Assembly: GCF_000328625.1 (NCBI RefSeq)
Contig: NC_019978.1
Span: forward strand, 496,001 to 560,000
Origin: Halobacteroides halobius DSM 5150
GTDB taxonomy: Bacteria > Bacillota > Halanaerobiia > Halobacteroidales > Halobacteroidaceae
DNA length: 64,000 nt
Direction of reading: 5' to 3'
This document shows, piece by piece, positions 1 through 64,000 of the stretch. The notes under the pieces are model-generated. The model was given only the letters and a program-made list of their open reading frames with translations. It ran no database searches and was not told where the DNA came from. The translations under genes were made by a program, and so were the position numbers. Numbering within the stretch: the first letter of the stretch is position 1; each line of letters opens with the position of its first letter.

Positions 1-1050
1 CCTCTAGAGTCTAGGATAAGATTAATAAATGATGATGTAATGATTCCACTAAGATTCTTAACTAAAATGTACGGGGGAGAGCTAGAGTGGGATGGGAGTA
101 CTAAAACAATTTATTATTATTCAAATCGAGTGTCTGATATAAGTACTAAAAGTTCAGTTAATAGTTCTCAAGTAGTAATTAATACTGATTATCAGGTAAA
201 ATATGAACTTAATTTATATCATCGACCGCAAAGATTAGTGCTAGATCTATATAATGTTAGTTTAGCAGAAGTAAAATCTAAAGTTGAGGTTAATAATAAC
301 ATTATTAGGCAGATTAGAGTTAGTCAATTTAAGCTTAATCCAGCTGTGGTTAGAGTAGTAGTAGATATTAATCAAATGAGTAATTATCAAATTAAAAGAA
401 ATTCTTTAGGACTAGTTTTAAAAATAAACCAGGATACTCAAGTAGTAACTTCGTCTATTATTAGCCGTAAGCCAAAGTTAAAAAAGCCTAAACTAAAGCT
501 AAGAACTAAAAAGATAGTGATTGATCCGGGCCATGGAGGGTTTGATCCTGGAGCAATTGGCCCATCTGGTGTCCAAGAAAAGACAGTTAATTATCAGATT
601 GCTAAATCTGTAAATAAATTATTAAAGCAAGCAGGCTTTAGAACTAAAATGACACGGAGAAGTGATAAGTTTTATTCTCTTGCAAAGCGGGCCAATCAAG
701 CTAATAGGTGGTCAGCTGATTTGTTTGTTAGTATTCATTCTAATTCAAACTCTAAACCATGGATTAATGGAACAGCTACTTATGCTCACTGGTATGCTTC
801 AAAATCTAATTGGGCTTTAGCTTGGTATGTACAAAGTGAATTAGTTGAAAGGATTAAACTTGAGAGTAATGGACTAAAAGCAGCTAATTTTGCTGTGTTA
901 AGAGAGACAAATATGCCAGCAATTTTAGTAGAGACTGCCTTTTTATCTAATCCTCGTGAAGAGCGTTTGTTAAATAGTGATGATTTCCAACAAAAAGCAG
1001 CAGCAGGAATTGTAGCAGGAATAAAAAAATATTTTGCTAAAGAAGATTAA
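1..1050 (+). CDS. N-acetylmuramoyl-L-alanine amidase, 5'-truncated by window
   Basis: Hydrolyses the amide bond between N-acetylmuramic acid and the stem peptide of peptidoglycan, outside the cytoplasmic membrane. The reading frame is open to base 1, and the residues before the first ATG (position 40) look like the end of a copper-amine-oxidase-N-type domain (VMIPLRFL), so the true start lies upstream. An AMIN domain follows, then an Amidase_3 domain from about base 511 to the end. It has the zinc His in DPGHGG, the Glu in QEKTVN, the second His in SIHSNS and the catalytic Glu in VETAFLSNP. The next gene has the same architecture, so the two are probably tandem paralogues. Confidence 0.9.
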   Translation, partial: PLESRIRLINDDVMIPLRFLTKMYGGELEWDGSTKTIYYYSNRVSDISTKSSVNSSQVVINTDYQVKYELNLYHRPQRLVLDLYNVSLAEVKSKVEVNNNIIRQIRVSQFKLNPAVVRVVVDINQMSNYQIKRNSLGLVLKINQDTQVVTSSIISRKPKLKKPKLKLRTKKIVIDPGHGGFDPGAIGPSGVQEKTVNYQIAKSVNKLLKQAGFRTKMTRRSDKFYSLAKRANQANRWSADLFVSIHSNSNSKPWINGTATYAHWYASKSNWALAWYVQSELVERIKLESNGLKAANFAVLRETNMPAILVETAFLSNPREERLLNSDDFQQKAAAGIVAGIKKYFAKED

Positions 1051-1143
1051 AAAGAAGGATATCAACCAATTAAGAAGAAATTAAATAATATAACTAATGT
1101 AATATAGTAAATTGTAAGAGATCTTCCAGTTTAGGAGGCTATT

Positions 1144-3363
1144 ATGATGCCGAAGAGATTATTAATGGGAATATTGGTTTTAGTTTTAATTTGTAGTTTT
1201 TCTAATTCTTTATATGCTGCAGATGATATTAAATTGTTAGTTAATAATAAAAAAATTACTAATAGTTTAGACTATCAGATTGTAGACCAAAATATTTTAA
1301 TCCCTCTAAGGACTTTATCTAATGCATTATCAATAAAGCTTAAATGGTTTAACTTAATTAAAACATTGCGCTTAGAGACAGAGGATAAAGTTATCAAATT
1401 TAGATTAGGAGATAGAAATTTACAAGTTAATAATAAGTTAATTAAGATGCCTGTAGCCCCTAAAGAAAAAGATGGAAGATTAATGGTCCCACTTAAATCC
1501 TTAGGGGAGGTATTAGGATTAGTTATTGAGTCTAACCCTCAACAAAGAATTGTTAATATATTTGAGGTGCAGGGCAGATTAAAAGAAATTAAGTATCAAA
1601 AGACTAATAATTATAAAGCGATAGCAATTAATATTAGTCAAAAGGTAGGTCATAAAGTTAGTGTTTTAAAAGATCCTAGACGAATTGTCCTTGATCTAAA
1701 AACAACTAGACTAATTAAAAAAATAAATAATATTAAGGTTGATAATAAATTAATTAAGCAAGTGCGAGTAGCTCAATTTAACGGTAATACTGTAAGAGTA
1801 GTAGTAGATTTAGCTAGTAAAGTTGATTATAAATTAGTTAGCAAGAAGCTTAATCAATCATATCAATATTTAATTAAATTGAGTCCTTTGATTACAGATA
1901 TAAAGTATGAAGCAACTGGATTGAAAATAAATGCAACAGCTGATATCAGGATGAAAGAACCAGTTTATTTATCTAATCCACGGCGAATTGTGGTTGATTT
2001 AAAGAATGCTGTTTTTACTCAGAGTAAAAAGAAGTTAAAAATAAATAATCCCTTATTTAAAGAAATTAGAGTTAGTCAATATCAAACAAATCCTAATAAT
2101 ATAGTACGGGTCGTATTTGAGGCTAAGAAAAATTTAGAGTTAAGAGGTATTCAAAAGCAAAGTTCATTGGTAATAAGTCCAATAGTAGCTAAATTAGAAA
2201 AAGTAGTTTATAACTCTGATAAAAGCAATCAAGTATTATTTGAACTAAGTACACAAGTAAAGCCTGATATTGTGCCCTTAAAAAAGGGAGATAGGTTAGT
2301 TTTTGATTTTTTTAATACTACTAATGAATTCCAAAAGGAAGATTTGAAAATTGATAGTCGATTAATTAAAGAAATTAGGATTTCTCAATTTAATCAGTAT
2401 ATCACGCGGGCTGTGATTGACTTATCAGAGTTAGTCTCCTACCAAATTGATTGGGAAGGGAATCAATTACAATTAAATTTGATGAATAAGTTACAAGAAA
2501 TTAAAGTAAATGATATGAAAGCAAGAACAAAAGTAGATATATCATTATTAACACCTGGAGAATATGATATTTATCAATTACCAAATCCTAAACGTTTAGT
2601 AATTGATATTCCTAATGCTATTGTGGATAAGAAGAAACTTAAATTGATTAATAATTCAGATATAGTAAGTGATATAAGATTTAGCCAATATTCTGTTACT
2701 CCGTATAGTGTAAGGGTAGTATTAGATTTAAAAGATGATATTAATCTGCAAGTTAAATCTCCTGATAGAACAAAACATATTGTGATTAATACTATGACTA
2801 ATAATTTAGCGGGCAAGATTATTGTAGTTGATCCCGGTCATGGAGGATATGATCCAGGTGCTTTGGGCTCATTTTTACGTGAAAAGAATATTACATTAGA
2901 TATTGGTTTAAAATTAGAAGATATCTTGGAAGCTGCTGGAGCAAAAGTGGTTATGACTAGAAAGACTGATCAATTTATTAGTTTAGAAGAAAGGGCCAAG
3001 TTAGCCAACAAATTAAATGCTGATATATTTGTTAGTATCCATATTAATTCCCATTATACTAAGGATGCATTTGGGACTGAAATTTTTATTCGTGAAGATT
3101 ACTCAGATAATTCATTGGTGTTGGCTCACTTTATTCAAGATGAGTTAGTTAATGAAATAAACACCTTTAATCGTGGAAGAAAAGAAGGAAATTTATATGT
3201 ATTAGAGCATACTAAAATGCCAGCTGTATTAAGTGAGATTGCTTTTATTAGCAATCCTGAAGAAGAAGAGTTATTAAGTCGAAATCAGTTTAGATCTAAT
3301 GTTGCAGTTGGTCTTTATAAGGGAATAAGTAAATATTTTAGGTTTTTAGAGGAGGAATCCTGA
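1144..3363 (+). CDS. N-acetylmuramoyl-L-alanine amidase with four AMIN domains
   Basis: Secreted cell-wall amidase of 739 aa. It has a signal peptide (about residues 1-25, cleaved near LYAAD) and a copper-amine-oxidase-like N domain (about 30-145). Four successive AMIN repeats follow (about 150-550), each with an I/L-V-x-D-L/I strand and an R-V/I-S/A-Q-F/Y motif. The C-terminal Amidase_3 domain (about 555-735) has DPGHGG, REKN, SIHINS and SEIAFISNP, so all zinc and catalytic residues are present. AGGAGG lies 5 bases before the start. AMIN domains direct amidases to the septum in diderm bacteria; four copies is unusually many. It overlaps the next gene by one base, so the two are likely co-transcribed. 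Confidence 0.93.
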   Translation: MMPKRLLMGILVLVLICSFSNSLYAADDIKLLVNNKKITNSLDYQIVDQNILIPLRTLSNALSIKLKWFNLIKTLRLETEDKVIKFRLGDRNLQVNNKLIKMPVAPKEKDGRLMVPLKSLGEVLGLVIESNPQQRIVNIFEVQGRLKEIKYQKTNNYKAIAINISQKVGHKVSVLKDPRRIVLDLKTTRLIKKINNIKVDNKLIKQVRVAQFNGNTVRVVVDLASKVDYKLVSKKLNQSYQYLIKLSPLITDIKYEATGLKINATADIRMKEPVYLSNPRRIVVDLKNAVFTQSKKKLKINNPLFKEIRVSQYQTNPNNIVRVVFEAKKNLELRGIQKQSSLVISPIVAKLEKVVYNSDKSNQVLFELSTQVKPDIVPLKKGDRLVFDFFNTTNEFQKEDLKIDSRLIKEIRISQFNQYITRAVIDLSELVSYQIDWEGNQLQLNLMNKLQEIKVNDMKARTKVDISLLTPGEYDIYQLPNPKRLVIDIPNAIVDKKKLKLINNSDIVSDIRFSQYSVTPYSVRVVLDLKDDINLQVKSPDRTKHIVINTMTNNLAGKIIVVDPGHGGYDPGALGSFLREKNITLDIGLKLEDILEAAGAKVVMTRKTDQFISLEERAKLANKLNADIFVSIHINSHYTKDAFGTEIFIREDYSDNSLVLAHFIQDELVNEINTFNRGRKEGNLYVLEHTKMPAVLSEIAFISNPEEEELLSRNQFRSNVAVGLYKGISKYFRFLEEES

Positions 3364-3857
3364 TGTTAGATTTAACAGATAAGAATATATATATTGTGCT
3401 GATTATAATTGTAGTATTATTGTTAATTTTATTATATCCCAAGTTTTTAGCTAGTAAAAAAGTTAAAGTTTATTTTGGGGATCAACAGGCACAATATCTA
3501 GTATCTAAAATTAGAGAGGTAGAACTTGATGATTTATATATAAATTCAATTAAGGAGCTAATTAAAGGACCCCAAAGTAAGGAATTAATGAAGACTATTC
3601 CTTCTCAAACTAAATTACTTAATATAAAAGTAGAAGATGGGTTAGCTAGAGTTAATTTTAGTCGAGAATTAATTGATAACCACTGGGGTGGAACCGCTGG
3701 TGAAATGATAACGGTATATTCCATTGTTAATACTTTAGCTCAATTTAAAGAGATAAATCGAGTCCGGATATTAGTAAATGGTAAACAGATTAAAACCTTA
3801 GTAGGACATCTTGATTTAACACATCCTTTAAAATTTAAAGCAAAATTGGTTAAATAA
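3363..3857 (+). CDS. GerMN-domain (GerM-like) membrane-anchored protein
   Basis: 164 aa with one N-terminal membrane segment (about residues 8-26) and a single GerMN domain (about 33-160; motifs VKVYF, LIKGP, VNFS and VRILVNG). GerM-type proteins take part in sporulation and germination, and in B. subtilis GerM is part of the SpoIIIA-SpoIIQ assembly. Family GerM proteins often carry two GerMN copies, while this one has one. Its start overlaps the stop of the amidase gene (TGATG), and a terminator follows directly, so it closes the cell-wall operon. Its exact role here is inferred. Confidence 0.8.
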   Translation: MLDLTDKNIYIVLIIIVVLLLILLYPKFLASKKVKVYFGDQQAQYLVSKIREVELDDLYINSIKELIKGPQSKELMKTIPSQTKLLNIKVEDGLARVNFSRELIDNHWGGTAGEMITVYSIVNTLAQFKEINRVRILVNGKQIKTLVGHLDLTHPLKFKAKLVK

Positions 3858-3886
3858 GTGAGGCGGGTGCTGCCTCGCTTTTTATT
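3858..3886 (+). terminator. Rho-independent terminator after the GerM-like gene
   Basis: A 7-bp GC-rich stem GTGAGGC/GCCTCGC (one G-U pair) with a 7-base loop, followed by TTTTT. It starts right after the stop codon. Confidence 0.85.
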
Positions 3887-3910
3887 TGGTGAAATTAGCA
3901 ATAATTAAAG

Positions 3911-3939
3911 TTGAATTAATATAAAATAAATAATAAAAT
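3911..3939 (+). promoter_or_regulatory. Probable sigma-A promoter of murI
   Basis: TTGAAT and TAAAAT separated by 17 bases, located between the preceding terminator and murI. The match is moderate and the region is very AT-rich. Confidence 0.45.
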
Positions 3940-3973
3940 AGTAGTATTATTAAATTTAGATAGGATGGTGACC

Positions 3974-4789
3974 ATGGAGCAAGATAAACCAATTGTTTTA
4001 TTTGATTCGGGGGTCGGTGGTTTAACAATTGCTAAAGAAATAATTAATCAATTTCCTCAAGAGAAAATTATTTATTTTGGAGATACGGCACATTTACCTT
4101 ATGGGGAGCGAGAACAAGAGGAAGTAGAAGAATTTGTTCTTAAGATTATAGATTATTTTGTGAATTTAGGGGCTAAAATGGTGATTATTGCTTGTAACAC
4201 TGCTACTGCAGCAGGTTTAGAATTAGCTAGAGATAATTTTTCTCTACCTATTATTGGCCCAATTGATGCTGGGGTTGAAAAGGCTATCGCTGGAACTAAA
4301 AACAAGAAGATAGGTGTAATTGCTACTGAAGGAACAGTAGATAGTGGTGCTTATCAAGAAGCAATTAAGCAAGCAAATAGTGAAGTTGAAGTATTTGTAC
4401 AGGCTTGTCCTAAGTTTGTTCCATTAGTTGAAGCAGGAGAGTTATATAGTCAACAAGTTAGGGAAATTGCTCAAGATTATTTAGCACCTTTACAAGAGGA
4501 AGAGGTTGATACTTTATTATTAGGTTGTACTCACTTTCCTTATTTAAGTAAAATTATTAAGGAGATTATGGGCCAAGAAGTTACATTAATTTATCCGGGT
4601 CAAAGTATTGCTTTAAAGGCTAGAGAGATATTAGTGGATAAAGATTTAATGGTTTCATCTTCTAGTGGTGAGGCTAAGTTTTACGTCAGTGATTTAGATA
4701 AATTATCTAAGAAATTTGTTAAGATAGGGGCTAAGTTTTTAAATTTTGATCAATTGAACTTTTCTGAACTTGATTTATGGGAAAAATAA
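3974..4789 (+). CDS. murI: Glutamate racemase
   Basis: Interconverts L- and D-glutamate to supply D-Glu for peptidoglycan; cytoplasmic. 271 aa, normal for the family. DSGVGGLT at the N-terminus and the two catalytic cysteines in ACNTATA and GCTHFPY are present. I chose the ATG at 3974 because AGGATGGTGA just upstream resembles a Shine-Dalgarno sequence. The ATG at 3965 lies inside that sequence and would add three residues. The gene is flanked by terminators and looks monocistronic. Confidence 0.93.
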   Translation: MEQDKPIVLFDSGVGGLTIAKEIINQFPQEKIIYFGDTAHLPYGEREQEEVEEFVLKIIDYFVNLGAKMVIIACNTATAAGLELARDNFSLPIIGPIDAGVEKAIAGTKNKKIGVIATEGTVDSGAYQEAIKQANSEVEVFVQACPKFVPLVEAGELYSQQVREIAQDYLAPLQEEEVDTLLLGCTHFPYLSKIIKEIMGQEVTLIYPGQSIALKAREILVDKDLMVSSSSGEAKFYVSDLDKLSKKFVKIGAKFLNFDQLNFSELDLWEK

Positions 4790-4810
4790 GATATTATATT
4801 TTTGTTAAAG

Positions 4811-4836
4811 TGTCGCTTTTTAAAGCGGCATTTTTT
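4811..4836 (+). terminator. Rho-independent terminator after murI
   Basis: Stem TGTCGCTT/AAGCGGCA (one G-U pair) with a short AT loop, followed by six T. Confidence 0.85.
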
Positions 4837-4850
4837 AATGGAAAGGTACA

Positions 4851-5051
4851 ATGACTAATATATTTTTCATTAATCAGGAAAATATATATATGCCTAAGCA
4901 GGAATTAGGTTTATTGCCCGGAATAATAAGAAATAAAGTATTAGATTTAATGCCAGTGGTAGAGATAGAAGAGGTAGAGTATAAGCGAGATAATGAAATT
5001 TTTGCAATTTTAAATCAAGAGTTTAAAGGACGAGTTTATAAAGTGAAATAA
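4851..5051 (+). pseudogene. Remnant of aminodeoxychorismate lyase (pabC-like, class IV aminotransferase)
   Basis: An ORF of 66 codons. Its text (TNIFFINQENIYMPK, then LGLLPGIIRNKVLDL, then VEIEEVEY) resembles the C-terminal third of fold-type-IV PLP enzymes such as PabC, where a G-x-L-x-G-I-T-R motif follows a (S/T)N-x-F strand. The catalytic Lys and the N-terminal two-thirds are missing, and the usual xTNS segment is degraded to FAILNQ. It sits directly before folate genes, where pabC would make p-aminobenzoate. I therefore read it as a decayed pabC. It could instead be an unrelated small gene; the assignment rests on motif recognition only. Confidence 0.5.
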
Positions 5052-5052
5052 T

Positions 5053-5197
5053 ATTGATATAAAGCTTCACTTTTAATTTACAATTGACAATTGACAATTA
5101 GAACCCCTTAAAACCTTTCTAAATCAAGGGATTACACGGTTTTGATTTTTAATTGTAAATTGTTCATTGTCCATTGTCAATTGCTCTTTATATCAAT
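5053..5197. repeat. 145-bp palindromic element with terminal inverted repeats
   Basis: Bounded by perfect 12-bp inverted repeats ATTGATATAAAG and CTTTATATCAAT. Inside, the arms carry repeated CAATTGACAATT-type units facing TTGTCAATTG-type units, so the whole element can fold on itself. It has no ORF. The first nine bases of its ends (ATTGATATA) match the ends of the 400-bp elements at 13958 and 44445, which suggests a common mobilising enzyme. Likely a MITE-like non-autonomous element. Confidence 0.65.
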
Positions 5198-5280
5198 TAA
5201 GTGTCAATCTAAAATTAATTGTTTATATGAAAATAAATTATTAAAGAAAATATAATTAAGGTAGTAAGGAGAGATATTTG

Positions 5281-5850
5281 ATGGATCAAGATAGAATTGA
5301 GAAATCAATTAGTAATATTTTAGAAGCTATAGGAGAAGATCCACAACGTGAGGGATTAGAAAAAACCCCCAAGCGGGTAGCTAAGATGTATCAAGAGATA
5401 TTTTTAGGGGTTAATAAAGAACCTAGTGAAGCTCTTGATGTATTTGTTGAAGATGAAGCGAATGATTTAGTATTAGTTAGAGATATAACCTTCTATTCTC
5501 TTTGTGAACATCATTTAATACCTTTTTTTGGGAAGGTTCATCTAGCTTATAAACCTCAAGGTGGTAGAGTAACTGGTTTTTCCAAGTTAACTAAGTTGGT
5601 TGAGACAGTGGCTAAACGACCTCAATTACAAGAAAGAATGACTAAGATAATTGCTGATACAATGATGGAGATTTTAGAACCCCAAGGAGTATATGTAATA
5701 GTAGAAGCCCAACAGTTATGTATGACGATGCGAGGAGTAGAACAGACTGAAACTGAAACTATTACTTCGGCTAGTAGAGGAATTTTTAAGGAAGATAGTG
5801 GGGCTAAAAATGAGGTTATTAATCTTATTTATAGAGGGAGGACTAGATAA
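5281..5850 (+). CDS. folE: GTP cyclohydrolase I
   Basis: Converts GTP to 7,8-dihydroneopterin triphosphate, the first step of folate synthesis. 189 aa. The zinc-site Cys and His are in SLCEHHLIPF, the second zinc Cys is in QQLCMTMRG, and the GKVHLAY segment is present. The ATG at 5281 is preferred over the TTG at 5278 because AAGGAGAG then has normal spacing. It heads folE-folP-folB-folK, and its TAA overlaps the folP ATG. Confidence 0.95.
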   Translation: MDQDRIEKSISNILEAIGEDPQREGLEKTPKRVAKMYQEIFLGVNKEPSEALDVFVEDEANDLVLVRDITFYSLCEHHLIPFFGKVHLAYKPQGGRVTGFSKLTKLVETVAKRPQLQERMTKIIADTMMEILEPQGVYVIVEAQQLCMTMRGVEQTETETITSASRGIFKEDSGAKNEVINLIYRGRTR

Positions 5851-6638
5851 TGTTTAATTATGGTAAGCGAACTTATATTATGGGGATTTTAAATGTTACG
5901 CCAGATAGTTTTTCAGATGGTGGCAATTTTTTTGATGTAAATTCTGCTTTAGAGCAGGCAGAACAAATGGTTGAAGCTGGAGCAGATATTATTGATATTG
6001 GAGGAGAATCTACTAGGCCAGGAGCCAACAAGGTCACTGCTACAGAGGAGTTGGCCCGGATTACTCCAGTATTAAAAAAATTAGTAGCTAATCTTAAGGT
6101 ACCTATTTCTGTTGATACTTATAAAGCTGATGTGGCTAAAGAGGTTCTAAATTTAGGAGCAGATATAATTAATGATGTACGAGGTTTACAAGGAGATAGT
6201 AATTTAGCAAAAGTTGTAGCTGATTATAATGTGCCAGTTGTAATTATGCATAATGCAAGATTGTATGATAAAGAAGGAGATATAATAGATTGTGTCAAGG
6301 CATTTTTAACCGAAAGTATTAAGATAGCTAAAGAAGCAGGGATTAAAGATGAAAATATTATTTTAGATCCAGGAATAGGTTTTGGAATTAGCTCAAAGGA
6401 AAGCATGGAAATTATGAATCGGTTAGCAGAGTTAAAAGAGTTAGGTTATCCAATTTTACTGGGGACTTCTCGTAAATCGATGATTGGTGATATATTAGAT
6501 CTGCCAGCTAAAGAAAGAGTTAATGGTACAGTAGCTACAACAGTAATGGGAATTATGCAAGGTGTTGATCTAGTTAGAGTTCACGATGTAAAGGAAAATT
6601 TAGAAGCTGCTAAGGTAACAGATGCAATATATAGGTGA
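5850..6638 (+). CDS. folP: Dihydropteroate synthase
   Basis: Condenses hydroxymethyl-dihydropterin pyrophosphate with p-aminobenzoate. 262 aa TIM barrel with the signatures ILNVTPDSFSDGG and DIIDIGGESTRPGA, SVDTYK and the GTSRKSM loop. It overlaps folE by one base. The enzyme still needs p-aminobenzoate although the nearby pabC-like gene is decayed, so that substrate must come from elsewhere. Confidence 0.95.
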   Translation: MFNYGKRTYIMGILNVTPDSFSDGGNFFDVNSALEQAEQMVEAGADIIDIGGESTRPGANKVTATEELARITPVLKKLVANLKVPISVDTYKADVAKEVLNLGADIINDVRGLQGDSNLAKVVADYNVPVVIMHNARLYDKEGDIIDCVKAFLTESIKIAKEAGIKDENIILDPGIGFGISSKESMEIMNRLAELKELGYPILLGTSRKSMIGDILDLPAKERVNGTVATTVMGIMQGVDLVRVHDVKENLEAAKVTDAIYR

Positions 6639-6689
6639 GTATTAGTACTTAGTCTAACTCACACTCTACTATAAAGAGAGGAATTAGTT

Positions 6690-7052
6690 ATGGATAAGAT
6701 AATACTAGATGGATTATCATTTTATGGTTATCATGGTGCTTTAGAAGAAGAAAATGAATTAGGGCAAAAATTTATTATTGATCTGGAGTTAAAATGTGAT
6801 CTTAAAGAAGCAGGTAGTACTGATCAACTTAAAAAGTCAGTAAATTACGCCCAAGTCTATCAATTAGTAGCAGATATCTGTCAGAATCAACAATATAAAT
6901 TATTAGAAGCATTAGCTGAGAATATAGCTAAAAATATATTACAAGATTTTTATTTAGTAGAAGAGATTTTAGTTAAAGTTAAAAAACCTGAAGCACCGAT
7001 TAAAGGCATTTTTAATTATGTGGCAGTTGAGATAGAGCGAAGTAGATCTTAA
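6690..7052 (+). CDS. folB: Dihydroneopterin aldolase
   Basis: Cleaves dihydroneopterin to 6-hydroxymethyl-dihydropterin and glycolaldehyde. 120 aa, typical length. The N-terminal GLSFYGYHGALEEE and LGQKFIIDLEL, the VNYAQVY segment and the C-terminal KVKKPEAPI are as expected. It lies 51 bases after folP, with AGAGAGG before the ATG, and 12 bases before folK; same operon. Confidence 0.94.
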   Translation: MDKIILDGLSFYGYHGALEEENELGQKFIIDLELKCDLKEAGSTDQLKKSVNYAQVYQLVADICQNQQYKLLEALAENIAKNILQDFYLVEEILVKVKKPEAPIKGIFNYVAVEIERSRS

Positions 7053-7064
7053 GGGGCGATAGAA

Positions 7065-7571
7065 ATGAAGGATGTTTATTTAGGTTTAGGAACTAATAAA
7101 GGAGATAGAGAAGCTAATTTAAAGCAGGCTATAGAATTAATCAATAATTTCAATAACTCAGAACTTAAAGAAATATCAGCTGTATACGAGACTGAACCTT
7201 GGGGATATACCCAACAAGATGATTTTTTGAATTTATGTGTTAGAGTACAGACAAAATTGGGCCCGCATGAATTATTGACAAAATGTCAACAGGTGGAAAA
7301 AGAGTTGAAACGAGAACGAAAGATTAAATGGGGGCCAAGGACAATTGATGTTGATATTTTAGTCTATGATGATTTAAAGTTAAATGATGAAGAATTAATT
7401 CTACCTCATCCTAGAATGCAAGAACGAGCTTTTGTTCTAGTACCATTGAGTGATTTAAATAATAACTTAATTATAAAAGGGAAAAGCATTAAAGAATGGT
7501 TATCAATAATTAAAGTAGTTGGTTTAAAAGAGTATAATAGTAAAATTATTGAATCAATCAAGGATAAATAG
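7065..7571 (+). CDS. folK: 2-amino-4-hydroxy-6-hydroxymethyldihydropteridine pyrophosphokinase
   Basis: Transfers pyrophosphate from ATP to hydroxymethyl-dihydropterin. 168 aa. YLGLGTNKGDREANL at the N-terminus and the HPPK signature KWGPRTIDVDILVYDD are intact, followed by LPHPRMQERAFVL. Last gene of the folate operon, followed at once by a terminator. Confidence 0.95.
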   Translation: MKDVYLGLGTNKGDREANLKQAIELINNFNNSELKEISAVYETEPWGYTQQDDFLNLCVRVQTKLGPHELLTKCQQVEKELKRERKIKWGPRTIDVDILVYDDLKLNDEELILPHPRMQERAFVLVPLSDLNNNLIIKGKSIKEWLSIIKVVGLKEYNSKIIESIKDK

Positions 7572-7607
7572 AAACTTATGGGCCAAATGCTCATAAGTTT
7601 TATTTTT
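7572..7607 (+). terminator. Rho-independent terminator of the folate operon
   Basis: Nine-bp stem AAACTTATG/CATAAGTTT with an 11-base loop, then TATTTTT. The loop start contains the over-represented heptamer GGGCCAA. Confidence 0.8.
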
Positions 7608-7656
7608 AGCTAATATATCTAGTAAAGATTAATTTAGGAGAAAATTATAAAAACTA

Positions 7657-7685
7657 TTGACAAGTCTTAGATTAGTTGTTATTAT
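7657..7685 (+). promoter_or_regulatory. Sigma-A promoter of iron locus 1
   Basis: TTGACA and TATTAT separated by 17 bases, with a Fur-box palindrome starting 17 bases downstream. It faces the DUF2325-flavodoxin-feoAB genes. Confidence 0.75.
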
Positions 7686-7701
7686 AATTACAGAAACTAA
7701 T

Positions 7702-7716
7702 TGAAAATGATTTTCA
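7702..7716. promoter_or_regulatory. Fur box (perfect 7-1-7 palindrome)
   Basis: TGAAAATGATTTTCA is a perfect 7-1-7 inverted repeat, close to the Fur consensus TGATAATnATTATCA. It lies just downstream of the -10, where a bound repressor would block transcription. Iron-dependent repression is inferred from the site and the downstream feo genes. Confidence 0.8.
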
Positions 7717-7742
7717 GTTTTATATAGTAGAGGGGGAGTAAG

Positions 7743-8024
7743 ATGTCTGTTTTAATTGTAGGTGGCGATAAATTAGGTAAAATACCAGAGAGACTAAGTA
7801 AATGTGGATTTAGTTGTATTAAACATGTTTCAGGACGGAAGTGTCAAAATTGTAGAGTTGACCAGAGGACAGATATGGTTTTGGTACTAACAGATTATGT
7901 AGGGCATAATTTATGTGAAGTGGTTAAATCTAAGGCTAAAGAAAAAGAAATTCCTGTTTTATTCTCTAGACGGTCTTGGTCTAATATTTATAAAAAGTTA
8001 AATTTTTGTGGATTTTTAAACTAA
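7743..8024 (+). CDS. DUF2325-family small protein
   Basis: 93 aa, no signal peptide or membrane segment. It has the DUF2325 pattern: an SVLIVGGDKLG start like a nucleotide-binding loop, a Cys-rich stretch (CQNCRVD), a central MVLVLTDYVGHNL strand and a final PVLFSRRSW segment. The function is unknown in the family. Here it is the first gene behind a Fur box, ahead of a flavodoxin and feoAB, so an iron-related role is plausible by context only. Confidence 0.75.
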   Translation: MSVLIVGGDKLGKIPERLSKCGFSCIKHVSGRKCQNCRVDQRTDMVLVLTDYVGHNLCEVVKSKAKEKEIPVLFSRRSWSNIYKKLNFCGFLN

Positions 8025-8065
8025 AGTAGCATCAAATTAATTGTAGTTTATTTTTTGTAATAAGT

Positions 8066-8080
8066 TGATAATGAGTTTCA
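8066..8080. promoter_or_regulatory. Fur-box-like site upstream of flavodoxin
   Basis: TGATAATGAGTTTCA matches the 7-1-7 Fur consensus at 12 of 14 informative positions. The identical 15-mer occurs again at 8572, before feoA. Confidence 0.6.
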
Positions 8081-8110
8081 TATTCTAATAAACAGAAGGG
8101 AGAGATAAGA

Positions 8111-8545
8111 ATGGAGAAAGCAATTGTTGTATTTGGTTCAACAATGGGTAATACAGAGGACTTAGCTAGAAAAGTAGCAGATTCATTAGCTGTCAATTAT
8201 GAAGTTGTGAATAAAAATGTGACTAATACAGAGGTTGAAGAGTTAGAGGATTATGATGTAATAGTATTTGGTTCATCAACTTGGGGTGCTGGAGAGCTAC
8301 AAGACGATTTTCTTCCGTTTGCTAATTCTTTATCTCAGGCAGATATTGACTTATCAGGTAAGAAAGGAGCAGTATTTGGCCCGGGAGATACTGGTTATGG
8401 AGAAATGTTTTGTCAAGCAGTAGATACTTTAGAAGGTCAGTTAGAAGAATTAGGAATAAATCTTGTTGTTGAAGGATTTAAATGGGATGGAAGTATAACT
8501 TCAGAGGCTATAGCAGAAGTTGATAAGTGGGCCCAAGAAATATAA
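8111..8545 (+). CDS. Flavodoxin
   Basis: FMN electron carrier of 144 aa that can replace ferredoxin when iron is short; cytoplasmic. The phosphate loop GSTMGNTE (consensus T/S-x-T-G-x-T), the aromatic FMN loop SSTWGAGE and the GPGDTGYGEMFC loop are present. It lies between two Fur-box-like sites and ahead of feoAB, which fits induction under iron limitation. No frameshift or truncation seen. Confidence 0.92.
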   Translation: MEKAIVVFGSTMGNTEDLARKVADSLAVNYEVVNKNVTNTEVEELEDYDVIVFGSSTWGAGELQDDFLPFANSLSQADIDLSGKKGAVFGPGDTGYGEMFCQAVDTLEGQLEELGINLVVEGFKWDGSITSEAIAEVDKWAQEI

Positions 8546-8571
8546 CATAGAATATTTATTTTGCAATCTAT

Positions 8572-8586
8572 TGATAATGAGTTTCA
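8572..8586. promoter_or_regulatory. Fur-box-like site upstream of feoA copy 1
   Basis: TGATAATGAGTTTCA, the same 15 bases as at 8066. It lies 25 bases before the feoA start, which suggests feoAB can be controlled separately from the flavodoxin. Confidence 0.6.
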
Positions 8587-8611
8587 AAATATTTGATTAG
8601 GGGGGATAAAT

Positions 8612-8824
8612 ATGACTTTAGCAGATGTTAAACGGGGAGATAAATTTCAGGTTACTTTCATTCCAGACCAAGAGATTCGAGCTCAATCATTAAGGTTTGG
8701 GATTTCAGAAGGGGCCAAGGTATCTTGCGTTGAAAAAGTGCCAGGAGGACCAGTTATTGTTCAAAGAAATTTGCAGGAGATTGCAGTAGGTAGAAAATTA
8801 GCTAAAAAAATAGAGGTTAAATAA
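8612..8824 (+). CDS. feoA: FeoA iron(II) transport accessory protein, copy 1
   Basis: 70-aa SH3-like cytoplasmic protein needed for FeoB activity. Pattern: TLADVKRGD, then LRFGISEGAKV, then GGPVIVQ and a final IAVGRKLAKKI. It starts 16 bases upstream of feoB. I count 7 differences in 70 residues from the second copy at 11698. Confidence 0.93.
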   Translation: MTLADVKRGDKFQVTFIPDQEIRAQSLRFGISEGAKVSCVEKVPGGPVIVQRNLQEIAVGRKLAKKIEVK

Positions 8825-8840
8825 GAGGAGGAGTTTAAAA

Positions 8841-10682
8841 ATGGATTGTTGTGATATTAGTCATCAGGTTGATATACCAGCTGGTGCTAATAAGATAGTA
8901 TTAGCCGGGAATCCGAATGTAGGTAAGTCAATTTTCTTTAATTCATTTACAGGAGTTTATGTAGATGTATCAAATTATCCAGGAACAACTTTGGAGATTA
9001 GTTCAGGTAAGTATGGTGATGATGTTGTGTTAGATACACCGGGGGTTTATGGAGTATCTTCTTTTAATGATGAAGAAAGGTTAGCCCGGGATGTAATTGC
9101 CTCGGCTGATGTAGTTGTTAATATTGTAGATGCTGTTCATCTAGAACGAGATTTATTTTTAACCCAACAGATTATTGATATGGGTATTCCAGTAGTTGTA
9201 GCTCTAAATATGATGGATGAAGCCAAGAAGCAAGGTCTAGAGATTAATATTAATCAGTTAAGTGCAGAATTGGGAGTACCAGTAATTCCAACAGTAGCTC
9301 CTAAAGGTGAAGGATTAGATGAAGTAAAACAGGCAGTAAAAAGAGCTAAAGTTGGAAATAGTAGTTTAGGCTTTGAATCAGAATTAGCAGCAACTCGAGA
9401 GAAAGTAACTAACAGAAGAGAAGCTTTATTAGTGTTAGAAGGTGACCCTAATGTTGCTGCTAAAAATAGAGTAGAGCCATTAAATTATCAAGAAAAAATC
9501 TATAAGGAAAGAAGAAAACGGGTTAATGAATTAACAGAAGAAGTAGTTAGTCAAACAAGTGAAGGAAGTAGCTTTAAGACTAAATTAGGTCGAATGATGG
9601 TTAGGCCTTTAACAGGAGTTTCAATGTTAATAGCAGTTTTATATGCCTTATATCAGTTTGTAGGAGTTTTTATAGCTCAAACTGTAGTTGGAATTACAGA
9701 AGGACAGATTTTTGATGGAACGTACGAACCTTTTATTGAAGACTTAGTTGGTGGCTTGGTATCTCAGACATCCTTTATTGGCCAATTATTAATTGGAGAA
9801 TTTGGTGTATTGACTATGGCTGTTACATATACTTTTGGTTTACTACTGCCATTAGTTATCGGATTTTATTTATTTTTAGCTATACTAGAGGATTCAGGCT
9901 ATTTACCGCGAATTGCAGCTTTAGTTGATAGAGTATTAACTTCTTTAGGATTAAATGGTCGGGCTGTTATTCCAATGTTATTAGGTTTTGGTTGTGTGAC
10001 AATGGCAACAATAACTACTCGATTATTAGGTTCTAAGCGAGAAAGGATTATTGCTGTATTCTTATTAGGTTTAGCAATACCTTGCTCAGCCCAGTTAGGA
10101 GTTATTACTGGTTTGATTGCTCCATTAGGATTTAAATATTTTATGATTTATGTAGGAACTATTTTAGCTGTTTATGTACTAGCAGGAACTTTCTTAAATC
10201 GAGTTATGCCAGGCGAATCAACAGACTTATTAATTGATTTACCACCGCTTAGAATGCCTAAAATGAGTAATGTATTACAAAAGACATATATTAAGTCTAA
10301 ATCATTTATCAGAGAAGCAGGGCCAATCTTTGTGTTAGGATCAGTATTGATTACTATCATGCATTATTTTGGTTGGTTAACAGCTATTCAAAATACAGTA
10401 GCACCAATTACTGTTGGTTGGCTAGAATTACCTAAAGAAGCAGCGACAGCTTTCATTATGGGGATAGTAAGACGTGACTTTGGAGCAGCTGGTTTAAATG
10501 GTTTAAGTATGACTGCAGCTCAGACTACAATTTCTTTAATTACAATTACTTTATTTGTACCATGTAGTGCAGCAATGATGATTATGGTTAAAGAGCGAAG
10601 TTGGAAAGAATCTATAGCAATTTGGTTTGGTAGTTGGTTTACTGCCTTTATTGTAGGTGGTTTGGTAGCACAATTGATATAA
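8841..10682 (+). CDS. feoB: FeoB iron(II) transporter, copy 1
   Basis: GTP-driven Fe(II) importer of the inner membrane. 613 aa. It has a Cys-bearing N-terminus (MDCCDI), then a G domain with G1 GNPNVGKS, G2 in SNYPGTT, G3 DTPG and G4 NMMD, then a membrane domain with two Gate repeats (LLGFGCVTMATITTR and the later GIVRRDFGAAGL). It is shorter than E. coli FeoB (about 770 aa), lacking a long cytoplasmic tail. A near-identical copy lies at 11928. No feoC is seen. Confidence 0.95.
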   Translation: MDCCDISHQVDIPAGANKIVLAGNPNVGKSIFFNSFTGVYVDVSNYPGTTLEISSGKYGDDVVLDTPGVYGVSSFNDEERLARDVIASADVVVNIVDAVHLERDLFLTQQIIDMGIPVVVALNMMDEAKKQGLEININQLSAELGVPVIPTVAPKGEGLDEVKQAVKRAKVGNSSLGFESELAATREKVTNRREALLVLEGDPNVAAKNRVEPLNYQEKIYKERRKRVNELTEEVVSQTSEGSSFKTKLGRMMVRPLTGVSMLIAVLYALYQFVGVFIAQTVVGITEGQIFDGTYEPFIEDLVGGLVSQTSFIGQLLIGEFGVLTMAVTYTFGLLLPLVIGFYLFLAILEDSGYLPRIAALVDRVLTSLGLNGRAVIPMLLGFGCVTMATITTRLLGSKRERIIAVFLLGLAIPCSAQLGVITGLIAPLGFKYFMIYVGTILAVYVLAGTFLNRVMPGESTDLLIDLPPLRMPKMSNVLQKTYIKSKSFIREAGPIFVLGSVLITIMHYFGWLTAIQNTVAPITVGWLELPKEAATAFIMGIVRRDFGAAGLNGLSMTAAQTTISLITITLFVPCSAAMMIMVKERSWKESIAIWFGSWFTAFIVGGLVAQLI

Positions 10683-10770
10683 GTGTCAGTGGAGAAGTGA
10701 GTGGGAGTAGATTTAAAGCTGCTCGTAATCGTTTTGGTTACTATAAAGTCTATAAAAAGAGTGATTGATT

Positions 10771-11202
10771 ATGAAGATAAATCTTAAGAACTTAAAAACT
10801 ATATTGGCAGCAAATAATTATCAGTTGACTTTTCAGCGCAAGTTGATTTTACAATTATTTTTAAATACTAAAGAAAAACATCTTAGTGCAGAAGATATTT
10901 ATAATAGTATAAAAGATGAGCATCCGTCTATTGGGTTATCAACTATTTATCGTACTTTGGATACTTTTTTAAATTCAGGAATAATTAAAGAGTTAGACTT
11001 TGATACTAAATGTCGGTGTTATGAACTAAAAGATGAAGGAGTTTCTCATCATTATCATTTGATTTGTATTAAATGTAATAAGATAGTAGAAACTAATGGA
11101 AAGATGATAGATAGAATGAAGTTATGTGTAAAAAATAAATATAATTTTAAAGTATTAGATCATAAAATTAAAATTCATGGTTACTGTGAAGAATGTTCCT
11201 GA
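10771..11202 (+). CDS. Fur-family metal-responsive repressor
   Basis: 143 aa. The N-terminal winged helix contains QLTFQRKLIL and GLSTIYRTLD. The dimerisation domain has the HHYHLICIKC metal motif and a second Cys pair at the C-terminus (CEEC), giving a structural zinc site. It lies between the two feoAB pairs, next to several Fur boxes, so it is the obvious local regulator. PerR or Zur cannot be excluded without comparison. I chose the ATG at 10771; the TTG at 10765 would lie too close to GAGTGA. Confidence 0.9.
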   Translation: MKINLKNLKTILAANNYQLTFQRKLILQLFLNTKEKHLSAEDIYNSIKDEHPSIGLSTIYRTLDTFLNSGIIKELDFDTKCRCYELKDEGVSHHYHLICIKCNKIVETNGKMIDRMKLCVKNKYNFKVLDHKIKIHGYCEECS

Positions 11203-11281
11203 TTTAGTAATATTGTATAAGCTAACGAACTTTATAGCTTGCTAACTGATTATGGTTTTCATTCATATTTTTAATATTTTA

Positions 11282-11310
11282 TTGATACATCAAAAGAAAT
11301 GTGCTAGTAT
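11282..11310 (+). promoter_or_regulatory. Probable promoter of the ferredoxin gene
   Basis: TTGATA and TAGTAT separated by 17 bases. A weak Fur-like sequence TGATTATGGTTTTCA lies just upstream at 11247-11261. Confidence 0.45.
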
Positions 11311-11362
11311 ATAAATAGTAAAAATATGACTTACATAATTACTATTAAATGAGGTGAAATAA

Positions 11363-11527
11363 ATGGCTTATACAATTACTGATGCTTGTATTTCTTGTGG
11401 AGTTTGTGCAGGTACTTGCCCAGTTGATGCAATTTCTGAAGGAGATTCTAAATATGACATTTCTGATGATTGTATTGATTGTGGAGCTTGTGCTAGTTCT
11501 TGCCCAACGGACGCAATTGAAGAGTAA
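11363..11527 (+). CDS. 2[4Fe-4S] ferredoxin
   Basis: A 54-aa clostridial-type ferredoxin with two complete Cys-x2-Cys-x2-Cys-x3-Cys-Pro motifs: CISCGVCAGTCP and CIDCGACASSCP. The Cys positions allow two [4Fe-4S] clusters. GAGGTGA precedes the ATG. It carries low-potential electrons in the cytoplasm for enzymes such as the NfnAB complex encoded at 44.9 kb. It has its own promoter and terminator, between the two feoAB copies. Confidence 0.95.
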   Translation: MAYTITDACISCGVCAGTCPVDAISEGDSKYDISDDCIDCGACASSCPTDAIEE

Positions 11528-11538
11528 TTTAATTGTCA

Positions 11539-11573
11539 GCTCTCAGGTTAATTCCTGAGGGCTTATTTTTTTT
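11539..11573 (+). terminator. Rho-independent terminator after ferredoxin
   Basis: Nine-bp stem GCTCTCAGG/CCTGAGGGC (one G-U pair), loop of six, then a T-rich tail TTATTTTTTTT. Confidence 0.85.
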
Positions 11574-11579
11574 ATAATA

Positions 11580-11608
11580 TTGACTTTTTAAATCGAATGT
11601 ATTATAAT
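11580..11608 (+). promoter_or_regulatory. Sigma-A promoter of feoAB copy 2
   Basis: TTGACT and TATAAT separated by 17 bases. Fur-box-like sequences begin 15 bases downstream. Confidence 0.75.
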
Positions 11609-11622
11609 GTACTTAAATAAAA

Positions 11623-11666
11623 TGAGAATGGTTTTTATTTTTACATAATGATGATAAAGATTATCA
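11623..11666. promoter_or_regulatory. Two Fur-box-like sites before feoAB copy 2
   Basis: TGAGAATGGTTTTTA (11623-11637) is a degenerate Fur-like site near the expected transcription start. TGATAAAGATTATCA (11652-11666) is a near-perfect palindrome (6-3-6) close to the Fur consensus. This control region differs from that of copy 1, so the two transporters may respond at different iron levels. Confidence 0.65.
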
Positions 11667-11697
11667 ATTATAAGTATAAGGAGAAGGAGGAATAAAT

Positions 11698-11910
11698 ATG
11701 ACTTTGGCAGATGTTAAACGAGGAGATAAATTTCAGATTGCTTCCATTCCAGACCAAGGGATTCGAGCGCAGACATTAAGATTTGGGATTTCAGAGGGGG
11801 CCAAGGTATCTTGTGTTGAAAAAGTACCTGGAGGACCAGTTATTGTACAAAGAAATTTACAAGAAATTGCAGTAGGAAGAAAGTTAGCTAAAAGAATAGA
11901 GGTTCAGTAA
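11698..11910 (+). CDS. feoA: FeoA iron(II) transport accessory protein, copy 2
   Basis: 70 aa, with the same pattern as copy 1 at 8612 (TLADVKRGD, GISEGAKVSCVEKV, GGPVIVQ). The differences cluster around residues 14-26 and at the C-terminus. AAGGAGGAA precedes the ATG. It is 17 bases from feoB copy 2. Confidence 0.93.
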   Translation: MTLADVKRGDKFQIASIPDQGIRAQTLRFGISEGAKVSCVEKVPGGPVIVQRNLQEIAVGRKLAKRIEVQ

Positions 11911-11927
11911 ATAAGGAGGATTTAGAA

Positions 11928-13769
11928 ATGGATTGTTGTGATATAAGTCATCAAATAGATATTCCAGCTGATGCTGATAAGATAGTCTTAGCCGGGAATC
12001 CAAATGTAGGTAAGTCAATTTTCTTTAGTTCTTTTACGGGGGTTTATGTTGATGTTTCAAATTACCCTGGTACAACGTTAGATATTAGTTCAGGTAAATA
12101 TGGGGATGATGTAGTATTAGATACACCAGGAGTTTATGGAGTATCTTCTTTTAATGATGAAGAACGAGTAGCGCGAGATGTAATTGCCTCGGCTGATGTA
12201 GTAGTTAATATTGTAGATGCTGTTCATCTAGAACGAGATTTATTTTTAACCCAACAGATTATTGATATGGGTATTCCAGTAGTTGTAGCTCTAAATATGA
12301 TGGATGAAGCTAAGAGACGAGGACTAGAGATTAATATTAATCAGTTAAGTGCAGAATTGGGAGTACCAGTAATTCCAACAGTAGCTCCTAAAGGTAAAGG
12401 ATTAGATGAAGTAAAAGAAGCAGTTAAAAGAGCTAAAGTTGGCAATAGTAGTTTAGAGTTAGAATCAGAATTAGCTGCTACTGAAGAGAAAGTAACTAAT
12501 AGAAGAGAAGCTTTATTGGTGTTAGAAGGTGATCCTAATGTTGCTGCCAAAAATAAAGTAGATCCTTTAGAGTATCAAGAAAGAATCTATAAAGACAGAA
12601 GAAAACGGGTTAATGAATTAACAGAAGAAGTAGTTAGTCAAACAAGTGAAGGAAGTAGCTTTAAGACTAAATTAGGTCGAATGATGGTTAGACCACTGAC
12701 TGGAGTACCTATGTTATTAGCTGTTCTATATGCTTTATATCAACTTGTAGGGGTTTTTATTGCTCAAACTGTAGTTGGTATTACAGAAGGAAAGATATTT
12801 GATGGAATGTATGAACCTTTTATTGAGAATGTCGTTGGTAATTTGGTTTCTCATACATCCTTTATTGGTCAATTATTAATTGGTGAGTTTGGTGTATTGA
12901 CTATGGCTGTTACATATACTTTTGGCTTATTACTTCCATTAGTTATAGGGTTTTATTTATTCTTATCTATACTAGAGGATTCAGGTTATTTACCACGGAT
13001 TGCCGCTTTAGTCGATCGTATGTTAACAGCTTTAGGGTTAAATGGTCGAGCTGTTATTCCTATGTTATTAGGTTTTGGTTGTGTAACGATGGCCACAATT
13101 ACTACCCGATTATTAGGTTCTAAGCGAGAGCGGATTATAGCTGTTTTCTTATTAGGTTTAGCAATACCTTGTTCAGCTCAGTTAGGAGTTATTGCTGGTT
13201 TAATTGCACCATTAGGATTTAAATATTTTATGATTTATGTCGGTACTATCTTGGCAGTTTATGTGTTGGCAGGTACTTTCTTAAATCGAGTTATGCCTGG
13301 AGAATCAACTGATTTATTAATTGATTTACCACCACTTAGAATACCAAAAATGAGTAATGTATTACAAAAGACATATATTAAGTCTAAATCATTTATTAAA
13401 GAAGCTGGGCCAATCTTTGTGTTAGGATCAGTAGTGATTACTATAATGCAGTATTTTGGGTGGTTAACAGCTATTCAAAATGCAGTAGCACCAATTACTG
13501 TTGGTTGGTTACAATTACCTAAAGAAGCAGCGACAGCTTTTATTATGGGGATAGTAAGACGTGACTTTGGAGCAGCTGGTTTAACTGGTTTAAGTATGAC
13601 AGCAGCTCAAACAACAGTTTCTTTAATTACAATTACTTTATTTGTACCATGTATTGCAGCAATGATGATTATGGTTAAAGAAAGAAATTGGAAAGAATCT
13701 ATAGCAATTTGGTTTGGTAGTTGGATTACAGCTTTTACTGTAGGTGGTATAGTAGCACAACTGATATAA
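11928..13769 (+). CDS. feoB: FeoB iron(II) transporter, copy 2
   Basis: 613 aa, the same length as copy 1 and nearly identical along its whole length. The G motifs GNPNVGKS, DTPG and NMMD and the Gate repeats are intact. Differences are mostly conservative, but the VPCSAAMM of copy 1 is VPCIAAMM here. Unlike copy 1, it is followed 15 bases later by a small zinc-ribbon gene. Long identical nucleotide stretches point to a recent tandem duplication or gene conversion. Confidence 0.95.
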   Translation: MDCCDISHQIDIPADADKIVLAGNPNVGKSIFFSSFTGVYVDVSNYPGTTLDISSGKYGDDVVLDTPGVYGVSSFNDEERVARDVIASADVVVNIVDAVHLERDLFLTQQIIDMGIPVVVALNMMDEAKRRGLEININQLSAELGVPVIPTVAPKGKGLDEVKEAVKRAKVGNSSLELESELAATEEKVTNRREALLVLEGDPNVAAKNKVDPLEYQERIYKDRRKRVNELTEEVVSQTSEGSSFKTKLGRMMVRPLTGVPMLLAVLYALYQLVGVFIAQTVVGITEGKIFDGMYEPFIENVVGNLVSHTSFIGQLLIGEFGVLTMAVTYTFGLLLPLVIGFYLFLSILEDSGYLPRIAALVDRMLTALGLNGRAVIPMLLGFGCVTMATITTRLLGSKRERIIAVFLLGLAIPCSAQLGVIAGLIAPLGFKYFMIYVGTILAVYVLAGTFLNRVMPGESTDLLIDLPPLRIPKMSNVLQKTYIKSKSFIKEAGPIFVLGSVVITIMQYFGWLTAIQNAVAPITVGWLQLPKEAATAFIMGIVRRDFGAAGLTGLSMTAAQTTVSLITITLFVPCIAAMMIMVKERNWKESIAIWFGSWITAFTVGGIVAQLI

Positions 13770-13784
13770 GAAGTAGGTGAAAAA

Positions 13785-13925
13785 ATGGAGTGTAATACTA
13801 GTAAACAGGTTAGAACCTGTTCTCAGTGTGGTTATGAAGTTACAGATCCTGAAAAAATAAGGTGTCCTCGTTGTTTTAAGATATTATTAAAGAAGTGTTC
13901 AGAGTGTGATAAATGTAGTTTATGA
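13785..13925 (+). CDS. Small FeoB-associated zinc-ribbon protein
   Basis: A 46-aa protein (MECNTSKQVRTCSQCGY...) with nine cysteines. CSQCG and CPRC form a four-Cys zinc-ribbon-like site, and the tail CSECDKC could bind another metal. AGGTGA lies 5 bases before the ATG. It follows feoB copy 2 directly and ends in the same operon terminator. Small Cys-rich proteins often accompany FeoB and may take the place of FeoC; whether it binds Zn, Fe or a cluster cannot be seen here. Confidence 0.75.
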   Translation: MECNTSKQVRTCSQCGYEVTDPEKIRCPRCFKILLKKCSECDKCSL

Positions 13926-13928
13926 TAG

Positions 13929-13960
13929 GAAAGGCCAACTTTTTTAGGTTGGCCTTTTTT
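13929..13960 (+). terminator. Rho-independent terminator of feoAB copy 2
   Basis: Stem AAAGGCCAAC/GTTGGCCTTT, followed by a T run that merges with the left end of the 400-bp element. Confidence 0.85.
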
Positions 13961-14357
13961 GATATATAGTTTAACTTTTAGATTGCTGAGAGAGGATTTC
14001 TCACTAGATAAATTCCTCAAAATTCGTCTAAGCTTACTTCCATAAAAATAAGGTTAAGCTAATCAAAATAGATGATTAGCTAACCCAAACCTTATTTTTA
14101 TTCCAGTTCACTAAGACTCATTAATGAAAAATTCATGAGTCGTTGCGAAACCCTCTCCAGCAATTACTAAAGGTATTGTGGGGCTTTTGGACTGTCTTAT
14201 AGTTTTTGTTCATATGCTTTGAATGAAAGGTAAAATAGATATGAATAAGCAAATCTATGATTTGGTTTATCTAATTTTACCTGGAATGAAATGAACAAAA
14301 ACTATTTAAGGAAAAAGCCACACAATGCCTCATTGAGAAGTGCCACTATATATCAAT
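13958..14357 (+). mobile_element. 400-bp structured non-autonomous element, copy A
   Basis: Starts TTTGATATATAGT and ends ACTATATATCAAT, giving near-perfect 13-bp terminal inverted repeats. It has no ORF. The inside holds nested hairpins: AATAAGGTTAAGCTAATCA pairs with TGATTAGCTAACCCAAACCTTATT around 14048-14100, and a long arm from ATAGTTTTTGTTCAT to ATGAACAAAAACTAT spans about 14200-14310. A copy about 96% identical by eye lies in opposite orientation at 44445-44845. The left end abuts a terminator T-run. Probably a MITE; a structured RNA is an alternative. Confidence 0.8.
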
Positions 14358-14440
14358 GTTGTGTCATTAATTACCTCTTTTTTTCTCAACTAGTATAAGT
14401 TAAAATTAATATAGTATCTAATATTAAAAGAGGTGGAAAG

Positions 14441-15160
14441 ATGAAACGAGCTACACTAATAATTACTATACTAATTCTATTATTGAATACGACTACTATT
14501 TTAGCAGCACCAGGATTTGAGATGGGTTTTAATCGCTTGCAGTCAAAGTATCAATTGAATGATTCTTTTAGTGAGAGAATGGTACTTAAGGAATTAATAG
14601 GTGGAGTAAATTTAGATTCTGGCTTATCTTTACAGGCTAGTTATACCTTTGGTGATTATGATAATTATCTAGATGCTAATTTAAAAGAGGTTAACTTAAA
14701 ACTAACTAAGGATTTTTTATTTTCGCCAGAAAAGAAGTTAGCTTTAGGTATAGCAGGGAACTATTCAAACTTTACTACTAGTATATTTAGTCAAAAGTTA
14801 TTTAATATTGAGAGCCAAGGACTTGATTTAGTAGTAGATCTAGAAAAGAGATTAACAGAAAGAATTGGCTTATTTGCTAATGGAGGGTATAATTTAGCTG
14901 GAAGGTATCAAATTGATTCTCCCCTCTTAAATAATAATCTCGAACAATTAACTAATTATGAAATAAACAGTGATTATTATTTACAGACTGGGTTTAAGTT
15001 TAAGTTGGCCCCTCAATTAAAATTCAGATTTGGTTATAAGATAAGTCGAGAGAATATCAAAAATAAAGATTTCAATAATTTAAAAATTGATGCTTATAAT
15101 TTATCAGAGGTAAATATCTTAAAACAGGGGATTTTCTTTGGAGCAGAGACTAAGTTTTAG
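14441..15160 (+). CDS. Secreted outer-membrane beta-barrel-like protein
   Basis: 239 aa. A clear signal peptide (about residues 1-22, ending LAAP) is followed by many short amphipathic strands with alternating polar and aromatic residues (GLSLQASYTFGDYDNY, LFANGGYNLAGRY, YYLQTGFKFKL, LKFRFGYKIS). The last residue is Phe (AETKF), as in BamA-inserted barrels. AGAGGTGG precedes the ATG. I do not recognise a specific family; size and pattern suggest an 8-12 strand barrel. It supports a diderm envelope. It has its own terminator. Confidence 0.7.
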   Translation: MKRATLIITILILLLNTTTILAAPGFEMGFNRLQSKYQLNDSFSERMVLKELIGGVNLDSGLSLQASYTFGDYDNYLDANLKEVNLKLTKDFLFSPEKKLALGIAGNYSNFTTSIFSQKLFNIESQGLDLVVDLEKRLTERIGLFANGGYNLAGRYQIDSPLLNNNLEQLTNYEINSDYYLQTGFKFKLAPQLKFRFGYKISRENIKNKDFNNLKIDAYNLSEVNILKQGIFFGAETKF

Positions 15161-15165
15161 TAGTT

Positions 15166-15189
15166 AGTGGCCTGGGGGCCACTTTTTTT
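15166..15189 (+). terminator. Rho-independent terminator after the barrel gene
   Basis: Perfect 7-bp stem AGTGGCC/GGCCACT with a 4-base loop, then a run of T. Confidence 0.9.
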
Positions 15190-15292
15190 ATTGTATAAAA
15201 ATTTCTGAAATCAATAAAATTGTTGTTATTATAGTTGACTAATTATACAATAAATTAGTAAGAGACTAAATAATGTGATAGGAGGAAAAAGA

Positions 15293-15706
15293 ATGGTTGA
15301 AACTATTAAGCGAGGGTTTAAGAAAGCATTAGATAGTTATTTAGCATTAGTAAAAATAATTATTCCAGTTTATATATTAGTTACTTTTATTAAGTATACT
15401 GGTGGAATTAATTATTTGGCTCAGATTTTTAAGCCAATGATGAAGTTAGTTGGTTTACCTGGAGAAGCGGTATTAGCTTTACTAACAGGTTACTTACTAA
15501 ATATTTATGGTGCACTTGCAGTTATAGCTAGCTTAGATTTAACTGTTCGAGAGATAACTATTTTAGGGACTATGTTAGGAATTGCTCATAGTTTAATTAT
15601 TGAAGCCGCTGTGATTAAAAAGATAAATGGTAGATTGATTGCTTTAATTAGTCTAAGGGTTATTTTATCTATAGTAGCAGGGTTTATTTTAAATTTATTA
15701 TTATAG
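15293..15706 (+). CDS. Gate-domain (nucleoside-recognition) membrane protein, first half
   Basis: 137 aa with about four hydrophobic helices and a Gate-type core (GLPGEAVLALLTGYLLNIYG). The Gate domain also occurs in nucleoside transporters, SpmA/SpmB and FeoB. The ATG at 15293 is chosen because AGGAGG lies 7 bases before it. A second Gate protein follows after 11 bases. The pair resembles one SpmA/SpmB-like or transporter unit split in two. The substrate is unknown. Confidence 0.75.
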   Translation: MVETIKRGFKKALDSYLALVKIIIPVYILVTFIKYTGGINYLAQIFKPMMKLVGLPGEAVLALLTGYLLNIYGALAVIASLDLTVREITILGTMLGIAHSLIIEAAVIKKINGRLIALISLRVILSIVAGFILNLLL

Positions 15707-15717
15707 GAGGTTTTAAT

Positions 15718-16200
15718 ATGGAATGGTCTCTCTTTTTTTCGGAAGTAGTGTGGGGAAGTTGGTCGATGTTAAAGAAGATTGCTTTAATTATTTTTCCATT
15801 ATTAATAGGAGTTGAAGTAGCTGATGAAATAGGAATTTTAGATAGATTGGCCCAATTGTTCAATCCGATTTTAAAGTATTTTAAGTTACCTAAAGAGGCA
15901 AGTATCCCTTTGTTAGTAGCTCAGATTTTTGGTTTAACTTATGGCGCAGGGGTTATTTTGCGTAGTGTTGAGGAAGATCAATTAAGTGCTAGTGATTTAA
16001 TGACGTTGGCTATCTTTTTAGTAATTTGTCATGCTGCTATAGAAGATACTCTATTATTTGCTGCTTTAGGGGCCAATGGCTTGATCATATTAGGAATGCG
16101 AGTAGTTTTAGCAATTGTAATCACTTATTTATATGCTAAGTATTTTGTGGAAAAAGATCAATTAGAAATTGAGAAATTAAGAGAAGTTGATTGTTGCTAA
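15718..16200 (+). CDS. Gate-domain (nucleoside-recognition) membrane protein, second half
   Basis: 160 aa with 4-5 hydrophobic helices and a second Gate core (KLPKEASIPLLVAQIFGLTYGAG). It partners the preceding gene and is preceded by AGGAGG. The C-terminus is a charged helix ending DCC, similar in character to the Cys pair at the FeoB N-termini. Possible roles are transport of a small solute or a spore-maturation function; neither can be fixed from sequence. Confidence 0.75.
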   Translation: MEWSLFFSEVVWGSWSMLKKIALIIFPLLIGVEVADEIGILDRLAQLFNPILKYFKLPKEASIPLLVAQIFGLTYGAGVILRSVEEDQLSASDLMTLAIFLVICHAAIEDTLLFAALGANGLIILGMRVVLAIVITYLYAKYFVEKDQLEIEKLREVDCC

Positions 16201-16225
16201 TAGTATTTAAAGAAGGGAGTAGAGG

Positions 16226-17116
16226 ATGATTAAGCGACGTTTAAAAGCTGATTTAGCTTTATTAATGGTGGTTTTAATTTGGGGTAGTACTTTTGCGATT
16301 ATGAAAGGGATATTTAATACAATAACTCCTGTTTATTTCTTAACATTAAGGTTTGGGGTTGCTACTTTAATACTAGTTATTATTTTTCACAAGAGATTAA
16401 GTAGCCTTGATTTTGCCACATTAAAAGCAGGTTTAGTAGCTGGATTATTTTTATTTGGAGGTTATGCTTTTCAGGTAACAGGATTAGAGTTAACTACTGC
16501 CTCTAGTGCTGGATTTATTACTGGTTTATCAGTGGTGTTAGTTCCTTTATTTTCAGCTTTATTTTTTAGGAAAGTTCCCCCATTTATGACGTGGCTAGGG
16601 GTTATATTAGCTACTTTAGGGTTGGGGTTGCTATCTTTTGAGGGACAATTATTATTTAATTTAGGAGATTTTTTGGTTCTTTTATGCGCTTGTTCATTAG
16701 CGTTACATATTTTATTAGTTGATAGATATGTGCAAGAAAAAGATGCAGTTTTATTAGCTATTGTACAGATTGCTACTGTAGCTTTATTAAGTAGTATGTG
16801 GGTTGGATTTAAGGGTAGTTATCAGTCTGTATCTAGTTTTGAGGTGTGGAGTAGTATAATTTATATGGGAGCTTTAGCTACTGCTGTAGCTTTTCTAATC
16901 CAAAACAAAGCCCAAACCTTTACTACTCCAACTAGAACGGCAATTATTTTTTCTTTAGAACCTATCTTTGGAGCTTTATTTGCCTATTTATATTTAGGAG
17001 AAGTGATTTCATTACAAGGCTATTTAGGAGGGAGTCTGATAGTTTTAGGGATGTTATTAGCTGAAGTAAAGTTTAAAAAAATTAAAGAGGTAGTTGGAAT
17101 GGAGGGTTTAAAATGA
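16226..17116 (+). CDS. EamA-family (DMT) transporter
   Basis: 296 aa with about ten transmembrane helices made of two EamA repeats (first LLMVVLIWGSTFAIMKG, second starting near LGDFLVLLCACSLALHIL). Members export amino acids or metabolites; the substrate here is unknown. The stop overlaps the start of ltaE (ATGA), so threonine or a related amino acid is a context-based guess. Confidence 0.88.
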   Translation: MIKRRLKADLALLMVVLIWGSTFAIMKGIFNTITPVYFLTLRFGVATLILVIIFHKRLSSLDFATLKAGLVAGLFLFGGYAFQVTGLELTTASSAGFITGLSVVLVPLFSALFFRKVPPFMTWLGVILATLGLGLLSFEGQLLFNLGDFLVLLCACSLALHILLVDRYVQEKDAVLLAIVQIATVALLSSMWVGFKGSYQSVSSFEVWSSIIYMGALATAVAFLIQNKAQTFTTPTRTAIIFSLEPIFGALFAYLYLGEVISLQGYLGGSLIVLGMLLAEVKFKKIKEVVGMEGLK

Positions 17117-18147
17117 GAGAAGTTGATTTAAGAAGTGACACGGTTACAAGACCGACAGCTAAGATGAGAGAAGTTATGGCTAAAGCGAAAGTAGGAGATG
17201 ATGTTTATAGAGAAGACCCAACAGTTAACAAATTAGAAGAAAAAGCAGCTCAAGCTCTAGGGAAAGAAGCAGCTTTATTTGTTCCTAGTGGAACTATGGG
17301 GAATCTATTAGCTGTAATGACCCATACCCAACCTGGAGATGAGATTATTTTGGGAGAGAATAGCCATATATTTTGTTATGAGGTAGGTGGATTGGCTAAA
17401 TTAGCTGGAGTTCAAGCTAAGACTCTTGCTGATAGTAGTGGAATTTTCAGTCCTAAAGCTATGCAAGAAGCCATTAGAGATGATAATATTCATTATCCGA
17501 GGACAGGATTAATTTGTGTAGAGAACACTCATAATCGAGCTGGAGGAGTTGCAGTCTCTAAAGTTAAATTAGACGATATCTGTAATTTAGCTATTAAGAA
17601 TAACTTACCAGTTCATTTAGATGGTGCTCGGCTATTTAATGCAGCTGCTGAATTAGAGATAGATGTTAAGAGTTTAGTTAAAAATGTTGATTCAGTCATG
17701 TTTTGTATCTCTAAAGGATTAGCAGCACCAGTTGGTTCTCTTCTAGTTGGGTCCAAAGAGTTTATTATGCAAGCTCGTAAAAATAGAAAGATGTTAGGAG
17801 GAGGCATGAGACAGGCTGGTATGCTAGCAGCAGCAGGATTAGTAGCTTTAGAGGAGATGACTAACAGAATTGATGATGACCATAACTTAGCTAATAAATT
17901 TGCTAAGTTAGTTAAAGGATTAGATTCAGAAATGATTAGGGTGAGGAATGTAAATACTAATTTTGTAATTTTAGAGGTGACTGATGATATTAAAGGGTTG
18001 ATAACACAGCTAGCTGATAGAGGAGTTAAGATTAGCCAGTTTGGCCCTGGTTTACTTAGAGCTGTAATCCATAAGGATATTTCTAATGAAGATATTAATT
18101 ATGTAGTTAATCAATTAGTAGATGTGGAGGGGAAATTTAATGAATAA
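17113..18147 (+). CDS. ltaE: Low-specificity L-threonine aldolase
   Basis: PLP enzyme splitting threonine or allo-threonine into glycine and acetaldehyde. 344 aa. It starts with the family signature VDLRSDTVTRPT, has GDDVYREDPTVN, HLDGARLFNA and the PLP lysine in CISKGLAAPVGS, followed by RKMLGGGMRQAG. It overlaps the EamA gene by four bases and its 3' end overlaps aroE by eight bases, so the three are translationally linked. Confidence 0.94.
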   Translation: MREVDLRSDTVTRPTAKMREVMAKAKVGDDVYREDPTVNKLEEKAAQALGKEAALFVPSGTMGNLLAVMTHTQPGDEIILGENSHIFCYEVGGLAKLAGVQAKTLADSSGIFSPKAMQEAIRDDNIHYPRTGLICVENTHNRAGGVAVSKVKLDDICNLAIKNNLPVHLDGARLFNAAAELEIDVKSLVKNVDSVMFCISKGLAAPVGSLLVGSKEFIMQARKNRKMLGGGMRQAGMLAAAGLVALEEMTNRIDDDHNLANKFAKLVKGLDSEMIRVRNVNTNFVILEVTDDIKGLITQLADRGVKISQFGPGLLRAVIHKDISNEDINYVVNQLVDVEGKFNE

Positions 18148-19000
18148 GCAACTGACAGGATTATTTGGTTATCCAGTTGAACATTCTTTATCTCCAGCAA
18201 TGCATAATGCGGCATTTAAGGAGTTAGGACTTAATTCGACATATCTACCTTTTGCTGTCAAACCAGACAATTTAAAAGAAGCAGTTAGAGGAATTAAGGC
18301 TTTGAATATTAAAGGAGTCAATCTAACGATCCCCCATAAACAAAAGGTGATTTCTTATCTGGATCAACTTTCAAATGAAGCTAAGTTGATTGGAGCAGTC
18401 AATACTATTGAGAATCAAGAGGGTAAACTAATTGGTCATAATACAGATGGTAGAGGGTATATTAGAGCATTACAAGAAGAAGCGAAGTTTAACCCATCAG
18501 GAAAGAAAGTATTAGTTATTGGTGCAGGTGGTGCTGCTAGAGCTGTTGCTTTTCAACTTAGTTTAGAGGGGATTAATGAATTATACATTGCTAATCGAAC
18601 TATAGAGAAAGCAAAAGGACTGGTTAAAGATATTAAAACTAAGGTTAGTTTAAATCAAGTGCAACCATTACCTTTATCAGATAACAAATTAGCAGATATA
18701 ATTAAAAAGTTAGATTTAATAATTGATACTACCCCTGTAGGGATGCATCCTCAAACTGATGTAGAACCAGTAATTAGTGCTAAACTGCTTCATTCAAATT
18801 TATTAGTCTCTGATTTAGTTTATAATCCCCAAGAAACGGTTTTATTGCAAGAAGCTAAAAAGGTAGGAGCAGAAACTTTGAGTGGTTTAGGGATGCTTCT
18901 CTACCAAGGAGTAATAGCTTTTGAAATTTGGACAGGAAAGAAAGCTCCTAAAAAAGTAATGAGACGAGCATTAGAGGAAGGGTTAAAAAATAATATTTAA
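18140..19000 (+). CDS. aroE: Shikimate dehydrogenase
   Basis: NADPH-dependent reduction of 3-dehydroshikimate. 286 aa from the ATG at 18140, chosen because GGAGGGGA lies 6 bases upstream. Shikimate-binding SLSPAMHN and LTIPHKQ, nucleotide loop GAGGAARAV and the final GLGMLLYQG are intact. The other shikimate genes (aroC-K-B-Q) lie 6.4 kb downstream, beyond a pilus cluster and an opposing small gene. Confidence 0.95.
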   Translation: MNKQLTGLFGYPVEHSLSPAMHNAAFKELGLNSTYLPFAVKPDNLKEAVRGIKALNIKGVNLTIPHKQKVISYLDQLSNEAKLIGAVNTIENQEGKLIGHNTDGRGYIRALQEEAKFNPSGKKVLVIGAGGAARAVAFQLSLEGINELYIANRTIEKAKGLVKDIKTKVSLNQVQPLPLSDNKLADIIKKLDLIIDTTPVGMHPQTDVEPVISAKLLHSNLLVSDLVYNPQETVLLQEAKKVGAETLSGLGMLLYQGVIAFEIWTGKKAPKKVMRRALEEGLKNNI

Positions 19001-19041
19001 TTTTTTATTTATAACTTTTGTAGAGAATAGTAAGTAGAAAT

Positions 19042-19075
19042 AAGTCAGGGGGTATAGCCTCTGACTTATTTTTTT
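19042..19075 (+). terminator. Rho-independent terminator after aroE
   Basis: Stem AAGTCAGGGG/CCTCTGACTT (one G-U pair), then ATTTTTTT. It also separates aroE from the convergent small gene at 19084. Confidence 0.85.
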
Positions 19076-19083
19076 GACAATTA

Positions 19084-19260
19084 TTAAAGGCACTGTAATG
19101 TTTTCTTTACATAATCACGTTTATATGATGATTTCATTAATTTACATTTTCCTTCTTGCTTATTAAACCAATTACATTTCTCTTCTTCACAATTGTAACT
19201 GTTAGGGTTATTGTTGATTTTAGAACTTTTAGTAGCCATAAACAATAATGGACAGGTCAT
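19084..19260 (-). CDS. Small Cys-rich hypothetical protein
   Basis: 58 aa on the minus strand, starting MTCPLLFMATKS and ending KKTLQCL. Five cysteines (residues 3, 24, 29, 39, 57) and a basic C-terminal half. AAAGGAG lies 9 bases before the ATG, a strong ribosome site, so the gene is likely real. It is one of only two minus-strand genes in the window. I do not recognise the family; the spacing CEEEKC...GKCK suggests metal binding. Confidence 0.6.
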   Translation of the reverse strand: MTCPLLFMATKSSKINNNPNSYNCEEEKCNWFNKQEGKCKLMKSSYKRDYVKKTLQCL

Positions 19261-19513
19261 AATTATTAAACTCCTTTCTGGCTGTCAAGTTCATCAAATT
19301 AATACACATGATTATAATATACATGATTATGTTATATGTGTCTAGATTTAATATTATGCAGAAGATAAACAAATTGAATTATTAAGTAAAATAAATACAC
19401 AGCAACCATATTATAACATATAATTAGACTGATAAAAAAGAAATATATCTTATAAACATGAAATTAATGGTAATAATACTATTAAAACCAATCTAGAAAG
19501 TAGTTGATAGATT

Positions 19514-20713
19514 TTGAATTTTTATTACCAAGCTGTTTCTAAGGATGGTGAAAGAATAAAGGGAAGTTTGCAGGCAAACTCTAAAAAGAGGGTAGCTAAT
19601 AGACTAAAAAGTGAAGGCTACTATATTATGGAAATCAAGCAATCTACAAAACCAACAGTTAGCTGGTTGAGGAAGTTAAAAGGAATAACTGACGAAGAGT
19701 TAGCATTATTTAGTCGGCAGTTGACTACCTTATTAAAATCTGGCTTATCATTAATTAATGTTTTATCTGTCCTAGAAGAGCAAATAACCAATATTAAATT
19801 AAAACAAGCAATCATAGAAGTTAATCAGGATATACAAGCAGGAAATTCTCTAGCGCAGGCTTTAGCCCAACATAATAAATTATTCCCCCAACTAATGATT
19901 GATTTAATCTCTGTAGGAGAAAAAGAAGGAATTTTAGAACAAGTCTTAGAGCAAGTAACTTCATATTTAGAAGCACGAACTGAGTTAAGGCAACGATTGA
20001 GGTCCATTTTAGTCTATCCTCTCTTTATTTTAATTACTAGTTTAGGGGTTATTATATTTTTATTTCTCTTTGTGTTACCTACTTTTAGTAGTGTATTTGC
20101 AGATTATAACTTACAATTACCTTTGGTAACTAGATATTTGTTGCAAACAGTAAGTTTTATTAAGACAAACTTTTATTTACTATTAGGGATAGCCGTATCT
20201 AGTCTAATAGCAATAATTAGCTATTTAAAGACGCAAGCAGGCCAAAAGCAATTAGACCAGATAATTTTAAAGTCTCCGCTAGTAGGTAATTTAATGCTAA
20301 AGATATTATTAGTTCGTTTAACTCGTACTTTAGGAATTATTCTTAAAGGGGGTGGAGGTTTACTAGTTGGGCTAGATAATCTCCAGGGAGTAGCTAATAA
20401 TCAAATTTTAGAAGAGAAGTTAGGAAAGTTACAAACTAAAGTAGAGCAGGGCCAATCTTTAAGCTTCTTATTAGAAAGTGATGATTTATTTCCTAAATTA
20501 TTAACTCAAATGGTTAAAGTAGGTGAACAAACAGGAGAATTAGGGCCAATGTTGCTTAAAGTAGCTGATTATTATAACCAAGAATTAAAGTATGAGCTTG
20601 AAATGTTAGTTTCTTTAGTAGAACCGCTAATAATTTTATTGTTATCTAGTTTTGTATTTATAGTTTTAATTTCTGTGTTACTACCTTTATTTAATCTAAT
20701 TAACTTTATTTAG
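19514..20713 (+). CDS. Type II secretion F / PilC-family inner-membrane platform protein
   Basis: 399 aa polytopic protein that anchors the assembly ATPase of type IV pili or type II secretion. Two T2SSF domains: the first has ELALFSRQLTTLLKSGLSL, the second LVRLTRTLGIILKGGGGL, each followed by GEKEG or GEQTGELG and a hydrophobic hairpin. The start is TTG (19514) with only a weak ribosome site; the in-frame stop at 19508 rules out a longer protein. The partner ATPase (PilB/GspE) is not in the window. Confidence 0.92.
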   Translation: MNFYYQAVSKDGERIKGSLQANSKKRVANRLKSEGYYIMEIKQSTKPTVSWLRKLKGITDEELALFSRQLTTLLKSGLSLINVLSVLEEQITNIKLKQAIIEVNQDIQAGNSLAQALAQHNKLFPQLMIDLISVGEKEGILEQVLEQVTSYLEARTELRQRLRSILVYPLFILITSLGVIIFLFLFVLPTFSSVFADYNLQLPLVTRYLLQTVSFIKTNFYLLLGIAVSSLIAIISYLKTQAGQKQLDQIILKSPLVGNLMLKILLVRLTRTLGIILKGGGGLLVGLDNLQGVANNQILEEKLGKLQTKVEQGQSLSFLLESDDLFPKLLTQMVKVGEQTGELGPMLLKVADYYNQELKYELEMLVSLVEPLIILLLSSFVFIVLISVLLPLFNLINFI

Positions 20714-20722
20714 GAGTTATAA

Positions 20723-21187
20723 ATGAAAAGACAAGCTGGATTTACTTTAATCGAATTGATGATGGTAATAGCAATAATCTCTATTTTAGCTACGCTAGGA
20801 ATTCCTCATTTAAATACCTATCTACAACACTTAAAGTTAAGTGGGGCGGTCAATAAATTAGTTAGTGATCTACAATTAGCTAGACAAAACTCAATTATAA
20901 CAGAAATAAAGTATGGAATTGTCTTTGATTTAGATAGGAATCAGTATTTATTAGTTAAATCAAAAGTAGATCCTAAGATAATTGACAGGGTAGATTTTAA
21001 AGAGGTTACATTTAAAGAGATTACTTTTCCTACTTATGAATTAATTGCTACTGGAGAAAGAGCTATCTTTTTTAAGAAACTAGGAAATTTAGATGGACAT
21101 AATGGTCGAGTAGTATTAGAATTAGATAATTTGGCCCCACGTCAGATTATATTTTCTTCTAATGCTGGACAATTAACTATAAGGTAG
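20723..21187 (+). CDS. Prepilin-like protein (GspH-type)
   Basis: 154 aa with a short basic leader and prepilin peptidase site QAG/FTLIELMMVIAII (Glu at +5), then one hydrophobic helix and a small globular part. AGGAG precedes the ATG. The length and the LSGAVNKLVSDLQLARQNSI segment fit GspH/FimT-type minor pseudopilins. First of four prepilin-like genes in a row. Confidence 0.87.
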   Translation: MKRQAGFTLIELMMVIAIISILATLGIPHLNTYLQHLKLSGAVNKLVSDLQLARQNSIITEIKYGIVFDLDRNQYLLVKSKVDPKIIDRVDFKEVTFKEITFPTYELIATGERAIFFKKLGNLDGHNGRVVLELDNLAPRQIIFSSNAGQLTIR

Positions 21188-21192
21188 GTGGT

Positions 21193-21546
21193 ATTGTTAA
21201 AGAGAGAGGTTTTACTTTATTAGAAGTAGTATTTGCTATTGCGATGTTAGGTTGCATATTAATACCATTAGTTACTACATTTATTAATAGTGGAAAAGAA
21301 ATAGTTGCAGCTAGATTTAAAACTGAAGCAATTAATTTAGCGAGATGGAAGTTAGCTACCCAAAGGGTTAAAGAGTATAGTAATTTAATAGACCAAAGCA
21401 GAACTTCTTTTTTTAGCCCAGAGTTTTCTAATTATGATTATCAGATTGATATTATTAAGTTAAGTCCTAATCTAAAAGAAGTGATTACTAAAGTTTATTA
21501 TCAACAGCGACTAAAAGCTAAGTTAGTAACTATAATTGCGAAATAA
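21193..21546 (+). CDS. Prepilin-like protein (GspI-type) with a non-standard start
   Basis: 117 aa if read from the ATT at 21193, giving the leader IVKERG/FTLLEVVFAIAML, a textbook prepilin site with Glu at +5. No ATG, GTG or TTG exists in this frame between the upstream stop (21160) and the prepilin site. The first in-frame ATG (21244) would delete the leader. Either ATT starts translation, or one G is missing near 21208 and the TTG at 21194 is the start (leader MLKREG/FTLLEV). The C-terminal part fits the short GspI/PilV type. Confidence 0.75.
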   Translation: MVKERGFTLLEVVFAIAMLGCILIPLVTTFINSGKEIVAARFKTEAINLARWKLATQRVKEYSNLIDQSRTSFFSPEFSNYDYQIDIIKLSPNLKEVITKVYYQQRLKAKLVTIIAK

Positions 21547-21558
21547 AGGTGTGATAGT

Positions 21559-21996
21559 TTGCAAAATAGGGGATTTACTTTAATAGAGATTATGTTGTTA
21601 CTGGCAGTTAGTGGAATTATCCTAAGTTCTTTAGTAGTAGTTAATCAAACAATGCTTAGAACCTGGCAGTCTAATAAACTACAAGCTAGTTTAGAGCAGG
21701 AGTTAAGAGTAAGTATGAATAGTATCGTTAAGCATTTACAATCTGCACTAAAGATTAAAAGAGTAACAACTAATAAAATTTCATTTCTTGACCAGCAAGC
21801 AAAACTGAGAGTAATTTATTATCAATCGAATACTGGTCTATGTCTTGATAGTGATTTGAATGTAATAAGTAAGCGTATTTCTAATTTAAATTATAAGTTA
21901 TTGAACCAGCTATTAGTTATTAAATTAGAGATTGCAGAGCAAGGGCAGAGTCTAAGCCTAAAAACAGCAATTAAGTTACAGGAGAAACAATTATGA
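21559..21996 (+). CDS. Prepilin-like protein (GspJ-type)
   Basis: 145 aa with TTG start, leader MQNRG/FTLIEIMLLLAV and Glu at +5. The body (LRTWQSNKLQASLEQELRVS...) resembles GspJ/PilW-type minor pseudopilins. Its last four bases overlap the start of the next gene. Confidence 0.83.
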   Translation: MQNRGFTLIEIMLLLAVSGIILSSLVVVNQTMLRTWQSNKLQASLEQELRVSMNSIVKHLQSALKIKRVTTNKISFLDQQAKLRVIYYQSNTGLCLDSDLNVISKRISNLNYKLLNQLLVIKLEIAEQGQSLSLKTAIKLQEKQL

Positions 21997-22775
21997 CCAA
22001 AAAAGAAGAAGGTTACATACTAATTTTTGTATTTATAACCTTAACTAGCCTAGGAATTTTATTACCAGTTTTATTACAATTGGTGAGTAATGAAGTTATA
22101 ATTACTAAGCACTATCAGCAGCAAATAAAAAATTATTATTTGGTTAAGGGTGTAATGGTGGTAGCTAAAGAAGAGGTTAGTAAACAAATAAATAAATTAA
22201 GTTATATAAGCAAAGAAAATCTAGACCAACTGCAAATAGAAGGTAGTATAGTTTTAAAAGATCCTAACAGCTCTCATCAAATTAAGACGGAATATTTAGT
22301 TAAAGAGATAGTGGATGAAAGCAGTAAATTAAATCTTAATTTAGCTAGTCAAGAGAGATTAGAAGAGTTACCAGAGATTGGTGAAACAATAAGCCAACGA
22401 ATTGTAGACCATAGATTATATAATTATTTAGAAGAATTATTAAATTTATCAGGGATAGATAATAAGCTTTATGAGCAAATTAAAGACTATTTAACCCTAA
22501 AGACGCAAGGTAAGATTAATCTTAATACAGCTCCAATAGAAGTGTTAAATACCTTGCCAGGAGTAGGGGAGACTCTAGCAACTAGGATTATAATGAATCG
22601 AATCTTTACAAATATTGAAGAACTAAAGGATGTAGAGGGAGTTGGCCCAGCTACTTATCAACAGCTAGAACCTTTAGTAAAGGTTGATTCTAATTATTTT
22701 CAAATTCTAGTTAGAATCAAGATTCCAGAGCGAGAATTACAAACCGAGAGATTAAAAATCATAAAATTAGATTAG
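21993..22775 (+). CDS. GspK-like minor pseudopilin with helix-hairpin-helix repeats
   Basis: 260 aa. N-terminus KKEEG/YILIFVFITLTSLG is a prepilin-type helix without Glu at +5, as is common in GspK. Two helix-hairpin-helix units follow: LNLASQERLEELPEIGE and INLNTAPIEVLNTLPGVGE with a third partial GVGPATYQQLE. In type II secretion GspK caps the pseudopilus tip with GspI and GspJ, both encoded just upstream. ComEA-like DNA binding is an alternative for the HhH part. Confidence 0.8.
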   Translation: MTKKEEGYILIFVFITLTSLGILLPVLLQLVSNEVIITKHYQQQIKNYYLVKGVMVVAKEEVSKQINKLSYISKENLDQLQIEGSIVLKDPNSSHQIKTEYLVKEIVDESSKLNLNLASQERLEELPEIGETISQRIVDHRLYNYLEELLNLSGIDNKLYEQIKDYLTLKTQGKINLNTAPIEVLNTLPGVGETLATRIIMNRIFTNIEELKDVEGVGPATYQQLEPLVKVDSNYFQILVRIKIPERELQTERLKIIKLD

Positions 22776-22785
22776 GAGGAATATT

Positions 22786-23793
22786 GTGCTATCTTTTTTT
22801 AAATCTAAGTTACCCTTAGGATTAGATATAGGAGCTAGTAATCTTAAAGTTGTAGAGTTAGCGCCAACTAGTTCTCTACCTAAGTTAGAGCAATTCTTAA
22901 TCAGAAGAAGAGAAGATAATAATTTAAAGAATCAATTAGTTCAAATAAAAAAGGAATTTAATTTTAGTACAGATAAAATGGTAATTGGTATTGGTGGGCC
23001 AAGCTTAATTATTAGAAGAATAAATCTACCTAATATGTCTGAAGATGAATTAGCAGAAGCTATTAGCTGGCAGGTTGATGATTACTTACCATTGCCGATA
23101 GATAAGACAGTATTTGATTATCAAGTAATAAATAGAGAAGATGGAGAGTTAGAATTAATTTTAGTAGCTGCCCCCAAAGAGGTCATTCAAGAAAGAATAA
23201 AAGCAGTAGAGCAAGCAGGATTTAAGGTCCATTCTATAGCTGCTAACCCCCTGGTCTTAAGAAGGATCTTACCTACAGCGAAATTAGTAGAGCAAAAGAG
23301 TTTAGTTTTGATCAATCTGGGGGCCAAGACTACAGAGTTAATTGCCTTAGAAGAAGGTAAATTTCATTTTAGAAGGAGTTTTAATTTTGGTGGAACTGAT
23401 TTTACCTCTGAGATTAGAGAAAAGAAGGAATTAAGCTTTAGAGAAGCTGAAAGTTATAAGTTTAAGTTAAAAGATAAGGCCTTAATTTCTAATTCTCTAT
23501 CTAAATTAATTTCAGATGTAAAGCGCTCATTAAAATATAGGGGCATCTTAACAACTACAGAGCAGCTATTAGTTACAGGAGGAGGAGCTAACCTAAAAAT
23601 TTTAGTCAACCTTTTAGCTAAGGAGCTGGATTTGAATATAGGAAGTTTTAATTCTTTAGGTCAGATTCAATTTTCTCCTCAAGAGTTTAGTCCTCATTTA
23701 TTACATAAGAAATTACCTAAGCTATCTGTTAGTTTAGGTTTAGCTTTAAGAGAGGTGCAAACAGATGATAAATTTATTGCCCGCAGAGCTTAA
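22786..23793 (+). CDS. pilM: PilM, actin-like pilus assembly ATPase
   Basis: 335 aa, GTG start after AGGAGG. FtsA-like fold: phosphate-1 loop LGLDIGASNLKVVEL, LVLINLGAKTTELIAL as phosphate-2, and LLVTGGGANLKIL as the adenosine loop. In pili PilM lies in the cytoplasm and binds the N-terminal tail of PilN, which begins inside this gene (29-base overlap) and carries the expected INLLP motif. Confidence 0.92.
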   Translation: MLSFFKSKLPLGLDIGASNLKVVELAPTSSLPKLEQFLIRRREDNNLKNQLVQIKKEFNFSTDKMVIGIGGPSLIIRRINLPNMSEDELAEAISWQVDDYLPLPIDKTVFDYQVINREDGELELILVAAPKEVIQERIKAVEQAGFKVHSIAANPLVLRRILPTAKLVEQKSLVLINLGAKTTELIALEEGKFHFRRSFNFGGTDFTSEIREKKELSFREAESYKFKLKDKALISNSLSKLISDVKRSLKYRGILTTTEQLLVTGGGANLKILVNLLAKELDLNIGSFNSLGQIQFSPQEFSPHLLHKKLPKLSVSLGLALREVQTDDKFIARRA

Positions 23794-24274
23794 AAGAAAG
23801 AGAAAAAGGTTGAAGTTAAAAAGATATCTCATTTTATTAGCTGTTATATTAATTAGTTTACTAACCGGGATTAATTTTTATTTACAAGCACTCATAATAG
23901 ATACTCAAGATGATTTAGTTAAAGTAGAAGAGCAAGTTAGAAAGTTAAAGTTTAAAGCAGATAAGTTAGAGGCTAAGGTGCAAGTATTAAAGCAGCAACA
24001 GATCATAAGTCAATTAAGTAATAAACTAAGCTATACTAGAGTAGTTAAGGATTTAAATATTATTATTCCTCCTGGAGTATGGTTAACTGGATTTATTATC
24101 AATCAGGGGAAATTATTAGTGATTGGAGAAGGCACTAATCAACAGATAATAAATACTATCGAACGATTAGCTAAGTATCCTTATTTTAAACAAGTAAATT
24201 TAGTTTCAACTAAAGAAGAAGAGGAAGGATTTCAATTTCAAGTTTCAGGGAGGCTAGGGTATGGGGCGCAATAG
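23765..24274 (+). CDS. pilN: PilN
   Basis: 169 aa inner-membrane protein. The cytoplasmic PilM-binding motif INLLPAE is at the N-terminus, then a basic stretch, one membrane helix (about residues 21-42), a coiled coil (VKVEEQVRKLKFKADKLEAK) and a ferredoxin-like periplasmic domain. It overlaps both neighbours, so its translation is coupled to pilM and pilO. Confidence 0.9.
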   Translation: MINLLPAELKRKRKRLKLKRYLILLAVILISLLTGINFYLQALIIDTQDDLVKVEEQVRKLKFKADKLEAKVQVLKQQQIISQLSNKLSYTRVVKDLNIIIPPGVWLTGFIINQGKLLVIGEGTNQQIINTIERLAKYPYFKQVNLVSTKEEEEGFQFQVSGRLGYGAQ

Positions 24275-24770
24275 ACTAGTAGTATTAACTCCTATCATAA
24301 TTATAATAATTATCTATTTCTTATTGCTGGGCCCTAAGTTAACAAAGGTAGTGGCTTTACAGGAGAAAATGGAAGAAAGGATCAAAGAAAGAGCTCGTTT
24401 ACAAAGGTTAAACTCTAATATAAAAGCTAAATTAAAGGCTGATCTGCCAGTTGATTCTAAAGTGGAATTGAATGCAAAAATAAAACTATCAACCTTTTTA
24501 GTTAAAATAGAAAAGTTAGTAACTAATACTAAAGTTAAGTTAAAAAGTTTAGCTCCCCAAGCTAAAAAAGAAGAAAAGCAGGTTGTTAAATTACCAATCG
24601 ATCTAATTTTAGAAGGCAAATATTCTAATTTAGTTCAGTTTCTGACTCAATTAAAGAACTTAAAGCAATTTGTTAAAATAAAAAATCTTAAATTAATTGT
24701 CAAACAGAATAAATTGCAGACTCACCTAAGACTTTTTATTTATGCTATGAGTGGTGAGAGAAATGATTAA
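24261..24770 (+). CDS. pilO: PilO / GspM-like protein
   Basis: 169 aa with an N-terminal membrane helix (LTPIIIIIIIYFLLLGP), a coiled coil and a small alpha/beta domain (LPIDLILEGKYSNLVQFLTQL...). This is the arrangement of PilO, which pairs with PilN in the inner-membrane alignment complex. It overlaps pilN by 14 bases. Sequence divergence is high, so the call rests on position and architecture. Confidence 0.82.
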   Translation: MGRNRLVVLTPIIIIIIIYFLLLGPKLTKVVALQEKMEERIKERARLQRLNSNIKAKLKADLPVDSKVELNAKIKLSTFLVKIEKLVTNTKVKLKSLAPQAKKEEKQVVKLPIDLILEGKYSNLVQFLTQLKNLKQFVKIKNLKLIVKQNKLQTHLRLFIYAMSGERND

Positions 24771-25290
24771 GAAAAGAAAAGAATGGATTGCGATAACTTT
24801 AGTATTAATAGCTATTGGTTTATGGGCCAAGCTCTTATTTTTTAATCAAAAGCAAAAGAGAAGTGTAAAGCAAGTAAAAAAGACTGTAAAGCAAGTAGAG
24901 CAATCTAAGCCTAAAGAACCAATAAGTTTTGTTGTGACTAAGTTATATAAGCGTATTCCAGTTAGAAATTCTCCTTTTTTAAGTGGCCAGCAAAATCAAG
25001 CCGAGTTTAATTATCAGTCTCCTGTTAGTAATCAGTCCCCGAAGTCATTGAATAAGGAATCAAAAAAGCAACCTAAAGTCTTAATTTTAACGATTGATTT
25101 AGAGGTAACTGGATTACTAAAACGAAAGAATCATTATTTAGCTGTAGTACAAGATAAAAATAGAAGTTATTTATTAGCTCCCAAAGATATAATTAAAGGA
25201 TATCAGGTAGTAAAGATAACTAATAAAGAAGTTAAGTTAAAAAAAGACGGAAGAAGTTACTTGCTTAAGTTTAATTTAGCTAATTATTAA
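24763..25290 (+). CDS. PilP/GspC-like inner-membrane protein
   Basis: 175 aa from the ATG at 24763 (GGTGAGAG upstream; a GTG at 24751 is also open). One membrane helix (about residues 8-26), a charged linker, an R-N-S/P-F type motif (IPVRNSPFLSG) and a C-terminal beta domain (LEVTGLLKRKNHYLAVVQ, then KGYQVVKI and VKLKKDGRSYLLKF). This matches the HR domain by which GspC/PilP contacts the outer-membrane secretin. No secretin gene is in the window, but one would be expected elsewhere. Confidence 0.7.
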   Translation: MIKKRKEWIAITLVLIAIGLWAKLLFFNQKQKRSVKQVKKTVKQVEQSKPKEPISFVVTKLYKRIPVRNSPFLSGQQNQAEFNYQSPVSNQSPKSLNKESKKQPKVLILTIDLEVTGLLKRKNHYLAVVQDKNRSYLLAPKDIIKGYQVVKITNKEVKLKKDGRSYLLKFNLANY

Positions 25291-25371
25291 TTTTAAACAG
25301 GACTTTACTTACTAAATCAAGAAATTAAAGAAGCAACAGTAGAATAGTAGAATGAGTAGAGGAGGAAAAAT

Positions 25372-26568
25372 ATGCGATATTTAACTGCAGGAGAATCACA
25401 CGGAGAAGCAATTACAGGTATTTTAGAGGGAGTTCCAGCTAATTTAGAGATCAACCCTAAAGATATTAATCGAGAGTTGACTAGACGACAAGGTGGATAT
25501 GGTCGTGGAGGAAGAATGAAGATTGAGAATGATCTAATAGATATTTTATCTGGTATTAGAGGTGGCAAGACTTTAGGGAGTCCAATTACATTACAGATTA
25601 AAAATGATGATTGGGAGAATTGGAGAGAAGTTTTAGCTCCTTTTGGCGATTGTGGTTATGATCAAGATGAGGTAAAGATAAAAAAAGAAGATAAGATTAA
25701 GAGGGTGGAACCTAAAGTTACTAAACCTCGACCAGGTCATGCTGATTTAGCAGGAGCCTTAAAGTATAATCAAGATGATTTACGTAATATTTTAGAGCGG
25801 GCTAGTGCTCGGGAGACGGCAATTAGAGTAGCTATTGGAGCGATAGCTAAGGTGTTATTAAAAGAATTGGGGATTGAAGTAACTAGTCATGTTATCCAAC
25901 TAGGTAGTGTAGCATTAGAAGGCTATCAGACTGATTTTGATAAGATCAAAACTAAGAGTGCCCAATCTCAAGTCCGTTGTGTAGATGAGGATGTAACTAA
26001 AAAGATGATAGCTGAAATAGATGATTGTAAAGAAAAAGGAGATTCGTTAGGTGGTATTTTTGAGATAAGAACAACTAAACTTCCTGTAGGATTAGGTGGT
26101 CATGTACAGTGGGATCGAAAATTAGACGGGCAGTTGGCCCAAGTTTTAATGAGTATCCAGGCCATTAAAGGGGTCGAAGTAGGTTTAGGTTTTGAAGCGG
26201 CTAAGCAACCTGGTTCTCAAGTTCATGATCCGATCTTTTATGATGAACAATTCTTTAGAGAGTCTAATAATGCAGGAGGGATTGAAGGTGGAATGAGTAA
26301 TGGTGAACCAGTAGTTATTAAAGCTGCTATGAAGCCAATACCTACTTTGTATCAACCCCTATCTTCAGTTGACTTAGAGACAAAAGAAGAATTCAAAGCT
26401 AGTGTAGAACGATCAGATGTAACTGCTGTTCCGGCTGCTAGTGTAGTTGGAGAGTCTGTAGTAGCTTTTGAGTTAGCTAAGGCTTGCTTAGAGAAGTTTG
26501 GTGGAGATAGTATAGAAGAAATAAAGGATAATTATAATAATTACTTAGAAATGTTAGAGCAGAGGTAG
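25372..26568 (+). CDS. aroC: Chorismate synthase
   Basis: Converts EPSP to chorismate using reduced FMN. 398 aa. N-terminal [28 protein letters not shown], then [13 protein letters not shown] and [26 protein letters not shown] and the C-terminal [15 protein letters not shown] are intact. GAGGAGG precedes the ATG. First of aroC-aroK-aroB-aroQ. Confidence 0.96.
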
Positions 26569-26573
26569 ATAAA

Positions 26574-27086
26574 ATGAATATAGCTTTAATTGGTTTTATG
26601 GGAACGGGAAAAACGACAGTTGGTAAAAAATTGGCCTCAAGATTAAATTATAAATTTGTCGATTTAGACCAAGAAATTGTAGCAGAGGATGGTAGGGAAA
26701 TTTGTGAGATTTTTGCCCAAGCTGGAGAGGATTATTTTAGGGATTTAGAAACGAGGGTAACTGCAAAAATAGCTCAAAAAGACAAGCAAGTAATCGCTAC
26801 TGGAGGGGGAGTAGTTTTAAGAGAAGAGAATATTAAAAACTTAAAGAAGAATGGGTTTTTGGTTCTACTTCAGGCTACGCCAGAAGAAATATTAGAACGA
26901 ACTAAAAGTGATGATGATCGTCCTTTATTAGATGTAGAAGAGCCCTTAGCTAAAATAAAAAAGATGTTGGAAGAAAGAGCAGAAAAATATAATTGTACTC
27001 CTTATCAAATAAATACAACAGGGCTAACAATTAATGAAGTGGTGGCAGAAATAATTAACAATGAAGAATTAACAAGTGACAATTAG
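26574..27086 (+). CDS. aroK: Shikimate kinase
   Basis: ATP-dependent phosphorylation of shikimate. 170 aa. Walker A GFMGTGKTTVGKKLA, shikimate-site FVDLDQEI and FRDLE, GGGVVLREEN, and the lid DDRPLL. It starts 5 bases after aroC. Confidence 0.95.
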   Translation: MNIALIGFMGTGKTTVGKKLASRLNYKFVDLDQEIVAEDGREICEIFAQAGEDYFRDLETRVTAKIAQKDKQVIATGGGVVLREENIKNLKKNGFLVLLQATPEEILERTKSDDDRPLLDVEEPLAKIKKMLEERAEKYNCTPYQINTTGLTINEVVAEIINNEELTSDN

Positions 27087-27144
27087 AAAAAATATTTAAG
27101 TAAATTGTAAACTCTAGATTGAATAGTAGCAGGGAGGAGTAAGC

Positions 27145-28230
27145 ATGGAGACAGTTAAAGTCGATTTAGGAGTGAGAAGTTATCAAATTAAGATTGGAGA
27201 AGATATCCTAGCTAACTTAGGTGCTTATCTACAAGAGTTGGATATAGGATCAAAAGTACTAATTATTACTAATCCGTTAGTTAATAGTCTATATGGTTCT
27301 GAGGTTAAAGAGGCAATTGCTAAAGTTGGCTTTGATGTATCTAAAGCTTTAATTTCTGATGGAGAGGAATATAAATCTTTAGAGACTGCTCAAGATTTAT
27401 ATGATAAGGCAGTTGGAGTTGGTTTAGATAGGACTTCTACTATTGTAGCTTTAGGCGGAGGAGTAGTAGGGGATATAGCTGGTTTTATTGCTGCTAGCTT
27501 TATGAGAGGGATTAATTTTGTTCAAGTGCCTACTACGGTCTTGGCCCAAGTTGATAGTAGTGTAGGTGGGAAAGTAGCTGTTAATCATCCTCAAGGTAAG
27601 AATTTAATTGGAGACTTTTATCAACCTAAATTAGTTGTAGCAGATAAGAAAGTATTATCTACTTTAGAAGAAAGAGAATTAAAAGCTGGTTTGGCTGAAG
27701 TTATTAAGTATGGTGTAATTTGGGATCAACAATTCTTTGCGTTTTTAGAGAAGAGGATAGATGAAATATTAAATTTAGAGACTGATGCCATAATCAAATT
27801 AGTAACAAGGTCTTGTGAGATTAAGGCTGCAGTAGTAGCAGAAGATGAGAAAGAAGAAGGTTTGCGTGCTATTTTAAATTATGGCCACACTATTGGGCAT
27901 GCACTAGAAGCAGTAACAAATTATAAAAAATACCGGCATGGAGAAGCAGTAGCTATTGGTATGGTCGCAGCAGCTAAATTAGCTTATAAAAGGGGACTGT
28001 TGGATTCTGCTGCTCTAGAGAGACAAAAAGAGTTAATTTCTAATTTTGGATTACCAGTAGCTTATCATAATTTAGAGAAGGAGCAGATTATTAAGGCTTT
28101 AAGTAAGGATAAAAAGGTTAAAAATGGAGTTATAAGATTTATTTTGGCTAATCAAATTGGAAAAGTAATTATCACTTCTGATTTAACAGAAGAAAATATT
28201 AGAGAAACATTAGAGGAGTTAGGAGGCTAA
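27145..28230 (+). CDS. aroB: 3-dehydroquinate synthase
   Basis: Cyclises DAHP to 3-dehydroquinate using NAD and a metal. 361 aa. [39 protein letters not shown], and the metal-binding [13 protein letters not shown] and [11 protein letters not shown] are present. GGGAGGA precedes the ATG; aroQ follows after 2 bases. Confidence 0.96.
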
Positions 28231-28232
28231 AG

Positions 28233-28664
28233 ATGATCTTAGTAATTCACGGGCCAAATTTGAATTTATTAGGGATGAGAGAACCAGACGTTTATGGAGT
28301 TAAAACACTAGATGATATAAATCAATGTTTAAGGGAATTGGCTTCTGGTAATAATATAGAATTAAAGATTGTGCAATCAAATAGTGAAGGAAAAATAATA
28401 GATATTATTCATCAGTCATTAGAACAGAATATAGAAGCAATTATTATTAATCCTGGAGCATTTACACATTACAGTATTGCTATTCGGGATGCTTTAGCAG
28501 CTATAGAAGTGCCAATATTAGAGGTTCATTTAAGTAATATTTATAAGCGGGAAGAATTTAGACATAAGTCAGTAATTGCACCTGTAGTAACTGGTCAGAT
28601 ATCTGGCTTTGGAGTTGATAGCTATACTTTAGCTTTAGAGCAGGCAATTAGACTTATTGAATAA
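28233..28664 (+). CDS. aroQ: 3-dehydroquinate dehydratase, type II
   Basis: Dodecameric type II enzyme of 143 aa. [16 protein letters not shown] at the N-terminus, the catalytic Tyr in that loop, [25 protein letters not shown] with the catalytic His region, and [13 protein letters not shown]. End of the shikimate set; no terminator is seen before the following peptidase gene. Confidence 0.96.
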
Positions 28665-28709
28665 TAGCTAGCTGTTGACCAAGTCATTAATAAAATAGGA
28701 GTGATGGTA

Positions 28710-29786
28710 ATGCAAGATAGAATTGATCAATTAAGAGAGTTATTAACTGAAAAGGAGATTGAAGCATTATTAATTAGTACCCCAGAGAATAGACGTTATA
28801 TGACTGGTTTTACTGGTACAGCAGGAATGGTATTAATTACTCACAAAGAAGCAATTTTAATTACAGATTTCCGTTATACCTCTCAAGCTAAAGCAGAAGC
28901 ACCAGATTATAAAGTGGTAGAATTTAAAAAGAATAAACTTAAGCTAGTAGCTGACTTACTATCTGATTTAGAAATTCAAAAATTAGGTTTTGAGTCTAAA
29001 CATGAAACTTATAGTACATATCTTAAGTATAAAGATAAGTTACCAGTAAAATTACAGGCTACTCAAAATTTAGTTAAGAAATTGAGATTGACTAAGGATA
29101 AGGCAGAGATTAGTAAATTAAAAGAGGCAATTAAATTAGCTGATCAGGCTTTTGCAGCAATCAAAGATCAACTAAAGCCAGGTGTTAAAGAACGAGATAT
29201 AGCTTTACAATTAGAGTTTTGGATGAAGGAGCATGGTGCTAGTAAGAATGCTTTTGATTTTATTGTTGCTTCTGGAGAACGTTCTGCTTTACCCCATGGT
29301 GTAGCAAGTGAAAAAGAAATTGAAGCAGGTGACTTTGTGACTATTGATTTTGGTTGTGTTTATCAAGGCTATCACTCTGATATGACGAGAACTGTAGTTA
29401 TAGAAGAAGGGCCAACAGATAAGCAAAGGGAGATTTATCAATTAGTACTTAAGGCTCAACAGGAAGCTATTAAGGCTATTAAAGCCGGAATGAAAGCTTC
29501 TGAGGTAGATAAAGTAGCTAGAGATATAATTGCAGAGGCCGGTTATGGTGATTATTTTGGTCATGGATTAGGTCATGGAGTAGGTCTAGAGATTCATGAA
29601 GGGCCAAGATTATCATGGCAGGATGATAAAGTACTAAAGCCAGGAATGGTAGTGACAGTAGAACCTGGTGTGTATCTACCTGACTGGGGTGGAGTTAGAA
29701 TAGAAGATATAGTTGTAGTCCAAGAAGATGGCTGTCAGATATTAACCCAAACTCCTAAGGAGTTGTTGACAGTGGGAACTAAATAA
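28710..29786 (+). CDS. Xaa-Pro aminopeptidase (M24 family)
   Basis: Dinuclear-metal peptidase of 358 aa that removes residues before proline. N-terminal creatinase-like domain, then the M24 fold with metal ligands in [18 protein letters not shown] (two Asp), [14 protein letters not shown] (His), TVEPGVY and RIEDIVV (two Glu). The ATG at 28710 gives AGGAG an 8-base spacing; earlier GTG and ATG codons lie within the ribosome site. It is placed directly upstream of efp, a common Firmicute pairing. Confidence 0.93.
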
Positions 29787-29828
29787 GATAAAATGAACAG
29801 ATGTCAATATATACAAGGAGGTTAAGGA

Positions 29829-30386
29829 ATGATTACAACTAGAGATTTTAAGACAGGACTAACAATTGAATTAGATGGTGAATTATATACAATCGTTAAT
29901 TATGACCATACTAAGCCTGGTAAGGGTGGAGCATATTTACAAACTGAGCTAAAGCATTTAGAATCAGGAAGAACAGTCAACAAAAGGTTTAAAGCTGGTG
30001 AGAAGGTACAGGAGGCTTATATAGATACTAGACCATTTCAATACTTATACCAAAGTGGAGAAGATTATGTTTTTATGGATCAAGAATCTTATGAACAGAT
30101 TAATCTCAGTCAGGAACAGATTGGTGATGCTGCTAAATTTATCAAAGAAAACTCTGAAATTAAGGTAAAGATGTATCAAAATGAACCAATTGGAGTTAAG
30201 TTACCTACTTTTGTAGAATTAGAAGTTACTCATGCTCCACCTGCTGTCAAAGGGAATACAGTTTCAGGTGGTTCTAAAAAGGTAACTGTAGAAACTGGAG
30301 CTGAAGTTAAGGTTCCTTTATTTATTGAAGAAGGAGATATACTTAAACTTGATACAAGAAGCTGTGAGTATATCGAGCGCGTTTAA
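29829..30386 (+). CDS. efp: Elongation factor P
   Basis: 185 aa, three OB-like domains. It relieves ribosome stalling at polyproline. The tip loop KPGKGGAYLQ contains the Lys that is modified in some bacteria, and the C-terminus has LEVTHAPPAVKGN and GAEVKVPLFIEEGD. AAGGAGG precedes the ATG. It is followed by a terminator. Confidence 0.96.
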   Translation: MITTRDFKTGLTIELDGELYTIVNYDHTKPGKGGAYLQTELKHLESGRTVNKRFKAGEKVQEAYIDTRPFQYLYQSGEDYVFMDQESYEQINLSQEQIGDAAKFIKENSEIKVKMYQNEPIGVKLPTFVELEVTHAPPAVKGNTVSGGSKKVTVETGAEVKVPLFIEEGDILKLDTRSCEYIERV

Positions 30387-30393
30387 TCTTTAT

Positions 30394-30423
30394 GAGCAAC
30401 TTTTATTAGTTGCTCTTTTTTAT
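30394..30423 (+). terminator. Rho-independent terminator after efp
   Basis: Eight-bp stem GAGCAACT/AGTTGCTC with a 6-base loop, then TTTTTTATTT. Confidence 0.88.
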
Positions 30424-30475
30424 TTAATTAGTTTAAATTTTATATCACTTTGGTCATACTTTCGTAAAGATTAAA

Positions 30476-30484
30476 TGTTATAAT
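30476..30484 (+). promoter_or_regulatory. Extended -10 promoter of the sigma factor gene
   Basis: TGTTATAAT: a TGn extension plus a perfect -10 hexamer, 47 bases before the start codon. No good -35 is visible. Confidence 0.45.
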
Positions 30485-30530
30485 AACTACTAGATAATAA
30501 AGAGTTTTTTAACATTAAGGAGGATTTTAA

Positions 30531-31397
30531 ATGATTACAGAAAATATAAATATGAGATCTGATCAGCAATTAAATTTAGTTAGTAGTTATTTTAAGGAAC
30601 TAAAAGAGATTTCTTTATTAACAAAAGAAGAGGAACAAAAGTTAGCTAAAAGAATAGAAGAAGGGGATGAAGCTGCAAGACGAAAGTTAATAGTTTCTAA
30701 CTTAAGGTTGGTAATAAGTATTGCTAAAGACTATACTAGTAACGGATTACCATTTTTAGATTTAATTCAAGAAGGCAATATTGGCTTGCATAAAGCAGTG
30801 GAAAAGTTCGATTATAAGAGAGGTAATAAATTTAGTACTTATGCTACTTGGTGGATTAAACAAAGCATTACGAGAGCTATTGCTAATAAATCACGAACAA
30901 TTCGAACACCAGTTCATATTAATCAAGAAATTAAACGGATGATTAGGATTTATAACCAGTTAAAAAAAGAATTAAACCGTCAACCACAAGAAGCAGAGAT
31001 TGCTACTAAAATGGGAGTAGATAAAGAGAAAGTAATAAAACTAAAGAAAATTGCTGAAAAAACAATATCTTTAGATAGCCCCTTTAATGAAGAACGAGAT
31101 GATTCATTAATTGATTTTGTTGAAGATAAAGAAAGTTTAACGCCACTAAGTGCTGTATCCAATTCTTTTTTGGAAGAAGATTTAGATAATGTAATGAATG
31201 TATTATCTGAGAGAGAGAAGAAAATTTTGAAATTAAGGTATGGCCTTGTAGATGATCGGGCTAGAACCCTTAAAGAAATTGCTAAAGTCTTTGATTTAAG
31301 TAGAGAGAGAATTAGGCAACTTCAGATTAGGGCTTTATCTAAACTAAGAAGCTCGAGGAAGGTTGAGATATTAAAAGATTATTGGAAAGCAATATAG
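30531..31397 (+). CDS. Sigma-70 family RNA polymerase sigma factor (group 1/2-like)
   Basis: 288 aa. Region 1.2 ([15 protein letters not shown]), region 2 with [20 protein letters not shown] and [17 protein letters not shown], region 3 ([13 protein letters not shown]) and region 4.2 with the [22 protein letters not shown]. It lacks the long N-terminal region 1.1 and non-conserved segment of a full-length housekeeping sigma factor. I read it as an alternative, RpoD-like group 2 sigma rather than SigA. Regulon unknown; monocistronic. Confidence 0.88.
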
Positions 31398-31406
31398 TAT
31401 AAGTTG

Positions 31407-31439
31407 ATCCAGATGCTAAATAGCATCTGGATTTTTTTA
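31407..31439 (+). terminator. Rho-independent terminator after the sigma factor
   Basis: Perfect 11-bp stem ATCCAGATGCT/AGCATCTGGAT with a 4-base loop, then TTTTTT. Confidence 0.92.
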
Positions 31440-31447
31440 TTTTATAT

Positions 31448-31476
31448 TCATATTTTTACCAGATGACTAATATGAT
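31448..31476 (+). promoter_or_regulatory. Possible sigma-E promoter of spoIIIA
   Basis: TCATATT fits the sigma-E -35 (KMATATW). After 14 bases, AATATGAT is a partial match to the -10 CATACAnT. In B. subtilis spoIIIA is transcribed by sigma-E in the mother cell. The -10 match is poor, so this is tentative. Confidence 0.3.
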
Positions 31477-31497
31477 TAAGTAGTCGAGGTGATAATT

Positions 31498-32451
31498 ATG
31501 GGTACTAAAAATTATAAGCTTTTAAAGCAAGATATTTTGCCCGTTTTGGCCCCTAGCCTAAGACAAATTATTGGGCAAGTAGCTGATAGAAAATTAAAGA
31601 AGATATTAGAAATTAGACTACGTAGTAATAATCCTTTATTGTTAGAAGAGCCTAAAGGAGAATTAATGATTACTAGTAAAGGTGAGGTAACTAAAAATAG
31701 TAGACAGGCCCATACAGTTAGTAAACAAGAAGTTCAAGATACTCTTAATTTAATGACTAATAGTTCTTTATATACTTTAGAAGAGGAATTAAGGTCTGGT
31801 TATTTGACTTTATCAGGGGGGCATAGAGTTGGGCTAGTAGGACAAGTGATTAGAGATAGAGCAAAAATTAAAAGAATTAAACATATTGCAGCTTTAAATA
31901 TTCGGTTTTGTCAAGAGGTTATTGGAGCAGCAAATGGGGTTATTAACCAGATAATTAATGGTTCAAATGATATTTATAATACTTTAATTATTTCACCACC
32001 TAGATGTGGGAAGACAACCTTACTTAGGGATTTAGTTCGCCAGATTAGTAATGGTATTCCTAAGCAATTTAATGGTTTAAAAGTAGGAGTAGTAGATGAA
32101 CGATCTGAAATTGGTGGTGCTTATCAAGGTGTAGCTCAGAATCAAATAGGGATTAGAACAGATTTATTAGATAGAGCTCCTAAGCCAGAAGGAATTTTGC
32201 TATTGATCAGATCTATGTCACCAAATGTAATAGTAACTGATGAAATTGGTACTAAAGAAGATGTTGATATTTTACTAGAAGCATTAAACGCAGGAGTAAG
32301 AGTGATTACCACTGTTCATGGTAGTAATTTAGCAGAAGTAAAATCTCGTCCTAGTCTAGCTAAATTATTTAAAGATAATATTTTTAAAAGGATTATTATT
32401 TTAAGTCGTGCTAAAGGGCCAGGAACAATAGAAAAAATTATTAAATACTAG
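31498..32451 (+). CDS. spoIIIAA: Stage III sporulation ATPase SpoIIIAA
   Basis: 317 aa AAA-type secretion ATPase of the mother cell. Walker A PPRCGKTTLLRDLV, Walker B region VGVVDERSEIGG, then PNVIVTDEIG and TTVHGSN. The ATG at 31498 gives GAGGTGAT good spacing; the GTG at 31489 lies inside that site. First of eight spoIIIA genes, all present in the standard order. Confidence 0.95.
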   Translation: MGTKNYKLLKQDILPVLAPSLRQIIGQVADRKLKKILEIRLRSNNPLLLEEPKGELMITSKGEVTKNSRQAHTVSKQEVQDTLNLMTNSSLYTLEEELRSGYLTLSGGHRVGLVGQVIRDRAKIKRIKHIAALNIRFCQEVIGAANGVINQIINGSNDIYNTLIISPPRCGKTTLLRDLVRQISNGIPKQFNGLKVGVVDERSEIGGAYQGVAQNQIGIRTDLLDRAPKPEGILLLIRSMSPNVIVTDEIGTKEDVDILLEALNAGVRVITTVHGSNLAEVKSRPSLAKLFKDNIFKRIIILSRAKGPGTIEKIIKY

Positions 32452-32461
32452 AGGTGATAAG

Positions 32462-32971
32462 ATGAAGTTAGTCGGTACTATATTAATTATCATCAGTAGT
32501 ACTGGATTAGGTTTTGTAGTAGCTCGACAATTTATTTTACGCTCTAAACAGTTAAAACAAATAAAACTAGCTTTAGAATTATTGCAAACTGAGATAAGTT
32601 ATGGCATAACCCCTTTGCCTCAAGCTTTTGAAAAGATAGCTTCTGAATTAGATGCCCCAGTAGATAATTTTTTTGTTGAAGCTAGAGAAGGATTAAAGGC
32701 AGGTCAAACAGCTAAAGATGCTTGGCAACAAGCAGTTAAAAAAGTAATTAGCCAGACTGCTTTGGGCCAAACTGAAGAGGATGTTTTGTTAGATTTTGGT
32801 TGTAATCTAGGCCAATCAACTAGTGATGACCAACTAAGGTATTTAAACTTGGCCCAAGATCATATAAATAATCTACATCAAGAAGCAATAACAGATCAAA
32901 AAGAGAAAGTTAAACTATGGCGTTACTTAGGTGTTTTAGGAGGATTATTTATAGTAATTTTGATCTTTTAG
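32462..32971 (+). CDS. spoIIIAB: Stage III sporulation protein SpoIIIAB
   Basis: 169 aa with an N-terminal membrane helix, a helical cytoplasmic-type domain (SKQLKQIKLALELLQTEISYG, PLPQAF) and a C-terminal helix WRYLGVLGGLFIVILIF. This is the SpoIIIAB arrangement, related to GspF-type platform proteins. GAGGTGATAAG precedes the start. Confidence 0.94.
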   Translation: MKLVGTILIIISSTGLGFVVARQFILRSKQLKQIKLALELLQTEISYGITPLPQAFEKIASELDAPVDNFFVEAREGLKAGQTAKDAWQQAVKKVISQTALGQTEEDVLLDFGCNLGQSTSDDQLRYLNLAQDHINNLHQEAITDQKEKVKLWRYLGVLGGLFIVILIF

Positions 32972-33030
32972 TTAATCATAGTTGTTAATTCTAATTAATA
33001 TGTAAAGTAATGAAGGGGGCAAAAAATTAG

Positions 33031-33228
33031 ATGATGAATATAGATTTAGTCTTTAAGATTGCAGGGTTAGGAATTTTGATTTCAGTTTTTAATATGGTAT
33101 TAAAACAGGCTGAAAAAGAAGAGCAAGCACAGATGTTAACTTTAGTAGGTGTAATTATTGTGTTAATGGTAGTTATTCAATTGATTAATCAATTATTTAC
33201 TAATGTTCGTAGTATTTTTGGATTTTAA
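33031..33228 (+). CDS. spoIIIAC: Stage III sporulation protein SpoIIIAC
   Basis: 65 aa with two membrane helices, about the usual size. Core LVFKIAGLGILISVFNMVL and KQAEKEEQAQMLTLVGVI. It is paralogous to the first half of SpoIIIAD. An adjacent ATG at 33034 is an equally possible start. Confidence 0.93.
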   Translation: MMNIDLVFKIAGLGILISVFNMVLKQAEKEEQAQMLTLVGVIIVLMVVIQLINQLFTNVRSIFGF

Positions 33229-33240
33229 GGAGTGTAAGCA

Positions 33241-33630
33241 ATGGAAACAATAATTCAGATTGTTGGCTTAGGAGTTATTGGTACTATTTTTGCTGTTGTC
33301 TTAAAGCAGTCTAGACCAGAGCTAGCTTTACAATTAAGCTTGGTTGTAGGATTAATGGTCTTTATTTTTATGTTAAGTAAGATAATGATAGTGATCAATG
33401 CCTTAGAGAGTCTAGCTGATAAAGCTAATGTTGATAAAATTTATTTAAGTACTATATTAAAAGCAGTTGGAATTGCTTATGTAGCAGAGTTTGGAGCTCA
33501 AATATGTCGTGATGCAGGAGAAGGTATTATAGCATCTAAGATAGAATTTGCAGGAAAAGTATTAATCATGATTTTAGGCATTCCAATTATGATGGCAATT
33601 TTAGAGTCAGTATTACAACTATTACCATAA
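33241..33630 (+). CDS. spoIIIAD: Stage III sporulation protein SpoIIIAD
   Basis: 129 aa with about four membrane helices. The first half repeats the SpoIIIAC pattern (IVGLGVIGTIFAVVLKQSRPE), the second half has the family YVAEFGAQICRDAGEG motif. Inner-membrane component of the feeding-tube channel. Confidence 0.94.
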   Translation: METIIQIVGLGVIGTIFAVVLKQSRPELALQLSLVVGLMVFIFMLSKIMIVINALESLADKANVDKIYLSTILKAVGIAYVAEFGAQICRDAGEGIIASKIEFAGKVLIMILGIPIMMAILESVLQLLP

Positions 33631-33642
33631 AGGTGTGGTGAT

Positions 33643-34818
33643 ATGAAGAAATTATTTATAATGTTAACTATAGTAGTCTTAATGACTATTCCTGTGCAGG
33701 CAGAAGATAAATTAGAACAAATTAAACCTGAAGAAATAATTGAAAATCAATTAGAGAATTTTGATTTGAATAAATTAGAAAAAGAGGTTGACAAGCTTAA
33801 TAAAGAGACTGGAGAGTATCTACCAGCTTTACAGGTAACAGATATTATTAATTTATTTAGTAAACAGGGATTAGAAAATAAATTTCAGGAGATAGTAAGA
33901 GGTTTATTACATTATTTTTTTGATGAGATAGTTATTAATAGTAAATTATTAGGACAATTAATTGTTTTAGCTATGGTTGTAGCTGTGCTAAAGAATTTTC
34001 AGGCTAATTTTGCTGTTTCACAAGTTAGTCAATTAGCTAATGGAATTACTTATTTAGTCTTAGCTATTGTAGCTTTAAATTCATTTAAAGTAGCTATAAC
34101 TGTTGGTCAAGGAACAATTCAGGATATGGTGGGGGTTATGTATGCCATCATTCCTCTGTTGTTATCGCTACTAATTAGTATGGGGAATTTAGCTTCAGCT
34201 TCGTTATTTCATCCAATTACATTTTTAATTGTCAATACATTAAGTACAATTGTTAAAAACTTTGTTTTTCCGATAATTTTTTTATCCACTGTGCTGGAAA
34301 TTGTTGATAACATATCTAATGATTTCAAAGTAAGTGGGTTAGTTAGTCTTTTAAGACAGTTAGCTATGGGGGCTTTAGGGGTAGTAACCACTATTTTTTT
34401 AGCTGCAATTATTACCCAGGGGACAGTAGCTACAGTTAGTGATGGTGTAACTATAAGAACTGCTAAATATTTAACAAGTAATTTTATACCTGTTGTAGGT
34501 GGTTTTTTATCTAGTGCGTTAGATGTTATGATTGGTGGATCATTATTGATCAAGAATGCTTTAGGATTATTTAGTGTATTAATAATTTTAGTTTTTTGTT
34601 CATTCTCAGTAATTAAGATTCTAGCTTTAGTTTTTATTTATCGTTTTGCTGCTGCTATTATTCAACCAGTTAGTGATGATCAAACAGTAAACTGCTTGAA
34701 TATTTTGGCTGGTAATTTACTACGAATCTTTGGTTCAGTTGTTGTAGTAGGGGTGATGTTTTTTGTAGTAATTATTATTGTAGTAGGTACTGCTAACTTT
34801 ACAGTTATGATGAGGTGA
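33643..34818 (+). CDS. spoIIIAE: Stage III sporulation protein SpoIIIAE
   Basis: 391 aa. Signal-like N-terminus (LFIMLTIVVLMTIPVQAED), then an extracytoplasmic helical region and many membrane helices (LLISMGNLASASLFHP, LRQLAMGALGVVTTIFLAAII). The length matches the family. Putative channel or gate of the SpoIIIA complex. Confidence 0.94.
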   Translation: MKKLFIMLTIVVLMTIPVQAEDKLEQIKPEEIIENQLENFDLNKLEKEVDKLNKETGEYLPALQVTDIINLFSKQGLENKFQEIVRGLLHYFFDEIVINSKLLGQLIVLAMVVAVLKNFQANFAVSQVSQLANGITYLVLAIVALNSFKVAITVGQGTIQDMVGVMYAIIPLLLSLLISMGNLASASLFHPITFLIVNTLSTIVKNFVFPIIFLSTVLEIVDNISNDFKVSGLVSLLRQLAMGALGVVTTIFLAAIITQGTVATVSDGVTIRTAKYLTSNFIPVVGGFLSSALDVMIGGSLLIKNALGLFSVLIILVFCSFSVIKILALVFIYRFAAAIIQPVSDDQTVNCLNILAGNLLRIFGSVVVVGVMFFVVIIIVVGTANFTVMMR

Positions 34819-35378
34819 TTATAATTGATTTCTTAAGAGAGTGGATTAGAAATTTAGTCTTGATAATTTTATTGGCCCATTTTATTGAAATGTTATTACC
34901 TAGCAGTAAAATGAAAAGATATGTTAAGGTAGTAGTTGGTTTTTTTGTAATTTTAATGATTTTAACTCCTTTTTTAGAGATAGTTAATCAAGGGGTTAGT
35001 CAATTTGGTTTTGAAATAATTGAAAATAAGAAAACTTCTTGGCGTAAAATAGTAGATCAAGGAGAGAGGCTAAGAGAAATTAAAAAAGATAAAGTAAGAG
35101 GTGATTATAAAAGAAGGTTATCTCAACATATACGGGCGATGGTTAAATTAAACTCTAATCTAGATAATATTAAAGTAGGAGTTACATTAGATGCAGCTAA
35201 TAATTTAGAAACTATATCAATAACAGGAGTTAGAGATAAGATTGTACCAGTACAGGTTGATTTATCTAATCAAACTAAGAAAGCTTCTACCTCTCAAATG
35301 AAGGGAGAAGAATTAAAAGACTTAATCTCTACTTTATATGGGCTCAATGCCAATCAAATTAGAGTTAAAATGAAGTAG
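34815..35378 (+). CDS. spoIIIAF: Stage III sporulation protein SpoIIIAF
   Basis: 187 aa with two N-terminal membrane helices (DFLREWIRNLVLIILLAHF, then KRYVKVVVGFFVILMILTP) and a small ring-building-like domain. The GTG at 34815 overlaps the spoIIIAE stop, but it also lies inside a GAGGTGAT ribosome-site-like sequence. Family members usually begin M-x-F-L-x-E-W, so the ATT at 34824 is a possible true start. Confidence 0.92.
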   Translation: MIIIDFLREWIRNLVLIILLAHFIEMLLPSSKMKRYVKVVVGFFVILMILTPFLEIVNQGVSQFGFEIIENKKTSWRKIVDQGERLREIKKDKVRGDYKRRLSQHIRAMVKLNSNLDNIKVGVTLDAANNLETISITGVRDKIVPVQVDLSNQTKKASTSQMKGEELKDLISTLYGLNANQIRVKMK

Positions 35379-35392
35379 AAAGGAGGAAGTGC

Positions 35393-35971
35393 ATGTTAAA
35401 TAAAATATTTAATATATTTACTGAAGAAGAAAATTCTTTTAATACAAAAATTTTATTATTGCTTGGTTTAGCAGGGATATTTCTAATTTTTTTAGGTGAT
35501 TTTACTGGTAGTTTTACCTCTAATAAAACAGCTAATAGACAGCAACCAGTTCAGAAACAAGTAGTAGATGCTCCTTCATTTAAAGAAAAAATTGAAAACC
35601 AGTTGCAAGAAACATTGTCTTTAATTGCTGGTGTAGGAAAAGTAAAAGTTAATTTAACTTTAGATACTAGTTCTGAATATATTTATATTCGAAATAATAT
35701 TCATTCTAAAGAGGAAGTAGTTGAAACAGATAATAATGGGGGCCAAAGAAAGACTTTACAGACTGAGAATGAGGATAAAGTAGTAGTTGTAAATCAAGGA
35801 GGGAGTGAAGAACCTGTAATTAAGAAAAAAATAAAACCTAAAATAAGAGGAGTATTAGTTGTGGCTGAGGGAGCTAAAAATTCTTATGTCAGGGCCAAGT
35901 TGATTAGAGCTGTTGAAGTGGGATTAGGAATACCAAGTCACAAAATCGCTGTATTACCAAAAGAAAGGTAG
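35393..35971 (+). CDS. spoIIIAG: Stage III sporulation protein SpoIIIAG
   Basis: 192 aa with one membrane helix (about residues 18-38) and a ring-building domain (FKEKIENQLQETLSLIAGVGKVKVNLTL, RGVLVVAEGAKN, LIRAVEVGLGIPSHKIAVLP). SpoIIIAG forms a large ring in the intermembrane space of the forespore. AAAGGAGG precedes the ATG. Confidence 0.94.
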   Translation: MLNKIFNIFTEEENSFNTKILLLLGLAGIFLIFLGDFTGSFTSNKTANRQQPVQKQVVDAPSFKEKIENQLQETLSLIAGVGKVKVNLTLDTSSEYIYIRNNIHSKEEVVETDNNGGQRKTLQTENEDKVVVVNQGGSEEPVIKKKIKPKIRGVLVVAEGAKNSYVRAKLIRAVEVGLGIPSHKIAVLPKER

Positions 35972-35979
35972 GGAGAAAA

Positions 35980-36618
35980 ATGGAAATTAATATTTGGAGC
36001 AAAAGAAACTTCAAAAAGAGAATCGGATGGTTTTTAGTCTTAATGGTTTGGGTAGGGATGGTTACTTCAGTAATTGTCAATCGCACCCCAGATGTTAGTG
36101 ATCATATAGCTAAAGTTTCATCTCAAGAGGGGTATGTAAAAATAGAGACTGAAAGTGTAAATAAACAAAAAGATAACTCTTTAAAAGTAGAAAAAAAATT
36201 ACAAGATATTCAGATGAAATCTATAGATGTAGCTAAAGCAAAAAAAGAGGCTAAAAAAAGTGATAAAAATTTCTTTGTAGATTATAGAGTTAAACGTGAT
36301 CAATCACGTAGTGAACAAATTAGTTTATTAAGAGAGATGATTAATAATCCTAATTCTAGCAAGGAATTAAAAAATAAAGCTCAGAAACTATTATTAGAAA
36401 TAACTAATAATATGGAACAAGAGATGGAGATTGAAAGTTTAATTCGAGCTAGAGGATATAAAGATGGGATTGCCTTTATTCATGAAAATTCTGTGGAGAT
36501 AATTATAGCTACTACAGGTTTAAAAAGAGATGATGTGGCTAAAATTGGGAATATAGTAGCAAATAGTACAGGGATTGACTTAAGAAATATTACTATTATT
36601 GAGAAGAAACCTGAATGA
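35980..36618 (+). CDS. spoIIIAH: Stage III sporulation protein SpoIIIAH
   Basis: 212 aa with one membrane helix (about residues 13-29), a charged linker and a YscJ-like domain (SRSEQISLLREMINNP, ARGYKDGIAFIHENSVEIII). It binds SpoIIQ across the forespore membranes in B. subtilis. Last gene of the operon. Confidence 0.94.
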   Translation: MEINIWSKRNFKKRIGWFLVLMVWVGMVTSVIVNRTPDVSDHIAKVSSQEGYVKIETESVNKQKDNSLKVEKKLQDIQMKSIDVAKAKKEAKKSDKNFFVDYRVKRDQSRSEQISLLREMINNPNSSKELKNKAQKLLLEITNNMEQEMEIESLIRARGYKDGIAFIHENSVEIIIATTGLKRDDVAKIGNIVANSTGIDLRNITIIEKKPE

Positions 36619-36619
36619 A

Positions 36620-36648
36620 TTGACAAAATATTAATAAAAAGATATAAT
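36620..36648 (+). promoter_or_regulatory. Perfect-consensus promoter upstream of a terminator
   Basis: TTGACA and TATAAT with exactly 17 bases between them. It begins two bases after the spoIIIAH stop codon, and a strong terminator follows only about 20 bases after the -10. It would make an RNA of roughly 50 nt, or feed the carboxylase operon by read-through. Confidence 0.7.
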
Positions 36649-36669
36649 TATAAAGTACATTACTTACTA

Positions 36670-36706
36670 CTCAGGTTAAAATATTCGTAACCTGAGTTTT
36701 TTTATT
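36670..36706 (+). terminator. Rho-independent terminator after spoIIIAH
   Basis: Perfect 10-bp stem ACTCAGGTTA/TAACCTGAGT with a 9-base loop, then TTTTTTT. It terminates spoIIIA and any transcript from the promoter at 36620. Confidence 0.9.
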
Positions 36707-36848
36707 AACGGTTAAAAGTTAAAAAAATTCAAATAAAAGCTTTATATATGGTCAAAAATATGATAAAAAATAAAAAAGGAATTATTTTTAGTAAAGGAAT
36801 TTATGATTAGGCATAGAATAATAAAAGAGGAGCGTAGGAGGGAGCAGT

Positions 36849-38759
36849 ATGAGTAATAATAAGAAGGTAGGAATTACAGATACAACTTTAAGGGATGCTC
36901 ACCAATCTTTGTGGGCTACCAGGATGAGAACTGAAGATATGTTACCAATAGTTGGAAAAATGGATCAAGTAGGCTACCATGCTATGGAGGTATGGGGAGG
37001 AGCAACCTTTGATGTTTGTATGCGTTATTTAGATGAAGATCCTTGGGAAAGGTTGCAGTTATTAGATAGTTATATTACTAATACTCCATTACAGATGTTA
37101 TTAAGAGCACAGAATGTAGTTGGATATAAACACTATCCAGATGATGTAGTGAGAAAATTTGTTCATAAAGCAGCTGAGAATGGAATAGATAGATTTAGAA
37201 TTTTTGATGCTTTAAATGATGTTAGAAATATGAAGACAGCAATTGAAGCAGTTAAAGAAACTGGAAAGCATATTCAAGCTACAGTTGTATATACTATTAG
37301 TCCAGTGCATACTATAGAGCATTATATAGAGACTGCTGTGACTTTACAAGAGATGGGAGCTCATTCACTATGTATTAAAGATATGGCAGGGTTATTAAAA
37401 CCATATCGAGCTTATGAATTAGTATCTGCTCTTAAAGAGAAGATTGATATTCCAATTGAGTTACACAGTCATTATATTGGTGGAATGGCTATTTCAACTT
37501 ACCTTAAGGGAGTTGAGGCAGGGGCTGATGTAATTGATACAGCAACAGCTTCTTTAGCTTTTGGTTCATCTCAACCTCCAGTAGAGACTATGAATGCTAT
37601 CTGGCAAGATACAGATTTTCATGTTAATTTAGATTTTGATTTATTATTTGATATAGATAGTTATTTTGAAAGAGTAAGGAGAAAGAGAGGATTTAGTCGT
37701 GGTGTTACTAAAATTACTGATATGCAGACTTTTGCCCATCAGGTACCCGGAGGAATGATTTCTAATTTAGTTTCACAACTTGAAAAGCAAGAAGCTTTAG
37801 ATCAGATCCATGATGTATTAAAAGAGATTCCCCGGGTAAGAAAAGATTTAGGTTACCCACCATTAGTAACGCCAACTAGTCAGATTGTAGGAACTCAGGC
37901 AGTATTTAATGTATTATTAGGTGAAAGATATAAAGTTATTCCTGACGAAGTTAAATCTTATATTAAAGGTTACTATGGCCAACCTCCAGCTGAGATAAAT
38001 CCAGAGATACAAAAGAAGGCAATTGGAGAGGAAGAGCCAATTACTTGTCGACCTGCTGATTTATTAGAGTCGACTTTGGATAATATAAAAGATGAAGTGG
38101 AACAATATGTAGAAAAAGAGGAAGATTATTTATCATATGCTTTATTTCCTCAAGTAGGATTGAAGTTTTTAAAGCAAAGAAAGAAAAATAGAGATATCTT
38201 TGGGGAAGAAGAACCTGAAGTAAATGAGGAAATAACTAATCAAGAAATTATTTCTAGGGAGGCACAAGAAGATATGGATCTTAAAGACATTAAAGAATTA
38301 GTAGGGATGTTAGATGAAACTGAGATTTCTGAAATCAATTTAGAGAGTGATGGAACAAAGGTAAGTATTAAAAAAGGAGGGCAAGTTGTAACTCAGACTG
38401 CTGAGGTTAAAGAAGTGACAAAGGCTCAAGCACCTGCTAAAAAAGAAGTAGTTAAATCTAAGCCAGCAACTTCAGAAGATGAAGCTAAGGCAGAAGTTAC
38501 AACTGAAAAACAAGTAGACGGAGAAGAGATTGAAGCTCCAATGGTGGGAACTTTTTATCGTTGTCCATCTCCAGATGCTGATGCATTTGTTGAAGTAGGG
38601 GATGTTGTAGAAGAAGGAGATACGATTTGTATTATTGAAGCAATGAAGTTAATGAATGAGATTGAAGCAGAATACAAATGCAAGATTGTTGATATTTTAG
38701 TTGATGATGCAGCAGCAATTGAGTATGGTCAACCATTATTCTTAGTAGAAAGATTGTAA
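36849..38759 (+). CDS. Carboxyltransferase (PycB/OadA-type) fused to an AccB-type biotin carrier
   Basis: 636 aa. Residues about 1-450 are a pyruvate/oxaloacetate/methylmalonyl carboxyltransferase ([33 protein letters not shown] and the metal pair in [11 protein letters not shown]). After a linker comes an AccB-like start ([19 protein letters not shown]), an Ala/Lys-rich hinge, and a biotinyl domain with the biotin Lys in EAMKLMNE. The AccB part is of the acetyl-CoA carboxylase type, not the usual OadA tail. With the next gene (accC) it should form a biotin carboxylase system, most simply pyruvate carboxylase. Confidence 0.88.
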
Positions 38760-38817
38760 TAACTAAAAAATATAAAATAGCGTTTATAAAGAAGACTCTG
38801 AAAGGTGTAGTGATAGA

Positions 38818-40167
38818 ATGTTCAATAAGGTGTTGGTAGCTAATCGAGGTGAGATTGCAGTACGAATTATTAGGGCTTGTAGAGATTTAGGTATTAAGTC
38901 AGTTGCTGTTTATTCAGAAGCTGATGAGGATGCTTTGCACGTTAGATATGCTGATGAGGCTTATTGTATTGGCCCAGCTCCTTCTAACGAAAGTTATCTT
39001 GACATTCCTAGCTTAATTAGTGTAGCAGAGATAGCTAATGTAGATGCTATTCATCCAGGGTATGGTTTTTTATCTGAAAATGCTCATTTTGCAGAAGTAT
39101 GTGAAGATTGTGGCTTTAAGTTTATTGGCCCAAGAGCTGAAGCAATTGAGAAGATGGGTGATAAAGCAGTTGCGCGAGAAACAATGATTGAGGCTGGGGT
39201 TCCTGTAGTACCAGGAACTGAAGGAACACTAAGTGGAACCGAAGAAGCTGTTGAGTTAGCTGAAGAGATGGGTTATCCAGTTATTGTAAAAGCTTCCTTT
39301 GGTGGAGGCGGAAGAGGAATGAGAATTGCTCACAATAAAGAAGAAGTAGAGAGTGCAGTTCAAACTGCTAGTTCAGAAGCAGAAGCAGCTTTCGGTAATG
39401 CTGAAGTCTACTTAGAAAAGTATGTAGAGAATCCAAGACATATTGAGTTTCAGATTTTAGCTGATGAACATGGTAATGTTGTTCATTTAGGTGAGCGTGA
39501 TTGCTCTATTCAAAGAAGACATCAGAAATTAATTGAAGAGGCTCCTTCTCCAGCAATTGATGCTAAATTAAGAGAAGAGATGGGCCAAGCTGCAATTAAA
39601 GCTGCTGAAGGTGTTGACTATTTTAATGCTGGTACAGTAGAAATGTTATTAGATAAAGATGATAATTTTTATTTCATTGAGATGAATACTAGAATTCAGG
39701 TAGAACATCCAGTTACTGAGTGGATAACAGGAATAGATATAGTTAGTGAACAAATTAGAATTGCAGCTGGGGAAGAATTAGGATATACTCAAGAAGATAT
39801 TGAGTTTAATGGTTCTGCAATTGAGTGTAGAATTAATGCTGAAGATCCAGAAAAAGACTTTAGACCTTCTCCAGGAAGAATTGAAAATTATATTATACCT
39901 GGTGGTTTTGGGGTTAGGATAGATAGTGCTGCTTTTCCTAAGTACATGATACCACCACATTATGATTCTATGGTAGCAAAATTGATTGTCTGGGGCGAAG
40001 ATAGAGAGGCATCACTTGAAAGAATGTTACGTTCGCTAAAGGAATTTGAAATTAGTGGAATTAAGACTACAATTCCTTTTCACCAAAAAGTGCTAAAGAA
40101 TGAAGAGTTTGCTGCTGGTAAATTTGATACTGGCTTTATTCCTAAACATTTTTCTAATGATGAGTAA
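38818..40167 (+). CDS. accC: Biotin carboxylase
   Basis: 449 aa ATP-grasp enzyme that carboxylates the biotin of its carrier. N-terminal [20 protein letters not shown]-grasp loop [31 protein letters not shown] and [14 protein letters not shown] are intact. It lies 58 bases after the fused carboxyltransferase-carrier gene. Whether it also serves acetyl-CoA carboxylase cannot be told from this window. Confidence 0.93.
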
Positions 40168-40189
40168 GTCTAAATAAGGAGGTACCAAG

Positions 40190-40618
40190 ATGAAAGAAGA
40201 TGAAAATGGAATTGGTGCTATTAGAATTGCTAATGAGGTTGTAAGTATTATTGCTGGTTTAGCAGCTACTGAAGTTGAAGGAGTAGCTGGAATGAGCAGT
40301 GGTTTAGCTGGTGGAATTGCTGAAATGTTAGGACGAAAGAATTTATCTAAAGGTGTTGAAGTCGAAGTTGGAGAAACTGAGACAGCTATAGATTTGTATG
40401 TGATTATGCAATATGGAGTTGAAATTCCTGAAGTAGCATGGCAGATTCAGGATAATGTCAAGCAGGGGATTGAGACTATGACAGGTTTAGATGTTGTAGA
40501 GGTTAATGTTCATGTACAAGGGGTTAGCTTTCAAGATGAAGAAGAGGAAGAAGAAGTAATAGAAGAGCCTCAAGAAGAGCAACAACCAGAGGCTACTGAG
40601 CTACCTAGAGTAAGATAA
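40190..40618 (+). CDS. Asp23/Gls24-family envelope stress protein
   Basis: 142 aa. The Asp23 domain starts with IRIANEVVSIIAGLAATEVEGVAGM and includes VDLYVIMQYGVEIPEVAWQIQ. The C-terminal tail is strongly acidic (EEEEEEVIEEPQEEQ). In staphylococci Asp23 is held at the membrane by AmaP, whose homologue follows after the terminator. The role here is envelope stress by homology. Confidence 0.93.
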   Translation: MKEDENGIGAIRIANEVVSIIAGLAATEVEGVAGMSSGLAGGIAEMLGRKNLSKGVEVEVGETETAIDLYVIMQYGVEIPEVAWQIQDNVKQGIETMTGLDVVEVNVHVQGVSFQDEEEEEEVIEEPQEEQQPEATELPRVR

Positions 40619-40629
40619 CTATATTAGTT

Positions 40630-40668
40630 GAAAAGCTAACTCTTTTAGAGTTAGCTTTTCTTCTTTTT
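40630..40668 (+). terminator. Rho-independent terminator after Asp23
   Basis: Perfect 13-bp stem GAAAAGCTAACTC/GAGTTAGCTTTTC with a 5-base loop, then TTCTTTTT. Confidence 0.9.
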
Positions 40669-40773
40669 AAAAAAATTGACTTCAAATTACTTGTAATAAC
40701 TTTTCTGTATTGGTAAAACATACTCTTAATGCTAGATTTAAATTAATTCTCTGGAAGAGAAAGGAGAATATAG

Positions 40774-41310
40774 ATGCAATATTTAGATCGTTTTTTTGTA
40801 TTAGTGTTTACTTTATTATGGACTATAGTGTCTTTGCTAATGATGGGAATTTCTATTGGGTGGATTGATAGTTTATATTTAGTTGATTTAATCAATCAAG
40901 ATTTACAGTTGGTAGGTATAATAGGAGGAATTCTTTTTTTAATTTCCTTGCGTATATTACAATTATTTTTACCAGGGAAAGAAAAGGTTACTCAAACTGT
41001 TGTTGCTCAGGGTAAGTTAGGTACTATAAAAGTTAGCTTAGGAGCTATTAAGAAATTAGCTGAAGAAATAGTTAGGCAGGAAGTAAAAGTAACAGAGATT
41101 AAATCTAAGGTAGAGGTTACAGAACAAGGAGTAGATATATTGCTAGATTTGGCTATTGTTTCTAGAGCTAATATTGCAGAGTTAGGTGAGAAACTACAAG
41201 AGCAGATTAGAGAACAAGTTACTGCTTCTACAGGGGCAGAAGTAGACCAAGTAGAGATTTTAATTAATAAAGTTAGTCGACAAGAAAAGCCAAATAAAGG
41301 ATTAGATTAA
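40774..41310 (+). CDS. amaP: AmaP, membrane anchor of Asp23
   Basis: 178 aa with two N-terminal membrane helices (FFVLVFTLLWTIVSLLMMG and LVGIIGGILFLISLRILQL) and a soluble Asp23-like domain (TIKVSLGAIKKLAEEIVRQE...). This is the AmaP arrangement. GAAAGGAG precedes the ATG. It is 17 bases from the DUF2273 gene; together with the upstream Asp23 gene they form the usual trio. Confidence 0.88.
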   Translation: MQYLDRFFVLVFTLLWTIVSLLMMGISIGWIDSLYLVDLINQDLQLVGIIGGILFLISLRILQLFLPGKEKVTQTVVAQGKLGTIKVSLGAIKKLAEEIVRQEVKVTEIKSKVEVTEQGVDILLDLAIVSRANIAELGEKLQEQIREQVTASTGAEVDQVEILINKVSRQEKPNKGLD

Positions 41311-41326
41311 AAAAGAGGTGTTAAAG

Positions 41327-41560
41327 ATGGCCAAATTTGATGATTTAGATCAGTTATTGGCCTTGTTGGATGATTATAAAGGAAGAACTTTAGGGATGCT
41401 AATAGGGTTATTTGCTGCTCTATTAATTATTAGTTTGGGCGTAATCCCAGCAATTTTTATTATGATGTGTATGGCAATTGGTTATTATTTTGGTGCTCGC
41501 TATGATAATCGTAAGGATTTTAAGGATGTAATAGATAAGATATTTCCACCCCAAGAATAG
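41327..41560 (+). CDS. DUF2273 small membrane protein
   Basis: 77 aa with two membrane helices (TLGMLIGLFAALLIISLG and IPAIFIMMCMAIGYYFG) and the family end YDNRKDFKDVIDKIFPP. Commonly encoded with Asp23 and AmaP, as here. The ATG at 41327 is chosen because AGAGGTG then has the right spacing; a GTG at 41318 is open but is part of that site. Confidence 0.9.
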   Translation: MAKFDDLDQLLALLDDYKGRTLGMLIGLFAALLIISLGVIPAIFIMMCMAIGYYFGARYDNRKDFKDVIDKIFPPQE

Positions 41561-41634
41561 ATATAAAGTAATTAATAAAGAATAATTATTAAATAATAAA
41601 TAGTAGTAATCATTTTATACGAGGAGGGGTTAAT

Positions 41635-42063
41635 ATGGTACAAGCTATAACTAGACGTCAAGCCAGAGAGGTTGCAGTTCAGTTTCTATATCAAGTAGAT
41701 ATCAATAAGGCAGGATTAGTGAGTAATTTAGATACACTACATGAAGAACGTCCCGAATTAGATCTACGAGGTAGTTTTTTATCGGATATAATTGAAGGGA
41801 CATACCATAAAAAGCATGAATTAGATCAACTAGTTGATGATAATATATCTAATTGGAAGATGGAAAGAATGGGTAAGGTAGAGCGCAATATTATTAGGTT
41901 GGCTTTATATGAAATGTTATACGAAGAAGAGATCCCAACAGCAGTATCAATTGATGAAGCAATTGAGTTAGCTAAAAGTTTTAGTGATCAAAAAGCAGCT
42001 AAATTTGTTAATGGAATATTAGGAAAATTAGCTAAGAAGTTAGACTTAAAAGAGGAGGAGTAA
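41635..42063 (+). CDS. nusB: Transcription antitermination factor NusB
   Basis: 142 aa all-helical RNA-binding protein acting in rRNA antitermination with NusE. RRQAREVAVQFLYQVD at the N-terminus and ERNIIRLALYEMLYEEEIPTA, SIDEAIELAKSFS and KFVNGILGKLA at the C-terminus. GGAGGGG precedes the ATG. Confidence 0.95.
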   Translation: MVQAITRRQAREVAVQFLYQVDINKAGLVSNLDTLHEERPELDLRGSFLSDIIEGTYHKKHELDQLVDDNISNWKMERMGKVERNIIRLALYEMLYEEEIPTAVSIDEAIELAKSFSDQKAAKFVNGILGKLAKKLDLKEEE

Positions 42064-42069
42064 GAGATA

Positions 42070-43005
42070 TTGATTCTAGGGATTGATACTAGTAATTATA
42101 CTACTGCTGCTGCTATTATGGATTCTTCTGGGAAGTTAATAACTCAAACTAGAAAATTACTTACGGTAAAAGAAGGTCAACGAGGTTTGCGTCAAGCGGA
42201 AGCAGTTTTTCAGCATGTTAATCAGTTACCTGAAATATTAGAGGAAGTAATAGGTCAAAATAAGCTAACTAAAATAGTAGTTAGTACTCGACCACGTCCG
42301 AAAAAAGACTCTTATATGCCTGTTTTTAGAGTAGGAGAAGGACAGGCCAAAACTTTAGCTAAAGTGTTAGATATTCCATTAGTTGAGGTTTCTCATCAAG
42401 AAGGTCACTTAATGGCTGGTATTTGGTCTTCTAATTTAGATGTAGACGAATTTTTAGCTGTACATATTTCCGGAGGTACTACTGAATTATTAAAGGTAAC
42501 TAAGGCCCAAAGAAAACCTAGTTTTGAAATAGAAAGATTAGGCGGTAGTCAAGATTTACATGCGGGCCAATTTATTGATCGGGTAGGAGTTAAGTTAGGA
42601 CTATCTTTCCCAGCAGGGCCAAGTTTAGAAGAGTTAGCTACAGAAGGAGAGTTAGAAGCTGTAACTATTCCTTCCTCAGTGGATGGTTATCAGATTAGCT
42701 TTTCGGGGCCAAGTTCAGCAGCTATGAGATTAATTGAACAAGGAAAGGATAAATCAGATATTGCTCTGGCAGTTCAACAAGCAGTTGCTAATAGTTTAGA
42801 AAAGGTATTAAAAAAGGCAATGCAAGAAGAAAAATTAAGAGATATTTTACTTGTTGGGGGAGTAGCTGCCAATCAATATATTAGAGCTAGATTACAAAAA
42901 AGATTAGAACATAGAGCAGTAGGAGCCAATTTATATTTTGCGGATCCTAGATGGAGTAGTGATAGCGCTGTAGGAGTAGCAGGTATGGGAGTGGAAGATA
43001 GATAA
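42070..43005 (+). CDS. Kae1/TsaD-family paralogue (former O-sialoglycoprotein endopeptidase family)
   Basis: 311 aa ASKHA-fold protein. ILGIDTSNYTTAAA as phosphate-1, the metal motif HQEGH, HISGGTTELL as phosphate-2 and LVGGVAANQYIRARLQ. It is shorter and more divergent than true TsaD, which makes the t6A37 tRNA modification; it is the extra paralogue found in many clostridia next to nusB or xseA. TTG start after GGAGGAG. Substrate unknown. Confidence 0.85.
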   Translation: MILGIDTSNYTTAAAIMDSSGKLITQTRKLLTVKEGQRGLRQAEAVFQHVNQLPEILEEVIGQNKLTKIVVSTRPRPKKDSYMPVFRVGEGQAKTLAKVLDIPLVEVSHQEGHLMAGIWSSNLDVDEFLAVHISGGTTELLKVTKAQRKPSFEIERLGGSQDLHAGQFIDRVGVKLGLSFPAGPSLEELATEGELEAVTIPSSVDGYQISFSGPSSAAMRLIEQGKDKSDIALAVQQAVANSLEKVLKKAMQEEKLRDILLVGGVAANQYIRARLQKRLEHRAVGANLYFADPRWSSDSAVGVAGMGVEDR

Positions 43006-43031
43006 ATAAGAATTTTTAAATACGAAGATTA

Positions 43032-43063
43032 GAACACGGGAATCCGTGTTCTCTTTATTTTTT
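43032..43063 (+). terminator. Rho-independent terminator after the Kae1-like gene
   Basis: Eight-bp stem GAACACGG/CCGTGTTC with a 4-base loop, then TCTTTATTTTTT. Confidence 0.85.
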
Positions 43064-43091
43064 GCTATTAGATTTTTATATCAGGATCATA

Positions 43092-43120
43092 TTGACGAAG
43101 ATTAAAATAATTGTTATAAT
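43092..43120 (+). promoter_or_regulatory. Sigma-A promoter of the alcohol dehydrogenase gene
   Basis: TTGACG and TATAAT separated by 17 bases, 45 bases upstream of the start codon, with an inverted repeat at the expected transcription start. Confidence 0.75.
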
Positions 43121-43139
43121 TTTAACAAAAGCGTTAAAA
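43120..43139. promoter_or_regulatory. Candidate operator of the alcohol dehydrogenase gene
   Basis: Inverted repeat TTTTAAC-n6-GTTAAAA overlapping the transcription start. A redox regulator such as Rex is a natural candidate for an NADH-using dehydrogenase, but the half-sites are not arranged like the Rex consensus TTGTTAA-n4-TTAACAA, so the regulator is left open. Confidence 0.45.
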
Positions 43140-43164
43140 AATTCACAAGTAGGTGTTAGTAAAT

Positions 43165-44322
43165 ATGAAATCATTTATGATTCCTCGTGATGTTGAATTT
43201 GGTGAAAAGACATTAAGTTACTTAAGTGAGTTAGATGGAGAACGAGCTATTTTAGTGACAGGTGGTAGTTCTATGAAACGATTTGGTTTCTTAGACCAAG
43301 CCCAAGATTATTTAAAGGAAGCTGGAATTGAATCTCGAGTAGTTGATGGAGTAGAACCTAATCCATCAGTTAAGACAGTACTAAAAGGTAAAAGAGCAAT
43401 GCTTGATTTTGAGCCTGATTGGGTGATTGCCATTGGTGGTGGATCAGCTTTAGATGCAGCTAAGATTATGTGGTGTTTTTATGAACATCCTGAACTTGAG
43501 TTTAAAGATATTATTGAAGTAGGGTCTATGCCTGAACTTAGAAATAAAGCTAAGTTTGTGGCTATTCCTTCAACTAGTGGTACTGCTTCTGAAATTACGG
43601 CTTTTTCTGTGATTACTGATACTGATGAGAAGATTAAGTATCCGATTGTATCTTCTGAAATCATTCCTGATATTGCAATTGTTGACCCTGAGATACCAGC
43701 AACTATGCCGTCTCATATTACTGCTAATACTGGGATGGATGTATTGGCCCATGCTGTTGAGGCTTTTGTTTCTACAGGAGCTAGTGATTATACTGATTCT
43801 TTAGCTTTAAAAGCTATTCAATTAGTTTTTGATTACTTACCTAAGGCTTTTGAAGATGGTGATAATATGAAGGCGAGAGAAAAGATGCATAATGCTTCTA
43901 CAATGGCAGGAATGGCTTTTTCTAATTCTTCTTTAGGGATCGTACATAGCTTGGCCCATAAGATTGGAGGAGAGTTACATATAACACATGGGTTAGCTAA
44001 TGCTATCCTAATGCCTTATGTAATTGAGTTTAATTATGAAGCTGCTGAGGAGAAGTTTAAAATAGCGGAAGCTACACTAGGTGTAGATGACTTAGCAGCT
44101 GCTATTAGAGATTTAAATCAGGCATTAAATATTCCTAGTTCCTTTAGTGAGATTGACTGGATGGACTTTACTGAAGAAGATTTTGAGGGAGTATTAGATA
44201 GAATGGCTGCTAATGCTAAAGATGACCCATGTACTGTAACTAATCCAAAAGAGCCTACAGTTGAAGATATGAGGGAGATTTATAAAAAGGCTTTTTATGG
44301 TGCTGAGGCAGATTTAGATTAA
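43165..44322 (+). CDS. Iron-containing alcohol dehydrogenase
   Basis: 385 aa type III dehydrogenase, NAD(P)-dependent. The cofactor loop is AIGGGSALDAAK. PSTSGTASEITAFSV and the metal region MAFSNSSLGIVHSLAHKIGGELHITHGLANAI carry the Asp/His ligands of this family. The ATG at 43165 gives AGGTG a 9-base spacing; the in-frame GTG at 43153 lies in that site. Likely reduces an aldehyde (ethanol or butanol fermentation); exact substrate unknown. Confidence 0.92.
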   Translation: MKSFMIPRDVEFGEKTLSYLSELDGERAILVTGGSSMKRFGFLDQAQDYLKEAGIESRVVDGVEPNPSVKTVLKGKRAMLDFEPDWVIAIGGGSALDAAKIMWCFYEHPELEFKDIIEVGSMPELRNKAKFVAIPSTSGTASEITAFSVITDTDEKIKYPIVSSEIIPDIAIVDPEIPATMPSHITANTGMDVLAHAVEAFVSTGASDYTDSLALKAIQLVFDYLPKAFEDGDNMKAREKMHNASTMAGMAFSNSSLGIVHSLAHKIGGELHITHGLANAILMPYVIEFNYEAAEEKFKIAEATLGVDDLAAAIRDLNQALNIPSSFSEIDWMDFTEEDFEGVLDRMAANAKDDPCTVTNPKEPTVEDMREIYKKAFYGAEADLD

Positions 44323-44349
44323 GTAAGTTAAATAATAAAGTTTTAGAAG

Positions 44350-44384
44350 ACAGGGCCAATTTTAATGGTCCTGTTAGTTTTTTT
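44350..44384 (+). terminator. Rho-independent terminator after the alcohol dehydrogenase
   Basis: Stem ACAGGGCCA/TGGTCCTGT (one G-U pair) with a 7-base loop, then TAGTTTTTTT. The stem contains the heptamer GGGCCAA. Confidence 0.82.
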
Positions 44385-44444
44385 GCTTGCTTTTAGAAGT
44401 AGTCTTGATATAATTATGAGTAACTATATAGAATTTAAAGGTTA

Positions 44445-44845
44445 ATTGATATATAGTGGCACTTCTCACTGAGGCATTGTGTGGCTTTTTCCTTAAATAG
44501 TTTTTGTTCATTTCATTCCAGGTAAAATGAGATAAACCAAATCATGGATTTGCTTATTCATATCTATTTTACCTTTCATTCAAAGTATATGAACAAAAAC
44601 TATAAGACAGTCCAAAAGCCCCACAATACCTTTAATAATTGCTGGAGAGGGTTTCGCAACGACTTATAAATTTTTCATTAATGAGTCTTAGTGAACTGGA
44701 ATAAAAATAAGGTTTGGGTTAGCTAATCACCTGTTTTTGATTAGCTTAACCTTATTTTTATGGAAGTAAGCTTAGACGAGTTTTGAGAAATTTATCTAGT
44801 GAGAAATCCTCTCTCAGCAATCTAAAAGTTAAACTATATATCAAT
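44445..44845 (-). mobile_element. 400-bp structured non-autonomous element, copy B (inverted)
   Basis: Bounded by perfect 13-bp inverted repeats ATTGATATATAGT and ACTATATATCAAT. Read on the minus strand it matches copy A (13958-14357) at all but about 15-20 positions by eye. Several differences fall in hairpin loops while the stems are kept (for example CAAATCTATGATTTG against CAAATCCATGATTTG). No ORF. It separates the alcohol dehydrogenase terminator from nfnA, 40 bases before the latter, so it may influence nfnAB expression. Confidence 0.82.
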
Positions 44846-44885
44846 AGTAAATAATTATAAAATAAGTATTGAGGAGGGACATAAG

Positions 44886-45737
44886 TTGTATAAGATTTTA
44901 GATAAGAACAAATTAGCACCTGAGATTGTGCGTTTTAAAGTAGCTGCTCCAGAAGTAGCTACAAAAGCCAAGCCAGGTCATTTTCTAATTGTCAGAGTAG
45001 ATGAGCAGGCAGAAAGAATTCCATTGACAATAGCTGATTACAATCGAGATAAAGGAACAATTACGATTATTATTCAGGAGGTAGGTTTTAGTAGTCGTCA
45101 GATCTGTAACTTAGATAAAGGAGATGCCTTTTTAGATTTAGTTGGCCCGTTAGGGGAGCCAATTGAAACTAAAGATTATGATAAAGTAGTCTGTATTGGT
45201 GGAGGGTTAGGTAATGCACCATTATATCCTAAGGCTAAGTCTCTAAAAGAGCATGGAGCAGAAGTAGTTAGTATTTTAGGGGCTCAGACAGCTGAGAAGT
45301 TGATCTTAGAAGAAGAATTTAATGAAGTAAGTGATAAATTATATATAGCAACTGATGATGGCTCTAAAGGTAAAGAAGGTTTTGTAACAGATATTTTAGA
45401 AGAGTTATTAGAAGCAGGAGAGGAATTTGAATTAGCGATTGCTATTGGGCCAATGATTATGATGAAAGCTGTATCTGAATTAACAGCAAAATATAATTTA
45501 GAGACAATGGTTAGCTTAAATTCCTTAATGATTGATGGTACAGGGATGTGTGGGGGTTGTCGAGTAACAGTTGCTGGAGAAACTAAATTTGCTTGTGTAG
45601 ATGGGCCAGCCTTTGATGGACATCTAGTAGATTTTGATGAACAGCTGAGAAGACAACAATTTTACAAAGAACATGAAGCAAAAGTTAAAGAGTGTGACCA
45701 CATAGGAGGTGAGCACCAATGTCACAAGGTACAATAA
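44886..45737 (+). CDS. nfnA: NfnA, small subunit of electron-bifurcating NADH-ferredoxin-NADP reductase
   Basis: 283 aa. FAD domain (ERIPLTIADYNRDKGTITIII), NAD-binding CIGGGLGNAPLYP, and a C-terminal [2Fe-2S] region with DGTGMCGGCRVTV and FACVDGPAFDGH. It works with NfnB to couple NADH and reduced ferredoxin to NADP reduction. TTG start after GAGGAGGG. It overlaps nfnB by 19 bases. A stand-alone sulfide dehydrogenase role is the alternative. Confidence 0.9.
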   Translation: MYKILDKNKLAPEIVRFKVAAPEVATKAKPGHFLIVRVDEQAERIPLTIADYNRDKGTITIIIQEVGFSSRQICNLDKGDAFLDLVGPLGEPIETKDYDKVVCIGGGLGNAPLYPKAKSLKEHGAEVVSILGAQTAEKLILEEEFNEVSDKLYIATDDGSKGKEGFVTDILEELLEAGEEFELAIAIGPMIMMKAVSELTAKYNLETMVSLNSLMIDGTGMCGGCRVTVAGETKFACVDGPAFDGHLVDFDEQLRRQQFYKEHEAKVKECDHIGGEHQCHKVQ

Positions 45738-47101
45738 AACAAAAAATGCCACAGCAAGATGCAAACAAGCGAGTCAATAATTTTTCTGAAGTAGCTTTAG
45801 GTTATGACGAAGAGACTGCTATTAAAGAGGCTGAGCGTTGTTTGCAATGCTCTAATCCTAAGTGTAAAGCAGGATGTCCAGTAGAGGTTGATATTCCAGA
45901 GTTTATTGAATTAGTGGCCGAAGGTAAGTTTAAAAAGGCAGCTAAGAAGGTTAAAGAAAAGAATAACCTGCCAGCTATCTGTGGACGGGTCTGTCCCCAA
46001 GAAGAGCAGTGCGAGGCTGAATGTATAGTAGGAATTAAGAATGAACCAGTAGGAATTGGTAGATTAGAGAGATTTGTAGCTGATTATATTCGAGATAGTG
46101 AAAAAGTTAAGCCAGTGAAACAAGATAAAGGTAAGGTGGCAGTTGTTGGTGCTGGACCAGCTGGATTGACTGCTGGGGCTGATTTAGCTAAAATGGGTTA
46201 TCAAGTAACTATCTTTGAATCTTTTCATAAACCAGGTGGAGTTTTAACTTATGGAATCCCTGAATTTAGACTACCAAAAGAGATTGTTCAAGATGAAGTA
46301 GAGAAGATTAAGGATTTAGGGGTAGAGATTAAGCTTAATAAAGTAGTCGGTAAGATTAAAGGAGTCGATGAATTATTTGCAGAAGGTTATGATGCTGTCT
46401 TTGTAGGAACAGGAGCTGGTTTACCAAAGTTTTTAGGCTTAGAAGGAGAAAACTTAAATGGAGTTTATTCTGCTAATGAATTTTTAACTCGAGTTAATTT
46501 AATGAAGGCCTATAAATTTCCTAAGTACAAAACACCAGTTTATGTTGGAGATAAAGTAGCAGTTGTAGGGGCAGGTAATGTAGCTATGGATGCTGCTCGA
46601 ACAGCATTAAGATTAGGGGCCAAGGAATCAATGATCGTTTATCGTCGAGGTCGAGAAGAGATGCCGGCTCGAGAAGAAGAAATTCATCATGCCCAAGAAG
46701 AAGGAGTTGAGTTTAAGTTACTAAATAATCCAACTCGTATTTTAGGAGATCAAGATGGATTTGTAAGAGGTATGGAATGTGTTAAGATGGAGTTAGGAGA
46801 GCGTGATGAATCAGGTCGAAGACGTCCGATTGCAATTGAAGGATCTGAATTTGAAATAGATGTTGATACAGTAATTATGGCAATTGGACAAAATCCTAAT
46901 CCAATTCTTTTACAGGATACTCCAGAGATAAAAACAACTGATTGGGGTACAATCAAAACTGATGAGAGTAAAGAAACAAGTAAAGAAGGTGTCTTTGCTG
47001 GTGGAGATGTAGTAACTGGTGCTGCTACAGTAATTGAGGCTATGGGAGCAGGTAAACAGGCTGCCCAATCTATTGATCAATATATTCAAAAGCAAGGTTA
47101 G
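45719..47101 (+). CDS. nfnB: NfnB, large subunit of electron-bifurcating NADH-ferredoxin-NADP reductase
   Basis: 460 aa, GltD-like flavoprotein. The N-terminal iron-sulfur region has CLQCSNPKCKAGCPVEVDIP and CGRVCPQEEQCEAEC. FAD loop VAVVGAGPAGLTAGADLA, NADP loop VAVVGAGNVAMDAARTALR, and TVIMAIGQNPNP near the end. Position after nfnA argues for Nfn rather than glutamate synthase small subunit. Confidence 0.92.
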   Translation: MSQGTIKQKMPQQDANKRVNNFSEVALGYDEETAIKEAERCLQCSNPKCKAGCPVEVDIPEFIELVAEGKFKKAAKKVKEKNNLPAICGRVCPQEEQCEAECIVGIKNEPVGIGRLERFVADYIRDSEKVKPVKQDKGKVAVVGAGPAGLTAGADLAKMGYQVTIFESFHKPGGVLTYGIPEFRLPKEIVQDEVEKIKDLGVEIKLNKVVGKIKGVDELFAEGYDAVFVGTGAGLPKFLGLEGENLNGVYSANEFLTRVNLMKAYKFPKYKTPVYVGDKVAVVGAGNVAMDAARTALRLGAKESMIVYRRGREEMPAREEEIHHAQEEGVEFKLLNNPTRILGDQDGFVRGMECVKMELGERDESGRRRPIAIEGSEFEIDVDTVIMAIGQNPNPILLQDTPEIKTTDWGTIKTDESKETSKEGVFAGGDVVTGAATVIEAMGAGKQAAQSIDQYIQKQG

Positions 47102-47115
47102 ATTTTAAATTTACA

Positions 47116-47146
47116 AGAACGTATCGTTAGGATGCGTTCTTTTTTA
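47116..47146 (+). terminator. Rho-independent terminator after nfnB
   Basis: Ten-bp stem AGAACGTATC/GATGCGTTCT (one G-U pair), 5-base loop, then TTTTTT. Confidence 0.88.
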
Positions 47147-47193
47147 TCTAAAACAGATTAGAAATAAAGAAGATCAAATAGAGGAGGAAAAAA

Positions 47194-48051
47194 ATGAAGG
47201 TAGGAGAAAATAAAATTTTAAATGGGAAGCAAGTAGCTAAAAGTTTAGAAGCAGAAGTTAGAGCAAAAGCAGAAAAGTTACAAGAACAAGATATTGTCCC
47301 AGGTTTAAGTGTTATTTTAGTTGGAGATGATCCAGCATCAGAAGTTTATGTTTCTTATAAAGAGAAAGCTTGTCAACGAGTAGGTATTAATTCAGAGGTA
47401 ATTAATTTACCAGCAGATACTAGCCAGGAAGAATTATTGGCTAAGGTAGAAAAATTAAATCAAGCTAATGAGGTTGATGGTATTTTAGTTCAGTTACCAC
47501 TACCAGAACAGATTGATGAAGAAGAAGTAATTGAAACTATTGACCCAGCTAAAGATGTAGATGGCTTTCATCCAGTTAATGTAGGAAAATTAGTAGCGAG
47601 TAGTACCGAACTAATCCCTTGTACTCCTAAAGGAATTATGGAGCTGTTAAATAGGTATAATATTGACTTAGTAGGACAAGAAGCAGTAGTAGTAGGTAGA
47701 AGTAATATTGTAGGTAAACCAATCGCTAATCTTTTACTTCAAGCAAATGCTACAGTAACTATCTGTCATAGTCGTACCCAAAATTTAACCAAACATACTA
47801 AAGAGGCTGATATCTTAGTGGCTGCTGTGGGACAGCAGGAATTTATTACAGCTGATATGGTTAAAGAAGGAGCAACAGTGATTGATGTAGGAATCCATCG
47901 AACTGGTGATGGTCTAGTAGGTGATGTAGCTTTTGAAGAAGTACAAGAAAAAGTAGCTGCTATTACTCCTGTACCAGGGGGAGTTGGCCCGCTGACAATT
48001 GCTAGTTTAATGGAGAATACATTAGTAGCTTGCCAACAAAGAAGGGGTTAA
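47194..48051 (+). CDS. folD: Methylene-THF dehydrogenase / methenyl-THF cyclohydrolase
   Basis: Bifunctional one-carbon enzyme of 285 aa. The active-site Lys lies in YVSYKEKACQRVGI. DGILVQLPLPEQID, NAD(P) loop VVVGRSNIVGKP, and the family end PVPGGVGPLTIASLMENT. GAGGAGG precedes the ATG. xseA follows after one base, the usual Firmicute neighbour. Confidence 0.96.
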   Translation: MKVGENKILNGKQVAKSLEAEVRAKAEKLQEQDIVPGLSVILVGDDPASEVYVSYKEKACQRVGINSEVINLPADTSQEELLAKVEKLNQANEVDGILVQLPLPEQIDEEEVIETIDPAKDVDGFHPVNVGKLVASSTELIPCTPKGIMELLNRYNIDLVGQEAVVVGRSNIVGKPIANLLLQANATVTICHSRTQNLTKHTKEADILVAAVGQQEFITADMVKEGATVIDVGIHRTGDGLVGDVAFEEVQEKVAAITPVPGGVGPLTIASLMENTLVACQQRRG

Positions 48052-48052
48052 A

Positions 48053-49255
48053 GTGGAGGATATTCTATCAGTTTCTCAGATAACGGCCTATATTAAAGAA
48101 AGACTGATCTCTGACTCTAACTTAAGAGAGGTAGTTATTAAAGGGGAAGTATCAAATTATTATCAACATAGCTCTTCTGGTCATATTTATTTTACCCTAA
48201 AGGATAAGCGGGCCAAGCTTAAAGCAGTTATGTTTAATGATAAGGTACAAAATTTAGATTTTGATTTAGAGGATGGTAGAGAAGTAGTCGCCCAGGGTAG
48301 AATTAGTCTTTATTCTCCTCAGGGCCAACATCAAATTCAAGTAAAAAGTCTTAAGCCAGCAGGAGTTGGAGCCTTACATATTGCTTTTAAGAGGTTGAAG
48401 GAGAAGTTGGCCCAGGAAGGATTATTTGCTGAAGAATATAAGCAGTCCATTCCTCAGATTCCAAAGCGAGTAGGAGTTGTTACTTCTCCTACTGGAGCAG
48501 CTTTTCGTGATATTATTAGTGTTATTAAACGAAGATTTTCTAATACTTCTTTATTGATTGCACCAGCTACAGTGCAAGGGAAAAGAGCAGAAAATAGTTT
48601 AATAAGGGCTTTGAGATTGTTACATAATTATGATTTAAATGTGATTATTATTGGGCGTGGGGGAGGATCTTTAGAAGATTTATGGGCTTTTAATAAAGAA
48701 GAATTAGCTAGAGTGATTTTCAATTCTAAAATACCTATTATTTCTGCTGTAGGTCATGAAACTGATTATACTATTTCAGATTATGTAGCTGATTTGCGAG
48801 CTCCTACTCCTTCAGCAGCTGCAGAGCTAGTAGTTGCAGATAGAAAAGAATTGCAACGCTATCTTAAAAGATTAGAGAATAATCTCTATCAAGCTATAGA
48901 CTATAAATTTCAAAAGGCTCAAGATAAGTTAAATTATTTAACTCAGCGTAGAGTTTTTGAGTTACCCCAGCAAGAGTGGCAGCAATTAGCTCAACAGTTA
49001 GATGAATTAAGTAAAAGATTAGACCAAGCAGTTAAAGAGAAATTAAAGACAAAGCAGAAAAATCTACAGACTATAATGGATCAATTGAATACTTTATCTC
49101 CATTACAGGTATTAGAACGTGGGTATAGTTTAACTAGAAAGAGTAGTGATAAAGCAGAAGTCAATTCTATTACGCAAGTACAGGAAGAAGAATTAGTAGA
49201 AGTAATTTTAAAAGATGGAAAGTTAGATTGTAAGGTACGAGAAATAAAAAAATAA
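48053..49255 (+). CDS. xseA: Exodeoxyribonuclease VII large subunit
   Basis: 400 aa, GTG start. N-terminal OB fold (VVIKGEVSNYYQHSSSGHIYF), nuclease core with GVVTSPTGAAFRDII, IIIGRGGGSLEDLWAFN, SAVGHETDYTISDYVADLRA and PTPSAAAELV, then a coiled coil. The small subunit xseB normally follows at once. Here it is 5.6 kb away at 54914, beyond inserted DNA. Confidence 0.95.
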   Translation: MEDILSVSQITAYIKERLISDSNLREVVIKGEVSNYYQHSSSGHIYFTLKDKRAKLKAVMFNDKVQNLDFDLEDGREVVAQGRISLYSPQGQHQIQVKSLKPAGVGALHIAFKRLKEKLAQEGLFAEEYKQSIPQIPKRVGVVTSPTGAAFRDIISVIKRRFSNTSLLIAPATVQGKRAENSLIRALRLLHNYDLNVIIIGRGGGSLEDLWAFNKEELARVIFNSKIPIISAVGHETDYTISDYVADLRAPTPSAAAELVVADRKELQRYLKRLENNLYQAIDYKFQKAQDKLNYLTQRRVFELPQQEWQQLAQQLDELSKRLDQAVKEKLKTKQKNLQTIMDQLNTLSPLQVLERGYSLTRKSSDKAEVNSITQVQEEELVEVILKDGKLDCKVREIKK

Positions 49256-49271
49256 ATTATTAATAACTGAT

Positions 49272-49296
49272 AGGCTGCTAATTAGCAGCCTTTTTT
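49272..49296 (+). terminator. Rho-independent terminator after xseA
   Basis: Perfect 8-bp stem AGGCTGCT/AGCAGCCT with loop AATT, then TTTTT. It marks the left edge of the inserted DNA. Confidence 0.9.
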
Positions 49297-49357
49297 AGAT
49301 AAATTCTAGCGAATAATTAATATAAAGGAGTTTAAACACTTTTTTTTACTAAAATTA

Positions 49358-49387
49358 TTGAAAGATTTAATGTTTTTTTAGTATAAT
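49358..49387 (+). promoter_or_regulatory. Probable promoter of the small HTH gene
   Basis: TTGAAA and TATAAT separated by 18 bases, 85 bases upstream of the start codon. Confidence 0.5.
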
Positions 49388-49471
49388 ATAAATAAGAAGT
49401 ATTTTCTTCCATATTATTGATAAAATAACTTAAGTGGAAATTAAACTGAAGAAATTAAGGAGGAGTAACGA

Positions 49472-49660
49472 ATGGAAAAAGATAACTTAACAGTAAAGGA
49501 TGTGGCAAAGTACTTAAATCGCTCTGAGACAACTATCTATAATATGCTTAATAATGGTCAATTGCCAGGTATTAAATTAGGTGGTAAATGGATTGTAAGA
49601 AAGAAGGACCTAGATAAATTTTTAGATCAGAAGATGCAAGAGCAGATAGCGCAAAACTAA
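49472..49660 (+). CDS. Excisionase-like (MerR-type HTH) DNA-binding protein
   Basis: 62 aa. HTH of the excisionase/helix-turn-helix-17 type: LTVKDVAKYLNRSETTIYNMLNNGQLPGIKLGGKWIV... with the typical wing GGKW and a helical tail. AAGGAGGAG precedes the ATG. It sits alone between its own promoter and terminator, at the left end of the DNA separating xseA and xseB. No integrase is nearby, so a general regulator is as likely as an excisionase. Confidence 0.82.
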   Translation: MEKDNLTVKDVAKYLNRSETTIYNMLNNGQLPGIKLGGKWIVRKKDLDKFLDQKMQEQIAQN

Positions 49661-49670
49661 AGAAGAAGCA

Positions 49671-49699
49671 GACAGATGTAATCTTGCATCTGTCTTTTT
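49671..49699 (+). terminator. Rho-independent terminator directly before the group II intron
   Basis: Eight-bp stem GACAGATG/CATCTGTC with an 8-base loop, then TTTTT. The intron begins at the next base (GTGTGC). Confidence 0.85.
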
Positions 49700-50574
49700 G
49701 TGTGCTCTGTAGTCTATGCTGATAGTAGGTGTAAGTCCTGCCTATTCTGGAAGAATGGATAATATGGTTGAGATATTGTGGCACTCACAGACGAAATGGG
49801 TGAGCAAACGGAGAAAACAAACGTCAACCTAAGTTAATAAAGAACAGGATATGAAGCCAACAGTAACAGGGTGTTCATCGTGAGATGTAATCTGAAGAGT
49901 TTGAGGCGAAAAATCAGTCCGGAACAATATGTGAACTGAAGGTGGCATTCATTAGTGACGATCTACCAAAAGGATGGAGAAGTCCAAAGCTGACTTACAG
50001 ACCATTGGAGTATGTTAGATTAATGAGTGTGATTATGGTCGGAATGATTGGAATATAGCATAGGTGACCAGAGGATGCTCTAATATGGTCTTTATAGAAA
50101 TCTATAAAGATAAGTGATGATATAACCTGAATAGGGAAAGTCAAAGCGATGAAATATTAGAGTTCAGAAGCTATCATAGTAGTGAAAAAAAATCAATGAA
50201 AGTTGATTACAGTGAAGGATAGCCAGGTTATTGAAGTTTAGAATTGAGTGTTGATGGTATTTAAATCAAAATGGTTTAAACATTGTTAAAGACAATAAGT
50301 CTTAAAAGAAATAGCGGACAGAAAATCATAACTGGAAGCGTGATGAATTTAAGAAAACCATGACCTAAGTAGTAGTAAACTAAGAGGTGCGATTGGCGAG
50401 AGCTTAGAAGACGTGCTTAGGAATGCTACGAATATAGGGGTTTAGATATTAAGACAGGATAGGAAGAACTGGTAAGTCGTGAGGTAGGATAGGTGAAAAA
50501 AAAATTAGTTCGCTATATAGTATAAAAGATTTAGTGACTAAGAAAGACATTTACATTGTGCAGCTCAGAAAGTT

Positions 50575-51654
50575 TTGAATAATGGTGGTTGTGGAGGGAT
50601 TGACGGTGTAGAAGTTGAAGAATTTAGAGAAAATTACACTAAGAATATGAGTGCTTTATATCGCCAGTTAACAGAAGATAGATATGAGCCACAACCAGTT
50701 CTAAGAACGTATATCTCAAAAGGAAATGGAGAACAAAGACCACTAGGTATTCCAGTAATTAAAGACCGAATTGCCCAACAAGCAGTGAAACAGATTCTAG
50801 AGATACACTTTGAAGAAATATTCTGCGACTGTTCTTATGGTTTTAGACCTAATAGGTCAACCGAAGATGCAATTAAGAAAGTAGAAGAATATAAAGAACA
50901 AGGTTATAATTGGGTATTAGACGCAGATGTCAAATCTTACTTTGATACAATAGATCATGAAATTTTAATGGAGCTGATAGCAGAGGAAGTAAGTGATGGT
51001 TGGGTATTAGATATTATTAGGTCGTGGCTTACTATAGGTGTCATGACTGAGCAAGGAAGAGAAGAAACAACGGAGGGAACTCCACAAGGAGGCGTAATTT
51101 CTCCACTTTTAGCAAATATCTACCTACATCATTTTGATAAGAAAATGAGGTGTCGAGGATATAAGATAGTTAGATTTGCCGATGACTTTATAATTATGGC
51201 TAAGAGTAAAGCTAAAGCAGAACGTGCTTTGGAAGTAACTCGCCAGATTATAGAAAATGAATTAAACTTAAGACTACATCCTCGGAAAACAGTAATTACG
51301 AATTTTAATGATGGATTTAAATTTCTAGAATTTAAATTTTATAATTGTGATTACAAAAAGCCAAAAGAGAGCTCTATTAAAAGTTTCAAGGACAAAGTAA
51401 GAAAGAAAACTAAAAGGAATAGGTCAATAGGAGTAGCTGTAATGATTGATGAGCTTAATTTAATTATTAGAGGTTGGGGTAATAGTTTTCTACTAGGAAA
51501 TGTTAAAGGACTATATAAAAGGTTAGATGGTTGGATAAGAATGAGATTACGTTGTTTTATAGAAGGAAAGAAGGCGAAAGGGCAGAATTATCGCCTTCCT
51601 AATAAAATATTAAGAGATTTAGGACTAGAATCACTGCTTACCGATGTGCTTTAG
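50575..51654 (+). CDS. Group II intron reverse transcriptase/maturase, probably N-terminally frameshifted
   Basis: 359 aa in the main frame. RT motifs: RPLGIPVIKDRIAQQAV, SYGFRPNRST, DADVKSYFDTIDH, GTPQGGVISPLLANIYL, and the catalytic RFADDFIIMAKS (F in place of the usual Y). The maturase X domain follows (LNLIIRGWGNSF, LDGWIRMRLRCFI). The expected N-terminal residues (SSLYSIKDLVTKKDIYIVQLRK) are encoded just upstream in another frame, open from 50483, and join at about 50572 only with a one-base shift. The protein may therefore be defective or start internally at the TTG. Confidence 0.8.
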   Translation: MNNGGCGGIDGVEVEEFRENYTKNMSALYRQLTEDRYEPQPVLRTYISKGNGEQRPLGIPVIKDRIAQQAVKQILEIHFEEIFCDCSYGFRPNRSTEDAIKKVEEYKEQGYNWVLDADVKSYFDTIDHEILMELIAEEVSDGWVLDIIRSWLTIGVMTEQGREETTEGTPQGGVISPLLANIYLHHFDKKMRCRGYKIVRFADDFIIMAKSKAKAERALEVTRQIIENELNLRLHPRKTVITNFNDGFKFLEFKFYNCDYKKPKESSIKSFKDKVRKKTKRNRSIGVAVMIDELNLIIRGWGNSFLLGNVKGLYKRLDGWIRMRLRCFIEGKKAKGQNYRLPNKILRDLGLESLLTDVL

Positions 51655-51729
51655 ACAAGAGTAAAATATACATTTGTGGCAACACAAAGACGATAACTTA
51701 CTCTCTGTTAAGGAGCAACAATGACCGAA

Positions 51730-51799
51730 AGCTGTATACGGGAGAACCGTACGTGCAGTTTGACAAGAGGTCCCAGCCGTGAGGCTGGTCCTACTTTAT
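51730..51799 (+). ncRNA. Group II intron domains V and VI
   Basis: Domain V (51730-51760): lower helix with the AGC triad at 51730-51732 pairing GTTT-side bases, a two-base CG bulge at 51752-51753, and an upper helix closed by GAGAA. Domain VI (51765-51799): stem with loop GTGA and an unpaired A at 51793, six bases before the proposed 3' splice site. Confidence 0.8.
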
Positions 51800-51847
51800 T
51801 AGTTATTTAATGGTTTGATATGTATTAAAATAAAATTATTTTATATA

Positions 51848-51876
51848 TTGACAAAAACTACCATACAAGTTATAAT
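51848..51876 (+). promoter_or_regulatory. Perfect-consensus promoter of the actin-like cassette
   Basis: TTGACA and TATAAT with exactly 17 bases between them, 45 bases before the winged-helix gene. This strong promoter is directly followed by a tetranucleotide repeat, which may hold an operator. Confidence 0.85.
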
Positions 51877-51904
51877 ATAGATAGATGAATGAATAGATGG
51901 ATCA
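51877..51904. repeat. Degenerate tetranucleotide repeat in the leader of the actin-like cassette
   Basis: Seven 4-base units in a row: ATAG ATAG ATGA ATGA ATAG ATGG ATCA. It covers the expected transcription start. ParM-type systems keep their centromere and operator as direct repeats at this place, so it is a candidate binding site; it is short, so chance remains possible. Confidence 0.4.
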
Positions 51905-51921
51905 GTTGGGGGGCGTGAATA

Positions 51922-52227
51922 ATGAATTTTTGTGAGGAGTGTTTAAAATTTGTAGAAGATAATCTATCTACCTCAGATCGGTTTATTTTAAAAGTAATTG
52001 AAGAGAATGAAGTAATGAATAAAGAAGATATTGTTGGAATGGTTAAAGTATTGGCTAAAAGAGAAAAGAATGAGATTGTAACTAGTAAATCAGGTATTAA
52101 CTCTATTCTAAACAAATTAGTGGGTGCTTTATTAATTAATGTCGATTCTGTTGGTCGACAAAAACTTTATTCTATTAATAATAATGGAGAACAAATTTTA
52201 AAAGGAGTGACTATGAATGAGAATTGA
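51922..52227 (+). CDS. Winged-helix-like DNA-binding protein of the actin-like cassette
   Basis: 101 aa. An N-terminal CEECLKFVEDN stretch is followed by a helical region and a winged-helix-like pattern (FILKVIEENEVMNKEDIVGMV, SGINSILNKLVGALLI, GRQKLYSINNNGEQIL). It could bind the leader repeat and act as repressor or centromere adaptor; TubR in TubZ systems is also winged-helix. GGGGGGCGTG precedes the ATG. Its end overlaps the actin-like gene by 11 bases. No named family recognised. Confidence 0.65.
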   Translation: MNFCEECLKFVEDNLSTSDRFILKVIEENEVMNKEDIVGMVKVLAKREKNEIVTSKSGINSILNKLVGALLINVDSVGRQKLYSINNNGEQILKGVTMNEN

Positions 52228-53425
52228 AACTGCTAATGTATTAGGAGTTGATTTAGGTTATGATTCAGTTAAGATTAAGACCAAAGATAAGGAGTTATTA
52301 TTTCCATCTTTAGCAGAAGAAGAGGAAAGAGGAGTTCTAGCAGATGCTTCTTTTGAAGTACTTAAAAGTAGAGATAATTTAGTTGAGGAATTCGACCCTG
52401 AAAAAATGATTATTCAAGTTCATGGGAACCCAAGTCGTGAAGACGAAAAATTTACTACATATAGAGTTGGGGATTATGTTTTAAATCAACGCTCTTCGTC
52501 TATAGCATATTCATTATCTGATGATAAATATGAAGAACCAGAAGAGTTTGCTAAATTATTGTCTGGTGTTTGTCTGTTATATCCTAAAGCTGATAAGGTA
52601 GTAATTAATAATTTGGTAACGGGGTTGCCAATTAAATATTATGAAAAACATAAGTCATCTTTTAAAAATAAACTAGAGAATAACTTTAAAGTACATTTTA
52701 AGAATATCAACAATGAATTCATACCTAAAAAAATAGAGGTTAGACAAGCAACTATAATTCCTCAAGGTTTAGCTTCTTATTATGATTTTATTATGAATAA
52801 AGAAGGAGTAGTAACAACTAATATGGAAGGTGGATTAGGAGTTGTTGATTTAGGAGGATTAACAATTGATTGTGTTGCTTTTAATAATGGGGAATTAATT
52901 AAAGGCTCTCCAATTTCTTTTAATGAAGGGGTACGTAAGAGAATATTTAAACGAATTCAAGATTCTTTAGAGATTGATGTATCACAAGATATTATCAAAA
53001 GACAAATTTTAAAAGAAGAAGATAAGATTAAAGTTAGAAATGAAGTATACGACTTTTCAGATATAAAGGAGTACGCCATTGATAGATTAGCTAGAGATAT
53101 TGCATTACAAATAAAAAATCGTTGGGAGTCTTATTTAATGATTGATAAGATTTTAATTACAGGTGGGGCATCATTATTATTATTTGATAAAATAAATGAA
53201 TATCTAGCTGGATTCCCTTGTGAGCAAATTCATAACAACCCTCAGTTTAGCAATTGCCGAGGTTATATAAAGTTAGGATTTGCTTTGCATAAAAAGAATG
53301 AGAATACTGAAACATTAGCAACCTCATCTGAAGATAAAAATAATAAAGATGAAGCTAAGAGGACAGATGATGAACAGCCATATGATTCTTCTCAGGATGA
53401 AGTAGCAGTTACTATCGAAGAATAG
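52217..53425 (+). CDS. ParM-type actin-like ATPase
   Basis: 402 aa. Actin-fold motifs: phosphate-1 VLGVDLGYDSVKIKTK, phosphate-2 LGVVDLGGLTIDCVAF, and the adenosine loop KILITGGASLLLF. The region KVVINNLVTGLPIKYY is typical of ParM/Alp proteins. After the fold there is a charged tail of about 45 residues ending QPYDSSQDEVAVTIEE, not usual for ParM. Plasmid ParM proteins push DNA apart as filaments; here the gene is on what looks like the chromosome, between xseA and xseB. Its cargo is unknown. Confidence 0.85.
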   Translation: MRIETANVLGVDLGYDSVKIKTKDKELLFPSLAEEEERGVLADASFEVLKSRDNLVEEFDPEKMIIQVHGNPSREDEKFTTYRVGDYVLNQRSSSIAYSLSDDKYEEPEEFAKLLSGVCLLYPKADKVVINNLVTGLPIKYYEKHKSSFKNKLENNFKVHFKNINNEFIPKKIEVRQATIIPQGLASYYDFIMNKEGVVTTNMEGGLGVVDLGGLTIDCVAFNNGELIKGSPISFNEGVRKRIFKRIQDSLEIDVSQDIIKRQILKEEDKIKVRNEVYDFSDIKEYAIDRLARDIALQIKNRWESYLMIDKILITGGASLLLFDKINEYLAGFPCEQIHNNPQFSNCRGYIKLGFALHKKNENTETLATSSEDKNNKDEAKRTDDEQPYDSSQDEVAVTIEE

Positions 53426-53431
53426 TGGGTG

Positions 53432-53797
53432 ATGATTTTGGTGCAAATCCGAGATGATTCATTTTTAAGTATCCAGATAACAGAAGAAGAATTTGATTCT
53501 GAAGAAATTGATTTAATAAAAGAGGAATTAAAATCATGTAGTAAAACCGATTTGATTATTGCAGCACTTAAAAGTTATCTTAAGCAAGAAGAAGTAGCAA
53601 AAAAAGAGGATCAAGAACCAGGCGTAACAGATAAGTTAGAAGAACTAAAGCTGTTAGTAGAAGAGAATCACTCTTTGTTACAAGAGTTAAATAAAAATAA
53701 AGTTTCCTATGCTTCTACCAGTAGTAAAGATACCTATAATGACAAAAAGCAACAAGCTAAGACTGAACAAGCTCTTAATCTTTTAAACCAATTTTGA
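53432..53797 (+). CDS. Small partner protein of the actin-like ATPase
   Basis: 121 aa from the ATG at 53432 (GTG at 53429 is also open). The N-terminus has a beta-strand plus helix pattern (DSFLSIQITEEEFDSEEIDLIKEEL) and KTDLIIAALKSYLKQEE, reminiscent of ribbon-helix-helix adaptors. A coiled coil follows (KLEELKLLVEENHSLLQELN) and a Gln/Lys-rich tail ending ALNLLNQF. Position matches ParR behind ParM, and a hydrophobic C-terminal tail is how ParR binds ParM. Assignment by context and shape. Confidence 0.55.
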   Translation: MILVQIRDDSFLSIQITEEEFDSEEIDLIKEELKSCSKTDLIIAALKSYLKQEEVAKKEDQEPGVTDKLEELKLLVEENHSLLQELNKNKVSYASTSSKDTYNDKKQQAKTEQALNLLNQF

Positions 53798-53830
53798 CTC
53801 TGCCAAAATATTTTGGCAGAGTCTTTTGGT
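53796..53830. terminator. Convergent-gene terminator, perfect 14-bp palindrome
   Basis: GACTCTGCCAAAAT/ATTTTGGCAGAGTC, a 28-base perfect inverted repeat between convergent genes, starting at the last bases of the partner gene. A T-rich tail (TTTTGGTT) is seen only in the forward direction. Confidence 0.75.
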
Positions 53831-54351
53831 TATTCATTCGTTTCATCTTGAGATTCATCATAAGGTTCTGATTTAACTGGTTCATTAGTCTGGTTAGTTG
53901 TAGATTCACTATCGTTTGATTGGTTATTACTTTTCATTTGATTGAATAAATTCATTAATTTAATAAGTAGTGTAGGGTCTAGTTTGTTTTCACTATTATT
54001 ACCAGAATTTAAAAGGTTTAAAATATTATTAAGTGGTGAATCTGCTTGGTTATTGTTTGGAGTATTTTGGTTGTTATTACTTAGAGAATCAACTAGTTGT
54101 TGGATTTGTGGTGCAGAATTATTGTTGTTATTGGGGTTAAGGTTATTTAAATTAGCATTATTGACTAAACCAGATAAGTTAGTGTTATTTTGGTCTTGGG
54201 AGATACTGACGATATTGAGTAGGTTTAATAATCCTAGGATACTGATTACCTTGTTTGGTTCTAATTGTTCCTGTGATTGAATATTAAGGATACTTAATAA
54301 TTTATCAACCGTTTGAGCTTCTGGAAAGAAAAGATAGTCATCTTGATACAC
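53830..54351 (-). CDS. Asn/Gln-rich low-complexity protein with PYDxSQDE tail
   Basis: 173 aa on the minus strand, GTG start after AGGAGGGG. The first 60 residues form an ordered helical part (YLFFPEAQTVDKLLSILNIQ, KVISILGLLNLLNIV). The middle is very rich in Asn and Gln (NLNNLNPNNNNNS, NNNQNTPNNNQ), with helical blocks between (LVDSLSN, LLIKLMNLFNQMK). The C-terminus is EPYDESQDETNE, sharing PYD-x-SQDE with the tail of the actin-like protein encoded convergently. No family recognised; likely a disordered or scaffold-forming protein. Confidence 0.75.
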   Translation of the reverse strand: MYQDDYLFFPEAQTVDKLLSILNIQSQEQLEPNKVISILGLLNLLNIVSISQDQNNTNLSGLVNNANLNNLNPNNNNNSAPQIQQLVDSLSNNNQNTPNNNQADSPLNNILNLLNSGNNSENKLDPTLLIKLMNLFNQMKSNNQSNDSESTTNQTNEPVKSEPYDESQDETNE

Positions 54352-54460
54352 GATATTTCCCCTCCTTTGTTATAAATATATTAATAGTATTTTTAAAAAT
54401 CACATTTTTTTCATTTTTTCATAAAATATAATGTAATTAAGTTTAAGGAGGAGGAATAAA

Positions 54461-54736
54461 ATGCCAAATGATAACTTTGAATTAATACAAGGCGATTCAA
54501 ATAATCAAGCAGATACAGCTGATCAATCAAATCAAAACCAAGGCTTTTTAGATAATGATTTACTTTTAACATTAATTATTTTATTTATATTTTTTCAAAG
54601 AAATGATGCTTTTGCGCAAAATGTTGATCTTTTAAATCAACAAGTAAAGCAAGTTAAAACTTATTTGGATACCGCCGACTCTACTCTACAAGCATTAAAT
54701 CAAGCTAGTCAAATTCCTAATCAACAATTAGAATAA
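54461..54736 (+). CDS. Small single-pass membrane protein, Asn/Gln-rich
   Basis: 91 aa. A polar N-terminus (DSNNQADTADQSNQNQ) is followed by a hydrophobic segment (DNDLLLTLIILFIFFQRND) and a C-terminal helix (DLLNQQVKQVKTYLDTADSTLQAL). AAGGAGGAGG precedes the ATG. It diverges from the Asn-rich gene and shares its N/Q-rich composition, so it may be part of the same system, for example as a membrane anchor. No family recognised. Confidence 0.7.
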   Translation: MPNDNFELIQGDSNNQADTADQSNQNQGFLDNDLLLTLIILFIFFQRNDAFAQNVDLLNQQVKQVKTYLDTADSTLQALNQASQIPNQQLE

Positions 54737-54742
54737 TTGTCT

Positions 54743-54775
54743 AAAGAGCAACTATCATAGTTGCTCTTTATTAAT
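54743..54775 (+). terminator. Terminator after the one-TM protein gene
   Basis: Perfect 12-bp stem AAAGAGCAACTA/TAGTTGCTCTTT with a 3-base loop; the T-tail is interrupted (TTTATTAATT). It marks the right edge of the inserted DNA. Confidence 0.75.
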
Positions 54776-54913
54776 TAGAGTTATGAAATAAATTTATTTT
54801 ATGATATAATTATATAAGTCCAAATTAAGGATACAATACATAAGTATAGAGTGTTAATGAAGGGAATAGAAAGTTCAATCTAGAATAGATATATTGGGTA
54901 AGGAGTGGATATT

Positions 54914-55159
54914 ATGACTGAAGAATTATCTTTTGAAGGAGCTATAGATAAACTAGAAAGAACTGTTGATAAGTTAGAGAGTGGAAATTTATCTTTAGCA
55001 GAATCTTTATCAGAATTTGAAACTGGTGTTAAACTAGTTAGATTTTGTTCGAGTAAATTGGAAGATGCAGAAGAGAAAATTGAAATTATTAAACAGGATG
55101 CTAAAGGGATTAAAATTAAGCCCTACAAGTTAGAAAGAGAGGATAAAGATGAAAGTTAA
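54914..55159 (+). CDS. xseB: Exodeoxyribonuclease VII small subunit
   Basis: 81 aa from the ATG at 54914 (AAGGAG 8 bases upstream; a GTG at 54905 lies in that site). The family pattern LSFEGAIDKLERTVDKLESGNLSLAESLSEFETGV is intact. It overlaps ispA by 11 bases. Its partner xseA is 5.6 kb upstream, an unusual separation, so it must have its own promoter or rely on read-through. Confidence 0.94.
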   Translation: MTEELSFEGAIDKLERTVDKLESGNLSLAESLSEFETGVKLVRFCSSKLEDAEEKIEIIKQDAKGIKIKPYKLEREDKDES

Positions 55160-56030
55160 TCAAGTAATTACTAAAAAAGCTAAATTAATCAATCAAACTC
55201 TAGAAGAACTACTACCAATGGAGGAGGCTAAACCTAAAAAATTAAGTCAAGCGATGAGATATAGTGTGTTAGCTGGTGGTAAAAGATTAAGACCAATTCT
55301 AACACTACTAGTAGCTAAGTTAATAGGAGAAGAAGAAAAAAAGGTCCTTCCTGCTGCTTGTGCTTTAGAGATGATTCATAATTATTCATTAATTCATGAT
55401 GATCTACCTTGTATGGATGATGATGATTATAGAAGAGGACAGCCTACGAATCATAAAGTGTATGGAGAAGCTATGGCAGTATTAGCTGGGGATTCATTAC
55501 TAACTTTGGCTTTTGAAACGATATCTAGAATAAATAACATTGATCAAGATAAGGTTTTATTAGCTACTCAAGAGTTAGCAATAGCAGCTGGTAATCAGGG
55601 TATGGTGGGGGGCCAAGCGGCAGATATAGTAGCTGAAGGCCAGAAAATAGATAAAGAAGGGTTAGAGTATATTCATACACATAAGACAGGGGCTTTATTG
55701 AGGGCTGCTGTTAGAATAGGTGCTATTTTAGCTGGAGCTAATAAAGAAGAATTAGCAGCATTAACTACTTATGCACAAAAGATTGGGCTAGCTTTTCAGG
55801 TTGTTGATGATATTTTGGATATTGAAGGAGACGAAGAGAAATTAGGAAAAGATGTAGGAAGTGATTTAGAGCGAGATAAGGCTACTTTTCCAGCACTTTA
55901 TGGTTTAGAAGAAGCGAAAAAGATGGCCCAAAAGTTATGTCAGGAAGCTAAGGAAGCAATACATATATTTGGTGAAGAAGCTAAAGTATTATTAGAATTA
56001 GCTGATTATATTATAGGTAGAGACTATTAA
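55149..56030 (+). CDS. ispA: Polyprenyl (farnesyl/geranylgeranyl) diphosphate synthase
   Basis: 293 aa trans-prenyltransferase. First Asp-rich motif in LIHDDLPCMDDDDYRRG, second in FQVVDDILDIEGD, and GGKRLRPILTLL near the N-terminus. Small residues ahead of the first motif fit farnesyl diphosphate synthase. It lies between xseB and dxs, as in other Firmicutes. Confidence 0.94.
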   Translation: MKVNQVITKKAKLINQTLEELLPMEEAKPKKLSQAMRYSVLAGGKRLRPILTLLVAKLIGEEEKKVLPAACALEMIHNYSLIHDDLPCMDDDDYRRGQPTNHKVYGEAMAVLAGDSLLTLAFETISRINNIDQDKVLLATQELAIAAGNQGMVGGQAADIVAEGQKIDKEGLEYIHTHKTGALLRAAVRIGAILAGANKEELAALTTYAQKIGLAFQVVDDILDIEGDEEKLGKDVGSDLERDKATFPALYGLEEAKKMAQKLCQEAKEAIHIFGEEAKVLLELADYIIGRDY

Positions 56031-56063
56031 TTTTAGAAAGTACACGGAAGGTGATTTTAAATT

Positions 56064-57932
56064 ATGGATGAGTTGTTATCAAAAATAAATTCTCCTCAAG
56101 ATTTAAAAGCTTTATCATACGAAGAGTTATATTCATTAGCAGAAGAAATTAGAGATGAAATCATCATTACTTTATCAGAGACTGGAGGCCATTTAGCTTC
56201 ATCTTTAGGAGCTGTAGAGATCACTTTGGCTCTTCATTCAGCACTAGATACACCACAAGACAAAATCATTTGGGATGTTGGTCATCAGTCCTATGCTCAT
56301 AAGTTAATTACAGGTCGGCAAGAAGAGTTTTCTACTTTACGTCAGTATGGTGGATTAAGTGGATTTCCTAAACGAAGTGAGAGTGAATATGACCATTTAG
56401 ATGTAGGACATAGTAGTACTTCTATTTCTGCTGCTTTAGGAATGGCTGCAGCTTGTGATCTTGAAAATAAAGAAGAAACGGTTCTTTCTGTAATTGGTGA
56501 TGGTGCTTTAACAGGAGGAATTGCTTTTGAAGCTTTAAATCATGCAGGACACTTAAATAAAGATTTAATTGTTTTACTTAATGATAATGAAATGTCTATC
56601 TCCAAAAACGTAGGGGCAGTCTCTAATTACCTCGATAAATTACGGGTTAATCCTCAATTGCATCGAGCTAAAGAAGAAGTAGAAAATATAATAAATAAAA
56701 TACCAGCATTAGGAAATAAAGTCTTAAAGACGGCTGGTAAATTTAAAGATGCGATTAAGTATTTAGTTGTTTCTGGGATTTTATTTGAAAAACTAGGTTT
56801 TACTTATTTAGGGCCAATTGATGGACATAATATTAAAGTATTAAAAGAACATATTAAGAATGCAGAAGAGATTGGAGGACCAGTTTTAATTCATGCGGTT
56901 ACCCAAAAAGGAAAAGGTTATCCTCCAGCAGAAAATACTCCTGCTGATTATCATGGGGTTGGCCCCTTTAATGTTAGAACGGGAAAAGCTAAAAGGAAGA
57001 AGAAACAATTAACTTATACTCAAGCATATACTCAGTCATTAATTGATTTAGCTAAAGCGGATGAAGAAATTGTGGCTATTACTGCTGCTATGCCTAAAGG
57101 AACTGGAGATTTTGAAAATCAATTTCCCGATCGGTTTTATGATGTAGGAATTGCTGAACAGCATGCTGTAACCTTTGGAGCTGGACTAGCTTTAGAAGGG
57201 GCCAAGCCCTTTATTACTATTTATTCTACCTTTTTACAACGTGCTTATGACCAAATTTTTCATGATCTTTGTCTACAGCAGGCACCAGTTAAACTAGCTT
57301 TAGACCGGGGAGGATTAGTAGGTAAAGATGGTGAGACCCATCATGGTGTCTTTGATTTTGCTTATTTACGTCATCTACCGAATATAACAGTAATGGCTCC
57401 TAAAGATGAAATGGAATTACAATCTATGGTTAAGACAGCAGCTGAATATGAAGCTGGGCCAATTGCTTTTAGGTATCCTCGTGGTAAAGGTAGAGGAGTC
57501 AAGTTAAAGAATCCTAAAAGTTTAGAGATAGGTAAAGGAGAAATTTTACGTGAAGGTAAAGATGCAGCTATTTTAGCGATTGGTTCTATGGTTTATCCAG
57601 CTTTAGAAGCAGCAGAAGAATTAACTAGAGCAGGAATTGATTTAACAGTAGTTAATAGTCGGTTTGTTAAACCACTTGATCAAGAATTAATCTTAAATTT
57701 AGCCCAACAGTTTGATACTATCTTTACTATAGAAGAACATGTTTTACAAGGTGGATTTGGTAGTGCAGTAACTGAATTATTAATTGATAATAATTTAAAA
57801 TTAGATGTAGCAAGAATCGGTTTACCGGATAAATTTATTGAGCATGGTACACAACAGGAATTAAAGGCTAAATATGGATTAGATGTAGCTGGAATTAAGT
57901 CTAAAGTAAAGTCTCAGTTACAGGAGGGATAA
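56064..57932 (+). CDS. dxs: 1-deoxy-D-xylulose-5-phosphate synthase
   Basis: 622 aa thiamine-diphosphate enzyme, first step of the non-mevalonate isoprenoid pathway. TPP motif GDGALTGGIAFEALNHAG ending in LNDNEMSIS, catalytic His in DVGHQSYAHK, GIAEQHAVTFGAGLA and FRYPRGKG. It lies 33 bases after ispA. Confidence 0.96.
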   Translation: MDELLSKINSPQDLKALSYEELYSLAEEIRDEIIITLSETGGHLASSLGAVEITLALHSALDTPQDKIIWDVGHQSYAHKLITGRQEEFSTLRQYGGLSGFPKRSESEYDHLDVGHSSTSISAALGMAAACDLENKEETVLSVIGDGALTGGIAFEALNHAGHLNKDLIVLLNDNEMSISKNVGAVSNYLDKLRVNPQLHRAKEEVENIINKIPALGNKVLKTAGKFKDAIKYLVVSGILFEKLGFTYLGPIDGHNIKVLKEHIKNAEEIGGPVLIHAVTQKGKGYPPAENTPADYHGVGPFNVRTGKAKRKKKQLTYTQAYTQSLIDLAKADEEIVAITAAMPKGTGDFENQFPDRFYDVGIAEQHAVTFGAGLALEGAKPFITIYSTFLQRAYDQIFHDLCLQQAPVKLALDRGGLVGKDGETHHGVFDFAYLRHLPNITVMAPKDEMELQSMVKTAAEYEAGPIAFRYPRGKGRGVKLKNPKSLEIGKGEILREGKDAAILAIGSMVYPALEAAEELTRAGIDLTVVNSRFVKPLDQELILNLAQQFDTIFTIEEHVLQGGFGSAVTELLIDNNLKLDVARIGLPDKFIEHGTQQELKAKYGLDVAGIKSKVKSQLQEG

Positions 57933-57935
57933 AGA

Positions 57936-58745
57936 ATGGCTAATAAAGAGAGGTTAGATGTACTAGTTAGAGATAGGGGTCTATTTCCTAGCCGGTCAAA
58001 AGCAAAACGTGCTATAATGGCTGGCTTAGTTTATGTCAATGACCAACAGGTAGATAAAGCCGGAACTCAAGTAGACTTAGAAGCGGATATTAGAGTTAAA
58101 GGTGAGGTTCATCCGTATGTCGGTCGAGGAGGTTTAAAGTTAGAGAAAGCCTTAGAAGTATTTGACCTTAATCTAGCAGAGAAGGTAATAATAGATATAG
58201 GAGCATCAACTGGTGGTTTTACTGATTGTGCTTTACAAAATGGGGCCCAAAAAGTATATGCCATTGATGTAGGTTATAACCAACTAGCCTGGAAATTACG
58301 TAATGATGATCGGGTTGTTTGTATGGAGCAGACGAATGCTCGTTATTTAGAACCAGAAGATATAGAACAATTAGGTGATGTGGGGGTTGTTGATGTCGCT
58401 TTTATTTCTTTAACCAAGATATTGCCTGCTTTAAAGAAATTAATCAAACCAACAGGAGAAATAATGACTTTGATTAAACCGCAATTTGAAGCTGGGCCAG
58501 ATAGAGTAGGAGATAAAGGAGTAGTCAAAGATCCTAAAATACACCAAGAAGTAATTCATAAGGTCTTAGATTTTGCTAGAGAGATAGGATTAACTCCTGT
58601 GGGACTTTCGTTTTCTCCAATTACTGGTGGGAAAGGGCATAATATAGAGTACTTGGCCCATTTTAGTTCTCAACAACAAAGGTTAGAGATTGATTGGTCA
58701 GTTAAAGTAGTAAAGATAGTTAAGAAAGCTCACCAAGATTTATAG
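57936..58745 (+). CDS. tlyA: TlyA-family rRNA 2'-O-methyltransferase
   Basis: 269 aa. N-terminal S4 domain (RLDVLVRDRGLFPSRSKAKR) and C-terminal FtsJ/RrmJ-like SAM methyltransferase (IIDIGASTGGFTDCALQ, AIDVGYNQLAWKLR, LIKPQFEAG). In M. tuberculosis TlyA methylates 16S and 23S rRNA. It lies 3 bases after dxs in the conserved Firmicute order. Confidence 0.94.
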   Translation: MANKERLDVLVRDRGLFPSRSKAKRAIMAGLVYVNDQQVDKAGTQVDLEADIRVKGEVHPYVGRGGLKLEKALEVFDLNLAEKVIIDIGASTGGFTDCALQNGAQKVYAIDVGYNQLAWKLRNDDRVVCMEQTNARYLEPEDIEQLGDVGVVDVAFISLTKILPALKKLIKPTGEIMTLIKPQFEAGPDRVGDKGVVKDPKIHQEVIHKVLDFAREIGLTPVGLSFSPITGGKGHNIEYLAHFSSQQQRLEIDWSVKVVKIVKKAHQDL

Positions 58746-58759
58746 AGGGAGGTAACTTT

Positions 58760-59617
58760 GTGGATAAGATAGCAATAATTGCTAATAACAAGAAAGAAGA
58801 GATATCTCAAGTTTTACTCCGGGTTTGTAATTTATTAGATGAGCACAAGCAAGATTATATTTTAGAGAAAGCAAGTGCTAAGTTAATAGATAAGCAGGTT
58901 GAAAATGTAAATTATAAGCAGATAATAAATTATGCTACAAAGATTATTGTTTTAGGAGGAGATGGTACCTTCTTAAATGTAGCTCGAACCTTTGCTAACA
59001 GCGATGTTTCCATTTTAGGTATTAACTTAGGTCGATTAGGCTTTTTAACTGATATAGAAGTAAATAAATTAGAAACAGGTTTAGAAAAGTTATTAGCTAA
59101 AGATTATAATATTGAAGAGCGGATGATGCTTAAAGGTGAGGTTATTCGAGATGGGGAGGTTATTCATAAAACAGTAGCAGCTAATGATATTGTAGTAACT
59201 AAAGGTCCATTTGCAAGAATAATAAATTTAAAAACAATGATTGGAGATCAATATTTAGCTACTTATCCTGCGGATGGTTTAATTGTGGCTTGTCCAACTG
59301 GATCTACTGCTTATTCTTTATCAGCAGGTGGGCCAATTGTTAATCCTAGATTAGAATCATTAATTATTACCCCAATTTGTCCCCATACCTTACACTCTCG
59401 CTCAATAGTAATTGGAAAAGATGAAAAAGTTAAAATTGAGATAGAAGCTGATCATAAAGATATTATGCTCACTGTTGATGGTCAAAATACATTTGAATTA
59501 GCACCACAAGATACTGTTAGAGTTAGCAAGTCAGAATTAATTACTAAATTAATAAAGTTAAAAGGTTATAGTTTTTATCAGGTATTACGAAATAGAATGA
59601 ATGAAAATAAGTTTTAG
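58760..59617 (+). CDS. nadK: NAD kinase
   Basis: Phosphorylates NAD to NADP. 285 aa, GTG start after GGGAGGT. GGDGTFLNVAR (catalytic Asp), NLGRLGFLTD, ANDIVVTKG, and GSTAYSLSAGGPIV with the family Pro-rich region PICPHTLHSRS. Standard length. Confidence 0.95.
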   Translation: MDKIAIIANNKKEEISQVLLRVCNLLDEHKQDYILEKASAKLIDKQVENVNYKQIINYATKIIVLGGDGTFLNVARTFANSDVSILGINLGRLGFLTDIEVNKLETGLEKLLAKDYNIEERMMLKGEVIRDGEVIHKTVAANDIVVTKGPFARIINLKTMIGDQYLATYPADGLIVACPTGSTAYSLSAGGPIVNPRLESLIITPICPHTLHSRSIVIGKDEKVKIEIEADHKDIMLTVDGQNTFELAPQDTVRVSKSELITKLIKLKGYSFYQVLRNRMNENKF

Positions 59618-59628
59618 GGGGAATTTGG

Positions 59629-60084
59629 ATGAAAAGCAAACGTCAACTAAAGATTATTGAATTAGTTGAAGAAGAAGAGATTCAAACTCAATCTAAATTG
59701 GCTAAAAGATTAAAGGAGGAGGGAATTGAAGTTACTCAAGCTACTGTTTCAAGGGATATTAAACAAATAGGTTTAATAAAAGTTCCAATGCAAGAAGGGG
59801 GCTATAAATATTCCTTACCTCCTCAACAGAAAAAGAAGATTAATGTGCAAGGCCGGATGAAAAGAATGTTTCAAGATTCAGTAGTTGAAATAGATTATAG
59901 TAGTAATTTAATTGTAGTTAATACTTTACCTGGTGCTGCTCAGGGAATTGCTGCTTTATTTGATAATATTAAATTAGATAAGGTAATTGGTACTATAGCG
60001 GGAGATGATACTGTATTGTTAATTGTAAAGCCTGAAGAAGCTGTTCCAGAAGTAATGGATGAATTGAATCAATTAAGGGATTAA
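59629..60084 (+). CDS. argR: Arginine repressor
   Basis: 151 aa. N-terminal winged helix (KIIELVEEEEIQTQSKLAKRL, QATVSRDIKQIGLIKVP) and C-terminal arginine-binding hexamerisation domain (VNTLPGAAQGIAALFDN, GTIAGDDTVLLIV). In this gene order it precedes recN. No arginine genes are in the window. Confidence 0.95.
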   Translation: MKSKRQLKIIELVEEEEIQTQSKLAKRLKEEGIEVTQATVSRDIKQIGLIKVPMQEGGYKYSLPPQQKKKINVQGRMKRMFQDSVVEIDYSSNLIVVNTLPGAAQGIAALFDNIKLDKVIGTIAGDDTVLLIVKPEEAVPEVMDELNQLRD

Positions 60085-60100
60085 AGGAGGCCTAGAGGTT

Positions 60101-61777
60101 GTGTTATCAAATTTAATAATAAAGAATTTTGCTTTAATTGATAAAGTCGACTTGGAGTTTGCGTCTGGACTTAATATTTTAACTGGTGAGACAGGGGCTG
60201 GTAAATCAATTATTGTAAATGCTTTAGAAATGTTATTAGGTGGGCGGGCTTCAACTGATTTTATTAGAGAAGGAGAAGAAAAAGCTATCATTGAGGCTTG
60301 TTTTGATATTAGTGATAATGATAATGTTGTAAAAAAAATAAAGAAATTAGGTATCGAATTATCAGCTGACCAAAATTTAATCTTAACTAGAGAGATTAGT
60401 CATAAAAGTAATAATAAATCTAGAGTTAATGGACGGATTGTAACTTTAGAGACGATACGTCAATTGAGTCGTTATTTAATTAATTTACATACCCAACATG
60501 AGTATCAAATGCTCCTATCTTCAACAGACCAGCTTAAAATTTTAGATCGCTTAGGAGAAGAAAAAATAGTATCTTTACGGAAGAAAGTAGCTGCTATTTA
60601 TAATAAGTTACAAACTAAAAAGAAGGAATTGACTGAAATTAGTTACAATCAAAAAGAGCGGGAACGTAGAGTTGATTTGTTGAGGTTTCAGTTACAGGAA
60701 ATTAAAGAAGCTGATTTAGAAGTTGGAGAAGAAAAGAAATTATTAACCGAAAGAAAAAAATTGAGTAATGTAGAAGAATTAAATAAAACTATTGAAGAAA
60801 CTTATAAGCAATTATATGATAGTGATTATCCACAGTCAGCACTAGTTGATCAATTAAATCAATTAGTAAAGGATTTAGAACCTTTAGTTCAAGTTGACCA
60901 GGAGTTAGAAAAAATTATTAATCCATTAAAAGAAGCAACTTATCAATTAGAAGATGTTGCTTTTCAACTCGAAGATTACCAAGCTGGAATAGAATTTAAT
61001 TCTCAGCGATTAGCTATTGTAGAGGATAGATTAAAACAGATTAATGATTTAAAAAGAAAATATGGAGATAACATCGAAGAAATTGTAGCTTATTATACAG
61101 AAATTAGCCAGGAACTATCTGAATTAAAAAATAATAAACAAAAAAAGAAAAAATTAAAAAATAAAATAAAAGAATTAAAAAAAGAATACTTAAATTTAGC
61201 TACTGAATTATCCCAATTGCGAAAAAAAGTAGCTAATAATTTAACAGAAGAAATTCTAAAGCAATTATCAAATCTAGCAATTACAAAAGCTAAATTTAAG
61301 GTTGAATTTGAACGTAGGGAAGAATTTAGTAGCCAAGGAATAGATAAAGTTAACTTTTTATTTGCTCCTAATCCTGGTTCTCAATTAAAACCAGTGGCTG
61401 ATATTGCTTCTGGTGGAGAGCTTTCTCGAGTAATGTTAGTTTTAAAATCAATTATGGCTCAAACTGATCAACTATCTAGTTTAGTTTTTGATGAGATTGA
61501 TACTGGAATTGGTGGTAGAGTAGCTAAATTAGTAGCTAATAAGTTAGTTTCATTGGCTAAAGATTACCAATTATTGTGTGTTACTCACCTACCTCAAATA
61601 GCTTGTAAAGCTGATAGCCATTATTTGATTACCAAGCAAGTAGAACATGGAAAAACTTACACAAAAATAAACAAGTTATTAAAAGAAGAAAAAATTAAAG
61701 AATTGGCTAGAATGTTAGATGGTAGTTTAGATCAAACTACTTTAGAGCATGCAGCAGAATTATTGCAAGGAGCTTAG
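60101..61777 (+). CDS. recN: DNA repair protein RecN
   Basis: 558 aa SMC-like ATPase for double-strand break repair. Walker A LTGETGAGKSIIVNALE, two coiled-coil arms (about residues 150-210 and 270-360, very Lys-rich in the second), ABC signature ASGGELSRVMLVLK and Walker B LVFDEIDTGIGG. GTG start after AAAGGAGG. Confidence 0.95.
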   Translation: MLSNLIIKNFALIDKVDLEFASGLNILTGETGAGKSIIVNALEMLLGGRASTDFIREGEEKAIIEACFDISDNDNVVKKIKKLGIELSADQNLILTREISHKSNNKSRVNGRIVTLETIRQLSRYLINLHTQHEYQMLLSSTDQLKILDRLGEEKIVSLRKKVAAIYNKLQTKKKELTEISYNQKERERRVDLLRFQLQEIKEADLEVGEEKKLLTERKKLSNVEELNKTIEETYKQLYDSDYPQSALVDQLNQLVKDLEPLVQVDQELEKIINPLKEATYQLEDVAFQLEDYQAGIEFNSQRLAIVEDRLKQINDLKRKYGDNIEEIVAYYTEISQELSELKNNKQKKKKLKNKIKELKKEYLNLATELSQLRKKVANNLTEEILKQLSNLAITKAKFKVEFERREEFSSQGIDKVNFLFAPNPGSQLKPVADIASGGELSRVMLVLKSIMAQTDQLSSLVFDEIDTGIGGRVAKLVANKLVSLAKDYQLLCVTHLPQIACKADSHYLITKQVEHGKTYTKINKLLKEEKIKELARMLDGSLDQTTLEHAAELLQGA

Positions 61778-61888
61778 ATAAAAGTACTAGAGCAGATTTT
61801 ACTAATTGATAATTGAATAGTAATTGTTTAGTTAGGGTATCTTTAAAGATAGAGCAAGTTACCTTTCCAAAATAATTTTTTGAGAAAA

Positions 61889-61910
61889 CTACACAGGTGG
61901 GGCTGTGTAG
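61889..61910 (+). promoter_or_regulatory. Hairpin next to the spoIVB ribosome site
   Basis: Perfect 8-bp stem CTACACAG/CTGTGTAG with loop GTGGGG. Its last base is the first G of the GGAG ribosome site of spoIVB. There is no T-run, so it is not a terminator; it could affect translation or mRNA stability. Confidence 0.5.
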
Positions 61911-61925
61911 GAGTGAAAAATATAA

Positions 61926-63254
61926 ATGAAAAAATTCTTTAAAGCTACTACGATTAGTTTATCTCTAGTACTAGTCTTAGTTTTATCATTTCCTACATTG
62001 GTTTCTTTTTATGGTTTGCCAAGTTATTGTCAAATTATAAAAGGTTCCCAACAATATTTAACTACCGACCTACCAATTGAAGTTCTAGTTAGTTCTACTA
62101 ACCCTACAAATCTAAAGATTAATGGACGTAAATTAACTCAAGAAGGAATAGGAGTTAATTTAACCTCTCCACTTGCTATTCAAGCTTCATCTCTAGGCCA
62201 ATATAATCTTCGCTTTGAATTATTTGGGGTTATACCATTACAGAGAATGACAGTTAATGTTATTCCTCAAGTTAAAGTTATCCCTAGTGGCCATTCGATT
62301 GGGGTTATATTAGAATCAAAGGGAATTATGGTTATCAAAGAATCATATGTTAAAGGTGTTAATGGCCAAAAGAAATATCCGGCTCAAAAGGCAGGAATAG
62401 AACTAGGAGATAGTTTATTAGCAGTTAATGGTATAGAAATAAGAAGTAAACAGCATTTAGCAAAATTAATCCAGAAATTTGGGAAGCAAGATAAAAAACT
62501 AAAATTCAAAGTAAAAGGACCGCGAGGAAGAATATCGTATAAAAAAGTTAAACCAATTAAGAATCAAGATGGTTACTATATGATTGGATTATATGTAGAT
62601 GATGGAGCAGCAGGAGTAGGAACTATGTCATTTTATATGCCTAACTCCGGTTATTATGGTGCTTTAGGGCATATGATTACTGAGGCTAATACGCAACAAA
62701 AGATTGATGTAGGTCAAGGTGAAATTGTTAAAGCTAGTATTTCAGGTATCACTCCTGGTCAAGAAGGACATCCAGGTGAGAAATTAGGAACTTTTTTCAG
62801 TGATGAAGGAGTATTAGGAAGTATTAAAAAAAATAACCGCTTTGGTATTTATGGGAAGTTATCAGTAAATCTTAAGAATCCTTATTTTAAAGACCCTATT
62901 CCGGTAGCTAGTGCTACAGAAGTAAAAACGGGCCCGGCTAAGATGTATACAGTAATTAGGGGGAGAAAAATAAAAGAATTTAATGTGCGGATTGAAGAGG
63001 TAAAGCGACAAAGAAGGCCAGCTGTGAAAGGTTTAGTAGTTAAAGTAGTTGATAATAAATTATTAAATGCAACTGGTGGAATTGTACAAGGTATGAGTGG
63101 GAGTCCAATTGTTCAAGATGGGAAGTTAGTAGGAATTGTAACGCATGTGTTTGTTAATGATTCTACTCGAGGTTACGGGATCTTGGCCCAATGGATGCTA
63201 ATGGAATCTAATTTTTTAAAAAAAGAAAATGAAACCAGAGAATTAGCTTCGTAA
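61926..63254 (+). CDS. spoIVB: SpoIVB serine peptidase
   Basis: 442 aa. Membrane helix at about residues 7-26, PDZ domain (about 110-205: [33 protein letters not shown]), and the SpoIVB peptidase domain with His in [10 protein letters not shown] and the catalytic Ser in [20 protein letters not shown]. In B. subtilis it is secreted by the forespore and triggers sigma-K activation. It precedes spo0A, the standard pairing. Confidence 0.95.
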
Positions 63255-63268
63255 TTCTCTGGTTTTTT
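63232..63268 (+). terminator. Rho-independent terminator overlapping the spoIVB 3' end
   Basis: Perfect 13-bp stem AAACCAGAGAATT/AATTCTCTGGTTT with an 8-base loop, then TTTTTT. The left arm lies inside the spoIVB coding region and the stop codon is at the start of the right arm. Confidence 0.9.
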
Positions 63269-63286
63269 ATATTTTAAAAAAATTCC

Positions 63287-63313
63287 AGGAATTTCATATA
63301 AAATATAGAATAA
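63287..63313 (+). promoter_or_regulatory. Sigma-H promoter of spo0A
   Basis: AGGAATT, 11 bases, then ATAGAATAA. This fits the sigma-H consensus RnAGGAwww-n11/12-RnnGAATww fully at the core positions. In B. subtilis the sporulation promoter Ps of spo0A is read by sigma-H, so the wiring appears conserved. Confidence 0.75.
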
Positions 63314-63351
63314 ATAAAAAAAGAGATTGTATTTATAGGGAGGAAAAAGTA

Positions 63352-64000
63352 ATGGCTAAAGATGAGTCTAAGATTAAAGTTTTTCTAGCTGATGATAATA
63401 ATGATTTTTGTAATTTACTACAAGAGTATTTGACTCAGCAGGATGAGTTCGAAGTAGTAGGAATAGCAAATGATGGAACAGAAGTATTAGAGGAAATTGA
63501 TGATATAGAGCTTGATGTATTAGTATTAGATATTATTATGCCTCATTTAGATGGTGTAGGAGTTTTAGAAGAGTTACATAATAAAGATTTAATAAATCAA
63601 TTTAAAATAATTATGTTAACTGCTTTTGGGCAAGAAAATTTAACTCAACGAGTGGTTAATTTAGGAGCAGATTATTATATTTTAAAGCCATTTGATTTAG
63701 ATAAGTTATGTAAGAGGATTAAGCAAGTAACCAATCCTGTTTCTAATAGTGACTATGTAGTTAAGGGCCAAGAGCCTAAAAGAAAATCATTTAATCTTGA
63801 AGAAAGAATTACAGAGATTATGCATCAAATAGGAGTTCCAGCTCATATTAAAGGATACTTATATTTAAGAAAAGCTATTGAGATGGTAATTAATAAAGTA
63901 GAGTTATTAGGAGCAGTTACTAAAAAATTATATCCTACAGTAGCTGAAGAATTTGATACTACTGCTAGTAGAGTAGAAAGAGCTATCCGTCATGCAATTG
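63352..64000 (+). CDS. spo0A: Sporulation master regulator Spo0A, 3'-truncated by window
   Basis: 216 codons are visible and the frame is open at the window end. Receiver domain with the acidic pair in FLADDNNDF, phospho-acceptor Asp in [11 protein letters not shown], Thr in IIMLTAFG and Lys in YYILKPFD. The DNA-binding domain begins at about residue 155 ([23 protein letters not shown]) and includes [30 protein letters not shown] precedes the ATG. Confidence 0.95.

Follow-up and report, generated by a model that had tools for sequence, protein, structure and literature searches.

A ParM-type actin cassette carried on chromosomes and plasmids of the Halobacteroidaceae is linked to a putative sporulation gene pair

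We analysed a window of 64,000 nucleotides from Halobacteroides halobius DSM 5150 (positions 496001-560000 of a single 2,649,255-base contig), in which a cassette of small genes lies between the core genes xseA (48053-49255) and xseB (54905-55159). The first cassette gene, HTH62 (49472-49660, plus strand), encodes a 62-amino-acid HTH_17/excisionase-like protein predicted to bind DNA (Pfam HTH_17, 8e-18), and follows a candidate sigma-A-type promoter, TTGAAA-18-TATAAT (49358-49387, plus strand); a similar promoter is present 5' of HTH62 in seven of the eight cassettes described below. HTH62 was missing from an earlier, sequence-only reading of this DNA, the coordinates of which began further downstream. 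It precedes a group II intron (approximately 49700-51800, plus strand) recognized by the Rfam matches group-II-D1D4-3 (49874-50045) and Intron_gpII (51727-51799) as well as by a maturase gene (50575-51654) with matches to RVT_1 and GIIM. The intron is inserted in the window's cassette only, where it cuts HTH62 off from the remaining genes, and it is not a functional part of the cassette.

Downstream of the intron, a sigma-A promoter (51848-51876, plus strand; -35 TTGACA at 51848-51853, -10 TATAAT at 51871-51876, 17-bp spacer), with equivalents 5' of ParM in six other cassettes, is predicted to serve an operon of three plus-strand genes. These encode a winged-helix-like protein of 101 amino acids (51922-52227), a ParM-type ATPase (52217-53425), the gene of which overlaps the former by 11 bases, and a coiled-coil protein of 122 amino acids (53429-53797). 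A terminator-like hairpin (53797-53822, without strand assignment) separates this module from a convergent minus-strand gene for an Asn/Gln-rich protein, AsnR (53830-54351). Divergent from AsnR is the gene for a one-transmembrane protein, TM (54461-54736, plus strand), with a putative promoter of its own at 54402-54428 (plus strand). The promoter, described as perfect in the sequence-only reading, and all of its gene calls stand, including the 11-base overlap and the Asn/Gln-rich and one-transmembrane genes. By contrast, its account of the cassette's anatomy has to be revised: the leader, held to be repeat-bearing, contains no significant repeat family, and neither the membership of the winged-helix gene nor the identity of the coiled-coil partner was as proposed.

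By its sequence, the ATPase is a ParM-type actin with an ALP_N domain and a ParM-like C-terminal domain. The window's protein matches ALP_N (3e-19), MreB-like_C (8e-10), phrog_691, annotated as a partition protein (5e-48), and ParM structures in the PDB (6e-14), in agreement with the original proposal of a ParM-type actin on a chromosome amid core genes. A search of the order detected orthologues with 68-72% identity in all seven other genomes of the family, while the sister family holds only remote ParMs. In all eight genomes ParM is an open frame and keeps the phosphate motifs VDLGYDS, DLGGLTID and ITGGA; loss of the actin nucleotide motifs in close relatives, which had been named as a point that would count against the assignment, is therefore not what is found. 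Relatives of ParM were not detected in plasmid and phage record collections or in IMG/VR at the thresholds used. The AF2 model consulted for the closed beta-barrel subdomain of ParM, built from eight sequences, is of low confidence (pLDDT 53).

The coiled-coil partner had been recognized as a gene, together with its coil, but its resemblance to ParR was overlooked. The family alignment reads SVRIT...KSEFxRKAIKxYL; a coiled coil comes next, and the invariant motif KTEQxLNLLNQF closes the C terminus. A sister of the window's protein matches RHH_1 at 7e-4, slightly below the RHH_1 cut-off. A low-confidence AF2 model (pLDDT 66) places a strand at residues 14-18, helices at 24-36 and 39-60, a coil at 66-89 and a last helix at 105-121. 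This order of elements and the RHH_1 match of the sister indicate that the partner is ParR-like, and we conclude that it is a predicted ParR equivalent, i.e. a small RHH adaptor encoded next to ParM, with a putative DNA-binding domain and a C-terminal helix that would bind ParM. The window's copy has drifted from the RHH consensus (SVRIT to SIQIT, and KSEFxR to KTDLII). A Foldseek search with the low-confidence model gave no meaningful match. Exact 8-mers and a repeat search detected no parC-like iterated repeats in the eight cassettes; since control regions at other ParM loci were likewise blank, the absence of parC is weak evidence.

The gene order in the seven sister loci was determined from tblastn searches and ORF maps. 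The family genomes comprise Halobacteroides (the window), two Natroniella species, Halanaerobacter, Halonatronum and three Orenia genomes, G010, G011 and O. metallireducens G012, the first two being named Orenia by the genus that they share with the third. A unit of HTH62, ParM, the ParR-like gene, AsnR and TM is present once per genome in eight of eight, and because it recurs in all of them the cassette is not a chance arrangement. In the sister loci the order is HTH62, a variable slot, ParM, ParR-like, convergent AsnR and TM. In Orenia and Halonatronum a DUF6788-like gene fills the slot, in the window the winged-helix gene does so, and in Natroniella and Halanaerobacter the slot is empty; the winged-helix gene, considered as a conserved part of the cassette, was ruled out on its absence from all seven sister cassettes. 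HTH62 is 78-84% identical in these seven. AsnR and TM are single-copy genes found only at the cassette locus in the eight genomes, and neither is covered by a Pfam or NCBIfam family that we could find. AsnR (split by a masked stretch in G011) is 52-63% identical to the window's copy in an alignment of seven sequences and conserves its N terminus, an LDPTLLxKLMNL motif and a PxKSEP tail. In TM, the alignment shows conservation of a helix at the C terminus. The suggestion that five genes would co-occur at one site is thus borne out for ParM, its partner, the Asn-rich protein and TM; it fails for the winged-helix gene and for the site, which differs among genera.

The cassette is found on plasmids as well as on chromosomes. 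In O. metallireducens, it fills a 7,629-base contig together with a Rep3 initiator (Rep3_N/Rep3_C) and 21-bp iterons at both ends. In G011, it is carried on a 6,990-base contig, the ends of which split the ParR gene, so that this contig is probably a circle lacking about 94 bases. In Halonatronum, Rep3 and recombinases share a 31.7-kb contig with it, and in G010 it has ParA-like genes, recombinase genes and a second ParM as companions on a 107-kb contig. A second ParM is also present on other plasmid-like contigs that bear the cassette, and the cassette is therefore not their sole partition system. In the other half of the genomes (Halobacteroides, Natroniella and Halanaerobacter) the cassette is chromosomal: both Natroniella species have it at the same site near rlmH, and Halanaerobacter has it between unrelated chromosomal genes. 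Relatives of the ATPase are thus not confined to rep-bearing plasmids devoid of Asn-rich and TM genes, the finding against which the sequence-only reading had set its proposal. In both Natroniella species and in Halanaerobacter, xseA, xseB and ispA are contiguous without a cassette; most simply, therefore, the window's site gained its cassette in the Halobacteroides lineage. Within the family, XseA is 55-61% identical, less than ParM (64-69%). A target-site duplication was looked for at the window's junctions, and only a 10-bp AT-rich repeat was found.

The link to sporulation, which had also escaped the sequence-only reading, comes from TM. Searches with the TM profile also detected relatives in further families of the class, and hhalign aligned it with these distant relatives at a probability of 97.5 (E 5.6e-12). 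They adjoin SASP and cotJ genes in L057 and L060, and ksgA, veg and yabG in L058 and L059; SASP and YabG were named by profile, and cotJ, veg and ksgA by eye from the sequence. Among 59 genomes of the class, TM is present in 19 of 28 with SASP and in 0 of 31 without (Fisher 5e-9, kinship ignored). Three other families have, as the window does, an Asn-rich protein encoded divergently from TM, but there without ParM. We considered common descent of AsnR with these Asn-rich neighbours and did not adopt it, as the homology is weak (probability 19; best for a protein of genome G060, 3e-5).

TM is preceded by a putative sigma-K-type promoter (-35 AC, 16-17 bp, -10 of the CATANNNTA type; AC-N16-CATAAAATA in the window), assigned by consensus alone. 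In C. difficile, the sigma-K consensus has AC at -35 and a CATA-type -10 element (PMC3789822). The motif AC-N16/17-C(A/G)TANNNTA occurs 5' of 18 of 20 TM genes as against 6 of 224 control ORFs, and the two remaining TM genes, both from Orenia, carry it with one further mismatch. A stricter motif with GTAAC has four matches in the H. halobius genome, one of which is 5' of a YmaF-family gene; a YmaF-like gene belongs to the C. difficile sigma-K regulon (PMC3789822). The cassette AsnR genes have no sigma-K-type motif in any of the eight genomes, while the distant Asn-rich neighbours in L059 and L088 do. For HTH62 and ParM, 16 upstream regions gave a single stray match to this motif; the candidate promoters of both genes are of the sigma-A type, and in Halanaerobacter ParM starts 37 bases after HTH62 without a clear promoter of its own. 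One half of the cassette consequently looks vegetative and the other late-sporulation. The sequence-only reading had raised a filament system with a membrane or scaffold role, which stays a conjecture; AsnR and TM instead look like sporulation genes with a promoter of their own that would be switched on during spore formation.

Altogether, these observations suggest that in this cassette a segregation system has become coupled to spore making. We favour, on balance, the explanation that a ParMR segregation module was joined in the ancestor of the Halobacteroidaceae to a mother-cell sporulation pair. The first module (HTH62, the variable slot gene, ParM and ParR under sigma-A promoters) would be a ParMR-type segregation system, in which a ParR dimer binds a centromere through its RHH domain and, with its C-terminal helix, grips the tip of an ATP-driven ParM filament, the polymerisation of which would move the bound DNA. 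On the small rep- and iteron-bearing plasmids of Orenia this module would partition the plasmid. Chromosomes would have acquired the set at unrelated sites in Halobacteroides, Natroniella and Halanaerobacter, where the module may still act on the DNA of the host or on plasmids resident in the same cell. The second module, the divergent pair of AsnR and TM with AsnR convergent to the first module, would be the mother-cell sporulation pair. TM would be a membrane protein, with the outer forespore or coat-side membrane as its most likely place, and AsnR is a candidate low-complexity component of the envelope or coat. Joining the two would tie inheritance of the element to normal spore making and thereby make the element worth keeping.

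Several observations count against this explanation. A search, in itself a weak test, detected parC-like repeats in no cassette, and the window's ParR has lost conserved RHH residues. ParM has no sporulation promoter, AsnR has no sigma-K-type motif and its distant homology is weak. Moreover, a second ParM accompanies the cassette on other plasmid-like contigs, and the AF2 models of ParM and ParR are of low confidence.

Alternatively, the cassette could be one integrated machine, in which ParM filaments act in sporulation together with TM as membrane anchor, AsnR, and ParR as linker, e.g. to position DNA or the forespore. The linkage kept across plasmids and chromosomes, the selection on chromosomal ParM and the resemblance of the window's ParM tail, QPYDSSQDE, to the AsnR tail, EPYDESQDE, are in its favour; however, the likeness of the tails is missing from the sister genomes, the two halves have a separate terminator and differing promoter classes, and pairs of the AsnR/TM type occur without ParM in other families. 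We consider this reading doubtful. The family's sporulation programme could also have domesticated a plasmid-type system of actin-based segregation, so that ParM and ParR would make or load the spore jointly with AsnR and TM, whether from a 7-kb plasmid or from the chromosome; this is in our estimate unlikely as well.

An integrated-plasmid remnant had been among the possibilities raised from the sequence, in part correctly, since close relatives lie on rep-bearing plasmids. In its plain form, ParMR would be a passenger on a plasmid backbone, with ParM being lost, and AsnR and TM would be the selected cargo. The rep-bearing plasmid relatives, the empty xseA-xseB site in other genera, and the diverged ParR and group II intron of the window's copy all favour this passenger reading, but ParM is open in every genome and purifying selection acts strongly on the chromosomal copies. 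For the chromosomal pair from Natroniella, dN/dS (Nei-Gojobori; dS 0.6-1.2) is 0.05 for ParM, 0.04 for HTH62, 0.20 for ParR, 0.09 for AsnR and 0.11 for TM, and ParM of the plasmid pair G011 and G012 has the same value, 0.05, as its chromosomal counterpart. These low values indicate that the chromosomal copies of Natroniella are in use, the window's own dS being saturated, and that chromosomal ParM is no decaying remnant; we regard the passenger reading as quite improbable. Finally, it is very unlikely that TM and AsnR count among accessory proteins of the plasmid type and that the shared promoter serves another sigma factor: the sigma assignment from consensus alone, the phylogenetic clumping of SASP and the genomes of the sister family f2, which have SASP and no TM, would be compatible with this, but TM relatives adjoin spore genes in several families, the motif is enriched 5' of TM genes as given above, and in family f7 a single genome among 14, G042, is the only one with SASP and also the only one with TM.

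Under the favoured explanation, a segregation module joined to a sporulation pair, the constant companions of a ParM system that a whole family keeps on chromosome or plasmid point to sporulation as a testable context. Moreover, the cassette exposes an unnamed sporulation-associated gene pair, and tiny plasmids carry the sole detected copy of this pair in their host. AlfA and the inheritance of plasmids into spores are reportedly the subject of an earlier paper; in the literature that we searched we came across no ParMR system joined to a sporulation pair.

Three kinds of known systems can be compared with the cassette. Its short one-transmembrane protein, with a sigma-K-type promoter and SASP and coat genes as neighbours in related families, resembles small sporulation membrane proteins and genes of the sigma-K regulon; it differs in that TM and AsnR stand outside Pfam and NCBIfam families and are joined to a segregation module. 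As in the Firmicutes plasmid ParMRC systems of pCBH and pSK41, ParR is downstream of ParM, and the window's ParM matches the pCBH-type ParM (6e-14) and the ParM of 3js6 (9e-12), whereas the present cassette adds HTH62, AsnR and TM, is chromosomal in half of the genomes and gave no match in our search for parC iterons. In agreement with the first proposal, the Asn-rich and TM proteins are foreign to every described ParM system that we found.

Also comparable are the chromosomal ParMR cassettes reported in 2025, Dh-cParMR-1 of Desulfitobacterium hafniense and Cb-cParCMR of Clostridium botulinum (PMC12270681). In the parts of that report on which we draw, a ParM-type actin and a small RHH ParR are likewise encoded on the chromosome and conserved among relatives, no linked sporulation pair is described, and the reason for the presence of functional ParM systems on chromosomes is called an open question (PMC12270681). 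Dh-cParM1 is a direct sequence match of the window's ParM. Like cParMR, the window's cassette is chromosomal, lies apart from replication genes and is kept in relatives; yet plasmids carry it in Orenia and a plasmid-like contig does so in Halonatronum, and it differs from cParMR in having these rep-bearing relatives and no detected parC. Chromosomal ParMR is already known; the present cassette is a new family of such systems, and its pairing with sporulation genes is new.

A group II intron with a maturase (49700-51800) lies within the cassette and separates HTH62 from the remaining genes. The convergent genes for ParM, the plasmid-type segregation actin, and the Asn/Gln-rich protein AsnR encode an almost identical short acidic motif in their C-terminal tails, EQPYDSSQDE in ParM (53370-53405) and SEPYDESQDE in AsnR (53840-53875, minus strand), and this was found in this genome only.

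The H. halobius chromosome carries another ParM (locus G000:C1:36261-40295), which is 33% identical, has its own ParR-like partner of 123 aa and, together with this partner, adjoins a gene for an iron-type alcohol dehydrogenase; second ParMs similar to this one are also present in other Halobacteroidaceae.

At two loci, L056 (7291-8117) and L098 (9468-10645, minus orientation), relatives of the sporulation-associated one-transmembrane protein TM are adjoined by series of very short one-TM proteins of the FLILILLLLG type, some of which have the sigma-K-type motif as at TM. These proteins represent an unnamed group of small membrane proteins with a probable link to sporulation. In the own genome, tandem proteins of ~94 aa (LLESIALEETALAHFMNAEAEK; L066, from 1500 on) are encoded downstream of a sigma-K-type promoter; they had no match in Pfam and are possibly spore proteins. 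In G042, the region downstream of TM contains replication genes of phage-like type (L099, G042:C4:76000-93000), as if a prophage had inserted next to the sporulation pair.

Elsewhere in the window, fur (10765-11202) is flanked by two feoB genes (8841-10682 and 11928-13769), both encoding 613 aa, an arrangement that looks like a duplication.
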